DNA from: an uncultured SAR116 cluster alpha proteobacterium
GTDB taxonomy: Bacteria; Pseudomonadota; Alphaproteobacteria; Puniceispirillales; Marisalimonadaceae
DNA: 64,000 nt
Direction: 5' to 3'
Assembly: GCA_902550555.1 (NCBI GenBank)
Contig: CACCZR010000003.1
Coordinates: 61,931-125,930 of the forward strand
The notes under the pieces were generated by a model. It was not told where the DNA came from and made no database searches. It saw only the letters and a program-made list of their open reading frames with translations. The position numbers and the translations under genes are program-made. Positions 1 to 64,000 of the stretch are shown here, piece after piece. Within the stretch, counting starts at the first letter, position 1, and each line of letters starts with the position of its first letter.

Positions 1-467
1 GTCCCTGATCTAGATACAATTCCTATTTTTCCTGGTTTATGAATTGACCCAGGCATAATACCAATTTTACATTCTCCAGGAGTAATTATACCAGGACAAT
101 TTGGGCCTATAAGTCTTGAGGTAGAATCCCTCAGAAAATTCTTTACTCTTATCATATCCTGAACTGGTATACCCTCTGTAATACAAATAATTAATGGTAT
201 TTTTGCATCAATTGCCTCAATTATAGAGTCTGCAGCAAATGGTGGAGGAACATAAATAACTGAAGCATCTATTTCTAAATTCTCATTAGCTTCTTTAACT
301 GTATTAAATACTGGTAAATCTAAATGCCTCTTACCACCTTTACCTGGTGTCACACCCCCAACCATATTAGTACCATAAGCAATAGCTTGTTCAGAGTGAA
401 ATGTACCTTGGCCACCGGTAAAACCTTGACAAATAACTTTTGTATTTTTGTTGACTAAAATTGACAT
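1..467 (-). CDS. sucD: Succinate-CoA ligase alpha subunit, partial at window edge
   Basis: This is the N-terminal part of the ADP/GDP-forming succinyl-CoA synthetase alpha subunit, which makes succinate and ATP or GTP from succinyl-CoA in the TCA cycle. About 155 residues are visible and the gene runs off the left edge. The protein starts [10 protein letters not shown], followed by the CoA-binding Rossmann stretch [13 protein letters not shown] and GGVTPGKGG. Near the edge come CITEGIP and IGPNCPG, typical of this family. The ATG lies 3 bases after the sucC stop, so the two subunits are almost certainly co-translated. The active-site His falls outside the window. Confidence 0.95.
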
Positions 468-470
468 CTA

Positions 471-1634
471 TTATCCTTTTACAGCTTTAACTATTTTTTC
501 AGCTGCATCATCAAGATCATCTGCTGAAATAATTTGTAGATCAGATTTAGATAAAATCTCTTTTCCCTTCTCTACGTTTGTTCCTGAAAGTCTTACTACA
601 AGGGGTTTATCAAGGGCCAAATCACTAGCCGCTGCCACAACACCTTCTGCAATAATATCACATCTCATTATCCCACCGAATATATTTACTAATATACCTT
701 TAACAGCATCATCAGACAAAATTATCTTGAATGCTTCTTTAACTTTTTCTTTAGTAGCACTTCCACCTACATCTAAAAAATTTGCTGGTGATGAACCTTT
801 AAGATTGATGATATCCATAGTTGCCATGGCTAATCCAGCACCATTTACTAAACAACCAATTTCACCATCTAACTTTATGTATGCTAAATCAAATTTTTTA
901 GCTAATGTTTCAGAAGGCTCTTCTTCTGTTTCATCTTTAAGTTCCAAAACTTCTGATTGTCTAAATAAACTATTATTGTCAAAAGACATTTTTGCATCAA
1001 GTGCAATTAATTTATTTTCTTTTGAAAGCACAAGTGGATTTATCTCTACCAAGCTAGCATCTAAATCAACAAAAGTTTTATAAATTTTAGAAAAAAAACT
1101 ATAACTTTGTTTAAAAGCATCACCTGAGAGTTTTAGTCCGTTAGCAATAATTCTTGCATGAAATGGCATAAATCCACCTTTAGGATCAACCCTAACTTTA
1201 ATAATTTTCTCAGGAGTTTTTTCTGCTACTTCTTCAATATTAACTCCACCTTCAGTAGATGAAATTATAGAAATACACCCAGCGTTTCTATCAACTAAAA
1301 TTGAAAAGTAAAATTCTTTATCAATTTGACATCCATCTTCAATGTATAATCTTTGAACTTTTTTTCCTTTAGAACCAGTTTGAGGTGTAACTAACACTTT
1401 TCCTAAAATTTCTTCAGAGGCTTTTTCAACTTCTTCTATATTTTTTACAACTTTAACACCACCAGCTTTGCCTCTACCTCCTGCGTGAATTTGTGCTTTA
1501 ACAACATATACGGGACCAGGAAGTTTTTTTGCATTGGTAACTGCCTCTTCAACTGTGAAAGCTGGGTATCCATCTGGTACTGAAACACCAAATTTTCTCA
1601 GTAATCCTTTAGCTTGATGCTCGTGAATATTCAT
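471..1634 (-). CDS. sucC: Succinate-CoA ligase beta subunit
   Basis: This is the beta subunit of succinyl-CoA synthetase, which binds the nucleotide and partners with SucD. At 387 residues it has the usual length. An ATP-grasp domain fills the first half, with the glycine-rich [12 protein letters not shown] loop at about residues 50-61. A CoA-ligase domain fills the second half, with GGIMRCD near residue 320. It begins [12 protein letters not shown], the standard start of the family. The gene lies between mdh (12-base gap) and sucD (3-base gap) on the same strand, giving a mdh-sucC-sucD TCA unit. Confidence 0.97.
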
Positions 1635-1646
1635 AATTTATATTAC

Positions 1647-2618
<972 letters not shown>

Positions 2619-2665
2619 TTATCAGATACAATACTTCGTTTTGAATTATAATCAAGCTATCTAAG

Positions 2666-3733
2666 TTAATTTTCCACAACCTGAGACATTTCAAGTAATC
2701 TTGAAATCGTTCGACTAAACTCAAACTTCCATTCCGTTCCAGTATATAATTTTTTTATATCAACTTCTGATGTAGCGATTAAAAAGCATTTTCGGTCATA
2801 TAGTGCATCTATAAGCCAAATAAACCTTCTTGCTTCGTTATTTTGATTTTTTCCTAAACTAGGAATATTATTAATTAAAAATCCCTTAAATTTATCAGCT
2901 AATTCTACATAATCTGATGCAGCTAAGGGTTTTTCACATAAATCTTTAAAATCAAACGCTGCGATGCCACCTGCAGAATTAGGAATTCTAATTTTTCTAC
3001 CTGATATTATTATTTCTTCTTCCTTAACATTAAAACCTTGAGTTAATTGGCTAAATATTTTATTAGCAATATTTTCATTTGATAAATTTATTGGATTTAA
3101 CCAAGTTTTTTTACCTATAAGTAAAGATTTTCTCCAATCCTTTCCTTCCTTGATTTGAGATACTTCCATATTAAAATTAATTAAATCTATAAATGGTAAA
3201 AATCTGTCTCTGTGAAGTCCATTTTTATATAAATTTTCTGGAGGTTGATTAGAAGTTGTTACTAGAGTTAAACCTAATGAGAATAAACTTTTAAATAATC
3301 TATAGATAATCATTGCATCAGCAATGTCCCGGATTTCCATTTCGTCAAAACATAATAGTTTTGTTTTTTCTATAAATTTTTTTGCAAAAACCTGGACGGG
3401 ATCAATATTTTTATTTTTTTGGCCTATAGAATATATTTTAGAATGAACTTCTTTCATAAAATCGTGGAAATGAATTCTTCTCTTATGCTCTAATCTAATA
3501 TTTTCAAAAAAAATATCCATGATCATTGATTTTCCTCTTCCAACTCCTCCATAAATATAAAGACCTTTAAATTCACTAGATTTGTTAAAAAATGGAAAAG
3601 AAAACTTTTTGGAGTTTTGCTCTAAATCTATTGCAAGTTTATCTAAATTTTCACTAATAAATTTTTGACCTTCATCAAGGTCTATTTTCATATTCTTTGC
3701 TATTTCAAAGATTGTATCTCTTTGACCATTCAC
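2666..3733 (-). CDS. zapE: Cell division protein ZapE / AFG1-like ATPase
   Basis: This is a member of the AFG1/LACE1 ATPase family; E. coli ZapE helps the Z-ring constrict, and mitochondrial AFG1 acts in respiratory-complex quality control. Walker A GGVGRGKS is at residues 62-69 and the Walker B region LLCFDEMEI is at about 126-134, followed by TTSNQPP (sensor region). Length 355 is normal. It sits between sdhB and mdh with gaps of 19 and about 60 bases, an arrangement often seen in alphaproteobacteria that suits a role tied to respiration. The family assignment is firm; the physiological role here is inferred. Confidence 0.9.
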   Translation of the reverse strand: MNGQRDTIFEIAKNMKIDLDEGQKFISENLDKLAIDLEQNSKKFSFPFFNKSSEFKGLYIYGGVGRGKSMIMDIFFENIRLEHKRRIHFHDFMKEVHSKIYSIGQKNKNIDPVQVFAKKFIEKTKLLCFDEMEIRDIADAMIIYRLFKSLFSLGLTLVTTSNQPPENLYKNGLHRDRFLPFIDLINFNMEVSQIKEGKDWRKSLLIGKKTWLNPINLSNENIANKIFSQLTQGFNVKEEEIIISGRKIRIPNSAGGIAAFDFKDLCEKPLAASDYVELADKFKGFLINNIPSLGKNQNNEARRFIWLIDALYDRKCFLIATSEVDIKKLYTGTEWKFEFSRTISRLLEMSQVVEN

Positions 3734-3752
3734 AAATAAACCTTAAAAAGAA

Positions 3753-4529
3753 TTAAGTTTCTAATTGAAGTTTTTTAATTTCACCAATAGCTTTTGCAGG
3801 ATTTAAACCTTTAGGACACGTTTTAGTACAATTCATAATTGTATGACACCTATAAAGCTTAAAAGAGTCTTGTAGATCTTTAAGCCTCTCTTCTTTAGCT
3901 TCATCTCTACTATCTGCAATCCATCTATAAGCTTGAAGTAGTGCAGCAGGTCCTAAATACTTATCACCATTCCACCAATAAGACGGACATGATGTTGAAC
4001 AAGAAAAACAAAGTACACATTCCCAAAGTCCATCAAGCTTTTCTCTTTCTTTAGGTGATTGATGTCTTTCGCTTCCTTCATTTGGTTTATTTTCAGTTTG
4101 TAACCACGGCTTAATTGATGTTAATTGCTTGTATGCATCCGTAAGATCTGGCACTAAATCTTTTATAACAGGCATGTGTGGTAATGGATATATATTTACT
4201 GATCCTTTTACATCTTCAATTGATTTCAAACAAGCTAGAGTGTTTGTTCCATCCACATTCATTGAACATGATCCACATATTCCTTCTCTACATGATCTCC
4301 TAAATGTAAGGGATGAATCTACTTCATCTTTTATTTTTATTAAGGCATCCAAAACCATTGGACCACATTCATCCATATCTATTGTATATGTGTCTATTCT
4401 TGGGTTATCGTCATCATCAGGTGACCATCTATAAATGTTAAACACCTTTTTATTTTCAGACTTACCCTTATATGGAAAATTTTTACCTTCTTCTACTTTT
4501 GAGTTTTTTGGTAAACTAAACTCAGCCAT
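3753..4529 (-). CDS. sdhB: Succinate dehydrogenase iron-sulfur subunit
   Basis: This is the electron-transfer subunit of complex II, carrying [2Fe-2S], [4Fe-4S] and [3Fe-4S] clusters from the flavin to ubiquinone. The plant-type ferredoxin cysteines are C80, C85, C88 and C100. The second cluster group starts at C171 with [12 protein letters not shown], and the third is [17 protein letters not shown] near the C-terminus. Length 258 is normal. It faces the cytoplasm, bound to SdhC/SdhD. The sdhA stop and sdhB start are 14 bases apart. Confidence 0.97.
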
Positions 4530-4543
4530 TAATTACTCCTTAA

Positions 4544-6334
4544 TTAATAAACCCTTGCAACTGGGGGAATTGATTTAACTTCATTAGATAATGTATTCAG
4601 ATTAACATCTCTATAAGATAATTTAGATTTGTTTGATTTGTCTAACCACATGACTGTATGTTTCATCCAATCTTTATCATCTCTATTAGGGAAATCCTCA
4701 TGGGCGTGTGCACCGCGTGATTCTTTTCTTTGGTCAGCTGATCTCATAGTAACAATCGCTTGTTGCATTAAGTTTTCTAACTCAAGTGATTCAATCAAAT
4801 CAGTATTGAAAATTAATGATTTATCTTTAATGCTTACATTTTTCATATCCATACTAATCTTATCTATTTTTTGCACCCCTTCATGAAGGGAATCATTTGA
4901 CCTAAATACAGCTGCATGCTTTTGCATAGCATTTTGCATTGCTGATCTGACTTCTCCTACTGAAGCATCTCCTTTTGAGTAACGAACCTTATCAAGACGA
5001 TCAATTATTTTATCAGTAGCATCTTTATCTATTGATGAGTGTTTTTGATTTTTTTTCAAAGTATCCTCTGTTCTCATAGCTGCAGCTCTTCCAAAAACAA
5101 CTATATCTAAAAGTGAATTTGTTCCTAATCTATTTGCTCCATGAACTGAAACACAGGCAGCTTCCCCAATAGCCATCAATCCTGGAACAACCTTATGCTG
5201 ATCATCATCTATAGGTGATAAAACCTCACCATGAAAATTTGTTGGTATTCCACCCATATTATAATGAACTGTTGGTAAAACTGGGATAGGCTCTTTAGTT
5301 ACATCTACACCACAGAAAATCTTTGCTGTTTCACTAATACCAGGTAATCTTGTATGTAAGGTCTCAGGGTCAATATGATGGAGGTGCAGATTTATATGGT
5401 CTTTTTTTGGACCTATACCCCTACCTTCATTTATTTCTATTGTCATAGCACGAGATACAACATCTCTACTCGCCAAGTCTTTAGCTGTAGGAGCATACCT
5501 CTCCATAAACCTCTCACCTTCAGAATTTGTTAAATATCCACCTTCTCCTCTTGCGCCCTCTGTAATTAATACACCAGCTCCATAAACTCCTGTAGGATGA
5601 AATTGGACAAACTCCATATCTTGCAATGGTAATCCAGCTCTTAAAACCATAGCATTTCCATCACCTGTACATGTGTGTGCTGAAGTACAAGAAAAATAAA
5701 CTCTTCCATAACCTCCTGTGGCCAGGACTGTTTTATGTGCTCTAAATCTATGAAGTTTACCATCTTCTAAACTTATTGCCATTACTCCTTTACAAGCACC
5801 ATTTTTATCCATGATTAAATCTAAAGCGTAATATTCAATAAAAAACTCAGCGTTATGTTTCAAACATTGTTGATAAAGAGTATGAAGAATAGCATGCCCT
5901 GTTCTATCAGCAGCTGCACAAGCTCTTCTAGCCATGCTTTTTCCATAATCTAAAGTGTGACCACCAAAAGGTCTTTGATAAATTTTTCCTTCATCTGTTC
6001 TAGAAAACGGAACACCAAAATTCTCTAATTCAATAACTGAAGGAATAGCATTTTTACACATATACTCTATAGAATCTTGATCACCTAACCAGTCTGATCC
6101 CTTAACGGTATCATACATATGATATTTCCAGTTATCATCTTCTCCCATATTATTTAACGCAGCACCAATTCCTCCTTGTGCAGCAACAGTATGGCTTCTA
6201 GTTGGAAAAACTTTAGTAATACAGGCAGTTTTAAATCCTTTTTGAACCATTCCTACCGTAGCCCTTAAACCTGCACCTCCTGCACCTACTACTAAAACAT
6301 CATGTTCGTGGTCAATAACTTCGTAATTTTTCAT
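4544..6334 (-). CDS. sdhA: Succinate dehydrogenase flavoprotein subunit
   Basis: This catalytic subunit of complex II oxidises succinate to fumarate. An N-terminal FAD-binding GAGGAGLRA lies at about residues 17-25. The His that attaches FAD covalently is H48 in the SHTVAAQGG motif. Further conserved pieces are [16 protein letters not shown] and [13 protein letters not shown]. Length 596 matches the family. It sits in the order sdhC-sdhD-sdhA-sdhB, as in other alphaproteobacteria, 19 bases after sdhD. Confidence 0.98.
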
Positions 6335-6353
6335 TAAGTGATCCTTTATCTAT

Positions 6354-6719
6354 CTATTTAATATATATATTAATTACTGATCCAAAAGAAACTATAAATA
6401 AGAAAAAAATAATTAATTTTGAAAAATTGAGTAAAAATGCACGAGATTTAATCTCTGAAATATAATCTTCTATTACAACTTGAATGCCTAGAGATGAATG
6501 ATAAAAAATAGATGCAAACATAGAAATAATCAAAATACAATTTATAGGGCTTTTAACCCACTCTGTAACAGAGTAATAGCTGTAATCAGAAAATGTAACA
6601 AGAGAATAAACGAACCAAATTATCAAAGGCATATTAATTATTGCAGATATTCTTTGAAATTTCCAATGGGGAATCCCATTATGAAAATCGCTATTAAATC
6701 TTTTATTATTTAAAGACAT
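6354..6719 (-). CDS. sdhD: Succinate dehydrogenase membrane anchor subunit
   Basis: This is the second membrane anchor of complex II; with SdhC it binds heme b and forms the ubiquinone site. Its 121 residues hold three hydrophobic helices. The motif HSSLGIQVVIEDY near the end of helix 2 is the heme-ligand and quinone-site region typical of alphaproteobacterial SdhD. The gene starts 3 bases after the sdhC stop, so the two anchors are likely translationally coupled. Anchor subunits diverge quickly, so the call rests on this motif and on position. Confidence 0.93.
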   Translation of the reverse strand: MSLNNKRFNSDFHNGIPHWKFQRISAIINMPLIIWFVYSLVTFSDYSYYSVTEWVKSPINCILIISMFASIFYHSSLGIQVVIEDYISEIKSRAFLLNFSKLIIFFLFIVSFGSVINIYIK

Positions 6720-6722
6720 TTT

Positions 6723-7097
6723 TTATAGCACCAAATACCAAATTAAAGTTGTTAATGAAAAAGACACAATTAAAACAGCTAATCCACTTTTATGAACAGT
6801 TTCAATCTCATAGCCGTAGCCTGCATCCCAAAATAGGTGCCTTATTCCATTACAAAAATGATAATTCAAAGCAAATGTAAACCCAAACAAAATTAAAAGT
6901 CCAAACCAAGATTTTATAAACAATGAAAAATATTCAAAATATTCTTCTCCCAATGAAAGAGTAAATATCCATGCTACTAATAAAATAAGTCCAAATGTCA
7001 AAGCGACACCCGTAATCCTATGAAATATTGATAACACAGATGTTATTTGAGGTTTATAAACTTGTAAATGCGGTGATATTGGTCTTTCTTTGGCCAT
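6723..7097 (-). CDS. sdhC: Succinate dehydrogenase cytochrome b556 subunit
   Basis: This is the first membrane anchor of complex II. Its 124 residues start with the family signature RPISPHLQVYKPQ, then SILHRITG-like SIFHRITG at the quinone site, three hydrophobic helices, and HFCNGIRHLFWD, where the His is the heme b ligand. It is the first gene of sdhCDAB. An AAGGA ribosome-binding site stands about 7 bases before the ATG, and a good promoter with an inverted repeat lies just upstream (see 7117-7144). Confidence 0.95.
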   Translation of the reverse strand: MAKERPISPHLQVYKPQITSVLSIFHRITGVALTFGLILLVAWIFTLSLGEEYFEYFSLFIKSWFGLLILFGFTFALNYHFCNGIRHLFWDAGYGYEIETVHKSGLAVLIVSFSLTTLIWYLVL

Positions 7098-7116
7098 TTA
7101 AAATTCCTTAATTTTA

Positions 7117-7144
7117 TATATATACATTAAAAATAATGTATCAA
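7117..7144 (-). promoter_or_regulatory. Candidate sdhCDAB promoter
   Basis: On the minus strand TTGATA (7144-7139) is followed after 16 bases by TATATA (7122-7117), close to the sigma-70 consensus. Transcription would start about 12 bases before the sdhC ATG, just ahead of the AAGGA site. The gap before sdhC is 65 bases, long for this genome, which supports a promoter here. In such AT-rich DNA a -10 match alone means little; the -35, spacing and position make this one better than most. Confidence 0.5.
7122..7141. promoter_or_regulatory. Perfect 8-bp inverted repeat in the sdhC promoter, possible operator
   Basis: ATACATTA and TAATGTAT are exact reverse complements separated by AAAA. The 20-base dyad fills the spacer between the -35 and -10 boxes of the likely sdhC promoter, where a repressor dimer would block RNA polymerase. 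It is not followed by a T run on the minus strand, so it is a poor terminator for the upstream exporter gene. The regulator is unknown. Confidence 0.4.
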
Positions 7145-7162
7145 TTATTAAATGTTATTATT

Positions 7163-8083
7163 TCAAATTCTCGCGTAAATAACTAATAAAATTGATATAA
7201 TTAACATGCAAATTCCAAATATTTCAGTTCTTTGAACTTTTTCTTTAAAAAAGATGATTGATATAATAATAGAAAATATTAATTCAATCTGACCTACTGC
7301 TCTCACTTCTGCTGCAGTGGCTAAAGCAAAAGCCAAAAACCATCCAGCCGTAGCACCACTTCCACAAATTCCCGCTGGTAAAGATTTTTTCCAAAATTGA
7401 AAAACTAACCTTAATTCATTTCGTTTATAATAATATAACCAAATACCCATCATTATTGATTGAATAAATACAGCCAGAATAGATAAATAAATTGTGGCAT
7501 CTAGTATGTGACCCTCGACGTTAATTATTGCCATTCTATAACCGACAGTAGAACCGGCTAAAATTAAACCCGTCAAAACTCCAAATAATGTTGAAAAAGT
7601 AAAAAATGATTTACTAATTTTAATAAAAACATCATTTATATTTGTAGTTTCTTTTGCAACAGAAAGGAAAATTACAGCGAAAACACCTAAAATAATTCCA
7701 AAATTAATTATTGGCAGAAAAACAATATTCAAAATAAAAATTTCAATTAATGCTGCAAATAATACTTCTGTTTTTGAAAAGGCAATACCTGCAGCAAAGT
7801 TTCTAAAAGAAAAAATTATCATCAATAGCAGTGTAAATAATACCTGACAAAGAGCGCCAATAAAGCAATAAAAAATCGCTAAATTATTTAATTTTGGAAT
7901 TTCATTTTTCAGAATAAAAAACCAAAATATAAATATTAAAAATGTAAATGGAAGTGCATATATAAACCTAATATATGTAGCTCCAAATTTACCAATATCG
8001 GGTATCATTCTTTTTTGAAAAGCAGATCTAAAAGTTTGTAGTGCTGCTGCAAAAATTGCCACAAAAATCCACAAATAATCCAT
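7163..8083 (-). CDS. EamA/DMT-family transporter
   Basis: This is an inner-membrane permease of the drug/metabolite transporter superfamily, with about ten hydrophobic helices in 306 residues arranged as two EamA repeats (roughly 1-145 and 155-306). The second repeat ends with the typical AVGQIELIFSIIISIIFFKE stretch. No substrate can be read from sequence; relatives export amino acids and metabolites. It lies 9 bases after asd and closes the leuCDB-asd run, so an amino-acid-related substrate is possible, but that is inference from context. Confidence 0.85.
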   Translation of the reverse strand: MDYLWIFVAIFAAALQTFRSAFQKRMIPDIGKFGATYIRFIYALPFTFLIFIFWFFILKNEIPKLNNLAIFYCFIGALCQVLFTLLLMIIFSFRNFAAGIAFSKTEVLFAALIEIFILNIVFLPIINFGIILGVFAVIFLSVAKETTNINDVFIKISKSFFTFSTLFGVLTGLILAGSTVGYRMAIINVEGHILDATIYLSILAVFIQSIMMGIWLYYYKRNELRLVFQFWKKSLPAGICGSGATAGWFLAFALATAAEVRAVGQIELIFSIIISIIFFKEKVQRTEIFGICMLIISILLVIYARI

Positions 8084-8092
8084 AAGTAATTT

Positions 8093-9118
8093 CTACTTTT
8101 GAGAGACTAATTTTTTTGAAATTAATAGTTCAGCAATTTGAACTGCATTTAGAGCAGCTCCTTTTCTTAGATTGTCTGAAACACACCAAAAAACCAAATT
8201 ATTTTTATCAAAATTATTTTGCCTGATCCTGCTAATGTAAACATCATCTTCTCCAGCTACTTCAGCTGGAGTCACATAACCTTCATCTGCCCTATGATCA
8301 ACTACCGTAACACCATTAGCTTTTCTTAATATACTTCTCGCTTTTTCTTCATTAATTTCTTTTTCGCATTCTATAAATATTGCTTCACTATGACCTATAA
8401 AAACCGGAACTCTAACACAATGGGCTGTTACTTGAATATTTTTATCTAAAATTTTATTTGTCTCAACAGACATTTTCCATTCTTCTTTAGTTGAGCCATC
8501 ATCCATAAATACGTCTATATGCGGAATAACATTGAATGATATTTTTTTTGTAAACTGTTCAGGAATAGATGAATCATTAACATACACGCCTTTAGTTTGA
8601 TTAAATAATTCATCCATAGCCGCTTTGCCAGCGCCAGAAACAGCTTGATATGTCGAAACAAAAACTTTTTTTATTGTAAATTCTTTATGTAAAGGACTTA
8701 AAGCTGTCACCATTTGTATAGTGGAACAATTTGGATTCGCTATAATATTTTTCTTCTTAAAATCCGAAACATCGTTAGGATTTACTTCAGGAACAATTAA
8801 AGGAACATCTTTATCCATTCTAAAAAATGACGAGTTATCTATAACGATACATTTTTTTTTCCCCGCAATAGGAGCAAATTTTTTTGATACATTTGAACCA
8901 GCTGAAAATAAAGCGATGTCAGCTTTACTAAAATCAAAATCTTCAAGTGCTTCTACTTTGAGTACTTTGTCCTCACCAAAAGAAACCTCTTTACCTAATG
9001 AAGATTTTGAAGCCAATGCATAGACATTTTTACAAGGGAACTTTCTATAAGAAAGAGTCTCCAACATTTCTCTTCCAACAGCGCCTGTTGAACCTACGAT
9101 TGCTATATTATAACTCAT
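8093..9118 (-). CDS. asd: Aspartate-semialdehyde dehydrogenase
   Basis: It reduces aspartyl phosphate to aspartate semialdehyde, the branch point to lysine/diaminopimelate, threonine and methionine. The N-terminal NADP-binding motif is [10 protein letters not shown], the catalytic Cys is C131 in NPNCSTIQM, and the substrate region is [15 protein letters not shown]. Length 341 is normal. Its ATG overlaps the leuB stop by 4 bases (ATGA), so translation is coupled to the leucine genes. Confidence 0.97.
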
Positions 9119-10233
9119 TTGTCAGTTAAGTCTGTCATTTTATTTATAATGACATCTGTCATTTCTGAAGTACCTACTACTTTTTCATTTTTACTTGCTA
9201 AATCTTTAGTTCTGTATCCCTCGTCCAATGTTAATGAAATAGCTTTTTCAAGAAGTTCTGCTTCTTTATTTAGTTCAAAAGAATATCTTAAAAGCATTGA
9301 AAAACTTAAAATTTGAGCTATTGGATTAACAATGCCTTTCCCTGCAATGTCAGGCGCAGATCCGTGAACAGGTTCATACATTGCATATCTTTTTCCAGTT
9401 ATTTCATCTTTAGATCCAAGGCTAGCAGATGGGAGCATTCCTAAAGATCCAGTAAGCATTGCAGAAGTATCTGAGAGAATATCACCGAATAGATTATCTG
9501 TTACAATTACATCAAACTGTTTAGGATCTCTTACTAATTGCATTGCACAATTATCAGCATACATATGGTTAAGTGAAATTTCTTTCCCTTCATTTTCATA
9601 AAGAGAGGACATAACTTCTTTCCATAAAACTCCTGACATCATTACATTAGATTTTTCAACAGATGTAACTTTTTTATTTCTAAATTTAGCCAAATCAAAC
9701 GCAACTCTTCCAATTCTTTCAATTTCTCTAGTCGTGTAAAGATTAGTATCAAAACCTTTTTTTTCACCATTAGATAAATCTTCAATACCTCTTGGTTCAG
9801 CAAAATAAATACCACCTGTGAGTTCTCTTACAATCAAAATATCTAAACCTGAAACAATTTCTTTTTTTAAGGTTGATGAATTTGCTAATGCAGGAAAAAC
9901 CATTGCAGGCCTTAAATTTGCAAAAAGATCCATCTCTTTTCTTAATTTAAGAAGACCATTTTCTGGTCTTTTATCAAATGAAACTTTATCATATTGTGGT
10001 CCACCTACCGAACCGAATAATATAGCATCTGCAGACATTGCATCTGCCAAGGTTTCATCTGTTAAGGGAACTCCAAACTTATCATAAGATGCTCCTCCGA
10101 CTAAACCCTCATCTAGATCAAATGATAAATTTAAATTACCTTCAAACCATTTTATTATTCTTGTTGTTTCATTTACAACTTCTGGACCTACTCCATCACC
10201 TGCTAGTAACATTATTTTTTTATTATTTTTCAT
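9115..10233 (-). CDS. leuB: 3-isopropylmalate dehydrogenase
   Basis: It catalyses the NAD-dependent oxidative decarboxylation of 3-isopropylmalate, the third step of leucine synthesis. Typical motifs are [12 protein letters not shown] at the N-terminus, [20 protein letters not shown], the metal-binding [11 protein letters not shown] and [15 protein letters not shown] near the C-terminus. Length 372 fits the family. It follows leuD by 9 bases and overlaps asd by 4, giving leuC-leuD-leuB-asd in one unit. Confidence 0.97.
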
Positions 10234-10242
10234 AATTAAATT

Positions 10243-10848
10243 TTACAGCCAAGGATGTTTAGTACTTCGGCTTTCTTCAAAAGACTTGATTTTATTTTCA
10301 TGAAGTTCCGTTAGACCAATATCATCTAATCCTTCTAGCAGGCATTTCTTCCTAAATGGATCAATTTTAAATTTAATCTTTCCTCCATTTGGTCTTCTAA
10401 TTTCTTGATTTTCCAAGTCAATTTCTATTTCAGGGTTTTCTTTGTCTTTTGCATCTTCTAAAAGCGCATCTCTTTCATCTTTTGTCACCATGATAGGTAA
10501 AAGACCATTCTTAAAAGAATTATTGTAAAAAATATCTGCAAACGAAGTTGATATGATACATTTTATACCAAAGTCTTTAAGCGCCCATGGCGCATGTTCT
10601 CTACTTGAACCACATCCAAAATTATCACCAGCAATCAATATGTTACTTTTGTCATATGGCTTTTGATTTAAAACAAAATTAGGATTTTCTGAACCATCTT
10701 TTTTATATCTCATCTCGTCAAATACGTGTTTGCCCAAGCCAGTTCTTTTAATTGTTGTTAAAAACTGTTTTGGAATTATTTTATCAGTGTCAACATTAAG
10801 AATATTAAACGGAGCTGCAATTCCTTTGAATGTGCTAAATTTCTCCAT
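10243..10848 (-). CDS. leuD: 3-isopropylmalate dehydratase small subunit
   Basis: This is the small subunit of isopropylmalate isomerase, which swings over the substrate bound by LeuC. It has the swivel-domain signatures [22 protein letters not shown] near the start and [14 protein letters not shown] in the middle. Length 201 is typical. Its ATG begins on the base after the leuC stop codon, the closest possible junction, which fits equal production of the two subunits. Confidence 0.97.
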
Positions 10849-12249
10849 CTATGTCACATTTCTAGGATCAGTTAATTTTCCAGTTATCGCAGAAGCAGCT
10901 GCAATTTCTGGGCTTACCAAATGTGTTCTTCCACCTTTACCTTGTCTGCCTTCAAAATTTCTATTTGACGTACTTGCACATCTGTCGCCTTCATTTAACT
11001 TATCAGAATTCATGGCAAGGCACATTGAACAACCTGGCTCTCGCCATTCAAACCCAGCATGCTTGAATATAACATCAAGACCTTCTTCTTCGGCTTGTTT
11101 CTTAACAAGACCGGAACCCGGCACAACCAATGCTTTAACATAAGAAGAAACTTTTTTTCCTTTAATAATTTTAGCTGCTGACCTTATATCTTCTATTCTT
11201 GAATTAGTACATGAACCAATAAAGACAGTATTTATTTCAACATCACTTATTTTTTGGCCAGGAGTTAACCCCATATATTCTATAGATCTTTTAATTTTGT
11301 TTTGTTTGACTTCATCAGAAATTTTATCTGGATTTGGTACAGTGCCATCAATACTTACTATTTCTTCAGGGCTAGTGCCCCATGTAATAGTTTGTGTTAC
11401 TTTAGTTGCATCAATGTCTACAATCTTATCAAACTTTGCCCCGGAGTCAGAGGGTAGAGTTTTCCACCAACTAACTGCTTTGTCCCAATCTTCGTTTTTT
11501 GGAGCCATTGGCTTTTCATAAAGATAGTTAAATGTAATATCATCTGGAGCTATCATTCCTGCTCTTGCACCTGCTTCTATAGACATATTACATATAGTCA
11601 TTCTGCTTTCCATTGACATATCTCTAAGCGCATTTCCGGAATATTCAATTACACAACCGGTTCCACCAGCTGTTCCAATTTTTCCAATAATATAAAGTAT
11701 CAAATCTTTGGATGTAACAATTTTGTCAAGATTACCATTAATATTAATGAGCATATTCATAGCTTTTTTCTGAATTAATGTTTGAGTAGCTAAAACATGT
11801 TCTACTTCAGAAGTTCCAATTCCAAAAGCTAAAGAACCAAAAGCTCCGTGAGTTGCTGTATGGCTATCTCCACAAACAATTGTCATGCCTGGCTGAGTAA
11901 ATCCTTGTTCTGGTCCAATAACGTGCACAATACCTTGTCGAGTATCATTCATGTTAAAATAAGGTATTTGAAATTCTTCAACATTTTTATCAAGTTCTTC
12001 AACTTGAATACGAGAGTCTTCTTCTTTAATTCCTAATCCTCTATCTAAAGTAGGCACATTATGATCTGCAACTGCAAGTGTTCTTTTAGGCGAATTAACT
12101 TTTCTATTGGATAACCTTAATCCTTCAAAAGCCTGAGGACTAGTTACTTCATGTACTAAATGTCGATCAATATATATTAAAGATGTACCATCATCTTGTT
12201 CATTAATTAAATGACTTTGCCAAATTTTATCATAAAGAGTTTTAGACAC
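10849..12249 (-). CDS. leuC: 3-isopropylmalate dehydratase large subunit
   Basis: This aconitase-family subunit carries the [4Fe-4S] cluster that isomerises 2-isopropylmalate to 3-isopropylmalate. The cluster cysteines are in [12 protein letters not shown] and in [25 protein letters not shown] is the conserved substrate-binding segment. Length 466 is normal. It follows rplS by 17 bases on the same strand, so leucine synthesis appears to be read through from the ribosomal operon unless a promoter hides in rplS. Confidence 0.97.
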
Positions 12250-12266
12250 TAGTTAAACTCACTAAA

Positions 12267-12749
12267 TTAATCTTTTTTATCTTCAGTTTTGACTTCAGGT
12301 TTATTCTCAACTTCCTTTTTAGAAGATGTTTCAGCAACTTTATCTTTTGATACTGAAACGACATCCTTTTTTTCGTTAGTTTTTTTCTTAACTTCAATTT
12401 TTTCTACTATTCTGGCTGCTTTACCTCTTCTATCTCTTAAGTAGTATAGTTTAGCTCTTCTAACTTTACCTTTTCTAACTAAAGTGATAGAAGATATTTT
12501 TGGAGAAAATAAAGGAAAAACTCTCTCAACACCTTCACCGTATGAAATTTTCCTTACTGTAAAACTTTCATTTATGCCTTTTCCGCCACGAGCTATACAA
12601 ACACCTTCAAAGGCTTGAATTCTTTCTCTAGTTCCTTCAACAACTTTAACATCAACTTTTACAGTATCTCCAGGATTAAAATCAGGTATTTGTTTACCAG
12701 AGCTTAATTTTTCTAATTGTTCTTTTTCAATTTTTTCAATGATATTCAT
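12267..12749 (-). CDS. rplS: 50S ribosomal protein L19 with charged C-terminal tail
   Basis: L19 sits at the 30S-50S interface. The core, residues 1 to about 120, is standard: [36 protein letters not shown] and [15 protein letters not shown]. It then continues for about 40 residues rich in Lys, Glu, Asp, Ser and Val ([16 protein letters not shown] and on to the end), with no predicted fold. L19 of most bacteria ends near residue 115-125. S16 in the same operon also has an added tail. Spacing of 48 bases after trmD holds an AGAGG ribosome-binding site. Confidence 0.97.
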
Positions 12750-12797
12750 GGCTAAAACCTCTCGATGACAACTCTTAACAAAAAAACTTTAAAATAT

Positions 12798-13484
12798 CTA
12801 CTTCAATTTTAAATATTTTTTCCAAAGATCTGGTCGTCTTTTCATTGTTATATCCTCAGATTGTTTAATTTTCCAGTTTTTTATTTTTTTATGATCTCCT
12901 GATAATAATACATCTGGTACTTTGTAATTTTTCCATTCCCTGGGTTGTGTGTAAAGAGGGTATTCTAACAGATGATTTGTAAAACTTTCTTCGTTTAAGG
13001 TCAGTGGATTTCCTAAAACATTTGGTAAACACCTGACTACACTATCAATAAGAACCATGGCTGCCAAATCTCCACCAGACAATATGTAATCACCAATACT
13101 AATTTCAATCATGTTGTAATGTTTGATAACTCTTTCGTCTACACCCTCATATTTTCCACAAACTAAGGTCATCCCATCTAATTTTGATATTGAATTACAT
13201 ATTTGGGCATCTAATTTAACACCCCTTGGTGACAAATAATAAATTGGAAAATCATTTGATTTCAAAGAAAAAAGAGCTCTGTCTATTACATCTGGTTTAA
13301 TGACCATTCCTGGTCCACCTCCAAATGGCGAATCATCTACTCTTTTATTTTTTTCTGTGAATAATTTTAAATCTGTTATGTTTAAATGCCATTTACCATT
13401 TTTTCTTGCTTCACCCAATATAGAAGACCCTAGAGGACCTGGATATAAATCTGGAAATAATGTTAAAATATTAGCTGTCCACAT
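12798..13484 (-). CDS. trmD: tRNA (guanine-37-N1)-methyltransferase
   Basis: It methylates G37 next to the anticodon of tRNAs reading CNN codons, preventing +1 frameshifts. It is a SPOUT-class enzyme with a trefoil knot: LSPRGVKLDAQ, CGKYEGVDERV, and SIGDYILSGGDLAAM are its SAM-binding loops, and GNPLTLNEESF precedes the C-terminal domain. Length 228 is normal. It starts 2 bases after the rimM stop, in the widespread order rpsP-rimM-trmD-rplS. Confidence 0.97.
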   Translation of the reverse strand: MWTANILTLFPDLYPGPLGSSILGEARKNGKWHLNITDLKLFTEKNKRVDDSPFGGGPGMVIKPDVIDRALFSLKSNDFPIYYLSPRGVKLDAQICNSISKLDGMTLVCGKYEGVDERVIKHYNMIEISIGDYILSGGDLAAMVLIDSVVRCLPNVLGNPLTLNEESFTNHLLEYPLYTQPREWKNYKVPDVLLSGDHKKIKNWKIKQSEDITMKRRPDLWKKYLKLK

Positions 13485-13486
13485 TT

Positions 13487-13993
13487 TTAATCTATTAATG
13501 TTTTAATAGAAGAAGATAAAGTAATTAACCCTAAATCTCGATCTATATTTATAATAAAATTTTTAGAAAAAGGTAGCATCTTTTCTTCATTACCATGTTT
13601 AACTCCAATTATTGGACCACCTCCAAAATCATAAAATTTTACTAATTCACCTAAACACAAACCAGATTCTAATTCTACATTAAAACTTATTAAATCATTT
13701 AAATATATTTCATCTTCATCTGTTTCAGTTAATGATGATCTACAAATAAAAATATCTGCTTTAACAAAATTTTTAGCCTCTTCCATAGAATTTATGCCTG
13801 GTAACTCGCAAATAAAAATAGATTTTTTATTAAACTTTAATTGTAGAGAACTAAAACTAACCTTATTAATAAAATATTTATCAAAGTTAAAAAGATCTTT
13901 TGGATTTTCTAAAAAACTTTTGACTTTAATATAACCCTTGAGGCCGTGAAGGCCCAAAATTGATCCTGCTAAAATAAATTTTTTTTTTTCAAT
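13487..13993 (-). CDS. rimM: 16S rRNA processing protein RimM, with a non-canonical start
   Basis: RimM binds ribosomal protein S19 and assists 30S maturation. The N-terminal barrel strand GSILGLHGLKGYIKVKSF and a C-terminal PRC-barrel with YDFGGGPIIGV and EKMLPF are recognisable. The first canonical start in frame is TTG at 13957, which lies inside the conserved first strand and would delete it. Extending upstream to ATT at 13993 gives EKKKFILAGSILGLHG and a family-like length of 168 residues, 5 bases after the rpsP stop. No ATG, GTG, TTG or CTG exists in frame between 13957 and the upstream stop at 14020. An 11-A run lies in the disputed stretch, so an indel is possible. Confidence 0.85.
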   Translation of the reverse strand: MEKKKFILAGSILGLHGLKGYIKVKSFLENPKDLFNFDKYFINKVSFSSLQLKFNKKSIFICELPGINSMEEAKNFVKADIFICRSSLTETDEDEIYLNDLISFNVELESGLCLGELVKFYDFGGGPIIGVKHGNEEKMLPFSKNFIINIDRDLGLITLSSSIKTLID

Positions 13994-13998
13994 CTTTA

Positions 13999-14499
13999 CT
14001 ATGATTTTTTTTCTTCTTCAGCAGGGGCTTCAGTCTTTGCTTCTTCAGCAGGGGCTTCAGTCTTTACTTCTTCAGCAGGGGCTTCAGTCTTTGCTTCTTC
14101 AGCAGGGGCTTCAGTCTTTGCTTCTTCAGCAGGGGCTTCAGTCTTTACTTCTTCAGCAGGGGCTTCAGTCTTTACTTCTTCAGCTTCTCTTTCTAAACGT
14201 TTTTTTCCAGGAGCACTTTTTTTAGGCTGTTCATTAATAATTGGTTTATCAACTAATCCATCTTTAGAAATTAACTTGCTAACTCTTAATGTCGGTTTTG
14301 CCCCTTTTGATATCCAATATTTTACTCTTTCTGCATCTATAACTAATCTTTCTTTATTATCATGATCCACCATTGGATTGTAAGATCCAATTTTTTCAAC
14401 AAATTTACCGTCTCTTGGTGATGTTGCTTCTGCAACTACAATCCTATAAAAAGGTTTCTTTTTAGCTCCACCTCTTGATAATCTTATTTTTAATGCCAT
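13999..14499 (-). CDS. rpsP: 30S ribosomal protein S16 with repeat-containing acidic tail
   Basis: S16 is an early-binding small-subunit protein. The core starts [20 protein letters not shown] and ends near residue 90 (the WISKGAKPT motif is near 65). After a basic linker, [10 protein letters not shown], come six copies of a nine-residue unit, EEVKTEAPA or EEAKTEAPA, ending EEEKKS. The total is 166 residues against the usual 80-110. The tail is Glu/Ala/Pro rich and probably disordered. Some alphaproteobacterial S16 proteins have shorter Ala/Glu extensions, so the tail is an exaggeration of a known trend. Confidence 0.96.
14013..14174 (-). repeat. 27-bp tandem repeat, six copies, in rpsP
   Basis: Six back-to-back 27-base units, beginning at 14013, 14040, 14067, 14094, 14121 and 14148, encode the nine-residue repeat of the S16 tail. 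A partial seventh starts at 14175. Copies are nearly identical and differ mainly at a base that swaps Val and Ala (GTA/GCA on the coding strand). The unit length is a multiple of three, so copy-number change keeps the frame. Near-identity at DNA level points to recent expansion or ongoing homogenisation. Confidence 0.97.
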
Positions 14500-14519
14500 T
14501 AATTTTCCTTTTCTATAAT

Positions 14520-16016
14520 TTATTTAATTCTTTTTGATGGCTTTCCAGAAAAACCTGGTAATCCCATTCCACTAAATTTGTTTGCTCCACCACCCATAGG
14601 TAACTTACCCATCATCTTTTGCATTTCCTCAATTGAACCAGGCATACCATTGGGCATATTACTTTCAGAATTTCCACCTAAACCAGAAAACATATTTTTA
14701 AGAGCTCCCATTCCTCCAACTTTCCCAACTTTTTTCATCATTCTAGCCATATCTTGTTGTTGTTTTACCAATCTGTTAACCTCGTGTACACTGGAACCAG
14801 AACCTGAAGCTATCCTTTTTCTTCTAGAAGCATTCAACAAACCAACATTAGTTCTTTCTTTTTTTGTCATTGAATAAATGATTGCTTCTTGTTTTGCAAT
14901 AACTTTATCGTCAAAATTATGAGCTTCCATTTGTTTTTGTAACTTTCCTATACCCGGTAACATTGACATCACGCCACTAAGTCCACCTAACTTTTTAAGT
15001 TGACCAATTTGTTTTAACATATCGTTCATATCAAACGAACCTTGAGATAATCGTTTCATCATCTCTTCTGCTTCTTCTTCAGCAATAGTTTCTTGAGCCT
15101 TTTCAACTAGAGAAACTACGTCACCCATATCAAGAATTCTTCCTGCCGCTCTCTCAGGATGAAAAGTTTCTAAACCATCTAGCTTTTCTGACACACCAAT
15201 AAATTTGATTGGTTTACCAGTTATTGCTCTCATAGATAAAGCTGCACCACCTCTAGCATCACCATCAGTTCTAGATAAAATCACACCTGTAATATTTACA
15301 ATTTCAGAAAATGCTTTTGCTGTATTTACAGCATCTTGGCCTGTCATTGAATCTGCTACTAATAATGTTTCAGAAGGGTTAGAAAGTTTGAAGATATTTT
15401 TTGCTTCTGTCATCATTATGTTATCTAAAGTAGTTCTTCCTGCAGTATCTAAAATTAACACATCAATACCTTGAACTTTTGAAGAAGCCAAAGCCCTTTT
15501 TGTAATGCTTTCTGGGCTTTCACCTTCACTATCAGGCAAAACAAGGACTTCAGCCTGTTCACCTAACAATCTTAATTGTTCTCGAGCAGCAGGTCTGTAA
15601 ATATCTAATGAGGCCAACATAACTTTCTTTTTTTCTTTGTTTTTAAGGTGAAGAGCTAATTTACCAGCAGTTGTTGTTTTACCAGAACCCTGTAAACCGA
15701 CCAATAACATTACTACTGGAGGTGAGTGACTTATTTCCAATGGAGAATTAGCTGTTCCTAAAGCATCAATTAAAACATCATTAACAATTTTAACTACTTG
15801 TTGACCTGGAGTTACTGATTTTAATACTTCTTGACCTACGGCCCTTTCTCTAACCTTTATTATAAAGTCTTTAACAACTTCTAATGATACATCTGCTTCT
15901 AAAAGAGCTACTCTTACGTCTTTTAAGGCTTCATCTACGTCTTTTTCTGTTAAAGCGCCTCTTTTTTTAAGAGCATTAAAAACATTACCCAGTTTATTTG
16001 TTAAATTTTCGAACAT
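14520..16016 (-). CDS. ffh: Signal recognition particle protein Ffh
   Basis: Ffh is the GTPase of the bacterial SRP; with 4.5S RNA it brings nascent inner-membrane proteins to FtsY. An N-terminal helical domain is followed by the G domain with GLQGSGKT at residues 107-114, DTAGRTTLD and the [10 protein letters not shown] region. The Met-rich M domain follows (MLPGIGKL, with a SGSG motif before the RNA-binding helix). The C-terminus is rich in Gly, Met and Pro. Length 498 is slightly long. No 4.5S RNA gene was recognised in this window. rpsP follows after 20 bases. Confidence 0.97.
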
Positions 16017-16041
16017 ATTTATTTATTAATTAATTATCAGT

Positions 16042-16070
16042 TAAATATATTTTTTTAAGCTTGTAGTCAA
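16042..16070 (-). promoter_or_regulatory. Candidate promoter for ffh-rpsP-rimM-trmD-rplS
   Basis: On the minus strand TTGACT (16070-16065) and TATTTA (16047-16042) are separated by 17 bases, in the 74-base gap between ftsY and ffh. Transcription would start about 18 bases before the ffh ATG. The -35 matches consensus at five of six positions and the spacing is optimal. The gap is one of the widest in the housekeeping block, which supports a promoter here. Confidence 0.5.
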
Positions 16071-16090
16071 GGTAAACACATATTTCGAAC

Positions 16091-17026
16091 TTATTCTAAA
16101 TTTAAAAGTGCTTTGGAATAATCATCAGCCTTAAACACATCTAAATCATCAACTTTTTCGCCAACACCTACTGCGAAAATAGGAAGTTTAAATTGTTCAG
16201 CTAAAGAAACGATTACGCCTCCTTTTGCACTTCCATCTAGTTTTGTAATTATCATACCAGTTAACTGAATTTGTTCATGAAAATTTTTTACTTGTGAATG
16301 AGCGTTCTGTCCAACTGTCCCATCTAATACAACAATTTTATTGTGTGGAGCATTAGCATTAAGCTTTGCTATAACACGACAAATTTTAGATAATTCGTCC
16401 ATGAGCCCAGATTTATTTTGAAGCCTACCAGCTGTATCTACAATTAAATAATCAGCTTTTTCTTTGATCGAAAACTCAAGTGCTTTAAATGCGACTGAGG
16501 CTGCATCTGAATTGTTGGATCCTTTGAAAAATAATGATTGTGTCCTTGATGCCCATTGTTCCAATTGATCAACAGCTGCAGCTCTAAAAGTATCACATGC
16601 AGCAATTACAACTTTTTTATTTTTTTCTCTAAGCATTGAAGCTATTTTTCCTGCAGTAGTAGTTTTGCCAGATCCATTGACACCAATTAAAAGAATTACA
16701 TGTGGTTTGTCGTCATTGTCCTTAAATAAACTCTGTTCTGAATTTGTTAAAATTTTATTTAATTCGTCTTTAACAACATTGAGTATCATCTCTTTTGAGA
16801 TTTCTTTATTTTTTGAGGTTAATTCAAATTTATGATTCCTTAATTTATCAACTATTTTTATTGAAGCATTAACGCCTAAATCTGATGATATTAATTGATC
16901 TTCAATTTCTGTTAATGAGATCTCATTAAGCTTTTTTTTACCTATTACAGAGGTAAATGCTTTTTCAACTTTTTGGGCAGATTTTGAGAGACCAGTTTTG
17001 AGTTTTTTAAACCAATTAAAAGCCAT
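16091..17026 (-). CDS. ftsY: Signal recognition particle receptor FtsY
   Basis: FtsY is the SRP receptor GTPase at the inner membrane. P-loop GVNGSGKT is at residues 115-122, followed by ACDTFRAAAVDQL, DTAGRLQN and TKLDGSAKGG. The protein is 311 residues and lacks the long acidic A domain of E. coli FtsY; it opens with an amphipathic basic stretch, MAFNWFKKLKTGLSKS, that can contact the membrane. This short form is common in alphaproteobacteria. It follows mtaB by 3 bases. Confidence 0.96.
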   Translation of the reverse strand: MAFNWFKKLKTGLSKSAQKVEKAFTSVIGKKKLNEISLTEIEDQLISSDLGVNASIKIVDKLRNHKFELTSKNKEISKEMILNVVKDELNKILTNSEQSLFKDNDDKPHVILLIGVNGSGKTTTAGKIASMLREKNKKVVIAACDTFRAAAVDQLEQWASRTQSLFFKGSNNSDAASVAFKALEFSIKEKADYLIVDTAGRLQNKSGLMDELSKICRVIAKLNANAPHNKIVVLDGTVGQNAHSQVKNFHEQIQLTGMIITKLDGSAKGGVIVSLAEQFKLPIFAVGVGEKVDDLDVFKADDYSKALLNLE

Positions 17027-17029
17027 ATT

Positions 17030-18295
17030 TTATAATAATATCCCTTCCAAATAATTAGAGTTTGTCGATATTATTTTAACATCAACAAGAGATCCTGGTA
17101 AAATATTTCCATTTACATGGACTTTAGAAAAACACTCTGTATAACCTTTATTTCCTTCTTCAATTAATACTTTTTGTTTATTATTCACCATTGATTTAAA
17201 ATATTTTATTTTATTCTTATGCCCAAGATCCCTAACTTCTTTTGCTCTTCTTGTTATCAATTCACTTCTGAGCATTTTCATTTTTGAGGCAGGCGTACCA
17301 TCTCGAGATGAAAAAGGGAAAACATGAACGAAATTTATATTGGCTTCTTTTATTAATTTTAAAGTATTTTTATGTGCTTGCAAAGTTTCAGTAGGAAATC
17401 CTGAAATAATATCTGCGCCAAAAGTAATTTCAGGTCTTCTTCTTCTAGCTTCATTAACTAAATTTATTACATCTCTATAAAGATGTCTTCTTTTCATTCT
17501 TTTTAATATTAAATCATCACCATGTTGAATTGATAAATGTAAATGCGGCATTAATCTATGATCATGTTCAAGAACTTCCATTAATTCATAATCAATTTCA
17601 GCTGGGTCAATAGAAGAAACCCTTAATCTAGTAAGAGTTTTAAATTCACTTAAAATTTTCTTTACAATAAAACCGAGTGAATAACCTTTTACTAAAAATT
17701 CTTTGCCCCAAGATGTTAAATCTACACCTGTCAAAACAATTTCCTTAAAATTATTCTGCAGAGCTTCATTAACATTATCCAAAATTTTATCTACACTTAC
17801 AGATCTGCTATTTCCTCTTCCATATGGTATAATACAAAAAGTACAACGATGATCGCATCCATTTTGTATTTGCAAAAAATATCTTGAATTTTGTTTAATC
17901 AAACCAGTAAAATCAGTTTTATCTTTTTTAATCGACATAATATCAGAAGTGATCAATTGATTATCTTGGTAAAAAGAAAAATTTTTCCAAAATTGTTTTT
18001 TAGTTTTTTCATGGTTCCCAATAACATTTGACACTTCTTTCATTTGCAACCATTTATTGGGATCTATTTGGGCAGAACAACCAGTTACAACTATTTTTGC
18101 ATTTGGATTTTCTTTTTTAATTTTTCTAATACTTTGTCTTGCTTTTCTTTCTGCCTCTGATGTAACTGCACAAGTGTTAAATATAAAAATATTTTTATCA
18201 ATTGAATGTTGTTTTAATTGATTATCAATTAACTCTGATTCTAAATTATTAAGTCTACAACCAAAAGTAATCACTCTTTTTGATAATTTAGTCAT
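17030..18295 (-). CDS. mtaB: tRNA threonylcarbamoyladenosine methylthiotransferase (MtaB type)
   Basis: This radical-SAM enzyme adds a methylthio group to t6A37 in tRNAs reading ANN codons. The N-terminal UPF0004 domain carries cluster cysteines C13 (FGCRLN), C42 (NTCAV) and C73 (TGCSAQ). The radical-SAM cysteines are C147, C151 and C154 in NGCDHRCTFCIIPYGRG. A TRAM-like domain closes the 421-residue chain. The FGCRLN and NTCAVTSEAERK signatures favour MtaB over MiaB or RimO. The start overlaps the dapF stop by 8 bases. Confidence 0.92.
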   Translation of the reverse strand: MTKLSKRVITFGCRLNNLESELIDNQLKQHSIDKNIFIFNTCAVTSEAERKARQSIRKIKKENPNAKIVVTGCSAQIDPNKWLQMKEVSNVIGNHEKTKKQFWKNFSFYQDNQLITSDIMSIKKDKTDFTGLIKQNSRYFLQIQNGCDHRCTFCIIPYGRGNSRSVSVDKILDNVNEALQNNFKEIVLTGVDLTSWGKEFLVKGYSLGFIVKKILSEFKTLTRLRVSSIDPAEIDYELMEVLEHDHRLMPHLHLSIQHGDDLILKRMKRRHLYRDVINLVNEARRRRPEITFGADIISGFPTETLQAHKNTLKLIKEANINFVHVFPFSSRDGTPASKMKMLRSELITRRAKEVRDLGHKNKIKYFKSMVNNKQKVLIEEGNKGYTECFSKVHVNGNILPGSLVDVKIISTNSNYLEGILL

Positions 18296-19106
18296 AATAA
18301 AAATTTCCTTTAAAAACTAGAGTAACTTCTCCTGACATTATAACATCGTCATTTTCAAGCCAATTAATTGTTAATTTGCCACCATCAAGAATAATGTCAT
18401 TTTTTCTTAATGATAGATCTTGCTTATTAGCGGCAACCAAGGTTGCACATGCTCCTGATCCACAAGCTAAAGTTCTACCTGACCCTCTTTCCCATACTTT
18501 CATTCTAATTGAATTATCGTCTAATATAGTAGCAAACTCAACATTTACACTTTCCGGAAAAATATCAATATTTTGAATTTTTTTACCTAAAGTTTCAATA
18601 TCAATTTTGTCCAATTCCTTCAAATTTTCCAAAAAAATAACAGCATGCGGATTTCCCATTGATAAACAAAATAAATCATAATTATCAATTTTAATAATTT
18701 GTGTTTCAAACTCTTTAGCTAATGGTATTTTCGACCATTTGAAAATGGGTTTTCCCATATTTACAAAACAATTATTATCCTCAATCCAACATTGTAAAAT
18801 ACCAGAAATTGTTTGTATTTTAATTTTGTTTTTATTTTGTTTCTCCATTAAATATGAAGCAACACATCTTATTCCGTTACCACACGCACCAGCTTCTGAA
18901 CCATCATTGTTGAAAATAGTCACTTTTGCATTTGACTGATCATCACTATTAATAATTAAAATTTGATCACAACCGATACCAAATCGCCTAGAGCCTATTT
19001 TTTTTAAAATTTCTTTTTGAGGTAATTCTAACTGATTTTTACTATGATCAATTATAACGAAATCATTTCCTAACCCATGCATTTTAATAAATTCAATATT
19101 TTTCAT
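18288..19106 (-). CDS. dapF: Diaminopimelate epimerase
   Basis: It converts LL- to meso-diaminopimelate for lysine and peptidoglycan. The two catalytic cysteines are C75 in EAGACGNGIRC and C215 in TLACGSGAC, and FIKMHGLGNDFVIID is the standard N-terminus. I start at ATG 19106, giving 272 residues, because it overlaps the xth stop as ATGA. The upstream in-frame start at 19154 only adds 16 non-homologous residues inside xth. The end overlaps mtaB by 8 bases, so xth-dapF-mtaB are tightly coupled. Confidence 0.96.
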   Translation of the reverse strand: MKNIEFIKMHGLGNDFVIIDHSKNQLELPQKEILKKIGSRRFGIGCDQILIINSDDQSNAKVTIFNNDGSEAGACGNGIRCVASYLMEKQNKNKIKIQTISGILQCWIEDNNCFVNMGKPIFKWSKIPLAKEFETQIIKIDNYDLFCLSMGNPHAVIFLENLKELDKIDIETLGKKIQNIDIFPESVNVEFATILDDNSIRMKVWERGSGRTLACGSGACATLVAANKQDLSLRKNDIILDGGKLTINWLENDDVIMSGEVTLVFKGNFYYD

Positions 19107-19888
19107 ATAGTTAACTCCAAAATCAATGGAACGTGATCTGAAGGCCTTTCCCAATCTCTAATTTCTTTACAACTTAAAAATGATTTTAATGAAGAATCTA
19201 AATCTTTTGAAACCCAAATATGATCTAATCTCCTGCCTCTATTTGATTTTTTCCAATCTCTATTCCTATAGGACCACCATGAATATAGTTTTTCATCTTT
19301 TGAAATGAATTTTCTTCCAACATCAACCCACTTTAAATCTTTAATAAGTTTATTAAGTAAATCTGTTTCAATTGGCGTATGAGACACAACATTTAATAAT
19401 TGCTTATGAGACCAAACATCGTTTTCATATGGTGCAATATTCAAATCACCAACTAAAATAGTTTTAAGAATTTTTTGATTTTTAAAAAAATCAAAAATTT
19501 CTCTAATAAAACTTATTTTATGATTAAATTTTTCATTAAGATTTATGTCAGGCAAGTCGCCTCCAGCAGGAACATAAAAATTATGTATTTTTATATTATT
19601 TTCTAAAATAACAGACACATGCCTTGTGTCATTCAAACCACACCATAGTTCAAAACTATTATTTCTTAATGGTATTTTTGATAATATAGCAACACCATTG
19701 TAAGACTTTTCTCCTCTAAAATAACAATACTTCATACCAGAATCAATAAATTCAGATATTGGAAAAAACTCATTTTTAGTTTTTGTTTCTTGGAGGCACA
19801 TAACATCTATATTCTGTTCTTTTATAAATCTCAAAACATGATGCAGGCGGAGTCTTACAGAGTTAATATTCCAAGTTGCTATACGCAT
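19103..19888 (-). CDS. xth: Exodeoxyribonuclease III
   Basis: This AP endonuclease and 3'-5' exonuclease of the EEP fold repairs abasic sites. It has N7 in MRIATWNINSVR, the metal-binding E34 in CLQETK, the VGDLNIAP motif and the C-terminal SDHVPLILEL with the catalytic His. Length 261 is normal. It is the first gene of the minus-strand housekeeping run. In many alphaproteobacteria xth lies beside lolA; here a polysaccharide island of about 13 kb stands between them. Confidence 0.96.
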   Translation of the reverse strand: MRIATWNINSVRLRLHHVLRFIKEQNIDVMCLQETKTKNEFFPISEFIDSGMKYCYFRGEKSYNGVAILSKIPLRNNSFELWCGLNDTRHVSVILENNIKIHNFYVPAGGDLPDINLNEKFNHKISFIREIFDFFKNQKILKTILVGDLNIAPYENDVWSHKQLLNVVSHTPIETDLLNKLIKDLKWVDVGRKFISKDEKLYSWWSYRNRDWKKSNRGRRLDHIWVSKDLDSSLKSFLSCKEIRDWERPSDHVPLILELTI

Positions 19889-20111
19889 ACAAAAACCTTT
19901 ACCTAAAATTACCCCAAATATTTAATCTTATTCTATACATTTTAATATACACAATACTAATCTTTAGATTTTTATATCTATCGGCAATATAAATAATAAT
20001 AGAACAAACTCAATGAAAATGAAAATTTGAAAGACAATTACTTAAGATTTTAAAATTCAATTATTTTATTAAAATTTAAAAATTATTGTAATTTTAACAA
20101 CGAAATCAAGT

Positions 20112-21395
20112 TTAAAAATCAATAATTACTAATGCACCTTTTATAAATTCTTCCGATTCTTTTCTTAATTGAATTTGTTGAAAATGACTAATTTTGAAAC
20201 TATTCATACTTGCTAAATTTTCAATATATTTTTGACTGTGAGAAAATCTTCCAGATTTTTCTAAAAAATAGTCTTTGTTTTCATTTAATTCAATTGTAAA
20301 AACTAGACTTCCATAAATTTTATTTTTCGATTTGATAAGTTGAAAAATTTTCTTTAATTCTCCTACATATATAAACACATCGGCAAAGATTAATAAATTA
20401 TAATTTAGTTTCTCGTTTTCTAAAAATGTAATAATATCAATATTCAAAAGTTTGTTATAAATATTTTTTTTCTTTGCCTCAAAAAGCATTTTTTTTGAAA
20501 TATCTACACCAATCAATAATGAACAATAATCTTTAATTTTTTCTCCAACCAAACCAGTGCCGCACCCAAAATCTACAACATTACCAAAATTTTTATCTTT
20601 TTTTATTTCGAGTAACTTATCAAAAATCAATTCAGGTACGTTGTATTGAAGATCATTAACCAATGATACATCAAAATTTTTTGCATATTTATCAAATATA
20701 TCTTGAATATGTTTTATCGGTACAGTCTTGGTATTCTTTCCTTCTAACGCTTTTATCCAAAAATTTACTTTGTTAATGTTTGTCGTATTAGTACCTATTT
20801 GGATAATTCTTTTTAATAAAATCAAAGCTTCATCGTATCTTTTTGAAGATATCAGAAAATTTGATAGTCTGAATATATAATCAACATTTTTTGGATCTAA
20901 TTCAATAGCTTGGTTAAAGAAAATTTCCGCATTTTCTAAATCTTTTATTTCTTGGTAAACAATCCCAATGTTAAACAATATTTGTTTATTTTTATTATCA
21001 AAAGTTAAACCTTTTTTTAATGTTTTTAAAGCTTTATCAAATAAAGACATATCTTTTAAAACCAACCCCATATTTGAGTATGCATCTATATAATTTGGCT
21101 TTAATTTTATGGCAGTTTCAAATAATTCTAAGGCCTTGATTAATTTACCTTGTTCAAAGAATATTATTCCAAGATTATTATATGGGTCAGAAAATTTAGG
21201 TTCAATTTCAATGCTTTTTTCAAAAGCTTCATGTGCGTGGCTTAGATCATTTAAAATTTTATAAGCAGCACCTAAAATATTCCATATTATAAAATTTTTG
21301 TTGTCCTCTTTAATAAATCTTTTTGCCTCACTTATTAAATCATTAAATAAGCCTTTATTATACAAATTAATAAGATGTTGAATTTTATGATCCAT
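20112..21395 (-). CDS. TPR protein fused to SAM-dependent methyltransferase
   Basis: The first 230 residues or so are tetratricopeptide repeats (for example ALELFETAIKLKPNYIDAYSNMGLVLKD and its neighbours at 34-residue spacing). The last 170 form a class I methyltransferase with motif I VVDFGCGTGLVGE, then IGVDISKKML and NLLIFADVFIYVG. Fusions of this kind are common in alphaproteobacteria near polysaccharide loci; the substrate is unknown. It is the island gene nearest xth, and the 223-base gap downstream contains only AT-rich sequence with a weak hairpin (AAAATTA/TAATTTT near 20085). Confidence 0.85.
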   Translation of the reverse strand: MDHKIQHLINLYNKGLFNDLISEAKRFIKEDNKNFIIWNILGAAYKILNDLSHAHEAFEKSIEIEPKFSDPYNNLGIIFFEQGKLIKALELFETAIKLKPNYIDAYSNMGLVLKDMSLFDKALKTLKKGLTFDNKNKQILFNIGIVYQEIKDLENAEIFFNQAIELDPKNVDYIFRLSNFLISSKRYDEALILLKRIIQIGTNTTNINKVNFWIKALEGKNTKTVPIKHIQDIFDKYAKNFDVSLVNDLQYNVPELIFDKLLEIKKDKNFGNVVDFGCGTGLVGEKIKDYCSLLIGVDISKKMLFEAKKKNIYNKLLNIDIITFLENEKLNYNLLIFADVFIYVGELKKIFQLIKSKNKIYGSLVFTIELNENKDYFLEKSGRFSHSQKYIENLASMNSFKISHFQQIQLRKESEEFIKGALVIIDF

Positions 21396-21621
21396 CTTTA
21401 TTTTTAATATTCTAATGAGTTAAGAAAGGCAACAAAAATAGAAATCAGGAATTTCATATGATATAACTAAGAACATTTTAATAGAATTGTTAAATAATTT
21501 ATAAAATATTAATTTGTTTAATCAACTAAATAAATCATTCATCATATTAATAGATAAATTACTTCACATAATATAATTTAGATGTTGTTTAATACTAAAA
21601 TATAATTAGCATTATCTTTAG

Positions 21622-22701
21622 ATGTATAAAGATATTCCTAGAAAACAGTTACTAAAAAGCCCATTATCAAAAAAGTTTTTAAAATTCTATAATCATGGTC
21701 AAAGTTTTATTTCTTATAAAAGTAACTTTATTCTTGATGGATTTTTGTTTTTTCCAATAGATGAAAACACATTTACTTGTAGTGATTTGTTTTGCCACTT
21801 TGAGAAAATAAATTATAAAAAATTCTTTACAGAAGATTTTTATAATATGCACTTAAATTTTGATGCCCTTGAGACTGTAGAAAATGCTTTTATTATTGGC
21901 TCAAGTAGTAATTATTATCATTCTATCATTGATTTTTTTCCAAGACTTTTCTCTTATAAAAAATCTATTTTTAGGGATATTGATAAATTAATTATAGGAG
22001 ATGATAAACTAAAACCTGTTTTTGATTATTTACTTGAAAAATTAAAAATTAAACTAGAAATTAAAATTATTAAAAATAAAATATATTTTTTTAAGAACTC
22101 CGTATTTACTATAAACAATAATTTTAAAAAAATTAATAATTTATATAGAAGTGCATTTTATGATGATAAATTAAATGCAACTCGAAAAATATTTATTTCT
22201 AGAAAAGATGCTTCCTCAAGAACAATAACCAATGAAGACGAGTTAATTAATTTTTTAAAGAATAATAATTTTGAAATTGTCAATTTGAGTGAAAAAAAAT
22301 TTATAGATCAAGTTAAAATATTTAACTCCGCAAAATTGATAGTCGCTATGCATGGAGCTGGTCTTACTAATTTATTATTTTGTAAAAGTAATACTAAAGT
22401 AATTGAGATAACTAAAAACTTTGTAGATTATCTTAATACTGATGACCCTATTTATATGAAATTAAATGATAAAAAAAATATTGATTGGTTTACAAAAAAA
22501 AATTCATCTGATTATAATTTATATACTAGGTCGATGTATAATTATTTTTCAAAACAAAATAATTTAGAACACTTTTTTTATTTTGCTAAAGGTGAAAAGC
22601 CAAAAAATAAGTTTGAAAATGAGTATCAAGAATTTACTTATACAAGTCTAAGAGTTGATATTAAAAAACTTTCAAATTTAATTAAAGAAATCCAATTGTA
22701 A
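21622..22701 (+). CDS. Glycosyltransferase family 61 protein
   Basis: This 359-residue protein has the GT61/DUF563 hallmarks: a YYHSIIDFFPRLFSY segment near residue 100, and a C-terminal VAMHGAGLTNLLFCKSNTKV region around residue 245 that closes the sugar-nucleotide pocket. GT61 enzymes add xylose, GlcNAc or related sugars to glycans; the donor cannot be read here. No signal peptide is seen. TATAAT at 21601-21606 lies 15 bases before the ATG. The FkbM gene follows after 3 bases. Confidence 0.8.
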   Translation: MYKDIPRKQLLKSPLSKKFLKFYNHGQSFISYKSNFILDGFLFFPIDENTFTCSDLFCHFEKINYKKFFTEDFYNMHLNFDALETVENAFIIGSSSNYYHSIIDFFPRLFSYKKSIFRDIDKLIIGDDKLKPVFDYLLEKLKIKLEIKIIKNKIYFFKNSVFTINNNFKKINNLYRSAFYDDKLNATRKIFISRKDASSRTITNEDELINFLKNNNFEIVNLSEKKFIDQVKIFNSAKLIVAMHGAGLTNLLFCKSNTKVIEITKNFVDYLNTDDPIYMKLNDKKNIDWFTKKNSSDYNLYTRSMYNYFSKQNNLEHFFYFAKGEKPKNKFENEYQEFTYTSLRVDIKKLSNLIKEIQL

Positions 22702-22704
22702 CTT

Positions 22705-23652
22705 ATGCAACCTAACGAATTTATAAATATAATTAAACATTCTATTGAGAGTGGTCAAATTGATGAGAAACTCCTAAGTCATGAGGCACGTTTTTTTCGT
22801 GGTAGATACATATTAAAAGCAATGAAAAACGTATCCAGATTGTTAAAACTTTTCAATTTTCAAGATAAAATTATCTTTCAAGATGGTGTTCCATACATAA
22901 TACTTAATAAAGTTAAATTTACTCTAGATAATCCACTTTTTTTAAAACATACAGGAAGAAAATATTTATCACAATGTCAGAGCACTATTAATTTTATTAA
23001 TCATATTCATTTGAAACCCAAGATAATAATAGATATAGGAGCATGTTGGGGTGAGTACTCTCTCCTTTTAGCTAAAGAGTTCCCAAAAAGTAAGATATTT
23101 AGTATTGAAGGCTCACCAGTAAATTTTAAATCTTTCTTAAACAACATTAGTGTAAATAGCAAAATTTCTAAAATTATTTCTCCTTTTAATTTGATTATTT
23201 CTGATTTAGATGGGGAAGGTACAATTACTAATAATTTAAACACTATGAATATAGCAAATGATGAAATAAATCAAAATAAATCAGAAGCAGATGTCGTAAA
23301 AGTCAAATCCAAAAAATTAAAAACTTTTATTTCACATAATAGTTTGAAAAAAATTGATTTTATGAAAATTGATATTGAAGGTTCAGAGTTAAAATTATTA
23401 AATTGTATTCAAAGCAATAATATTAAAGTCATTCAAATTGAGCTTATAAATTATAATGATATTAATGATAATATTGAGTTTATAGTTGCATTATCTGCAT
23501 TGTTTAATTTTTTTGATACTACAAATTATAAAAAGTTAAATTTAGAACAAACAAAAGAATTAATTACCTATAGCCTCACAAAACAACCAACCATAGATAT
23601 TTTTTTAGTTAATAAAAATTATAAAATTAATTTTTTTAATAAACATGAATGA
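22705..23652 (+). CDS. FkbM-family methyltransferase
   Basis: A class I methyltransferase of the FkbM type, which O-methylates sugars or polyketides. Motif I is IIDIGACWGEYSLLLAKEFP at about residues 108-127, SIEGSPVNF follows as the SAM ribose-binding acidic loop, and the family-defining DFMKIDIEGSELKLL is at about 218-232. The 315-residue chain has an extra N-terminal segment of about 90 residues with no recognised domain. It is 3 bases downstream of the GT61 gene, so they probably act on the same glycan. Confidence 0.82.
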   Translation: MQPNEFINIIKHSIESGQIDEKLLSHEARFFRGRYILKAMKNVSRLLKLFNFQDKIIFQDGVPYIILNKVKFTLDNPLFLKHTGRKYLSQCQSTINFINHIHLKPKIIIDIGACWGEYSLLLAKEFPKSKIFSIEGSPVNFKSFLNNISVNSKISKIISPFNLIISDLDGEGTITNNLNTMNIANDEINQNKSEADVVKVKSKKLKTFISHNSLKKIDFMKIDIEGSELKLLNCIQSNNIKVIQIELINYNDINDNIEFIVALSALFNFFDTTNYKKLNLEQTKELITYSLTKQPTIDIFLVNKNYKINFFNKHE

Positions 23653-23775
23653 AATAATATATCTAAATATTATATATTGTTTCAATTTATTTGCACTTTT
23701 TCATTTTCAACAAATTAATTATTATTTTTAATTTATAATATGATATAAACATCAAAAATATAAAGTTTTTATTTT

Positions 23776-24753
23776 ATGAATCTTCAAGGGAAAAAAATTG
23801 TTGTAATTGGTGGTGCCGGACTTATAGGCTCACATACAGTTGATGAACTTGTTCACGAGGATGTGAAAGAAATACTAATTTATGACAATATGACAAGAGG
23901 ATCAAAATACAATTTAAATGATGCATTAAAAGATAAAAGAGTAAAAATATATGATGTGGGAGGAGATATTTTACAAAATGATATTCTTGAATCTGCCCTA
24001 GAAAAAGCAGATGGCGTTTTCCACTTTGCTGCTTTGTGGCTTTTACAATGTCATGAATATCCTAGAAGTGCATTTGATGTTAACATTAAAGGTACCTTTA
24101 ACGTTATGGACGCTTGTGTTAAAAAAAAGGTTAAAAGACTAGTGTACTCTTCTTCTGCCTCCGTATACGGCGATGCGGTTTATAACCCAATGGATGAAAA
24201 TCATCCTTTTAACAATAAAAATTTTTATGGAGCTACTAAAATTGCTTGTGAAGCTCTATTACGATCTTATCATTTTAGATACAATTTAAATTACGTAGGA
24301 TTACGATACATGAATGTTTATGGCCCACGACAAGATTATCATGGCGCATATGTGGCAGTTATTATGAAAATGCTAGACGCAATAGATAAAGGAAAAAGTC
24401 CTGTAATATTTGGCGATGGAAGTGAATCTTTTGATTTTATTTCTACATATGATTGTGCTCAAGCAAATATTTGCGCAATGAAAGCTGACACTGTCGACGA
24501 ATTTTATAATGTTGGAACTGGAAAAAAAACATCCCTAAAAGAGTTGGCACAAATGTTAATTAAATTAAGAAATAGTAAAAAAGAAATTATTTATAAAAAA
24601 TCCTCTCAAGCTACTTTTGTTAAAAATAGAATTGGCTGTCCAAAAAAAGCAAGTAATGATTTAGATTTTGTTTCAAAGATAAAGCTAAATGATGGCTTAA
24701 AAAAATTGATTAAGTGGAGAGATAATATGAAAAATAATAATTTAAATGTTTAA
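23776..24753 (+). CDS. NAD-dependent sugar epimerase/dehydratase
   Basis: An extended short-chain dehydrogenase of the UDP-glucose/GlcNAc 4-epimerase group. The NAD-binding motif GGAGLIGSHTVDEL is at residues 12-25, the Ser of the triad is in YSSSASVYG, and the YGATK motif supplies the catalytic Tyr and Lys. Length 325 is normal. It is followed after 6 bases by a DegT aminotransferase, a pairing usual for making amino-sugar nucleotides. A TATAAT lies at 23734-23739 in the 123-base upstream gap, but I see no good -35. Confidence 0.88.
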   Translation: MNLQGKKIVVIGGAGLIGSHTVDELVHEDVKEILIYDNMTRGSKYNLNDALKDKRVKIYDVGGDILQNDILESALEKADGVFHFAALWLLQCHEYPRSAFDVNIKGTFNVMDACVKKKVKRLVYSSSASVYGDAVYNPMDENHPFNNKNFYGATKIACEALLRSYHFRYNLNYVGLRYMNVYGPRQDYHGAYVAVIMKMLDAIDKGKSPVIFGDGSESFDFISTYDCAQANICAMKADTVDEFYNVGTGKKTSLKELAQMLIKLRNSKKEIIYKKSSQATFVKNRIGCPKKASNDLDFVSKIKLNDGLKKLIKWRDNMKNNNLNV

Positions 24754-24759
24754 TGTTGT

Positions 24760-25932
24760 ATGAAAATAAATATTCCAATAGCAAAAGTTGACTTAAATAA
24801 ATATGAAATTAATTCTGTACTAGGTCCCTTAAAAAATGGATGGTTAGTTCAAGGTCCAAAGGTAAAAGAGTTTGAGAAAAAATGGTCAGATTTTACTAAA
24901 TCAAAATTTTCTATTGCCGTTACTTCATGCACATCAGCTCTACAATTATCTCTTATTGCCTTAGGTTTTAAACCTGGTGATGAAGCTATTGTTCCAGCCT
25001 TTACATGGATTTCGACGGCAAATGTCGTAGAACAACTTGGAGGAAAAGTTATTTTTTGTGATATAAACTTAAAGAGTTTTAATATAGACTATCAACAAAT
25101 AGAAAAAAAAATTACCTCTAAAACAAAGTTTATAATTCCCGTACATCTTTTTGGATTCCCAGCTGATATGCCTGAAGTTTTAAAAATTGCAAAAAAATAT
25201 AATTTAAAAATTGTTGAAGATGCAGCATGTGGTTTTGGAACCAAGATAAACGAAAAACACGTTGGATTATTTGGTGATACAGGCTGTTTTAGCTTTCATC
25301 CAAGAAAATCGATCACTACAGGTGAGGGAGGAATGATAACAACTCAAAGCCCAGAAATAGCCGAAAAACTTTGTAGATTAAGAGATCATGGTGCTACTTT
25401 GACCGATTTACAAAGACATTCAGGCCCAAAACCATATCTTTTAAGTGACCATTTAGATGCTGGATATAATCAAAGAATGACCGATATTCAGGGTGCTTTA
25501 GGAAGTGAACAAATGAATAGAGCCAATTCTATTTTGAATAAAAGACAAATTATTGCTAATAAGTATATTGACAAATTAAAAAACATTGAATGGTTAATTT
25601 TACCTATAAAAAAAGATGGGTTTGTTCATTCTTTTCAAAGTTTTGCTTGCTTGTTCAAACCTAAAAATTTAAATTTTAAAAACCTAAATAAAATTAAAAG
25701 CTTGAGAAACTCATTTATGGATAAACTTTTAAAAAGTGGCATATCCACACGACCTGCAACTCATTCCGTCATAGATTTGAGTTATTATAAAAATAATTAC
25801 AATATTGACCCAAAAGACTTTCCAAATACAACTTTTGCAGCTAATGCCAGTATTTCGTTACCACTTTACAACAAACTTAAAGATAGTGAAATAACTTTCA
25901 TAACTGAGGAAATTAAAAAAGGGTATGAATAA
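24760..25932 (+). CDS. DegT/DnrJ/EryC1-family aminotransferase
   Basis: A PLP enzyme that transfers an amino group to a keto-sugar nucleotide. The N-terminus has GPLKNGWLVQGPKVKEFE and TSCTSALQLSL (cofactor phosphate site), then VEDAACGFGT, and the PLP lysine in FSFHPRKSITTGEGGM. Length 390 is typical. It lies between the epimerase and an acyltransferase, an arrangement that predicts an N-acylated amino sugar. A second DegT gene is at 41418; the two are distinct members of the family. Confidence 0.9.
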   Translation: MKINIPIAKVDLNKYEINSVLGPLKNGWLVQGPKVKEFEKKWSDFTKSKFSIAVTSCTSALQLSLIALGFKPGDEAIVPAFTWISTANVVEQLGGKVIFCDINLKSFNIDYQQIEKKITSKTKFIIPVHLFGFPADMPEVLKIAKKYNLKIVEDAACGFGTKINEKHVGLFGDTGCFSFHPRKSITTGEGGMITTQSPEIAEKLCRLRDHGATLTDLQRHSGPKPYLLSDHLDAGYNQRMTDIQGALGSEQMNRANSILNKRQIIANKYIDKLKNIEWLILPIKKDGFVHSFQSFACLFKPKNLNFKNLNKIKSLRNSFMDKLLKSGISTRPATHSVIDLSYYKNNYNIDPKDFPNTTFAANASISLPLYNKLKDSEITFITEEIKKGYE

Positions 25933-26012
25933 AAAAATTTTAATATCTCCTATAATAAGACAAATCTTAAATTTTTATGTTAGTTAAATGATTACAAGGT
26001 AAGGGCAAATAA

Positions 26013-26501
26013 ATGAAAAAAAAACTTTTGTCTCTTCTAATTGAACTTAGATCAGAAATGAAAAAAAAGTTTAATCGACATGTATCTATACAAGATTTGT
26101 TATCAGACCGTTGGGAAACTGCAAGTTTTTATGGATTTGGAAAAGGAACTTCTTGTTATAATAATGTACTTATTATAGGTGATGTTAAAGTCGGAAAAAA
26201 CACCTGGATAGGACCAAATGTAATATTAGACGGTTCAGGAGGTTTAGAAATAGGCGATTTTGTATCAATATCTGCTGGTGTACATATTTACACACATGAT
26301 ACTCTTGATTGGAGTCATTCAATGGGTAAAAAACCCGTAAAAAGAGCTAATACAAAAATAGGAAATGGAGTTTATCTAGGACCTAATAGCATTATACAAA
26401 TGGGTACAACAATTAATGATAAAGCAACAGTTGGAGCAATGAGTTTTGTAAATAAAGATATTCCATTTGCAAGAAAATGGTATGGCACATCATTAAAGTG
26501 A
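26013..26501 (+). CDS. Hexapeptide-repeat acyltransferase
   Basis: A short left-handed beta-helix acyltransferase, 162 residues. Repeats of the (I/V)GxxxxI type run from about 55 to 145: VKVGKNTWIGPNVILDG, LEIGDFVSISAGVHIY, TKIGNGVYLGPNSII. A catalytic-type His occurs in HIYTHDT. Such enzymes acetylate or formylate amino sugars or O-positions. The upstream DegT aminotransferase suggests it acylates the amino group made there. AAGGTAAGGG precedes the ATG. Confidence 0.82.
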   Translation: MKKKLLSLLIELRSEMKKKFNRHVSIQDLLSDRWETASFYGFGKGTSCYNNVLIIGDVKVGKNTWIGPNVILDGSGGLEIGDFVSISAGVHIYTHDTLDWSHSMGKKPVKRANTKIGNGVYLGPNSIIQMGTTINDKATVGAMSFVNKDIPFARKWYGTSLK

Positions 26502-26605
26502 TTTGATATCTTAATTTTTTATTAACTTGTAACTAAGATTGCTAATCATTCAAAATTTGGTAAAACATTATCTAAATTTATTATTAACGAATTATTTGAG
26601 ATTTT

Positions 26606-28474
26606 ATGTGTGGTATAGCTGGAATTATTAGTTTTAACAATGAACCTGTTAAAAAAAATACTTTAATCTCAATGATTGATAGTATTAAACACAGAGGTCC
26701 TGATGGCGAAGGCTATTGGACACATGATAATATTGGTATTGCCCATTGTCGTTTATCGATTGTTGACTTATCTAAAAATGCTAACCAGCCTATGATATGT
26801 GACAACAATAGATATATACTATCCTACAATGGTGAAATATATAATTACCTTGAATTAAAAGATCTATTAAAAAAAGTAGGTTTTCTTTTCAAAACCAATT
26901 CTGACACTGAAGTGGTTCTTTACTCTCTAATTCATTGGGGGGCAGACGCTATAAAAAAATTTAATGGCATGTTTGCCTTTGCTTTTTTGGATAATAGTAA
27001 AAAAAAATTATTAATTGGTAGAGATAGATATGGTATTAAACCAATTTATTACAGTTTACAAAGAAAAAATTTCTATTTTGCATCTGAACAAAAAGCTATC
27101 ATAACAAATAAGAGCTTCAAAAAAAATCTAAACCATCATTGCATATATGAATACTTTTCTTTCCAAAATATTCTTACAGATAATACTTTTTTAGAAGACA
27201 TTAAATTATTAGATCCTGGAAGTTATTTAACTCTTGATCTTAATAACGAAAATTTGCAAACATTCAAATATTGGGATTATCAGTTTAAGGAGCCCAGCAC
27301 AATCAATAGTAAGAATTATTATTTAGAAAGATTAGAAAGTTTATTTACTAGTGCTGTAAAAAAACAACTTATTGGCGATGTAGAGATTGGTACATATTTA
27401 AGTGGTGGACTAGATAGTAGTTTCATTACGGCTTTAACTTCTAATTTTGTACCTAACTCTCTAAAAACATTTACATGTGGGTTTGATATGAGTGCAGCTT
27501 CTGGTATTGAGCTTTCATTTGATGAAAGACAAAAAGCTGAATTAATTGCATCTAAGTTTAAAACAGATCATTTTCAAACAGTTCTAAAATCTGGTGATAT
27601 GGAAAAGTCGATTTCAAAAGTTGTTTGGCATTTAGAGGAACCTCGTGTTGGTCAAAGTTATCCAAATTATTATATTTCGTCTTTAGTTAGTAAATTTGTT
27701 AAGGTAGTTCTTTCGGGCATAGGTGGAGATGAATTATTTGGAGGTTATCCTTGGCGATATAACTTGAACCTTAATTATAATAATTTAGATGATTTTATAA
27801 GAAAGTCCTATCAGTTGTGGCAAAGATTAATACCATCTTCAAAGATGAAGTCTTTTTTTTTTCCTATCCTAGAAAAGGTTAATAATTTAGATTCTTATGA
27901 AACCTTCAAGAATGTTTTTTTACAAGACAAAAACAATAATATTAAAGACCAAAATGATTACATTAATAAAATATTATATTTCGAGGCAAAAACTTTTTTA
28001 CATGGTCTTTTTGTAGTTGAGGATAAATTATCAATGGCAAACAGTTTAGAAACAAGAGTTCCTTTTATGGATAATGATTTAGTTGATTTTGCCATGTCAT
28101 GCCCTTTGAATTTAAAATTGAAAAACATTAACAAAAAATTTCATGTTAATGAAAATAACTTATTGAAAAAAAAATTTATAAAAACTAATCATGGAAAAAA
28201 TATACTTAGAGAAATTCTAAAAGATGAATTACCAAAAGAAATAGTGACTATGTCAAAACAAGGTTTTTCGGCACCAGATGCAAGTTGGTTTAAAGGAGAA
28301 AGCATTGATTTTGTAAGAGATAAACTATATAACAATAATGCATCCATATACGGTTATTTGGATAAATTACAAGTTCAAAAAATGTTAGATGAGCACATGT
28401 CAGGAAAAGAAAATAAAAGGTTGTTGATTTGGTCTTTGATATACTTTGAAGAGTATTTAGATAAATTTATGTAA
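26606..28474 (+). CDS. asnB: Asparagine synthase (glutamine-hydrolysing)
   Basis: A two-domain amidotransferase. The N-terminal class II glutaminase uses C2 of MCGIAGI, with HRGPDGEG and SYNGEIYNY downstream; the C-terminal synthase has the ATP pyrophosphatase loop SGGLDSS at residues 266-272. Length 622 matches AsnB. It is in the sugar island rather than with amino-acid genes. AsnB paralogues in O-antigen and capsule loci amidate uronic acids, and that role is plausible here because ugd is encoded at 52.9 kb. Ordinary asparagine synthesis cannot be excluded. Confidence 0.88.
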   Translation: MCGIAGIISFNNEPVKKNTLISMIDSIKHRGPDGEGYWTHDNIGIAHCRLSIVDLSKNANQPMICDNNRYILSYNGEIYNYLELKDLLKKVGFLFKTNSDTEVVLYSLIHWGADAIKKFNGMFAFAFLDNSKKKLLIGRDRYGIKPIYYSLQRKNFYFASEQKAIITNKSFKKNLNHHCIYEYFSFQNILTDNTFLEDIKLLDPGSYLTLDLNNENLQTFKYWDYQFKEPSTINSKNYYLERLESLFTSAVKKQLIGDVEIGTYLSGGLDSSFITALTSNFVPNSLKTFTCGFDMSAASGIELSFDERQKAELIASKFKTDHFQTVLKSGDMEKSISKVVWHLEEPRVGQSYPNYYISSLVSKFVKVVLSGIGGDELFGGYPWRYNLNLNYNNLDDFIRKSYQLWQRLIPSSKMKSFFFPILEKVNNLDSYETFKNVFLQDKNNNIKDQNDYINKILYFEAKTFLHGLFVVEDKLSMANSLETRVPFMDNDLVDFAMSCPLNLKLKNINKKFHVNENNLLKKKFIKTNHGKNILREILKDELPKEIVTMSKQGFSAPDASWFKGESIDFVRDKLYNNNASIYGYLDKLQVQKMLDEHMSGKENKRLLIWSLIYFEEYLDKFM

Positions 28475-28502
28475 ATTCTATTTCCTAATTTTTTTTAAAT
28501 AT

Positions 28503-29882
28503 TTAGACTGAAATAATCGAGTTTGCTAGCTCTAATTCGTTATCATAAGATTTGGCAATTGCTAAACTTTTTATAGACATATTGTTGTAAAATTGAACAT
28601 CGTTTTCTAATCTTTTTATAATTTTGTTTAATTCTTCTTTATCATTTAAAATTAATTCAGGTACTCTTGATTTTTTGTAATTTGCTAAGTTTAATTGTTG
28701 TAAACTTAAAACTGGCTTTCCCTTTGCCATAATTTCAATAGCAGAAGATCCACACGGAAAAGGTATTGTATCAAGAAAAACATTACAACAATTTCCTAAA
28801 ATATGAACGTCACTAAAACCTAAAACAATTGCTTGTTTCCTATTAATAAATTTTTTTAATTTATTTTCAGCTATAGATCTATCATTTGTCCCAGCGATAA
28901 TTATTTTCCTTGATGAATTTTGACTTAAAATTTGAGAAACTAAATTTAGATATTCTTCTGAAATCTTTTCATATCTTGAAAAAGTGCCAATCACAAAATC
29001 TGATTTTGAAATGAAATGCTTATTTTTAAACTTATTTAAAACCTCAATATTTACTTTTGGATTTAAAAGTTCAAAATTTAAACTTTTTGGAACTTCAATA
29101 AATTTTTGGTTTTTAATCAAAGTTTTATTTACTAATTCTGGGACCAATAAAACATTGTCGAACCAAGGAACATGTGTAAAGCCAGGACTCCAGTAAATAA
29201 TTTTAGAACTAACTTTTGAGAAATAAAGTGCAGTTCCAATATTAACTGGCATTTCAGTAATAATTTTTGCAGGTTGCATTTTTTGACAAATGATCCTCAG
29301 ATTTATCAACTGTTTATAACATGACGAATCTTTGTCTTTTGACAATAAAATTAAGTTTGGATTACCCTTTCTTAATTCAATAAATTTTTGATCTATTTCA
29401 CCCAGTGAAATAAGTATAACTTTTTTTTGTTTATTCAGTAATCCAGAAGTAATTGAATATATTACACTTCCTGGAGCATACATACCTTTGGTGGAAGCAT
29501 GTCTACAAAAAATCACATAATTATCATTATTTAAATTATATTTTAAAGGTTCTATTCTTAATTCCTTTAATTTACTTTTTAGAATTTTAGAAAATGGGTT
29601 AAGTAAACTTTTTAAAATTTTATTTTGAGCAACTAAAAAATTTTGCTCTATTGTGACTGTATAACAAAATTGATGATAATTCGGAATTATATATAATAAT
29701 TCATCAAATGACATCTTTGACATTATTTCAGGTAAAAACTTTGTTAATTCTTTTTCATATTTAATAAAATTTTTTGGTCTGTTATTCTCAAAATAAAATT
29801 TTAAAAATTTTAATAGCTCAATCTTCCTAATCTCAAAATTAGAAGAGTACTTAATTTTTTTAATATCAAAATTATATTCCAT
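28503..29882 (-). CDS. Probable GT-B glycosyltransferase (OGT/SPINDLY-like C-terminus)
   Basis: The 459-residue protein has two Rossmann-like halves. The C-terminal part has FVIGTFSRYEKISEEYL, KIIIAGTNDR and, near residue 375, VFLDTIPFPCGSSAIEIMAKGKPVLSL, which resembles the donor-binding loop of O-GlcNAc transferase-like enzymes (LDTxPxxGGTT...E.L..G.PV). It contains no TPRs. Acceptor and sugar are unknown. It is a single gene facing the asnB gene, with 28 bases between the two stops. Confidence 0.6.
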   Translation of the reverse strand: MEYNFDIKKIKYSSNFEIRKIELLKFLKFYFENNRPKNFIKYEKELTKFLPEIMSKMSFDELLYIIPNYHQFCYTVTIEQNFLVAQNKILKSLLNPFSKILKSKLKELRIEPLKYNLNNDNYVIFCRHASTKGMYAPGSVIYSITSGLLNKQKKVILISLGEIDQKFIELRKGNPNLILLSKDKDSSCYKQLINLRIICQKMQPAKIITEMPVNIGTALYFSKVSSKIIYWSPGFTHVPWFDNVLLVPELVNKTLIKNQKFIEVPKSLNFELLNPKVNIEVLNKFKNKHFISKSDFVIGTFSRYEKISEEYLNLVSQILSQNSSRKIIIAGTNDRSIAENKLKKFINRKQAIVLGFSDVHILGNCCNVFLDTIPFPCGSSAIEIMAKGKPVLSLQQLNLANYKKSRVPELILNDKEELNKIIKRLENDVQFYNNMSIKSLAIAKSYDNELELANSIISV

Positions 29883-30208
29883 ACTTTGCTATGAATACTT
29901 TAAATAAAGTTTGATTCATAGTTTATTTTATATTTAGTAAATTTTAAACTTTCTAAAATAACATTAAAACCAAACATTTTTTTTTCATACTTTACATCTC
30001 CAATAATTAGAACGTAATTAAAGTATGAAAGCGTCTACAAACACGTAAAATCTATAAGTTTTAAGTTAATCTGATCCTATATCAAGATTGAAATATATTT
30101 ATTATACTTTCTTTATCTCTAATCTTTTAATATTAATAAATTTTTTATTCGTGTTCTTGACGAATTATAACTCCCTTATATAAAGAATATTACTATAAAA
30201 ATCTCAGA
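29883..30208. other. 326-base intergenic region
   Basis: The widest gene-free stretch in the window. It separates two minus-strand transcription units. It should hold the promoter of the 28503-29882 gene and the 3' end of the cluster above it. A hairpin (30189-30221) overlaps the upper end, and a plus-strand promoter-like TTGACG-N16-TATAAA is at 30157-30184. No open frame of useful length, tRNA or known RNA motif was recognised. Confidence 0.6.
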
Positions 30209-30221
30209 TTATTTTAGTAAT
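30189..30221 (-). terminator. Possible terminator hairpin of the 31.1-30.2 kb cluster
   Basis: Fifteen-base arms with two mismatches and a 3-base loop (TCA on the plus strand) overlap the stop codon of the small membrane-protein gene. On the minus strand the stem is followed by ATTCTTTATA, a broken T run. The stem is nearly all A-T, so its stability is low and the call is tentative. Confidence 0.35.
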
Positions 30222-30427
30222 GGAAAGAGTTGGATACAACCTATTAATACCATAGCTCCACCAAAAACAATTTTTGTTGTTGGTTTTATAAATGGTAATT
30301 TATTCAAATCGATTTCTGTTTTTTTACTTTGCCTGTTACCAATATAAATCAGAAATATACCTAATAAAATTATTACTACACCAATTTCCCATGGAACAAA
30401 TATACCAATTTCAAGCCCTTTTTTCAT
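30209..30427 (-). CDS. Small two-helix membrane protein
   Basis: A 72-residue protein with two hydrophobic segments, about 12-28 (WEIGVVIILLGIFLIYI) and 50-70 (IVFGGAMVLIGCIQLFPLL), joined by a polar loop, NRQSKKTEIDLNKLP. The family is not recognised. Its start overlaps the stop of the upstream glycosyltransferase by 4 bases (ATGA), which makes it likely to be translated and linked to that enzyme. It might anchor or assist a glycan-transfer complex; that is inference. Confidence 0.6.
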   Translation of the reverse strand: MKKGLEIGIFVPWEIGVVIILLGIFLIYIGNRQSKKTEIDLNKLPFIKPTTKIVFGGAMVLIGCIQLFPLLK

Positions 30428-31116
30428 ATTTTAGCTTTTTTCCCAACTCCTTGGAGTAGTTCTTTAAAATACTTTTTCCAATATTTAGACATGGAGGTGT
30501 CAAAGAATTCATCAAAACATGGTGTTCCAAGAGTATAATGTACAATATTAGCATTTTGATTATCTTCATACTCAATTGCAAGCCAATTCCAAACTTTATC
30601 AAGCTCACCAATTTGGCTATCTTGCAACCATTGAAATCGATGAAGGTACGCGCCTGATTTCTTATTTACAAAATCAGGACTTAAACAGCTATTATCTGGA
30701 TGATTACAATTCCACAAAATAACACTGGACCAATTTTTTCTTGGATAATTTTCATTAGTGTTTCCAAAATATTTTTTATTCATTTTAGTTTTATAATTGT
30801 GCTTTACCACTTGAATAGCAAAATTTTCATTCCTTAATTTCCATAATTTATTTAAATCTGCATTGCAAACCATATCTCCATCTAGATACAAAACCCAGCC
30901 TTCAAAATTCATTAAGTAAGGCGATAAAAATCTAGAATATATAAATTCATTGCTTCCATCTTCATGATTTTCTTTATATTTTGAAAAATTTTTTAAACAT
31001 AATGGAATTATATTAACATGACAGCTTGTATTAGAAATAATGCTTTGCACACATGTATGAAATGCTACAGCCTCTCTTTCGTCATACCCAATAATTACAT
31101 TAATTGTATCAACCAT
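30424..31116 (-). CDS. GT8-like glycosyltransferase
   Basis: A GT-A fold enzyme of 230 residues. The N-terminus NVIIGYDEREAVAFHTCVQSI, then FIYSRFLSPYLM and the metal-binding DxD in VLYLDGDMVC, resemble family 8 and related retaining glycosyltransferases. SSVILWNCNHP and the later HYTLGTPCFDE (His for the second metal contact) fit the same fold. The sugar is unknown. It is coupled to the small membrane gene downstream and lies 128 bases from the TPR protein gene upstream. Confidence 0.75.
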   Translation of the reverse strand: MVDTINVIIGYDEREAVAFHTCVQSIISNTSCHVNIIPLCLKNFSKYKENHEDGSNEFIYSRFLSPYLMNFEGWVLYLDGDMVCNADLNKLWKLRNENFAIQVVKHNYKTKMNKKYFGNTNENYPRKNWSSVILWNCNHPDNSCLSPDFVNKKSGAYLHRFQWLQDSQIGELDKVWNWLAIEYEDNQNANIVHYTLGTPCFDEFFDTSMSKYWKKYFKELLQGVGKKAKI

Positions 31117-31244
31117 ATTTTCTACTAGACAATAAAATTATATTTAAGATTTATCAACTTACTTTAATTATACTAAATTCAAAAAAAATACTATTAGTTT
31201 TACTATTTTTAAATAAGATCCAACTTACTAACGTAATTATGTCC

Positions 31245-33191
31245 TTAATTACTAAATAAAGTTAGAATATCTGTCTTTACATTTTCAATAGGATATGCCC
31301 AGTCATTATACTTTGTCTGTTGAAATATTTTAACTGATGGATACCAAATACTTTTATTTTTTTCTGAATTCCAATTCCACAACCTCCCTTTACCTAAAGG
31401 TAATAATAAAAATGTTTTCTTACCTAATGCACCAGCAATATGTGCATTTACATTGCTACATGTGATTATTAAATCACACGAATCTATAATTGAAGCTACA
31501 CCAATTATATCATTATAATAATCTATACCTTTAAATTTTTGAATTTTTAATCCTGTATTTTCAAATAGAGTATTTCTATCTTCATCTGAATTTTTATACT
31601 CTAAATCTAAAAAAGTTAAATTATTTAATTTTAAAATAGGTAAAAAACTCTCTAGATTTATACTTTTATTTTGCCCAATTTCTTCATTTTTACTTGTCCA
31701 AGAAATTCCTACAATAATTTTGTTTTGGTTATAAAAAGTGGATTTGACTTTTGAACTAATTTTTGAGTTTATGTCAATATATGGGAAATTAACTTTTTTA
31801 AAGCTTTTAAGATCTTTCCTAAATAAATAACCCAAATCTCCTAATGGTAAATGAGCATCATATTGTTCTTCTTTTATGATAGTTTCATTATCTATGAAAT
31901 TTATATTTTTATGCTTTCTTTCAAAAATTTTTATAAGTCTTTTGTCGAATTTAACTATAACATTTTTTGATAGATTAGAAATTTCAGAAAATATTGAGCC
32001 ATACATAATTTGATCTCCTATTCCTTGTTCAGACCATATTAGTATGTTTTTTAATTCATTTAAGCTGGTAAGTTGTTTTTTTGAAGATTTAAAGCGAATT
32101 GAATTAAAATTATGATATAACCATCTGCTTTGAAAATTATTCCACCCTTCTTTAAACTCTTTATTATAAATTTGCATTTGAGCTAAATTGTATTTTGTTT
32201 CATAGCTGAATGGATCTATATCTAAAGACTTTTTTAAGAGTGAAATTCCTTTTTTAACTTCTCCTAAATGAGAATAGATAATTCCTAACTCTAAAAATGC
32301 TTTAGAATTACTATTGTCAATGCGTATCACTTCATTTAAGAGATTAATACATTCATTAAAATTATTTTGATTTTTGTATATAGAGGATAAAGCGATATAA
32401 GCATTAACAAACTTTTTATCAATCTCTAAACATTGTTTAAATATGGTTTCCGCTTCATTATACTCTTTTTGTGTTTTTTTTAAAATTCCTTCAAGATATA
32501 AAACTTTAATCAAATTTTCATTCTTTTTTTCAATATATATTTGAGATAAAATTTTCTTTGCTTCATTTACTTTTTCTAAATCAATTAATCTTTCAAAGAA
32601 TTCAATTTTATAATCTAAAGTGTTAGAATTTGATGTGACTAACATTAATTTTTCAAATATTGATAATACTTTATTATAATTTTTTAAAATAAACAGAATT
32701 CGTGCATAAGAGATTAAAGCAAACTCATTTTTTTCATCAATCAATAAAGCATACTCTAAAAATAATTTACCTAATGAGAATTTACCTAAAATCTTATAAG
32801 TTTTTGCTAAATTAATATAAAAAATTATATCATAAGGATTTGAAAGAATGGCTTTTTCTTGATAAATTTTTGCTCTTAAAAAGTTTTTTTGTTTACCATA
32901 AAACTCACCTAGATATGAATTTATATAAGCATTTGTTGGGTCATACTTAATTAATGTATCAATCTGAATTTTAATATCATTTATATTTTTTTTTTTATAT
33001 AATTCTTGAATTTGATCAGAATTAATTTTCATTTTCTTTATATACTTTAGTTTATTATCATTAAAAAAATGATCTAATCTCTTGTTTTTTGAATACTTAG
33101 TTTTTAAATCATTAATTAAATTAAAAGCTGATTGAATTTTTTTTTCTCTAAAATTCTTTTCAATATTAGACAATTGTCTTTCAATTATCAT
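31245..33191 (-). CDS. TPR-containing glycosyltransferase-like protein
   Basis: About 370 residues of tetratricopeptide repeats (for example ALLIDEKNEFALISYARILF and SLDIDPFSYETKYNLAQM) are followed by a GT-B-like C-terminal domain with ILIWSEQGIGDQIMYGS and, near the end, CSNVNAHIAGALGKKTFLLLP, as in heptosyltransferase/OGT-like folds. I start at ATG 33191 (648 residues), which overlaps the lolA stop by 11 bases; an upstream TTG at 33203 is possible but less likely. Linkage to lolA may be fortuitous, because this gene belongs with the island by function. Confidence 0.75.
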   Translation of the reverse strand: MIIERQLSNIEKNFREKKIQSAFNLINDLKTKYSKNKRLDHFFNDNKLKYIKKMKINSDQIQELYKKKNINDIKIQIDTLIKYDPTNAYINSYLGEFYGKQKNFLRAKIYQEKAILSNPYDIIFYINLAKTYKILGKFSLGKLFLEYALLIDEKNEFALISYARILFILKNYNKVLSIFEKLMLVTSNSNTLDYKIEFFERLIDLEKVNEAKKILSQIYIEKKNENLIKVLYLEGILKKTQKEYNEAETIFKQCLEIDKKFVNAYIALSSIYKNQNNFNECINLLNEVIRIDNSNSKAFLELGIIYSHLGEVKKGISLLKKSLDIDPFSYETKYNLAQMQIYNKEFKEGWNNFQSRWLYHNFNSIRFKSSKKQLTSLNELKNILIWSEQGIGDQIMYGSIFSEISNLSKNVIVKFDKRLIKIFERKHKNINFIDNETIIKEEQYDAHLPLGDLGYLFRKDLKSFKKVNFPYIDINSKISSKVKSTFYNQNKIIVGISWTSKNEEIGQNKSINLESFLPILKLNNLTFLDLEYKNSDEDRNTLFENTGLKIQKFKGIDYYNDIIGVASIIDSCDLIITCSNVNAHIAGALGKKTFLLLPLGKGRLWNWNSEKNKSIWYPSVKIFQQTKYNDWAYPIENVKTDILTLFSN

Positions 33192-33783
33192 TAGTTTCTC
33201 CAAAATCTTCTGGAAAGAATAAAACGTGAGAATATTTTTTTCCAGTAACTAAATTTTGTAATAATACAGATGTTTCATTGTCAAATTCATCAATTATAAC
33301 CCATTTTTTTAATTTTAAAGGAGACGTTGTAAAAATTAATTTAAAAATTGAACTATTCAATTTTTCACTATCTGAAAAAGTTAGAGCTATTATTCCACTA
33401 GTTTTTTCAAACTTAATTTTAAATTTATCTTCATCAAAATTGAATTCTTTATTTAAGAAAAAATTTAATGGAGTTTGATTGAGTGGGAAGTTGTTAGTTT
33501 GTTTTAATTTTTTATCCTGCACAGTTAACCAAAAACCATTAGAAGTTATAAGAAGATTATCAGGATTATGATATGATATTCTCAATTTACCTGGTAAGCT
33601 CAAAAAAATTTTTCCTTCTTTAATATTACCATCACTGTACACTTGGAAAAAATCAGCTTCCATAGATTTCAAATTTAACAAATATTCTTTTACATTAGTA
33701 AAATTATCCGCGTAAGATTTAAAAAAGTTTATATTAGTAAAAATAAAAATTAAAAATATTTTTAAAATAATTAAATTTTTCAT
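33181..33783 (-). CDS. lolA: Outer-membrane lipoprotein carrier protein LolA
   Basis: LolA ferries lipoproteins across the periplasm to the outer membrane. A signal peptide spans about residues 1-25 (KIFLIFIFTNINFFKSYA). The fold is recognisable from MEADFFQVYSDGNIKEGKIFLSLPGKLRISY, a DNLLITSNGFWLTVQD strand and NQTPLNFFL. Length 200 is typical. Its ATG overlaps the ftsK stop (ATGA), preserving the ftsK-lolA pair found in alphaproteobacteria. Its 3' end overlaps the island TPR gene. Confidence 0.9.
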   Translation of the reverse strand: MKNLIILKIFLIFIFTNINFFKSYADNFTNVKEYLLNLKSMEADFFQVYSDGNIKEGKIFLSLPGKLRISYHNPDNLLITSNGFWLTVQDKKLKQTNNFPLNQTPLNFFLNKEFNFDEDKFKIKFEKTSGIIALTFSDSEKLNSSIFKLIFTTSPLKLKKWVIIDEFDNETSVLLQNLVTGKKYSHVLFFPEDFGETNDN

Positions 33784-36152
33784 TTATCCTCAGATATTAT
33801 CTCTCTCTTGCCTGCTCTTCCAGGTTTTGAAATTATGTTATTTTCTTCCATTTTTTCTATAATTGTTGCGGCTCTATTATATCCAATTCTAAAATGTCTT
33901 TGAATAAAAGAAGTACTGGCTTTTTGTTCTCTAATAACTAATTTAATAGCCTCTTCATAAAGTTCATCTTTTGAATTATTAGATGATAAAAAATTTTCAT
34001 TATCGTTCTCGTTATTGTTTTGCTCTTCAATTACAGTTTCATCATAATCTGGAATAGATTGTTTCATTAAATAAGAAGTTACATTTTCAACTTCATTATC
34101 ATTTAAAAATGGCCCATGTACTCTTATAACTTTTCCGCCCCCAGCCATAAAAAGCATATCTCCTTTACCAAGAAGTTGTTCAGCTCCTTGTTCGCCAAGA
34201 ATTGTCCTACTATCAATTTTACTAGTTACCTGAAATGATATTCTAGTTGGAAAATTTGCTTTGATTGTGCCCGTAATGACGTCAACCGACGGTCTTTGTG
34301 TAGCCATTACAACGTGAATTCCTGCAGCTCTTGCCATTTGAGCTAATCTTTGAACAGCTGCTTCTATTTCTTTTCCAGCTACAAGCATTAAATCTGCAAC
34401 CTCATCTATTAAAATAACTATAAAGGGTAATGGTGTAAGATCTATTTCAGTTTCCTCAAACACTGGTTGTCCAGTTTCTGTATCAAAACCAACTTGAATA
34501 TTTTGAGTTAAAATTTCACCTTTCCTTCTTGCAACTAATAATCTTTCATTAAAATTTTCGATATTTCTGACACCTAATTTGCTCATTAAAGTATATCTTT
34601 TTTCCATTTCTCTTACAGCCCATTTTAGAGCTGTTATTGCTTTTTTAGGATCTGTTACTACTGGAGTTAATAAATGTGGTATACCATCATAAACTGACAA
34701 CTCTAACATCTTAGGGTCAATCATGATAAATCTACAAGTCTCAGGTGTGTGCTTATATAATAATGAAATTATCATTGAATTAACACCAACAGATTTACCA
34801 GAGCCAGTAGTACCCGCAATCAATAAATGAGGCATTGTGCTCAAATCTGCTATGATAGGCTTTCCAGCTATATCTTTCCCTAAACAAAGAGGTAATTTTT
34901 GATTTGAGTTTTGAAATTCTTTATCCTCTAAGATGTGTCTTAGTGTAACAATTTCTCTTTTTTTATTTGGGAGCTCTATACCTATTACATTTTTTCCAGG
35001 GACCATAGCAACTCTCACAGATTCTGCTAACATTGATCTTGCAATATCGTCAGCCAAAGAAATAACTCTTTGACTTCTTAGTCCAGGAGCAGGTTTTAAA
35101 TCATATCTTGTTACAACAGGCCCATATTGAACTGTTTCAATAAGTCCATCAATTGAATAATCTTTAAGAACACCCTCTAGTAACCTAGCATTAGAATTTA
35201 GTACTTCTTGGTCAGGGGCTAGACTAGAAATTTTTTGTTCTATCAATAAATTCACCGATGGTAAAGTGAACCCATTTTGCGAAGTTAAAGGTAAATTCTG
35301 TTGTCTTTTTTCTTTTGTTTCTGACTTATATTTTTTTTGTTCAGGTAAAATTACTTTATTAATGTTTAAAGGAGCTTTTTTTTCTATTTTTTTATTTTTT
35401 CTTCCAATAAAATAAATAAAATTTTTAAAGTAATCATAAAATGATTTATTTTTTTCTAGAACAGAGTTTTCTTGATTTGGATAGAAATAAAATTTCTTCA
35501 GAAGTAGATTGTTTAATAATTGTAATATCCAATAAAATGGCAAATAAAAAGGGGAAATTATTTTTCTAAAAAATCTTAATTCATGCATTTTAATTGAAGC
35601 AGAGTAAATGAATATGAAAAAGCTAAATAATGTTAAAAAGATATTTGATAAAATAGATGACGAAGTAATTCCAAAATTTAATAGATTTTCTACTTCACCT
35701 AAAATAAATCTATAAGCATTGCTACAAAATCCTTTATGCATGAAAATTTGGCTTTTATCAAAAAAATTTATGCTTAATATTTTATGAATTGGTTGAGACA
35801 ATATGCCGAACAGCAAAATCAGAATTAATATAAGAATAAATTTAAGCCAAAATTTTTGAACAGTTTGGCATTTTAAGTATTTGAACCCATATAAAAAAAA
35901 AATTAAAATCAAAAAAAATGGAACCAAAATTCCAAATTCTTTTAAAAGAAAACCTGATGTATATGATCCTAATACGCCAAAATAATTCTTTGTTTCTATA
36001 CTTGATACTACACGCCAACCGGTTTCATTGTAATTAAATGATAAAGATGACAAAGCGATAAAAACTGCCAAAAGAAAAAAAAATATACCTATACAAATTA
36101 GTGCTAATTTTTTTTTTAAGGTTAGTTCAATATTTTTACTATGATCATACAT
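33780..36152 (-). CDS. ftsK: DNA translocase FtsK
   Basis: FtsK pumps chromosome ends through the septum and activates XerCD at dif. The N-terminus has about four transmembrane helices (residues about 15-195), followed by a short linker. The alpha/beta motor domains have Walker A GTTGSGKSVGVN and Walker B IVILIDEVADLM, with ATQRPSVDVITG. A C-terminal winged-helix gamma domain (ASTSFIQRHFRIGYNRAA) reads KOPS. At 790 residues the linker is short, as in other streamlined genomes. Confidence 0.97.
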   Translation of the reverse strand: MYDHSKNIELTLKKKLALICIGIFFFLLAVFIALSSLSFNYNETGWRVVSSIETKNYFGVLGSYTSGFLLKEFGILVPFFLILIFFLYGFKYLKCQTVQKFWLKFILILILILLFGILSQPIHKILSINFFDKSQIFMHKGFCSNAYRFILGEVENLLNFGITSSSILSNIFLTLFSFFIFIYSASIKMHELRFFRKIISPFYLPFYWILQLLNNLLLKKFYFYPNQENSVLEKNKSFYDYFKNFIYFIGRKNKKIEKKAPLNINKVILPEQKKYKSETKEKRQQNLPLTSQNGFTLPSVNLLIEQKISSLAPDQEVLNSNARLLEGVLKDYSIDGLIETVQYGPVVTRYDLKPAPGLRSQRVISLADDIARSMLAESVRVAMVPGKNVIGIELPNKKREIVTLRHILEDKEFQNSNQKLPLCLGKDIAGKPIIADLSTMPHLLIAGTTGSGKSVGVNSMIISLLYKHTPETCRFIMIDPKMLELSVYDGIPHLLTPVVTDPKKAITALKWAVREMEKRYTLMSKLGVRNIENFNERLLVARRKGEILTQNIQVGFDTETGQPVFEETEIDLTPLPFIVILIDEVADLMLVAGKEIEAAVQRLAQMARAAGIHVVMATQRPSVDVITGTIKANFPTRISFQVTSKIDSRTILGEQGAEQLLGKGDMLFMAGGGKVIRVHGPFLNDNEVENVTSYLMKQSIPDYDETVIEEQNNNENDNENFLSSNNSKDELYEEAIKLVIREQKASTSFIQRHFRIGYNRAATIIEKMEENNIISKPGRAGKREIISEDK

Positions 36153-36154
36153 AG

Positions 36155-37357
36155 TTAATTATTTTTTTTAAAATAGTTAGAAATTCTTTCCATAGCTTCC
36201 ATAATAATTTCTTTTTTATGAACAAGTGCGATTCTTAAGAATCCTTTGCATGGATTTTCTCCTGATACTTCTTCTGCCATGAATGTTCCTGGCATAACTC
36301 TTATAGAATAGTTCTTCCAAAGGTTAACTGTTGTTTTCAAATCATCTTCAACTGGAAGCCACAAATAAAAACCAGCATCAGGTACTTTTAAATCTGGATG
36401 ACTTTCCATCAAATAATCTTTTGCAATTTTGAAATTTTGATCGTAATGTAAACACGTTTGATAATTATGTTTATCATCCTTATATAAAGAAGCAGCAATA
36501 TTTTGTATTGGGATTGGTAAGGGTGACGCGCCATTAGAAACCAATAATTTATAGAGAGAAATCACTTTCTTATCCCCTACAATGAATCCTGCTCTAAGAC
36601 CTGGTACATTGCTTCTTTTAGATAATGAATTAAAAATTACAATGTTATCCAAATTTGAATTCATTTTTATTAGAGCATCTAAACAACCAATAGGTTTTGG
36701 GGATGTAGTTCTGTAAATATCTATATAGCATTCATCTACAGCCAAAATAAAATCATATTTCTTTGCCAACTTTATTGCCTTTATCAAATAATCTATATTG
36801 GCTAGAGCGCCATGAGGATTAGAGGGAAAACATAAATACATTATTATTGTTGCTTCTAATGTTTCTTCTGATAAATTTTCAAGATTTGGGTTATAATTGT
36901 TATCTTTATTTGCGTTAATCCAAATAATTTTTGATCCACTTTCAATAGCACCAGCTCTCCAAGCATGATAGAAAGGGTTTGTTAAAATTGCTACAGGGTT
37001 CTTTTTTTTCTTATTTTTAGAGATAAGTCCAACTAAGTGTAAAGCCTCTCTTGTTCCTGGAACAGGAACTATATTTTTATCAAAATTAATAATTTTTTCT
37101 GAGCCAGGAAACCTTTTATTTAAATAGGTTCTTATAGCATCACTTAAAACCGGAATAGGGTCAGATGGTGGATACTTTCCCCATTCATTAAAAAAATTAT
37201 CAAATTGATTTCTGATAAACTTAGGAGGGCCTAACTGTGGTTCTCCAATAGACATTTTTAAAACTTTTAAATTTGGATTAGAAGGAATATTATCTAGTAA
37301 AGAACTTAAACTTCCAAACATCCATTTTCTTAAAACATCAAAATCTTCATTTATCAT
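36155..37357 (-). CDS. Class I/II PLP aminotransferase
   Basis: A fold-type I aminotransferase of 400 residues. Motifs are SIGEPQLGPP, FPSNPHGALANIDYL, AVDECYIDIY and the PLP lysine in NSLSKRSNVPGLRAGFI. The best resemblance is to succinyldiaminopimelate aminotransferase (DapC-like), which would complement asd and dapF here, but glutamate/alanine-type enzymes are close. I start at ATG 37357; a GTG at 37381 would add eight residues. It ends 2 bases before ftsK, a placement seen in several alphaproteobacteria. Confidence 0.85.
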   Translation of the reverse strand: MINEDFDVLRKWMFGSLSSLLDNIPSNPNLKVLKMSIGEPQLGPPKFIRNQFDNFFNEWGKYPPSDPIPVLSDAIRTYLNKRFPGSEKIINFDKNIVPVPGTREALHLVGLISKNKKKKNPVAILTNPFYHAWRAGAIESGSKIIWINANKDNNYNPNLENLSEETLEATIIMYLCFPSNPHGALANIDYLIKAIKLAKKYDFILAVDECYIDIYRTTSPKPIGCLDALIKMNSNLDNIVIFNSLSKRSNVPGLRAGFIVGDKKVISLYKLLVSNGASPLPIPIQNIAASLYKDDKHNYQTCLHYDQNFKIAKDYLMESHPDLKVPDAGFYLWLPVEDDLKTTVNLWKNYSIRVMPGTFMAEEVSGENPCKGFLRIALVHKKEIIMEAMERISNYFKKNN

Positions 37358-37421
37358 AATAATTTCATATTTAATACACACTCTGTTTGAAAATTAAATA
37401 AAAATAATTTAATTTTTTCAT

Positions 37422-38594
37422 ATGATTAAAAATAAAAATGAAGAAAATTATGATGTCACAATTGTAGGTGGTGGTCTTACAGGCAAACTAATGGCTTCTA
37501 TTCTTGTAAACAGTAACATAATCGCGAAAAAAAAATTGTGTTGGATTGATACTGATAATAAATCAAGTATAGATAAAAGAGTAAGTTTTATAAATTATAA
37601 TAATTTTCTTAAACTCAAAAAAAATTACGGATGTAATTTTTTAAATAAAAATTACATGAAAATCAGTAAAATTGAAATTCATAATATGAATGAAAAAAAT
37701 CCTCTAAATTTAGAAGACAAAAATGGTCATGGTATTATAATTAGAAATGACATCTTGAAAGAAAATCTTAATTTTCCTGAGAATGACTTAGTCATTCATA
37801 AATCCAAAGTAGCTTCAACAAATTGTGATCAACTGCATAGATATTTAATTTTAGAAGATGGTAAAAAAGTAAAAACCTCTTTAGTTCTTTCAGCTGATGG
37901 AAATTCATCACTTTTAAGAAAGCTATCAAAGATAAACTATATTAATCATGCACTGAATCACACAATTATAAGTGGGTACCTAAATTGCAAAAATTTTGAT
38001 ATGTTCTCAGCAAAACAAATTTTTTTGAAAGATAGTTTTATTGGTTTATTGCCTTATTCTAAAAACATGATTAATTTTGTATGGAGTTTAGATAACGGAA
38101 TACTTAATAAAAATTCAAAATTTAAATACTATAATGAGTTAATAAAAAGATTAAATTATTTTTTTTCTCAAGAGAACATTATTTTCATTAGCCCTAAATC
38201 AAAAAATATTAAATTACAAATATATCCTATAAATGTTAAATATGTCAAAAAACCATTCCAAAAAAGAATAGCGTTAATTGGTGACGCAGCACATACGATT
38301 CACCCTCTAGCCGGACAAGGGTTTAATTTGTCAATTGAAGATTGTTTTGATGTTCTAAAATGTTTGCAAAATGCAAAGAAAATTGGAAAAGATTTTGGAG
38401 AAGTTTCAGTTTTAAAAGAATATAATAATTTAAGAAAATATAGAATCAAATTCATCACTTTAGTAACCACATCTTTATTCTATATTTTTAAAAAGCAAAA
38501 AAGCTATTTAAATAAATTAATTAATTTTAGTTTTGAAAAAATTGATAAAACATCGTTCAAAAATATTTTTAAAATCCTAGCTAGAGGATATTAA
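37422..38594 (+). CDS. UbiH/VisC-type FAD monooxygenase
   Basis: A class A flavoprotein hydroxylase of the UbiH/UbiF/Coq6 family that hydroxylates the ubiquinone ring. The FAD motif [15 protein letters not shown] is at the N-terminus. The conserved second FAD motif is [25 protein letters not shown] near residue 285. Length 390 is normal. The ring position modified cannot be told from sequence. Its stop codon overlaps the stop of the opposing UPF0434 gene by 4 bases, with no room for a terminator. Confidence 0.9.
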
Positions 38595-38800
38595 TTTTTA
38601 TCTAATTTTTTTGCTTCTTTTTCTAATAAAATAGGTATTTTATCTCTAATAGGATAAGCTAAATTTGCCTTTAAACTTATTAATTCTTTTCTTTTCTTGT
38701 CATATTTTAGTTTTCCACCTGTTTTTGGGCAAACCAAAATTTCAAGTAATTTGCTAATATTCTGTTCGAATTTAATGTTTGATTTCATTTTGTTCTTCAT
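38591..38800 (-). CDS. UPF0434/Trm112-like small protein
   Basis: A 69-residue protein of the Trm112-like fold: [17 protein letters not shown], then [24 protein letters not shown]. The zinc-type second cysteine of Trm112 is absent, as in many alphaproteobacterial members (CPxTxG). Eukaryotic and archaeal Trm112 activates methyltransferases; the bacterial role is not settled. The ATG at 38800 (or 38788) lies inside the end of the LON-domain gene, overlapping it by 29 (or 17) bases in another frame. Confidence 0.85.
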
Positions 38801-39422
38801 TTGGATTTATTGTATTTTGTAAAATTGATACTAGTAATATATACCTCTCATCAATCGTATTAGATTCAAGCAACATTTGCTTTTCATGAACTGAAAAAGG
38901 ACAAATCATTGATAATTGATTAATTAAATTAATATTCGAAGAAGATTTTATATAATTCCAATTTGAATCTATTTTTTTATACTTTAAATAACTTTTTAAA
39001 GTCGTTTTTAGACGTTTATCATCATTAAACTTGAAATTAGAATGATTGCTTAAGTAGTTAGAATCATTTTGAAAATTTTCTGTAGATATATTCGAACTTA
39101 TATAACCTCTTTTAACTAAACTACTATCTATAATTTTAAATCTAGAAAGACCTTTAAGTGATATTAAATAGGTATTTTGTTCTGTTTCCTCAAATTTAAT
39201 TATTTTCCCAAAACAACCTACAATATTTTTAAATGATAGAGATTTATCTTCCTTTTTCATAATAGGTTGTACTATACCAATTAATCTCGAATTTGTTTTC
39301 AAACTATCTTCAACCATATTCAAATATCTTTTTTCAAAAACATTTAATGGAAGTGATGAACCTGGTAACAGAATTACGCCATCAAGTGGAAAAATTGGTA
39401 TTACAAATTTAATATTTTTCAT
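38772..39422 (-). CDS. LON substrate-binding-domain protein
   Basis: A stand-alone LON N-terminal (PUA-like) domain protein of 216 residues without the ATPase or protease parts. The start [24 protein letters not shown] is the classic PUA-like LON strand pair, followed by GIVQPIM and [11 protein letters not shown]. Its function is not known. It lies 7 bases after the CnoX-like gene and overlaps the UPF0434 gene, an order (thioredoxin, LON, Trm112) common in alphaproteobacteria. Confidence 0.9.
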
Positions 39423-39429
39423 ATTATTT

Positions 39430-40308
39430 TTAATTAAATAAAATTGATGATAACTGTCTTCTAGCCTTTCTTGCTTCTTCAGAAGCTAGATCATGGCTAT
39501 TTATAAAACTTAATAATTTTTTTCTTGCCTCTTGATCATTCCATTTTGGGTCAATTTTAATTGCTTGGATTAATGTAGAATAACACTCAGAAATTTTACC
39601 AACACCAAACAAAGCATTAGATAAATTTATATGAGCTTGAATATCATTTGGGTTTTCTTCAAGGAATTTTTTCAAATCATCGAAATTTTTACTAGCCTCA
39701 AAAGATTTTTCTTTAATCTCTAGCTTCAAAGAAATTTCATTAATTTTTTTTTCATTCAAAATTTCTTCTGGTAAAATTGACATGAATTCTCTTGCATCAT
39801 CAAATTTTTTTAGCTCTATAAAAGATATGAGTTTTCCATAACATGCATCTATGTTATTTTGATCAATATCCAAAATTGTATTAGCCTGTTTTAATGCATC
39901 TTCCCAATTTGAATTTGTAATAAAAATTTCTAAACTTTCTAGATTTTCTTTTACACCTGAGTCAGGGCCAGAGAGCTCAGAAATCTTTTTAACAAAATCA
40001 ATAACTTCACTTTCGGGAACATTTCCTTGGAAACCATCAACTACTTGTCCATTAAAAAAAGCATAAACCATAGGTATAGATTGGATTTGCATTTGGGCTG
40101 CAATCGATTGATTCTCGTCAATATTAATTTTAGCTAAAATAACTTTACCTGAGAAAGAGTTTACCGCACTTTCTATTATCGGTGTTAATTGTTTGCAAGG
40201 TGAACACCATGGAGCCCAAAAATCTACAATAACAGGCAAATTCTCTGAGGCTTTAATAACCTTTTCAACAAAGTTTTTACTAGTAACTTCTATGATAATA
40301 TCCGTCAT
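39430..40308 (-). CDS. cnoX: Thioredoxin-TPR protein, CnoX/YbbN-like
   Basis: An N-terminal thioredoxin domain (residues 1 to about 110) with WAPWCSPCKQL, so the CxxC is intact, and the cis-Pro in QSIPMVYAF. It is followed by TPR-like helices to residue 292. CnoX proteins protect substrates under oxidative stress and hand them to GroEL. E. coli CnoX has lost the active CxxC; this one keeps it, so it may also be a redox enzyme, as in Caulobacter. Confidence 0.88.
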   Translation of the reverse strand: MTDIIIEVTSKNFVEKVIKASENLPVIVDFWAPWCSPCKQLTPIIESAVNSFSGKVILAKINIDENQSIAAQMQIQSIPMVYAFFNGQVVDGFQGNVPESEVIDFVKKISELSGPDSGVKENLESLEIFITNSNWEDALKQANTILDIDQNNIDACYGKLISFIELKKFDDAREFMSILPEEILNEKKINEISLKLEIKEKSFEASKNFDDLKKFLEENPNDIQAHINLSNALFGVGKISECYSTLIQAIKIDPKWNDQEARKKLLSFINSHDLASEEARKARRQLSSILFN

Positions 40309-40416
40309 ATTTAATTATATTTTGAATTCATGTATTAGACTCTATTAATGATCATATGCTTAGTCAAAAAAATTAATCAAGAGTTAATATTCATTATTTG
40401 TTACAAAAGACTACTA

Positions 40417-40446
40417 TTGACGCCATTAAGCAATGAGGTGTATTTA
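40417..40446 (+). promoter_or_regulatory. Candidate promoter for the 40.4-42.6 kb sugar cassette
   Basis: TTGACG (40417-40422) and TATTTA (40441-40446) are separated by 18 bases. The ATG of the oxidoreductase gene is at 40454, 8 bases after the -10 box, so the transcript would start at or next to the ATG and be nearly leaderless. No Shine-Dalgarno sequence is visible before the ATG, in line with that. Confidence 0.4.
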
Positions 40447-40453
40447 ACTAATT

Positions 40454-41416
40454 ATGTACAAATCTAAAGTAGGGTTAATTGGTTTAGGACGATGGGGTAA
40501 AAATATATATCGTAATTTAGAATCATTTAGTGTTATCGAAAAAGTTTACGATAATAACTTAAAAAATCTTTCACAATTTGTGATTAATAAAACTAAAATT
40601 GCTGAAAACCCAGACGAACTGATATTAGCAAAAAATATTGACAGTGTATTTATTGCATCTCCAGCTTCAACGCATAAAGAATATATCATTAAATCACTTT
40701 TGAATAATAAAAATGTTTTTGTTGAAAAACCTCTATGCCTTTCTCTTGATGAATCACATGAAATAAAAAAAATTGCTACCCAAATGAATAAAATTGTTTT
40801 TGTTGGCCATCTTCTTCATTATCACAATGCATTTAAGGAATTGAAAAACAATGTTCAATTAGGAAAAATTGGAAATCTGAAAGTAATAAAATCCAACAGG
40901 TTGAACTTTGGATCTATTAGAGACAAAGAATCAGTTTTATATGATTTAACTTCTCATGATATCTCAATGATTTTATCTATTACAAAAAAACTACCAAAAA
41001 AAGTTGAAGTCAATGCCATTTTTAAATATTCAAAAAAGATAGCTGACTATATAAACGTTATTCTTTATTTTGAAAAAGACATTATAGCAATTGTCAATTC
41101 AGACTGGATTAGTCCCTATAAAGAACATAGGTTTAGCGTGCTTGGATCTGATGGAAGTTTGGTCTTTGACGATGTTAAAGATTGGCCAGAAAAATTAATA
41201 TATAATCCAAGTTTAATTAATAATGATAAAAAAATTACTTACAAACCAGAAATACCAATTTATACAAAAAAATATGAACCTCTAAAACAAGAAATTGAGG
41301 CTTTTTTGCAATGTGTTGAAAATAAAGAAACTCCTTTTACTAATATTGAAGAAGCTTTAAATGTGCAAATTGTTCTGAATATGATAGAAGAAAAATTAAA
41401 AGAGGAATATTTTTAA
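40454..41416 (+). CDS. Gfo/Idh/MocA-family oxidoreductase
   Basis: A 320-residue NAD(P)-dependent dehydrogenase. The Rossmann motif VGLIGLGRWGKNIYRNL is at the N-terminus. FIASPASTHKEYI and the catalytic VEKPLCLSLDE are present, as is the DLTSHDISMI segment with the substrate-binding His. Followed after 1 base by a DegT aminotransferase, it resembles WlbA/WbpB-WbpE pairs that oxidise C3 of a UDP-GlcNAc uronate and then aminate it. The exact sugar is inference. Confidence 0.85.
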   Translation: MYKSKVGLIGLGRWGKNIYRNLESFSVIEKVYDNNLKNLSQFVINKTKIAENPDELILAKNIDSVFIASPASTHKEYIIKSLLNNKNVFVEKPLCLSLDESHEIKKIATQMNKIVFVGHLLHYHNAFKELKNNVQLGKIGNLKVIKSNRLNFGSIRDKESVLYDLTSHDISMILSITKKLPKKVEVNAIFKYSKKIADYINVILYFEKDIIAIVNSDWISPYKEHRFSVLGSDGSLVFDDVKDWPEKLIYNPSLINNDKKITYKPEIPIYTKKYEPLKQEIEAFLQCVENKETPFTNIEEALNVQIVLNMIEEKLKEEYF

Positions 41417-41417
41417 T

Positions 41418-42560
41418 ATGCTGGATTTTATCGACTTAAAACAACAACAAAAATTAATTAGAGATAAAGTTGATAAAAGAATTTGTAAAGTTCTTGATCA
41501 TGGACAATATATTCAAGGCCCTGAGGTTAAAGAACTTGAAAAAGAATTATCTTTATTTTCTAAATCTAAGTTTGTTTTGTGTTGTTCTAGTGGTACAGAT
41601 GCTCTTGTTTTAGGATTAATTGCGCTAGGATTAAAACCAAATGAGGGGGTTATAGTTCCATCTTTTACATTTGCTTCTACTGCAGAAGCTGTGTGTATGC
41701 TCGGTGGAATTCCTTTTTTTTCAGATGTAAAATTAGATACTTATAATATTTGTGAAGAGAGTATTATTAAATCTATCGACAAAGCAAATAAAATAGGAAT
41801 TAATTTAAAGGGCATCATTACAGTTGGCTTATTTGGTCAACCTTGCGATATGGACAAAATAAAAGAAATAGCAGATATTAATAATTTATGGGTTTTTGAT
41901 GATGCAGCTCAATCATTTGGAGCAAAATATAAAGATAAAATATCAGGAAATTTATGTGAAATTTCTGCAACCTCTTTTTTCCCAGCAAAACCATTAGGAT
42001 GTTATGGTGATGGTGGAGCATTATTCACAAATAATGAAAATTTTTATAAAATTGCATATTCTTCTCATTTACATGGAATGGGAAATAATAAATATGAATA
42101 TGACCGAATTGGAATGAATGGAAGAATAGATACAATTCAGGCCGCAATTCTTCTAGAAAAATTAAAAATTTTTAAATCTGAGTTGCTCAAAAGAGAGGAA
42201 ATAGCGAAGTATTATATTAAAAGATTTTTAAAATTTAACACAAATATTAATGTACCTAAACTAACCAATAATACAAATAGTAGTTGGGCTCAATTCACAA
42301 TTCAACTTCCATTGAATTGCAATAGAGAAAAATTTCAAAGCCTAATGAGACAAAAAAACATACCTACTGCAATATATTATCCCATACCAATACATTGCCA
42401 GTCTCCTTATCAAAATTTTCCAATTTCTCCTGATAATTTGAAAAATACAATAGAATTATCAAATAGAGTTGTTTCATTACCAATGCATCCTTATTTATCT
42501 CAAAAAAACGTTGACTATATATCAACTACTGCAGACGAAATTATAACAAGCTTAATTTGA
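41418..42560 (+). CDS. DegT/DnrJ/EryC1-family aminotransferase (sugar)
   Basis: A 380-residue PLP aminotransferase. Features are DHGQYIQGPEVKELE, CSSGTDALVLGLIALGL, VFDDAAQSFGAKY and the PLP lysine in FFPAKPLGCYGDGGA. QSFGA and SSGTDAL are typical of the WbpE/WlbC group acting on UDP-3-keto sugars. The gene abuts the Gfo/Idh/MocA oxidoreductase, so the two likely perform oxidation and amination in sequence. tRNA-Gly follows 46 bases downstream. Confidence 0.9.
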   Translation: MLDFIDLKQQQKLIRDKVDKRICKVLDHGQYIQGPEVKELEKELSLFSKSKFVLCCSSGTDALVLGLIALGLKPNEGVIVPSFTFASTAEAVCMLGGIPFFSDVKLDTYNICEESIIKSIDKANKIGINLKGIITVGLFGQPCDMDKIKEIADINNLWVFDDAAQSFGAKYKDKISGNLCEISATSFFPAKPLGCYGDGGALFTNNENFYKIAYSSHLHGMGNNKYEYDRIGMNGRIDTIQAAILLEKLKIFKSELLKREEIAKYYIKRFLKFNTNINVPKLTNNTNSSWAQFTIQLPLNCNREKFQSLMRQKNIPTAIYYPIPIHCQSPYQNFPISPDNLKNTIELSNRVVSLPMHPYLSQKNVDYISTTADEIITSLI

Positions 42561-42568
42561 ATAATTGC

Positions 42569-42597
42569 TTGCTTAGTCTTATTTTAATAATTATAAC
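42569..42597 (+). promoter_or_regulatory. Candidate tRNA-Gly promoter
   Basis: TTGCTT (42569-42574) and TATAAC (42592-42597) are separated by 17 bases. The tRNA begins 10 bases after the -10 box, the normal distance for a tRNA with a very short leader. The site occupies the 46-base gap between the aminotransferase stop and the tRNA. Confidence 0.5.
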
Positions 42598-42606
42598 AAT
42601 ATTTAA

Positions 42607-42681
42607 GCGGGCGTAGCTCAGGGGTAGAGCACAACCTTGCCAAGGTTGGGGTCGAGGGTTCAAATCCCTTCGCCCGCTCCA
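42607..42681 (+). tRNA. tRNA-Gly (anticodon GCC), CCA encoded
   Basis: A complete cloverleaf of 75 bases. The acceptor GCGGGCG pairs with CGCCCGC, followed by discriminator T and an encoded CCA. The D arm is GCTCAGGGGTAGAGC, the anticodon stem CAACC/GGTTG encloses TTGCCAA (anticodon GCC), and the T arm has GGTTCAAATCC. The gene is single and reads GGC/GGT. It lies directly after a sugar-modification cassette; I saw no duplicated tRNA 3' end nearby that would mark an integration site. Confidence 0.97.
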
Positions 42682-42720
42682 TTTATTAAATTTTAATTTA
42701 AATAACCAATTCAATAAATT

Positions 42721-43971
42721 ATGAATAAAATTATTTTAATACTTATCTTCTATATTTACTTTACTTTAACATCGTCTTATTCTAATTCATTATCAGAAAA
42801 ATACTTAGAGGATGCTAGTTTATATTCTGTGAAATTAAGAGTGTCAGTTGATAAACCATTTATTGAAGATAAAAAAGTTGGTTTAAGATTAGGTAGTGGT
42901 TTCCTTGTTGACAAAAAAAAAGGTTTAATTATCACAAATGCACATGTAACAGGTAGTTCAATTTCAAAAGTAAGAGTTGCATTTCGAGATAATGATTTTA
43001 TTAATGCCAAACAAGTTTATGTTGACCAAGAGATAGACATGGCAATTTTAAAAATTAAAACTTCTGATATTCCTCCAAAAATTAAAGAAGCAAAACTTAT
43101 GTGTAACGATAAAGTTGCAAATGGTGCATCCGTAGCTGCATTTGGACATCCAAAAGGTTTATCATTTTCAGCCTCTAGAGGAATTGTATCTAAATACAGA
43201 TTCTATAGAGGTAAAGATGTAATCCAAACAGATGCTGCTATAAATAGTGGAAACTCTGGCGGTCCACTTATTGACTTGAATACAGGTTTAGTAATAGGCA
43301 TAAATAAATCATCATTCAAAAATTCTCAAGGTCTTAGCTTTGCTGTACCTTCAAATTATGTTTGTATAATTCTTAATCTATTTAAAGAGGGGAGAAATCC
43401 TGCGCCTATTGAATTGCCATTACGATTTGCCGAAGACAGAGAGGCAGAAAATTATAAAAAGGTAAGCAGTTTTTTTTATAATGGTAAAAATATTGAAATA
43501 GGATCATTACTAATTGAAGTTGATGGAAAAAAAATTAACTCTCCATCTGAATTAAGCTTTTATTTAAGGGGAAGAAAAGGAGAGGCAAAATTAACTTTTC
43601 AAAGTAATCAGGGTATAAATTCGTATAAAATTAAATTAAAACCACGTCAAAAAGTATTGGATAGAAAGTTTTTATATCTTTCTGGAGCAATTATTTCAAA
43701 AGATTATAGTTCAAAATATGATGATTTTAAAACCCCTTTTTTTATTCATAGTGTAATTGATGGAACTGAAGCTGAGTTAGCCGGACTCTGGCAACATTGT
43801 TGGATTAAATCAGTTGAAAGAGTAGAACCTAGAGATTTAAAACATATTAAATCTTTAGTCATAAATAAAAAAGAAGTTTCCATTATTACAAGATGTTTTA
43901 GTAGTAGAACCGACGTGATGACTTCTGATTATTTTTTAAAATTGAAAATAGATAATCAAAAAATTTATTAA
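42721..43971 (+). CDS. HtrA/DegP-like serine protease, exported
   Basis: A trypsin-fold protease of 416 residues with an N-terminal hydrophobic signal (residues 1-20). The triad is H75 (ITNAHV), D106 (EIDMAIL) and S179 (NSGNSGGP). A degenerate PDZ-like segment, SLLIEVDGKKINSPSEL, follows at about 260-310, and the last 100 residues are unassigned. Sequence and layout differ from classic DegP, so it may be a dedicated periplasmic protease rather than the general one. Confidence 0.85.
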   Translation: MNKIILILIFYIYFTLTSSYSNSLSEKYLEDASLYSVKLRVSVDKPFIEDKKVGLRLGSGFLVDKKKGLIITNAHVTGSSISKVRVAFRDNDFINAKQVYVDQEIDMAILKIKTSDIPPKIKEAKLMCNDKVANGASVAAFGHPKGLSFSASRGIVSKYRFYRGKDVIQTDAAINSGNSGGPLIDLNTGLVIGINKSSFKNSQGLSFAVPSNYVCIILNLFKEGRNPAPIELPLRFAEDREAENYKKVSSFFYNGKNIEIGSLLIEVDGKKINSPSELSFYLRGRKGEAKLTFQSNQGINSYKIKLKPRQKVLDRKFLYLSGAIISKDYSSKYDDFKTPFFIHSVIDGTEAELAGLWQHCWIKSVERVEPRDLKHIKSLVINKKEVSIITRCFSSRTDVMTSDYFLKLKIDNQKIY

Positions 43972-44032
43972 AACTAAATTAAAATACACTTTTAAAAACA
44001 TATAAAAATAGTTATTTACTCAATAGATAAAA

Positions 44033-45190
44033 TCATATGAATATTTTCATATTTTTCATAGCATCAATAAATTCATTAATTATGTCATCTGAAATATTAT
44101 TAAACTCAGATTTAATTGATTTATAACTTACTATTCTTTTTTCAAAAACAAATTTAATTATTTGAAAAAACTTTTCAGGAACTGGAACTTTATGTTTTTC
44201 ATTAACTATAAAGATTTTTTTTTCTTCCTCTGTAATTGTTATGTTTTTTGCAATTTCATACTGAACGCCATGATTTATTATTTTCTCTATGTCATAACCT
44301 GTAAGCTTGTATGGCCATTCTTTGAAGTAATTGAGTGAGTGTTCATATAATTTTTCATTATTAAAAATTTTATTTAACTGAGATGTTATTTCGGTATGTA
44401 TATTTTTTATATCATCAGTAGAATTAATTTGTCTAATATCAGATCTAAAAAAATCATTTATAATTAACTGATCATAATAATATTGAAATATATCTATTGG
44501 CTTTAAATATGTTATTCCGAAAGCAATATGCATTGCGCCATTTTTTGAGGCTAAAGCATCATGAAATTGACCTCTAGGTAGATATAATAAATCTCCTGGC
44601 TTCAGAAGAACTTGATCGATTATTTTTCCTGGCTTTTCCGTTTTATCATTTAACTCTTGTTTATAGATAGGATGATTAATTGGGTCTTTTTCAAAATTTT
44701 CATAAATGTTCCAAATCTTTTCTCCTTCACAATGTAAAGCAAATACGTCATGAGTATCAAAATGAGGTGCAAAAGCTTGATGACTTTGCATAGAAAAATA
44801 TAAATTCGCTTGGCATCTTCCATTTGTAATACTCTGTAGATCACTAGCTAATTTTTCAATTTCATTTGAAAAATAAATCAAATCATTTAAGACAAGCGAA
44901 GCTCCTTTTCTCAAATAATTTTCAACCTTAATAGGATCTGGAGCCGTTTTAGCAAATCCTAAAGTATCGCCCTTTGTAAAAAATGCTGTGAAAGGTATCG
45001 TATTTTTATTTAAAACTAAGGCAAAATTTTTATTATCCCAACAATTATGCATAGAAATAAGTTTATTTAAGCTTTTTATATTCATAACTTTTTTTAAACT
45101 TTCATTTTCGTTTTTTAAGTGAATATATTTCTTTTCACTTTTGGCTTTTGCCAAGAGATCAATTTGATTATTAGAAAAATAATTTGACAT
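44033..45190 (-). CDS. JmjC/cupin-4 2-oxoglutarate oxygenase, ribosomal-oxygenase-like
   Basis: A 385-residue Fe(II)/2-oxoglutarate oxygenase of the RoxA/MINA family. The iron ligands are likely the His and Asp of FAPHFDTHDVFALHCEGEK near residue 143 and the His of YLPRGQFHDALAS further on. The C-terminal part is a helical, winged-helix-like region. E. coli RoxA hydroxylates Arg81 of ribosomal protein L16; the same role is possible, but the substrate cannot be read here. It opens away from the signal-peptide protein gene at 45258. Confidence 0.8.
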   Translation of the reverse strand: MSNYFSNNQIDLLAKAKSEKKYIHLKNENESLKKVMNIKSLNKLISMHNCWDNKNFALVLNKNTIPFTAFFTKGDTLGFAKTAPDPIKVENYLRKGASLVLNDLIYFSNEIEKLASDLQSITNGRCQANLYFSMQSHQAFAPHFDTHDVFALHCEGEKIWNIYENFEKDPINHPIYKQELNDKTEKPGKIIDQVLLKPGDLLYLPRGQFHDALASKNGAMHIAFGITYLKPIDIFQYYYDQLIINDFFRSDIRQINSTDDIKNIHTEITSQLNKIFNNEKLYEHSLNYFKEWPYKLTGYDIEKIINHGVQYEIAKNITITEEEKKIFIVNEKHKVPVPEKFFQIIKFVFEKRIVSYKSIKSEFNNISDDIINEFIDAMKNMKIFI

Positions 45191-45257
45191 ATTTAATCTA
45201 TCCTTAATTTAAAAAAAAATGATATTTATCGTATATATAAATAAGTATAATTATATC

Positions 45258-45728
45258 ATGAGAATTATTTTAATTTTAACATTTATTTTTTTTTCACACA
45301 AAGCTTTTAGTTTTGTTGATTATACTTATTTAATATGTAAAAAAGAAACTGAAATTCTTGACAAACTCAAAATTAATGAGAATTTTATTTTTTTTACTCT
45401 AAAACAAGGGAATTTTCTTGAACAAATAATTAATATTAATAAAGACACAGAAAATATAAGTATTTTTGAAATAATTAATAAAAGTGGAGATTACAATTTT
45501 GACGATAAGTTAATTACTTTAAAAGAAAATTTGTTTTTTCGAAAAATTAAATTAAAAAAAGAATTAAACAGAAAATCACTTAATCTAACAACTTACAAAA
45601 ATAAAAAAATAACTGATAATCACATATGTACCAAAGCTAAATATAACGATTATAAAAGTAAAATTAATGAATTAATTTCTACACTAAAAGAATCCTGGAA
45701 AAATGAATATAAAGATAATAAAATGTAG
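45258..45728 (+). CDS. Small exported protein of unknown function
   Basis: I do not recognise this family. From ATG 45258 it has 156 residues with a cleavable signal, MRIILILTFIFFSHKAFS. The mature part is Lys-, Asn- and Ile-rich with two cysteines (LICKKETE and HICTKAKY) that could form a disulfide. An earlier ATG at 45219 would place 13 polar residues before the signal and is less likely. It ends 2 bases before the DUF1445 gene. Confidence 0.6.
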   Translation: MRIILILTFIFFSHKAFSFVDYTYLICKKETEILDKLKINENFIFFTLKQGNFLEQIININKDTENISIFEIINKSGDYNFDDKLITLKENLFFRKIKLKKELNRKSLNLTTYKNKKITDNHICTKAKYNDYKSKINELISTLKESWKNEYKDNKM

Positions 45729-45730
45729 CA

Positions 45731-46537
45731 ATGCAAGTTATATGTTTTGAAGATGCAAGGAAGTTAAGTTCAAAAGAAATTAGAAAAAAGATTAGGCAAG
45801 AACTTTATAATAATCATACCTCAGGTTTGGCTACTAACAAACTTCAAGCTAATATCGTCATCTTACCAAATGAATATGCGACTGATTTTATTAATTTTTG
45901 TAAATTAAACCCAAAAGCATGTCCCTTGGTTGGTCAAACAAAATTAGATAATCCATATTTCGAAACTTTAGGTGATAACATTGACATAAGATTTGATGTG
46001 CCACTATATAATATTTATGAAAACGGAAACTTAATTTCTACTGTTAGAAATATTGAAGATTACTGGGACAATAGTTTTGTAGCTTTTGCAATTGGTTGCT
46101 CTTTTTCATTTGAAGATGCATTACTAAATGCTGGGCTTAAAATTGAGCACATTACAAATAATAAAGTTGTTCCAATGTATAGAACAAATATAAAAAATAA
46201 AAAAAGTGGGCCCTTTAATAGTAAAATGGTTGTATCAATGAGAATTTTTAATCAAAAAGATATAAATAAAGTTAAGCAAGTTTCAGGAAATTTCTCTTTT
46301 GCTCACGGAGACCCAATCCACATAGGTAATCCAGTTGAAATTGGTATTAACAATATTTTAAGTCCTGACTGGGGAGACAGCCCTAGAAAAAAAAATAATT
46401 ACGAAGAATATATCTTCTGGGCTTGTGGAGTAACCCCTCAAAACGCAATCATTGAAGCCAAGATTCCATTTTGTATTACTCATACTCCAGGACATATGTT
46501 GATTACAGACATTACAGAAGATAGTTTACATGATTAA
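45731..46537 (+). CDS. DUF1445/YcsI-family protein, putative hydro-lyase or D-glutamate cyclase
   Basis: A 268-residue member of the family that includes mitochondrial D-glutamate cyclase. Typical segments are LPNEYATDFINFCKLNPKACPL, DIRFDVPLYNIYENG, IGCSFSFEDALLNAG, PMYRTNI and, near the end, FWACGVTPQNAI and THTPGHMLITD. The enzymatic activity of bacterial members is poorly defined; some lie in amino-acid or hydantoin catabolic loci. It converges with purT, with 5 bases between the stops. Confidence 0.85.
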   Translation: MQVICFEDARKLSSKEIRKKIRQELYNNHTSGLATNKLQANIVILPNEYATDFINFCKLNPKACPLVGQTKLDNPYFETLGDNIDIRFDVPLYNIYENGNLISTVRNIEDYWDNSFVAFAIGCSFSFEDALLNAGLKIEHITNNKVVPMYRTNIKNKKSGPFNSKMVVSMRIFNQKDINKVKQVSGNFSFAHGDPIHIGNPVEIGINNILSPDWGDSPRKKNNYEEYIFWACGVTPQNAIIEAKIPFCITHTPGHMLITDITEDSLHD

Positions 46538-46542
46538 TTCTT

Positions 46543-47679
46543 TTAAATGTTTACAACTTTGATTTTTGATAAAGCTTCTCTAGCTTTTTTAAAGTTACTC
46601 GCTAAAATTACCCCCATTCTTCTAAAAGGTTTAGTTTCTGGTTTACCAAAAATTCTAATATCAATATTTTTATCTTGAAATGCATTTTCAATTCCTTTGA
46701 TTAAAAACTTACCTTTTGCATTTCTATTTGCGAGAATAACTTGACTTACCCCTTTTTTATAAATTTCAATTTTTGGTATTGTAAAATCTAATATTGCTCG
46801 AGCGTGTAAGTCAAATTCGCTAAAATTTTGAGTAAACATTGTAACCATTCCTGTATCATGTGGTCTTGGACTTAATTCACTAAAATAAACCCCTTCTTTT
46901 TTTACAAAAAACTCTATACCAAATAAACCCTGTCCATTTAAATCTTTTACAATTTTTTTAGCTATAATTTTCATTTTGTTAACGATGTTTTGTTCACATT
47001 TTGCTGGTTGCCAACTGTATTGGTAATCGCCTCTTTCTTGAACATGTCCTATGGGTGGACAAAAATGAATGTCACCCTTCGAGTCCAAAATTGTAAGCAA
47101 AGTAACTTCATAATCAAAATCTATAAACTCTTCAATTATAACTTTATTTTTGTTTCCTCTCATACCATTCAAAGCAAAGGTCCACGCTTTTTTTACTTCA
47201 GACACTGTAGAAGCATAACTTTGGCCCTTTCCAGAGGAACTCATTACTGGTTTAATTGCAACTTTACCATTAATATTATGAAACATTTCAATTAATTCAT
47301 TCAACGTTTCTGCATAACCAAATCTTGCAGTTTTTATTCCAAGTTCTTTTGCTCTATTTCTAATTTTATCTCTATTCATTGTCATACTAACTGCTCTAGA
47401 AGAAGGAACTACTTTTAGACCATTTTTTTCAAATTTTTCTAAACTTTCAGTATCAATTGCCTCAATTTCAGGAACTATTAAGTCAGGTTGATGTTTATCA
47501 ATTACTTGTTTCAAATTATTAGAGTTCAACATGTCAAAAACTTCACATTTTTGAGAGACTTGCATAGCAGGCGCATTTTTATATTTATCACAAGCAATTA
47601 TGTAACATCCAAATCTTTGAAGACTTATAGTAAGTTCTTTACCAAGCTCACCACTTCCTAGTAATAAAATCTTTTTCAT
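46543..47679 (-). CDS. purT: Formate-dependent phosphoribosylglycinamide formyltransferase
   Basis: PurT uses formate and ATP to formylate GAR in purine synthesis. It is an ATP-grasp enzyme: LLLGSGELGKELTISLQR at the N-terminus, VPEIEAIDTESL, KPVMSSSGKGQSYA and ELSPRPHDTGMVTM near the C-terminus. Length 378 is slightly short of E. coli PurT (392). Formate use ties purine synthesis to C1 oxidation, and no purN is seen here. The gene stands alone between convergent and divergent neighbours. Confidence 0.95.
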   Translation of the reverse strand: MKKILLLGSGELGKELTISLQRFGCYIIACDKYKNAPAMQVSQKCEVFDMLNSNNLKQVIDKHQPDLIVPEIEAIDTESLEKFEKNGLKVVPSSRAVSMTMNRDKIRNRAKELGIKTARFGYAETLNELIEMFHNINGKVAIKPVMSSSGKGQSYASTVSEVKKAWTFALNGMRGNKNKVIIEEFIDFDYEVTLLTILDSKGDIHFCPPIGHVQERGDYQYSWQPAKCEQNIVNKMKIIAKKIVKDLNGQGLFGIEFFVKKEGVYFSELSPRPHDTGMVTMFTQNFSEFDLHARAILDFTIPKIEIYKKGVSQVILANRNAKGKFLIKGIENAFQDKNIDIRIFGKPETKPFRRMGVILASNFKKAREALSKIKVVNI

Positions 47680-47721
47680 TTAATTTCTCTTTTTAATGTT
47701 TTTAAAAAATCATATAATTTT

Positions 47722-48372
47722 ATGATGAAAATCATTGATGAATTGAGTTTCTCTTATCTTGAGTATAAAATCAATAATTCATATACAAATAGATTAATGA
47801 AATATGGAAACAGCCCTCAAGGTCTGTTCTGGAAAAATTCGTTTACCCAAATACATAGATTTGAATTGATAATTACTGCTTTAAATAAATATTATAATCT
47901 TAATCAATTTACAATTTGTGATATTGGTTGTGGGTATGGAAAATTCTTACAATTTTTAAAAAAAAAATTAAACACATCTACTTTTCAATATCAAGGCTGC
48001 GATTTAAATAATAAACTAATTGATCATTGTACAAAAAATTATTCTGATAAGAACTGTAAATTTTATAAAAAATCTTTACCAAATGGAATTGTAGACTTTT
48101 CAGTTATGTCTGGAACTTTTAATTTAAGTGTTACTGACAATATAAAGATATGGGAGAAATATGTTTTAAAAAATTTAACTAATATTTGGAAACAAACAAA
48201 TAAAATAATGGCATTTAATTTATTACATCAAGATGAAAAAAAAATTAAACAAGGACTTTATTATACTAACAAAAATTGGATAAAGGATATGTGTGAACAA
48301 AAATTTGGAAAAACTGAAATTATTTTATCTTCAATATTACCGGACGATGTTTTAATTATAGTTCAGAATTAA
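47722..48372 (+). CDS. SAM-dependent methyltransferase
   Basis: A 216-residue class I methyltransferase. Motif I is TICDIGCGYGKFLQFLKKKL near residue 72, followed by YQGCDLNNKLIDH and SVMSGTFNLS. The start LSYLEYKINNSYTNRLMKYGNSPQGLFWKN resembles trans-aconitate-type or small-molecule methyltransferases, but the substrate is unknown. It is divergent from purT (42-base gap) and its stop overlaps that of the alpha/beta hydrolase gene by 4 bases. Confidence 0.75.
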   Translation: MMKIIDELSFSYLEYKINNSYTNRLMKYGNSPQGLFWKNSFTQIHRFELIITALNKYYNLNQFTICDIGCGYGKFLQFLKKKLNTSTFQYQGCDLNNKLIDHCTKNYSDKNCKFYKKSLPNGIVDFSVMSGTFNLSVTDNIKIWEKYVLKNLTNIWKQTNKIMAFNLLHQDEKKIKQGLYYTNKNWIKDMCEQKFGKTEIILSSILPDDVLIIVQN

Positions 48373-49184
48373 TTTAAATCATTTACAAAATTAATAATAT
48401 GATCTGAAAATTGCTCAGGTTCCTCTAATGGAATTAAATGGCCACAATTAGGCAACTCTATTCTTTTTGAGTTTTTTATTTTATTCACTAATTCTTCAAT
48501 GTCTTCCGGAATTCTAAACATTTTATCTAAATGACCCGTCATAACTAAAGTTGGAATATTTATTTTAGACCAATCAAAAGACCAGTTCGCAGATAATGAA
48601 ACTTCCATAAGCTTAAAAATACCATCACTTTTCTTTAAAGGTTTATAGTTTTCAAAATTTAAAGCATTAGATTTTACTTTATCTAAAAACTTTGGAGAAG
48701 CTATTACTGGCATTCCCATATCCATAATTAATGCACTACCTCCAAGTTTAGCAGCATTAACCATAGCGCGATTTATCCAATCTAACCTTGAAGAGGGTTT
48801 TCTAAGTGTATTTATCAAAATAAGGCCTTTTACATCTATTTCTTCTAATGAGGCAATAGCTGCATATAAACCACCAATTGATAGTCCACAAAGTATAATA
48901 TTTTTCAAGTTTAAATGATCTATTAGCTTTAAAAGATCAGATATAATAATTTCGGATGTTAAGTCGATGCTTTCGTCAAAACTTGAATTAATTTGTCCAC
49001 GAAAATTATATGTCAAATAACTATAGCCTTCATCTTTCAATCTTTTGCCAATTACTCCATTCCAAGCAGAAGTATTACCCGTTAAAGCATTCACAAAAAT
49101 ATAAGTATAAGTATTTTGTTTACCCTCTTCATATTCGTAATATAAAGAGTTTTTTTGATCTATATCTAGCTTACTCACTAACAT
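48369..49184 (-). CDS. Alpha/beta hydrolase
   Basis: A 271-residue alpha/beta-fold hydrolase. The nucleophile Ser is in LCGLSIGGLYAAIA, the acid is likely the Asp of MTGHLDKMF, and the base is the His of NCGHLIPLEEPEQF. YNFRGQINSSF resembles the oxyanion-loop region. The substrate is not identifiable; candidates are esters or lactones. Its start overlaps the gene upstream by 14 bases, so the two are probably co-translated. Confidence 0.85.
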   Translation of the reverse strand: MLVSKLDIDQKNSLYYEYEEGKQNTYTYIFVNALTGNTSAWNGVIGKRLKDEGYSYLTYNFRGQINSSFDESIDLTSEIIISDLLKLIDHLNLKNIILCGLSIGGLYAAIASLEEIDVKGLILINTLRKPSSRLDWINRAMVNAAKLGGSALIMDMGMPVIASPKFLDKVKSNALNFENYKPLKKSDGIFKLMEVSLSANWSFDWSKINIPTLVMTGHLDKMFRIPEDIEELVNKIKNSKRIELPNCGHLIPLEEPEQFSDHIINFVNDLN

Positions 49185-49749
49185 TCTTTTTATCTTTAGT
49201 ATCTATTTCTTCATCATTTAACACATTATCATTCATTTCAATCTTTAAGTGAGAATAATGTGTTTCTAATTCTTGAATTCTTTTATTTTTGAAATCCAAA
49301 TATTTTTTTTGTTGGTCACTAACATCTAAGTTTTCCGAATTCATTGGTTGATCTTCTATGGCTTCATCAATTTCTGGCTTAAGTGGTTCATCCCCTATCA
49401 AATCTTGAAACTGAACTATAGCCTCTAATCCTATTTTAATTGCTTTTCTATCTTCATCATTTTCAGATTCATCATAACCAACATAGAGTGCATGTATTAT
49501 ATGTTGTTTTGGATCAGGCAATAATTTTGTATCATAAAGATAATCATTGTGTGCATCTAATTCATTGTAAAATTTTGTAAATCTAAATAAAAGTTCTCTA
49601 GTTCTCGAGGGTCCATCATTTTTTGGCTTTAAAACTTCTCTTTCTACCTTAACAGAACCATAATTGTTCCATATTGAAATGCAGACTAAGGCTGTAAATG
49701 TAATCAACAAAGCCAAAACAAATGGTGTTGTATCTTCAAATGCAGTCAA
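49171..49749 (-). CDS. Membrane-anchored protein of unknown function
   Basis: Family not recognised. The 192-residue chain has one N-terminal hydrophobic segment, about residues 10-27 (FVLALLITFTALVCISIW). A soluble part rich in acidic and helical residues follows; DAHNDYLYDTKLLPDPKQHI and KAIKIGLEAIVQFQDL look like alpha-helices, and a Glu/Asp-rich stretch leads to a probable coiled coil, YLDFKNKRIQELETHYSHL. It overlaps the hydrolase and is divergent from proX. Confidence 0.6.
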   Translation of the reverse strand: MTAFEDTTPFVLALLITFTALVCISIWNNYGSVKVEREVLKPKNDGPSRTRELLFRFTKFYNELDAHNDYLYDTKLLPDPKQHIIHALYVGYDESENDEDRKAIKIGLEAIVQFQDLIGDEPLKPEIDEAIEDQPMNSENLDVSDQQKKYLDFKNKRIQELETHYSHLKIEMNDNVLNDEEIDTKDKKNVSE

Positions 49750-49914
49750 TCAACTCTCCATAAATGATTATATAAACTAAGACATATGATTTATATAATT
49801 ATTTAAATATTTCTATAAAATAAATTAAGATTATGTCTTTTTTTTGATGTAAGTTTGCAATGATACACGTTTTAATGTTAGGCTATCATAAATCAAAACA
49901 ATAAGGAGATTATT

Positions 49915-50934
49915 ATGAATCGGATACTCGGAACTGTTATTGTAGCAGTAGCCGTAGCAGTTGGTATCTATTATTATACTGCCGAGAAAAAAATTGAGAC
50001 AGCATGTGGCAAGGTCACTATTGCAGAAATGAATTGGGCTTCTGCAGAACTGATGGCAAATGTTGATAAAATAATTTTAGAGAAGGGTTATGATTGTGAA
50101 GTTGAATTAGTTGCAGGTGCAACTATGCCTACTTTTACATCAATGAATGAAAAAGGAATGCCAGATATTGCGCCTGAACTCTGGAGTAATGCTGTACAAG
50201 GGCCATTATCAAAAGCAAAAGATGAGAAAAGGCTTTTTGTAGCAAATCCAGGACCAATAACAGGTCTAGGTGAGGGTTGGTGGGTGTCACCAAGCGTAAT
50301 AAAAAACCATCCAGAACTTAAAACTGTTTTAGATATTATAGAAAGACCAGATTTATTTCCACATCCTGAAGATAGTTCTAAAGGAGGAATGATGACATGT
50401 CCTGCGGGCTGGAACTGTCAGCTTTCTACAAATAACCTGTTTAGAGCCTTTAAAATGGAAGAAAAAGGATGGAAACTAATTGATCCAGGTTCAGCTGCAG
50501 GTTTAGATGGTGCTATCGCAAAAGCATCCACAAGAAATGAGAATTGGTTTGGTTATTATTGGACACCAACTTCAGTAGTTGGTAAATATGGTCTTGTAAA
50601 AATTCCATTTGGTGTAGATTATGATGATGATAACTGGCATAATTGTATTGTAAAACCAGAAAAAGAGTGTGCTAATCCAAAACCAACCTCTTGGACAAAA
50701 TCGGTAGTTGAAACTGTTGTAACAGATAATTTCATGAACAACTCTGGAATTGCTTCGGATTTTATTAAAAACCGAACTTATCCAGGTGAAATTATGAATC
50801 AAATGCTTGTATTTATGACCGATCAAAAAGCAACTGGCAAAGATGCTGCTTTTGAATTTCTTCAAAAACATGAAGATGTTTGGAGAAAGTGGGTGTCTGA
50901 TGACGCTGCCACAAAAATCAAAGCAAGCCTATAA
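49915..50934 (+). CDS. proX: Glycine betaine/proline betaine ABC transporter substrate-binding protein
   Basis: The periplasmic receptor for quaternary amine osmolytes, OpuAC/ProX type, 339 residues. An N-terminal signal or anchor (ILGTVIVAVAVAVGIYYYT) is followed by VTIAEMNWASAELMANV, LWSNAVQGPL, GEGWWVSP and WFGYYWTPTSV; the aromatic residues would form the cation box. A strong AAGGAG at 49903-49908 stands 6 bases before the ATG. An intrinsic terminator follows, so proX is probably made in excess over proW and proV. In the ocean this system takes up DMSP-related osmolytes as well as betaine. Confidence 0.92.
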   Translation: MNRILGTVIVAVAVAVGIYYYTAEKKIETACGKVTIAEMNWASAELMANVDKIILEKGYDCEVELVAGATMPTFTSMNEKGMPDIAPELWSNAVQGPLSKAKDEKRLFVANPGPITGLGEGWWVSPSVIKNHPELKTVLDIIERPDLFPHPEDSSKGGMMTCPAGWNCQLSTNNLFRAFKMEEKGWKLIDPGSAAGLDGAIAKASTRNENWFGYYWTPTSVVGKYGLVKIPFGVDYDDDNWHNCIVKPEKECANPKPTSWTKSVVETVVTDNFMNNSGIASDFIKNRTYPGEIMNQMLVFMTDQKATGKDAAFEFLQKHEDVWRKWVSDDAATKIKASL

Positions 50935-50944
50935 ATCTTGTAAT

Positions 50945-50981
50945 ATTGCTCCTATGATTTAGTTCGTAGGGGCAATTTTTT
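50945..50981 (+). terminator. Intrinsic terminator/attenuator between proX and proW
   Basis: ATTGCTCCTATGA (50945-50957) pairs with TCGTAGGGGCAAT (50964-50976), all 13 positions, two of them G-U, with a 6-base loop. A run of T follows (50976-50981). It lies 10 bases after the proX stop, in the 55-base gap before proW. Partial termination here would leave abundant proX mRNA and little proWV mRNA, a known way to set receptor-to-permease ratio. Confidence 0.85.
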
Positions 50982-50989
50982 ATATTGTT

Positions 50990-51868
50990 ATGGAATGGCT
51001 CATAAAATTTCCAGAGATGGATCGAGATGGCTTAAGAGAATTTAAGAAAACTGTAGATAATGCTTTTACATCTTTTTCTAGAAATTATGGTGAAGGAATT
51101 GAAAATTTTTTTGATCCGCTTTTAAGTTTTTTGATTGCATTTGAAAAATTGTTTTTAAATACGCCTTGGCCTATTACAATATTTGCTATTTTATCTATAT
51201 GTTGGTTAGCATCACGATCAATATTAATTGTTGCTGGAACATTTTTGAGCTTTTTGTTAATTGGTTACTTTGGGATGTGGGAAGACACTATGTCTACCTT
51301 AGCTATAATCTTAGTAGCAACATTACTTTGCATTTGTATTGGCATTCCTATTGGAATTGCAATGGCAAGAAGTAATAAAGTTCAAACTTTGATATTGCCA
51401 ATTTTAGATGTAATGCAAACAATTCCAAGCTTTGTATATTTAATTCCGGTAGTAATGCTTTTAGGTATAGGGAAAGTTCCTGGTCTAATAGCAGTATGTA
51501 TATACGCTATACCACCAATAGTAAGGTTAACTAATTTAGGGATAAGACTAGTTGATAAAGATATTTTAGAGGCAGCGGAATCTTTTGGTGCAAATTATTG
51601 GCAAAAATTATTAGGTGTACAAATACCTCTAGCATTACCAACAATTTTTGCAGGTGTAAATCAAACTATTATGATGGCTTTAGCTATGGTTGTAATAGCT
51701 TCAATGATAGGTGTTCAAGGATTAGGACTTCCAGTTCTAAGAGCAATTTCAAACCAGTATCTTGCTTTAGGATTAATGAATGGTCTTGCTATTGTTGTAT
51801 TGGCAATAATTTTTGACAGAGTTACTCAAAGGATCGGAAAAAGAATGCAAAAATATAAAAGTGATTAA
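50990..51868 (+). CDS. proW: Glycine betaine ABC transporter permease
   Basis: The inner-membrane channel of ProU/OpuA-type importers, 292 residues. A soluble N-terminal part of about 65 residues is followed by about six hydrophobic helices. The EAA-type coupling loop, DILEAAESFGANYWQKLLGVQIPLA, is at about 195-215. GIPIGIAMARS and VMQTIPSFVYLIPVVMLLGIG are hallmarks of this permease group. proV begins on the base after the stop codon. Confidence 0.94.
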   Translation: MEWLIKFPEMDRDGLREFKKTVDNAFTSFSRNYGEGIENFFDPLLSFLIAFEKLFLNTPWPITIFAILSICWLASRSILIVAGTFLSFLLIGYFGMWEDTMSTLAIILVATLLCICIGIPIGIAMARSNKVQTLILPILDVMQTIPSFVYLIPVVMLLGIGKVPGLIAVCIYAIPPIVRLTNLGIRLVDKDILEAAESFGANYWQKLLGVQIPLALPTIFAGVNQTIMMALAMVVIASMIGVQGLGLPVLRAISNQYLALGLMNGLAIVVLAIIFDRVTQRIGKRMQKYKSD

Positions 51869-52915
51869 ATGAATAATTATATTGAAATAAAAAATCTGTA
51901 TAAAATATTTGGTAACAATGCTACCGAAGCTTTAAGTTTAGTTAAAGAAGGAATTAGTAAAGAGGAACTCCTTGAAAAGACAAATTGTGTGCTTGGGCTT
52001 AATAACATAAATCTTGACATTCGAAAGGGAAAAATTCATGTAATTATGGGTTTGTCAGGATCAGGCAAATCTACACTCATTAGACATTTAAATAGGCTAA
52101 TTGAACCTACTTTTGGAGAAGTAATGATTAATGGTGTGAATGTTCTAAAACTTAGCAATAAAGAGTTACTAGAATATAGACAAAAAAATATGTCAATGGT
52201 TTTTCAGAAATTTGCCCTTTTTCCACACAAAACAGTTCTTGAAAACATTAACTATGGTTTAATGGTACAAAAAATTAAAGAAGAAATTTATCTTGAAAAA
52301 AGTCAATTTTGGTTAAAGAGAGTAGGTTTAGAAGGGTATGATAATTATTATCCAAATCAACTCTCCGGAGGAATGCAACAAAGAGTTGGTCTTGCAAGGG
52401 CATTGGCAACTGATGCAGAAATTTTACTCATGGATGAGGCATTTTCTGCACTAGACCCACTCATCAGAGCAGAAATGCAAGATGTTCTAATTGATTTACA
52501 ACTTGAATTAAAAAAAACAATTGTATTTATAACCCATGATTTAGACGAAGCTTTAAAAATTGGGGAAAGAATTTCTATACTTAGAGATGGATCAGTTGTA
52601 CAAGATGATAGCCCACAAAAAATAATTCTTAATCCGGCCGACGACTACGTATCTGATTTTATTAAAGATATTAATCGTTCACGAGTAATAAAAGCAAAGT
52701 CAATTATGACAAAATCTATTTCTATCAAAAAAGAAACTGTTCCTATAATTGATGGTGAAATGGTTTTAGAAGAAGTGTTGCAACAAATAACAAAAACAAA
52801 CCATTATTTTGTACTTGTTAAAGATAGTAAAAACAAAATAATTGGAAAAATTACTTTAAAAGAACTTCTCAAGGGCATTCAGAGACCCAGACAAGAAATT
52901 AAAAAATATGCTTAG
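51869..52915 (+). CDS. proV: Glycine betaine ABC transporter ATP-binding protein
   Basis: The ATPase of ProXWV, 348 residues. Walker A GLSGSGKST, Q-loop VFQKFALFPH, signature LSGGMQQRVGLARA, Walker B ILLMDEAFSALD and switch His ITHDLDEA are all present. A C-terminal CBS-type segment (about 270-340, with VIKAKSIMTKSI and KDSKNKIIGKITLKELLKGI) may sense ionic strength, as in OpuA, but looks like about one CBS motif rather than two. The stop overlaps ugd on the other strand by 4 bases. Confidence 0.95.
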   Translation: MNNYIEIKNLYKIFGNNATEALSLVKEGISKEELLEKTNCVLGLNNINLDIRKGKIHVIMGLSGSGKSTLIRHLNRLIEPTFGEVMINGVNVLKLSNKELLEYRQKNMSMVFQKFALFPHKTVLENINYGLMVQKIKEEIYLEKSQFWLKRVGLEGYDNYYPNQLSGGMQQRVGLARALATDAEILLMDEAFSALDPLIRAEMQDVLIDLQLELKKTIVFITHDLDEALKIGERISILRDGSVVQDDSPQKIILNPADDYVSDFIKDINRSRVIKAKSIMTKSISIKKETVPIIDGEMVLEEVLQQITKTNHYFVLVKDSKNKIIGKITLKELLKGIQRPRQEIKKYA

Positions 52916-54225
52916 TTAAATGGCCCTCTTCCAACTTGGTACAAAGTGAATTTTTTATTTCTAAAATTTTCAGGATTTAGAGCATTTCTAAAATCAATGA
53001 CTATGTTTCCTTTCATAAATTTTGATAAATAATCTGCTGATAATGTTCTAAACTCAGTCCACTCAGTTAAAATAATTGTCAGATCGACATTTTTAATACA
53101 ATCTTCAATATCATCGGAGAAATGTACGTTTTTAATGTATTTTGACGCTTCATCCATGGCAACAGGGTCAAAAACTTTTACCTCTTTTACACTTTCAACC
53201 AAAGAAGGGACCAAATCTAATGAAGGACTTTCTCTCATATCATCTGTACCAGGTTTAAAAGACAATCCTAAAACAGCGACACTTAAACCTTTTATATCAT
53301 CTCCAAGTATATGATTTAGTTTTTTGATAAGTGATTTCTTTCTGTTCTTATTATAAGAAATCACATTATCTATAATTGACAATTCAACATTATTATCAGA
53401 AGCGATTTTTGATAAAGCAATTGTATCTTTAGGAAAACATGACCCTCCATATCCAGGACCAGGATGTAAAAACTTTTCACCAATTCTTTTATCTAAGCCC
53501 ATTCCTCTTGATATAAAATGTATATCCGTATTTAAGCTTTCACATAAATCTGCCATTTGATTAATAAAGGAAATCTTCATAGCTAAAAATGCATTAGATG
53601 CATACTTTATCAATTCTGCTGATTTCAAATCTGTAAATAAAATAGGTGTTTGTATTAAATTCAGTGGTTGATAAATATTTTCCATAATTTTTTTTGACTT
53701 TTCATTTTCACAACCAATAATTACCCGATTAGGCCTCATAAAATCCTCAATAGCACTACCTTCTCTTAGAAACTCAGGATTTGATACTACATCAAAACTT
53801 GCATTTCCATTATGCTCTTTAATAATATTTCTTATTTCTACAGAAGTTCCAACAGGAACTGTTGATTTTGTAATTATAACACAATATTTTTTTAAAATTG
53901 GGGCAATTTCTCTAGCCACTGCGTATACATAAGTCAAATCTGCGTGACCATCACCTCTTCTTTCTGGAGTACCTACTGCAATGAAAATTGCATCAGCGTC
54001 TGATATTGATTTTTCAATTGAATTAGAAAACTTTAATTTACCGTTCTTATAATTTTTTTTTACTAATATTTCCAAACCTGGTTCATATATAGGTAAAATC
54101 CCATTTTCTAAGTTTCTTATTTTTTCTTTATCATTGTCTACACAAATTACTTTATATCCAAACTCAGAGAAGCAGGCACCTGTCACTAATCCAACATAAC
54201 CTGCACCTAACATAACAATTTTCAT
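52912..54225 (-). CDS. ugd: UDP-glucose 6-dehydrogenase
   Basis: It oxidises UDP-glucose to UDP-glucuronate, a precursor for capsule and O-antigen uronic acids. NAD motif MLGAGYVGLVTGACFSEFG is at the N-terminus. The catalytic Cys is in GPGYGGSCFPKDT, and the C-terminal half has LGLSFKPGTDDMRESPS. Length 437 is normal. It is divergent from galU (67-base gap), which makes its substrate, so the pair is a supply module for the island at 20-33 kb. Confidence 0.96.
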   Translation of the reverse strand: MKIVMLGAGYVGLVTGACFSEFGYKVICVDNDKEKIRNLENGILPIYEPGLEILVKKNYKNGKLKFSNSIEKSISDADAIFIAVGTPERRGDGHADLTYVYAVAREIAPILKKYCVIITKSTVPVGTSVEIRNIIKEHNGNASFDVVSNPEFLREGSAIEDFMRPNRVIIGCENEKSKKIMENIYQPLNLIQTPILFTDLKSAELIKYASNAFLAMKISFINQMADLCESLNTDIHFISRGMGLDKRIGEKFLHPGPGYGGSCFPKDTIALSKIASDNNVELSIIDNVISYNKNRKKSLIKKLNHILGDDIKGLSVAVLGLSFKPGTDDMRESPSLDLVPSLVESVKEVKVFDPVAMDEASKYIKNVHFSDDIEDCIKNVDLTIILTEWTEFRTLSADYLSKFMKGNIVIDFRNALNPENFRNKKFTLYQVGRGPFN

Positions 54226-54292
54226 ATTTAATAATTCCTTTTATATGGAGATATGCTATTTAAATATATAATTTATATCACATATATATTAC

Positions 54293-55147
54293 ATGAATGT
54301 TAAGAAAGCAATATTCCCAGTAGGAGGACTAGGCACGAGATTTCTACCTGCCACCAAGTCAATGCCTAAAGAAATGCTCCCTATAGTTGATAAACCTCTT
54401 ATTCAATATGCCGTTGAAGAAGCAGCAAATGCTGGAATTGAACAATTTATATTTGTCACAAGTAGAGGTAAATCAGCTATAGAAAACCATTTTGATCATT
54501 CATTTGAATTAGAAAATAATCTTCTTGCAAAAGGAAAAAGAAATACTTTAGCTTCTGCTCAAGAAATGCTCAAAATACCTGGCAGTTATGCCTATGTTCG
54601 TCAACAAGAACCTGCTGGATTGGGTCACGCAATCTGGTGTGCAAGACATTTAATTCAAAATGAACCCTTTGCCGTTATACTTGCTGATGATTTGATTTTT
54701 GGACAATCAACAACAAAAGAAATGATTAAAAATTATACGTCAGGAAACATGGTTGCTATTATGGAAGTTGATAAACAAAAAGTTTCATCTTATGGCATTG
54801 TCAAAGTCGATAAAAGCGATAAAGATTTAATGCAGATAAATCAAATGGTTGAAAAACCTTCTGTAGAAAATGCTCCTAGTAATTTAGCAATAATTGGAAG
54901 GTATATTCTTGATCATAAAGTTTTTGATGTTTTAGAAAAACAAGAACGTGGGGCAAGTCAAGAAATACAACTCACTGACGCAATCTCTTCTCAATTGGAC
55001 AGAGTACCTTGTCTTGGATATAGAATTAAAAATGAAAGATTTGACTGTGGATCAAAGCTTGGATTTTTACAAGCTAATATATCATTTGCTTTAAATAGAA
55101 AAGATTTAAGTTCTGATCTCATTAATTGGTTAAAAACCATAATTTAA
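54293..55147 (+). CDS. galU: UTP-glucose-1-phosphate uridylyltransferase
   Basis: It makes UDP-glucose from UTP and glucose-1-phosphate. The nucleotidyltransferase signature VFPVGGLGTRFLPATK (seen here as IFPVGGLGTRFLPAT) is at the N-terminus with MPKEMLPIVDKPLIQYAVEEA. VILADDLIFG is the metal-binding region and RFDCGSKLGFL closes the active site. Length 284 is typical. The phosphomutase gene follows after 5 bases. Confidence 0.96.
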   Translation: MNVKKAIFPVGGLGTRFLPATKSMPKEMLPIVDKPLIQYAVEEAANAGIEQFIFVTSRGKSAIENHFDHSFELENNLLAKGKRNTLASAQEMLKIPGSYAYVRQQEPAGLGHAIWCARHLIQNEPFAVILADDLIFGQSTTKEMIKNYTSGNMVAIMEVDKQKVSSYGIVKVDKSDKDLMQINQMVEKPSVENAPSNLAIIGRYILDHKVFDVLEKQERGASQEIQLTDAISSQLDRVPCLGYRIKNERFDCGSKLGFLQANISFALNRKDLSSDLINWLKTII

Positions 55148-55152
55148 TCAAA

Positions 55153-56556
55153 ATGTACAAACATAATTTTCATCCTAGCATTTTAAGAGAATACGATATC
55201 AGAGGTGTAATAAATGAAACTCTTTTTGAAAAAGATGCTTTTATGATTGGTTATTTTTTTGGATTAATTTGCAAAGAAAAGAATCTTAATAATGAAACAA
55301 ATATTGTAATCAGTATGGATGGAAGATTATCTAGTCCAGATTTAAAAAAACAAACAATATCTGGTTTAACCAAATCAGGCTGTAATGTAATTGATATAGG
55401 ATTAAATCCAACACCCATTTTATACTTTGGAAGTCACAATTTGAATGCTGATGGCGCAATTCAAATTACAGGGAGTCATAATCCAAAAAATTACAATGGT
55501 TTTAAATTGATGATAAAAAATGAACCATTTTTTGGAAAAGATATTCAAAAATTAGGAATTAAAGCTAAATCAGGTTCATTCATTAACATGAATGGTAGTA
55601 TTGAAAGTTTAGATTTAGATGAAAAGTACTTAGAAAAGATTTTAATGCCATTAGCTAATGCCAAAAATATAAAAGATAAAAAAATTATTTGGGACTGTGG
55701 GAATGGTGCTACGGGAGATATAATAAATAAAATTGTTAAATTAATACCATGTGAAAATATTGTTTTGTATTCAGAGATAGATGGTAATTTTCCAAATCAT
55801 CATCCTGATCCAAGTGACGAAAGTAATTTAATCAAACTTAAACAAGAAGTAAAAAAACAAAATGCTGACTTTGGGTTTGCATTTGATGGAGATGGAGACA
55901 GAGTTGGTGTTGTAAACAACAAGTTAGAGTTAATTGCAGGCGATATATTAACAACATTTTTAGCTCAATCTATATCTAAAAAAAAATACCCAATTATTTT
56001 AGATGTGAAATCTAGTCAAAAATGTAAACAATTTTTAGAAAACTTAGACTATAAAGTTTTAATTTGGAAAACAGGACATTCTCACATAAAAACAAAAATG
56101 AAAAAGATCAAGTCTCAATTTGCAGGTGAGATGTCTGGTCATATCTTTTTTGGAGACACATATTACGGTTATGACGACGCCATATACTCAAGCATGAGAT
56201 TTTTAGCACTAATTGAAGAAAACTATAAATTAGATGAATTTTTGAATTATTTCAAAAATAATTTTTCTACCCCGGAAATCAAAATTAAATGTTCTGATGA
56301 TAAAAAATTTGGTGTAATTGAAAATTTAAAACTTAAAATTCAAGATAAATATGCAACTAAATATTGTAATTTTATCGATGGAATCAGAGTAGATTTAGAT
56401 GTTGGCTGGTTTTTAATCAGAGCAAGTAATACAGAAAATTCTTTAATATTAAGAATTGATGGTAATACAAAAGAAAATTTTGTAAATTTATCTAAAGAAG
56501 TTGATGCTTTATTGAAAAGTGAAAAAATAATTGTAAAGTATATTTCGCAAGTTTAA
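55153..56556 (+). CDS. Phosphomannomutase/phosphoglucomutase
   Basis: An AlgC/ManB-type alpha-D-phosphohexomutase interconverting 1- and 6-phosphates of hexoses. The phosphoserine loop is ITGSHNPKNYNGFK, the metal site is FAFDGDGDRVGVV, and the sugar-binding GEMSGHIFFGD is present. I start at ATG 55153 (467 residues), 5 bases after galU; the in-frame ATG at 55126 lies inside galU and is unlikely. It would supply glucose-1-phosphate for GalU and possibly mannose-1-phosphate. Confidence 0.9.
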   Translation: MYKHNFHPSILREYDIRGVINETLFEKDAFMIGYFFGLICKEKNLNNETNIVISMDGRLSSPDLKKQTISGLTKSGCNVIDIGLNPTPILYFGSHNLNADGAIQITGSHNPKNYNGFKLMIKNEPFFGKDIQKLGIKAKSGSFINMNGSIESLDLDEKYLEKILMPLANAKNIKDKKIIWDCGNGATGDIINKIVKLIPCENIVLYSEIDGNFPNHHPDPSDESNLIKLKQEVKKQNADFGFAFDGDGDRVGVVNNKLELIAGDILTTFLAQSISKKKYPIILDVKSSQKCKQFLENLDYKVLIWKTGHSHIKTKMKKIKSQFAGEMSGHIFFGDTYYGYDDAIYSSMRFLALIEENYKLDEFLNYFKNNFSTPEIKIKCSDDKKFGVIENLKLKIQDKYATKYCNFIDGIRVDLDVGWFLIRASNTENSLILRIDGNTKENFVNLSKEVDALLKSEKIIVKYISQV

Positions 56557-56571
56557 TTTTAAAGGTAGGTT

Positions 56572-58743
56572 ATGGAAGATTTAGAAATTAAAAGCTCTTT
56601 AAAAGTTTCAAAATTGTTAAGTCAATTTTTGGAAAATGAAGTTCTTAATAAGTTGGATTTAAATGTTGATAAGTTTTGGGAAGATTTTGATCATGTAATT
56701 AAAGTTTTTGCTCCTAAAAATGAAGATCTCTTAAATAAGAGAGAAGATATCAAAAAGAAAATTGATGCATACTATATTTCAAATAAAGATAAACAATATA
56801 ATCATGACGAATACATCAATTTTCTAAAGGAAATTGATTATATTGTTCCTGAAGGGGCAGACTTCATTATCAATACAGAAAATGTAGATATGGAAATTGC
56901 AAATATCCCTGGTCCACAACTTGTAGTTCCTGTAACAAATGCAAGATATTCTATAAACGCAGCTAATGCTAGATGGGGTAGTTTATATGACGCACTGTAT
57001 GGTACAGATGTCATATCTGAAGAAAATGGTTGTGAAAAAGGAAATAGTTATAATGCAAAAAGAGGTGAAAAGGTTATAGCTTTTGCTAAAAATTTTTTAG
57101 ATAAGAATTTTCCTCTCTCGAATGGATCTCACGCAGAAGTCATAAATTATTCTATAATAGATAATGAGTTAACAATTAAACTGTCAGATAATACTGAAAC
57201 AAATTTGAGAGAAAATAATAAATACATTGGATTCAATAAAATTAATGAAGATATTTATGAAGTTCTTTTAAAAAATAATAATCTTCATGTTATCTTATCA
57301 TTCAACAAAAACTCCTTGATTGGGTCAAGTGACAAGTCTTCTCTTCAAGATGTTATTCTTGAATCTGCAATAACAACTATTCAAGATTGTGAGGATTCTG
57401 TCGCCACTGTAGATGCTGAAGACAAAGTTTTAGCTTATAAAAATTGGCTTGGTTTAATGAAAGGGGATCTTGAGGATACCTTTGAAAAAAATGGAAAAAA
57501 AATTGTAAGAAAACTTAACAAAACAAAAGTTTTCAAAACAAAAAATGGTGAATTACATTTACCGGGATTGTCCTTAATGCTTATTAGAAATGTTGGGCAT
57601 TTAATGACAAATCCGGCTATTATTTATTCTGAAAATAAAGAAGTACCCGAAGGAATTATGGATACAGTTATTACTACCATGATATCTATGTTTGATCTTA
57701 AAAATGGAAAGAATAACTCTAAAACTGGTTCTGTATATATAGTAAAACCAAAAATGCACGGCCCTGAAGAAGTGGCTTTTACAATCGAATTATTTGCTGC
57801 AGTTGAAAATATGCTTGGATTGCCAAATAATACTATAAAAATTGGTATTATGGATGAAGAAAGAAGAACTACAATAAATTTAAAAGAATGTATTAGGCAT
57901 GCTAAAGAACGTCTAGTATTTATCAATACTGGATTTCTAGATAGAACTGGAGATGAAATACATACCGCAATGGAAGGTGGACCCATAATACCCAAAGCAG
58001 AAATAAAAGGTGCTGAATGGATAAACGCTTACGAAAAAAATAATGTTTTAGTAGGACTAAAATGCGGTCTGTCTGGTAAAGCACAAATCGGAAAAGGTAT
58101 GTGGGCAATGCCAGATCTAATGAAAGATATGTATGAACAAAAAATACAACATCCTAAAAGCGGTGCAAATACAGCATGGGTTCCAAGCCCAACAGCTGCT
58201 ACTATACATGCACTTCACTATCATGAAGTTGACGTATTTGAGGAACAGAGAAACATAAGTAATCAAAATAACAACTCTGACCTACAGTCAAAAATTCTTA
58301 CTCCTCCAATTGCATTTGGTTATAACTGGTCTCCAGAAGATATAGAGAGGGAAATAGACAATAACTCTCAAGGGATCCTAGGTTACGTTGTAAGATGGGT
58401 TGATCAAGGTGTTGGTTGTTCAAAAGTTCCTGATATTAATAATGTAGGTTTGATGGAAGACAGAGCAACATGCAGAATTTCTAGCCAACATTTAGCTAAC
58501 TGGTTACATCATAATATTATTACCAAAGATCAAGCAATTACATCATTAAAAAAAATGGCTAAAATTGTTGATAAACAAAATGAAAATGATGCTAATTATA
58601 AAAAAATGTCTGAGAATTATGATGGATCTCTTGCTTTCCAAGCAGCTTTAGACCTTGTTTTAAAAGGTACTACAAGTCCCTCAGGTTATACTGAGCCTGT
58701 ACTTCACGAACGAAGGCTAGAGTTAAAGAGTTTAAGCCGTTAG
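56572..58743 (+). CDS. glcB: Malate synthase G
   Basis: It condenses glyoxylate and acetyl-CoA to malate. Length 723 and the motifs [43 protein letters not shown] and [16 protein letters not shown] identify the G isoform. The gap before it is only 15 bases (AAAGGTAGG as ribosome-binding site), so the glycine riboswitch reported upstream of glcB in SAR11 has no room here. It lies downstream of the phosphomutase and overlaps ccrM on the opposite strand by 12 bases. Confidence 0.97.
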
Positions 58744-59808
58744 TTTAATTGCATTTCTTAAATGGTCTATTGGTATTAATCTACCGGACCTATTTATATG
58801 CCAAAAGGTCCAGCCATTACAAGCAGGTAGACCTTGTAATGCCGCGCCTACGGAATGAATAGAGCCTTTATTATCTCTAGAAATTAAACTTCCATCGGCT
58901 CTCACTTTTGCAGTCCATCTTTTTCTCAAATCGGTTAAAATCTCACCTGGAATTATAAGACCTTTTTCTATGAGTGATCCAAATGGAATTCTTTTCACCT
59001 TCTCTTTTGGAGGCATTTGAATCAATTCAACATGTTCAATTTTTTTTGTGTTATTTATTCGATATTGAGCAGAGGTTACATAATTTAAATCTTGCTCAAT
59101 ACCTATGAAATTTCTATTCAACTTCTTCGCTACGGCTCCAGTCGTTCCTGTCCCAAAAAAGGGGTCAAGTATAGTATCATTAACATTTGTGCTAGCTAGC
59201 AAAATTCTACTTATTAAACTTTCAGGTTTTTGAGTAGGATGTATCTTTACACCATCCTCATCTTTTAATCTCTCTTTACCATTACATATAGGAAGATTCC
59301 AATCAGATCTCATTTGTAAATCACCATTAAGAGATTTCATGGATTCATAGTTAAAAGTATATTTTGAGTTTTTATTTTTTGAAACCCAAATGATAGTTTC
59401 GTGAGCATTTGTAAATCTTTTTCCAAGAAAATTAGGCATTGGATTACTCTTAATCCAAACAACATCATTCAAAATCCAAAATCCTAAATTTTGAAGCATA
59501 AAACCAATTCTAAAAATATTATGGTAAGAACCTATAACCCACATAGAACCATTTGATTTTAGAATTTTTCTACAGCTCTTTAACCAACTCATAGTAAAAT
59601 CATCATAATGTTCAAAACTATCGAAATTATCCCAATTTTCTTTCACTCCATCAACTTTAGTTTGATCTGGGCGCAACAAAGTTTTAGATAATTGTAAATT
59701 ATATGGAGGATCTGCAAAAATGAGATCAACAGAATTTTCAGGAATTTTTTTTAATATATCTAAAGAGTTTCCATGAATAATTTTATTTTTTATTTTTTCA
59801 ATATTCAT
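58732..59808 (-). CDS. ccrM: CcrM-type adenine DNA methyltransferase
   Basis: An N6-adenine methyltransferase of the beta class: catalytic DPPY at residues 33-36, SAM-binding FFGTGTTG at 217-224. The C-terminal ~90-residue domain with [14 protein letters not shown] and [13 protein letters not shown] is specific to CcrM, which methylates GANTC and times the alphaproteobacterial cell cycle. Length 358 matches. The last 12 bases overlap the end of glcB. No restriction partner is present. The 118-base upstream gap holds weak promoter-like boxes. Confidence 0.95.
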
Positions 59809-59926
59809 TGTTTATATCTTGTTGATAAGTACCTAATATAATGTGATAAAATTATAAAAATTCAATCAAGTCAACAGTTTATAATGTAATAAATATTTAC
59901 TAACAATATGTAGATTTATTTTTCCA

Positions 59927-60601
59927 CTAAATACAAAATATTGTACTTATAGGCTTAAAATTTCTTCTATGAATTTTGGTTATTCCATGTTTAATTATCA
60001 TATCTCTATGCTCTTTTGTTCCATAACCCACGTTATTTTTAAAATTATAATATGGATATAATAAGTGCTGTTGATACATTATGGTATCTCGAGTCTCTTT
60101 TGCAATAATACTAGCAAGAGCTATAGACATTAGTTTTGAATCTCCTTTAACAATGCAATAAATTTTAATTCTATTTCTAATTAGAGCAAATAATTTTTCA
60201 AACATATCAAAACTTGGAATCCTATTTCCGTCTATAAATATGTCAAAAAATAAATTTTTATTAGTATAAAAACTAAAATTTTGAACCATTAAAATAACTG
60301 CCCTGAGTGCTGCTAGATCGTTACTGGCATTTATTCCCAAATTTTCAATTTCATTTACTGTAGAACTTCCTATAGCACTTCTAGAAAAAGTTGACGAAGA
60401 TACAAATATTTCTCTTCTATGCTTTTTACTCATTTTTTTTGAATCATTGATTTTTGGTAAATTCATAAATTTTGAAGGATAAATATATGATGCGCAGCTC
60501 AAAACTGGGCCTGCCCAACAACCCCTTCCTACTTCATCAACTCCTATCATTACTCTTTCTGAATTAAAAAGATATTTTTTTTCTTCAAAAAGATTTAGCA
60601 C
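59927..60601 (-). CDS. rnhB: Ribonuclease HII
   Basis: It cuts RNA-DNA hybrids and single ribonucleotides in DNA. Motif GVDEVGRGCWAGPV carries two catalytic acids (D and E). Another acid is in FIDGNRIP, and SIALASIIAKETRD and YPYYNFKNNVGYGTKEH complete the family pattern. The third motif has G-Y-GTKEH as in RNase HII. Length 224 is normal. It lies beside ccrM, an arrangement common in alphaproteobacteria, and 12 bases after moaB. Confidence 0.95.
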   Translation of the reverse strand: MLNLFEEKKYLFNSERVMIGVDEVGRGCWAGPVLSCASYIYPSKFMNLPKINDSKKMSKKHRREIFVSSSTFSRSAIGSSTVNEIENLGINASNDLAALRAVILMVQNFSFYTNKNLFFDIFIDGNRIPSFDMFEKLFALIRNRIKIYCIVKGDSKLMSIALASIIAKETRDTIMYQQHLLYPYYNFKNNVGYGTKEHRDMIIKHGITKIHRRNFKPISTIFCI

Positions 60602-60613
60602 TATTTAAACTTT

Positions 60614-61138
60614 TTATGCTTCATTCAATCTAGGCATGATTTCAACAAAGTTACATGGCTTGTGTCTAATATCTAGTTGAAATTTTAATATTTCTTCCCA
60701 AGCATCTTTACAGGCAGAAGGGGAGCCAGGTAAACAAAAAATATATTTTCCATTCTTTGTTCCAGCAATAGCTCTACTTTGTATTGTTGAAGTACCAATT
60801 TTTTTATAAGAAAGAAATCTAAATAATTCACCAAAGCCATCAATCTTTTTATCGAAAAAAGTTTCTAGGACATCTACTGTTATATCTCGACCTGTTAGTC
60901 CAGTTCCACCTGAAGTAATGATAACATCTAACTTTTTATTATTAATCCACTTATTCAATATTAATAAAAGTTCTGAGGATTCGTCTTTAACAATATCTCT
61001 TAGTATACAAGTATGGCCATAATCTTCTATTAGACTTTGTAAAATTTTTCCTGATTTGTCATTATCAAAATTTCGAGTATCAGATATTGTTAGAATAGCT
61101 ATATTGATCCCAAAAAATTCTATTGTTTCATCTATCAT
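60614..61138 (-). CDS. moaB: MoaB-type molybdopterin protein
   Basis: A small MoaB/Mog-family protein that adenylylates molybdopterin for cofactor assembly. Motifs are IAILTISDTRNFDNDKSG, VIITSGGTGLTGRD and FCLPGSPSACKDAWEE. I start at ATG 61138 (174 residues), which gives the usual N-terminus and overlaps slt by 11 bases. An ATG at 61168 would overlap slt by 41 bases and add ten atypical residues. No other molybdenum-cofactor gene is visible here. Confidence 0.9.
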   Translation of the reverse strand: MIDETIEFFGINIAILTISDTRNFDNDKSGKILQSLIEDYGHTCILRDIVKDESSELLLILNKWINNKKLDVIITSGGTGLTGRDITVDVLETFFDKKIDGFGELFRFLSYKKIGTSTIQSRAIAGTKNGKYIFCLPGSPSACKDAWEEILKFQLDIRHKPCNFVEIMPRLNEA

Positions 61139-62885
61139 TTTTATATTCGTATTTTGGAATACTTCCACTAGCCAATTTAAATAATAAATTAGGTTTTTCG
61201 TTTAGTCTTATTTTATATATCCATAGATTTGTTAGTACTAATTTAATATAATTTCTAGTTTGTCTAGCAGGCAAAGTTTCAATCATAAAAATAGGATCAA
61301 TCTCTGTTGTATGAAAATTTTTAGACCACTTACTAAAATTTCCTGGTCCAGCATTATAAGATGCTAACATTTTACTTACATCTTTTTTAATAATGTCTAA
61401 CTCAAAAAGAAATTGTATATACTTAGAAGCAACAAATAAATTTTTTTCTTCATCAAATAATATTTCTTTTTTACGATAAGCTCTATCTTTCATTATAAAT
61501 GAAGCTGTTGATGGTAAAACTTGCATTAAGCCTAAGGCATTTGCATAACTCTTAGCTCTAGGATTAAAACCAGATTCTTGCCTTGATATTGAGAATAAAA
61601 GTGATTTATCTTTAATCGGTAAAGTTGAAAAATCCCAATCAGGAACTGGATATAAACCACCTAGAAGAATTTTATTATAATCGTTCCTTAAAATGGCGGA
61701 CAATCTAAAAGCAAATCCAGGCATATTATTATTAGATGCAAAAGATATAATTTGTGGATATTCTTTTTCATTGAAGTTGAAAATTATTTTTCTAAATTCT
61801 CTAGATGCTTTATGATATTCAGAGATTTGTAACAATCCTAGAATTCTTCTTCCAGCTTGGAGTGATTTCAATTTTAAAATAAATTGTTTTGATACATTTT
61901 GAAGCTTAAAGTCATAATTATCTTGATAACCTAATGATGCTTTACTTAGCGTAGAATAAAAAGTCCGATCATACTTAATTGCTCTATATAAATATCTATT
62001 AATACTTTTATATTCACCCATATGATAAGCAACTTTTGCTGACCAAAAACTTCCTGCAGATAAGATACTTTCTGGACCATCTTTTAAGTCTGATAGATTA
62101 TTAAAAAACCATTTAGATGATTTGAGATTTCCTAATCTCCATGAAGCCAAACCTCCAGACCAAAAAGCTAATGCATTTTTGTGCCCAGATAAACTTATTG
62201 AAATTCTTGCTTGTCTTAAACTTTTTTCATCTTCTTTAAAAATAAAATATGCATGTGCAAACTCAGCTCTCAATTGAGCTAATTCTTGATTTGTTAGTTT
62301 TTGTTTTGTTTTCTTTGATGACAATAAATTTTCAACATAATCTAAATTTTTTCTTCTAATTGCTCTTCTGACTTTTATTGAAATTTTAAAGGAATCTCTT
62401 TTATATTTTGATTGTGCTAGAGGAAATATAGGTTTGATTAAATCTTTAGATATATTTCCATAACCATTTAGAAAATCACCACTTGGCTTTTTAGGTGATT
62501 TTGATTTAACTGGTTTTCTTCTTAACGCAAGTCTATAAATTTTATAAGCATCAGGATGGTCATGATACTCATTTAACCATTGCTTTAGTTCATTATAGGA
62601 ACTTCTCCACCCAGTTGGATGTAAATATTTATCAGCATTTAAAGTTCCTATAAGAATTTTATTCTCAATTTGATTTTTTAATTTTTCTATTTTTTTCCAT
62701 ATTTTAGAATTTTTACTTTTTATTTGCTTAGATTGTAATTTAAACACTTCTTTGTAAATTTTTGCATCAGAGGCACTAAATATACTTATGTCTGAATTAT
62801 TTCCTGCTATTGAATAACTTGATTTTAAAAAAGTTCCTAATAAGAGAATTAAAAACCATTTTGAATATTTGTAATTAAAATTCAT
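61128..62885 (-). CDS. slt: Soluble lytic murein transglycosylase
   Basis: It cleaves peptidoglycan between MurNAc and GlcNAc with 1,6-anhydro formation. A signal peptide (WFLILLLGTFLKSSYSIA) is at the N-terminus, then a long helical superhelix (about 50-410), then the SLT catalytic domain with SISRQESGFNPRAKSYANALGLMQV near residue 440 (Glu of RQES catalytic) and LASYNAGPGNFSKW. Length 585 is normal for Slt70-type enzymes. Both ends overlap neighbours by 11 bases. Confidence 0.92.
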   Translation of the reverse strand: MNFNYKYSKWFLILLLGTFLKSSYSIAGNNSDISIFSASDAKIYKEVFKLQSKQIKSKNSKIWKKIEKLKNQIENKILIGTLNADKYLHPTGWRSSYNELKQWLNEYHDHPDAYKIYRLALRRKPVKSKSPKKPSGDFLNGYGNISKDLIKPIFPLAQSKYKRDSFKISIKVRRAIRRKNLDYVENLLSSKKTKQKLTNQELAQLRAEFAHAYFIFKEDEKSLRQARISISLSGHKNALAFWSGGLASWRLGNLKSSKWFFNNLSDLKDGPESILSAGSFWSAKVAYHMGEYKSINRYLYRAIKYDRTFYSTLSKASLGYQDNYDFKLQNVSKQFILKLKSLQAGRRILGLLQISEYHKASREFRKIIFNFNEKEYPQIISFASNNNMPGFAFRLSAILRNDYNKILLGGLYPVPDWDFSTLPIKDKSLLFSISRQESGFNPRAKSYANALGLMQVLPSTASFIMKDRAYRKKEILFDEEKNLFVASKYIQFLFELDIIKKDVSKMLASYNAGPGNFSKWSKNFHTTEIDPIFMIETLPARQTRNYIKLVLTNLWIYKIRLNEKPNLLFKLASGSIPKYEYKNDR

Positions 62886-63492
62886 TTATTTTTACCTTTA
62901 ATAATTTTAACTGTGACCAAGCATCTCTTTTTAAACTTTGGTTTTTATTTATATTTGAAACTGAAGGAATTTTAATGTAGTCAAAATTTGAATCAAAATT
63001 CTCTATTTTACAAATCTTACTTAAATCATCAGAGTACATATCAATAAAAATCTTAGGGTTTAGAATCTCAAAATATAGTTTTAATATTTCTTTTACTTTA
63101 TTTAAGTAACTTTCTGTCATTTTTTCAAAATCGATATTAATTACACAAAAATCATCAATGTCATGTCCAATCGATGCAAACATTTTTTCTAGTAATTCTG
63201 GTTGATTTTTTTTGAATTGATCAAAATTTTTAAAATTGTTCTCTTCAGAGAGTAATAAAAGAAACTTTGAAGACATGTTATAATTTCTTAATATCAATTG
63301 AAAATTATTTTCAATTTGCCACTCTTTAACATAATTATCTAAATCTTGAATACTTTTATGGTTTTTCTCTATCTTGCTTTGTTTTATTTTTAAATCATAT
63401 TCTTGAGAAAAAGATATATTTAATCCTAAATCTACTAAAAAATTACTATAATTTTTTAGCACTAATAATTCATTTTCATTTTTTTGTTTCAT
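62875..63492 (-). CDS. Degenerate family-4 uracil-DNA glycosylase-like protein
   Basis: Parts align with family-4 UDG: ELLEKMFASIGHDIDDFCVINI with the L(L/D)KML.AIG....V.I.N segment, LNPKIFIDMYSDD with the INPKxILxLG strand, and PSVSNINKNQSLKRDAWSQLKLL with the C-terminal HP..LLR....K...W..L region. The catalytic GEAPG-type motif is missing, only two cysteines remain (in DDFCVI and SKICKIE), and the catalytic His-Pro is replaced by Ser-Val. It therefore cannot bind a normal 4Fe-4S or excise uracil. The moaB/slt neighbourhood resembles that of UDG genes elsewhere. Confidence 0.5.
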   Translation of the reverse strand: MKQKNENELLVLKNYSNFLVDLGLNISFSQEYDLKIKQSKIEKNHKSIQDLDNYVKEWQIENNFQLILRNYNMSSKFLLLLSEENNFKNFDQFKKNQPELLEKMFASIGHDIDDFCVINIDFEKMTESYLNKVKEILKLYFEILNPKIFIDMYSDDLSKICKIENFDSNFDYIKIPSVSNINKNQSLKRDAWSQLKLLKVKINEF

Positions 63493-63537
63493 TATAGTTA
63501 TGATAGGATAATTTAGTGATATCGTATATAATATAAT

Positions 63538-64000
63538 ATGTTTCCAATGAAAATTTTTAAGTTATTTTTTTTATTTACAATAATTACATTTTTCTTAAGC
63601 TGTACAAATAATTTAGAACAAAATAAAATAAGATTTAAACTTGAACCAAGTTCTAATTTTGGTCGTTTTTTATCTGCAAGATATTCCTTAAGAGTAGGCG
63701 ACAATAATGTCGCATCGGAATTAATATCAAAATCCAAAAGTTTGCATCTAGACTTAACTTTATCCGAATTAAATTTTAATAATTACTTAATTAATGGTGA
63801 TTTTAATAAAGCAAAAGAATTTAAAATAATAGCTCCAAATGGGTTAGAAAAATTACCAATGTATGATCTACCTGATTTTATAATAAATTTAAAAAATGGA
63901 AAATTTTCAAATTTAGATAATTTTAATTCTACAATAGAGCAATTGCCAGGATTTAAATTAATTTTCGAAAAAATTAAATATACAAATTTAGTTGAAGCTA
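63538..64000 (+). CDS. Lipoprotein with probable TPR-like repeats, partial
   Basis: An open frame begins at ATG 63538 (or 63547) and is still open at the window edge, giving at least 154 residues. The N-terminus KIFKLFFLFTIITFFLSC is a lipoprotein signal with the lipobox FLSC, and the mature start is CTNNLEQNK. After it, FGRFLSARYSLRVGDNNVASELISKSKSL looks like a TPR helix pair. Family not determined. It is divergent from the UDG-like gene, with 45 bases between the starts containing TATAAT-like boxes. Confidence 0.7.
   Translation, partial: MFPMKIFKLFFLFTIITFFLSCTNNLEQNKIRFKLEPSSNFGRFLSARYSLRVGDNNVASELISKSKSLHLDLTLSELNFNNYLINGDFNKAKEFKIIAPNGLEKLPMYDLPDFIINLKNGKFSNLDNFNSTIEQLPGFKLIFEKIKYTNLVEA

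Follow-up and report, generated by a model that had tools for sequence, protein, structure and literature searches.

The 64,000-nucleotide stretch of DNA analysed here, hereafter the window, carries on its minus strand the genes rpsP, rimM, trmD and rplS (Table 1), and their order is that of the E. coli trmD operon (PMC4378010). The identity of rimM is firm. Its product has the RimM N-terminal domain and the PRC-barrel domain, with matches to PF01782 (53.2 bits, cut-off 23.5), PF24986 (33.6 bits, above the cut-off) and TIGR02273 (104.2 bits, cut-off 66.2), and the gene has rpsP upstream and trmD downstream, as evidenced by PF00886 and PF01746. The reading frame follows a TGA at 14020-14018, is open from 14017 and ends with a TAA at 13487. 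Its body is free of internal stops, is 93% identical to that of the nearest relative (genome G002) and shows a dN of 0.029 and a dS of 0.076 against the locus of this relative (L003).

The genome from which the window comes, G000, is a SAR116-cluster assembly of 65 contigs that total 1.6 Mb, with 69% completeness and 0.06% contamination. The records of its relatives are mostly those of SAR116 single-cell genomes, and from these records and the same profile of G000 we infer that the window stems from a single-cell genome as well. In the adjacent rpsP, a C-terminal acidic tail is encoded by 6.5 copies of a 27-bp repeat (EAKTEAPAE) at 14009-14184; a repeat tail is also present in genus-mates, with a copy number that apparently varies.

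Table 1. Features of the rpsP-rimM-trmD-rplS region, in coordinates of the window
Feature	Position	Strand	Evidence or remark
rpsP (bS16), with acidic repeat tail	13999..14499	-	PF00886, 96.4 bits; its end lies 6 bases upstream of the rimM TTG
ATT, proposed start	13991..13993	-	in the rimM frame solely through the missing base
TTG, ancestral rimM start, out of frame in the assembly	13990..13992	-	in-frame TTG in 9/9 readable genus-mates and 42/44 readable family members
A11 run, where readable genus-mates all have 12 bases	13979..13989 (plus-strand T)	-	comparison of TTG-TTT spacing
rimM body (TTT ATT TTA GCA GGA ... to TAA)	13487..13978	-	intact, purifying selection; PF01782, TIGR02273
trmD, ATG start, next gene of the operon	12798..13484	-	PF01746, 167.4 bits
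rplS (bL19), last gene of rpsP-rimM-trmD-rplS	12267..12749	-	ORF; assigned by order and sequence

The start of rimM in the window and in its relatives

In the assembled sequence, no ATG, GTG, TTG or CTG stands in the rimM frame upstream of a TTG at 13957, and this first canonical start is located inside the conserved first strand of the protein. Following the frame from 14017 down to this codon bears out what a sequence-only reading of the DNA had reported, namely that the conserved N-terminus is without a canonical start, and its description of an open frame from 14017, an ATT at 13993 and a run of eleven A residues at 13979-13989 was accurate.

We located rimM in ten genus-mates, at protein identities of 57-93%, and could read its start in nine of them, the contig of the tenth beginning within the A-run. 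While the assembly of the window has no in-frame start 5' of the conserved N-terminus, all nine readable genus-mates do have one, a TTG at the same place, followed by four codons and then by TTT ATT/ATC TTA, with a gap between TTG and TTT of exactly 12 bases; in the nearest relative the region reads TTG AAT AAA AAA AAA TTT. Judged from these aligned start regions, an in-frame TTG common to nine genus-mates is more than chance. Family-wide, with the start position taken as 9 codons upstream of the first Gly in the G...GxHGxxG motif, TTG was found in 42 of the 44 readable members (41 by script and one, L012, by eye) and GTG in the other two, both of which belong to one other genus, and in none of these 44 did an ATG or ATT serve as the start of rimM. 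Beyond the SAR116 family, an in-frame ATG is found near this position in most rimM genes. The start of rpsP is ATG wherever it was seen across the family loci; for trmD, most g4 genomes have GTG and g1 has ATG. For the genomes compared, the non-ATG start of rimM is thus a clade-conserved feature, as opposed to the ATG of rpsP.

The window has the same TTG as the nearest relative but one base fewer behind it, TTG AAAAAAAAAAA TTT, and an alignment of the two sequences places a single gap at the run that follows the TTG. As assembled, this TTG (13992-13990) is out of the rimM frame by one and opens a frame of its own, TTG AAA AAA AAA AAT TTA TTT TAG. The sequence-only reading had offered as an alternative that the A-run hides an indel of one base and that TTG 13992 would then join the frame, and had proposed aligning the start regions of relatives as a check; with TTG, 12 bases and TTT in nine of nine readable genus-mates against TTG and 11 bases in the window, the alignment backs the main point of this alternative, with the indel in the run or beside it. 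The gene would start at TTG 13992-13990 as it does in the relatives, and one base absent from the run after the TTG would push the start codon out of frame. We consider it almost certain from these comparisons that rimM is a gene with a TTG start and one missing base, regardless of how the base came to be missing. The missing base is either a sequencing or assembly error or a small private mutation, not a novel mode of protein initiation, and nothing novel in kind is required for explaining the start of rimM.

Two other starts have to be weighed against the TTG. The ATT at 13993-13991, five bases past the TAG of rpsP (14001-13999), had been put forward as a weak or regulated start, and its position in the rimM frame so close to the rpsP stop does recommend it. 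The best known AUU start, that of infC, is conserved and subject to autoregulation by IF3. The window's ATT resembles it in standing in frame near the expected start, but this in-frame position is not conserved: the ATT of the ATTG lies outside the rimM frame in all readable genus-mates, where the TTG is the start, and an ATT start is likewise seen in 0/44 readable family members. The codon is in frame in the window because one base is missing, and the same loss takes the TTG off-frame. A genuine, infC-like non-canonical start with weak or regulated RimM synthesis is accordingly very improbable, and was discarded since the ATT is off-frame and the TTG is the start in all readable genus-mates. 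Still more improbable is initiation at the internal TTG 13957, the likely prediction of a gene caller; this codon is the first canonical start in the rimM frame but would yield a RimM without its first strand. It was discarded because the conserved FILAGSI strand would be lost, because the codon at this position is variable, being GTT or ATT in several relatives, and because the TIGR02273 score drops from 104.2 to 97.0 bits if the protein begins there. A wrong annotation is thereby avoided: RimM should be entered neither as a truncated protein from 13957 nor as one started at ATT.

Origin of the missing base

As rimM is otherwise intact, the loss of the base must be either recent or not real, and the undecayed body of the gene is compatible with an artefact, with a very recent event or with a rescued frameshift. 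Starting from the nearest relative (AATAAAAAAAAA), a single step suffices if the T between two A-runs is dropped, and this is the shortest path; on an alternative path this T changes to A, giving A12, and one A is lost thereafter. For the source of the missing base we lean towards an error of amplification, sequencing or assembly in a single-cell genome as the likeliest. One SAG workflow produced 3.0 indels per 100 kb (PMC8443664; PMC5712423), so that one would be expected per ~33 kb, and one was observed in the ~23 kb compared; this published rate makes an artefact likely. The comparison with relatives covered 1-19.9 kb and 33.2-36.2 kb of the window and is blind to shifts very near gene ends, and within these two parts it revealed no further frameshift. 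Private one-base differences are also present in other genus-mates (L004, G002), which speaks for an artefact as well. On the opposite side, the other genic A-runs of at least 11 in G000 are in frame in 12 of 12 cases, so that long runs are evidently called well in general in this genome and a general miscalling of homopolymers in the assembly is unsupported; moreover, a homopolymer miscount would more typically turn A12 into A11 than remove a T between A-runs. An exact DNA search of viral contigs returned no match.

We hold it possible, but less probable than an artefact, that the deletion is real, private to the cell or its lineage, and that rimM is expressed from the TTG via slippage. In this case, ribosomes initiating at the TTG would stop after seven codons at the TAG. 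By analogy with known systems, the rimM frame could be restored by RNA polymerase adding one A within A11 to give A12, or else by the ribosome slipping -1 at the heptamer A_AAA_AAA, which is present in the TTG frame with the TAG stop soon downstream, and by either route the product would begin M-K-K-K-K-F-I-L-A-G. The run at 13979-13989 is long enough for this, given that nine A/T already slip with high efficiency in vivo (PMC5009743). In Buchnera, transcriptional insertions mostly add one base within an A/T run, and they increase exponentially as the run lengthens, up to 11 (PMC5574713), and Blochmannia retains several genes that are frameshifted at poly(A) tracts but intact elsewhere (PMC3017870). 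The rimM gene of the window is like these cases in its AT-rich genome, its long A-run and its indel of one base in a conserved gene that is intact elsewhere and whose frame one extra A restores; it is unlike them in that the shift is private to one genome, occurs in a free-living marine bacterium, stands right after the start codon and is read from DNA alone. A homopolymer run of at least nine that is readable in several frames is also found in dnaX of Thermus thermophilus (PMC5009743), but there slippage is programmed and leads to two products, whereas no conserved frameshift is seen for rimM.

The low dN and dS of rimM, with no trace of decay, would suit a frameshift rescued by slippage, and a second genome of the genus, G002, is likewise frameshifted at A11. 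However, the shifts in G002 are equally private, and that of rimM occurs in none of the genus-mates, a comparison made with genomes of other species, and has no visible evolutionary history. A shared or programmed rimM frameshift was discarded on the grounds that no readable genus-mate has it. Slippage, which the sequence-only reading had also brought up, keeps a possible but secondary place: it is relevant only if the deletion is real, and no relative carries the frameshift. That A11 is real and has become fixed in the SAR116 species of the window, with all RimM made via slippage beside a conserved weak TTG, appears unlikely; if it were the case, a gene for ribosome assembly would be rescued by slippage on poly(A) in a free-living bacterium of the ocean. 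The peptide FILAGSILGLHGLK, if found, would back a full-length RimM.

RimM output and other A-runs in the genus

In E. coli, the translation efficiency of rimM and trmD falls short of that of the two genes for ribosomal proteins in the operon, the ribosome density on rimM and trmD being approximately ten-fold below that on rpsP and rplS (PMC4378010). The SAR116 family is set apart from the E. coli trmD operon by its TTG and GTG starts of rimM, and these conserved codons may be a means of lowering RimM output. A non-ATG rimM next to an ATG rpsP across the family agrees with what is known of the demand for the two proteins, that for RimM being far below that for bS16.

A second A11 run of the window, at 32986-32996, is in frame within the gene for a TPR protein of 652 aa. 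Within the genus, identity to the relatives of this protein is only about one half at most, much lower than for rimM. In the genus-mate G004 (L004/L056), 7 A instead of 8 stand near the end of rpsP, which shifts the final codons for the tail of bS16. In G002, two genes are frameshifted at A11 runs (L127/L187 and L143/L200), in this genome only and with intact homologues in relatives; judged from their sequences, they encode a MocA-like nucleotidyltransferase and a membrane metal-dependent hydrolase. With private frameshifts at A11 in two genomes of one genus, pseudogene calls at such runs should be checked in AT-rich single-cell genomes.
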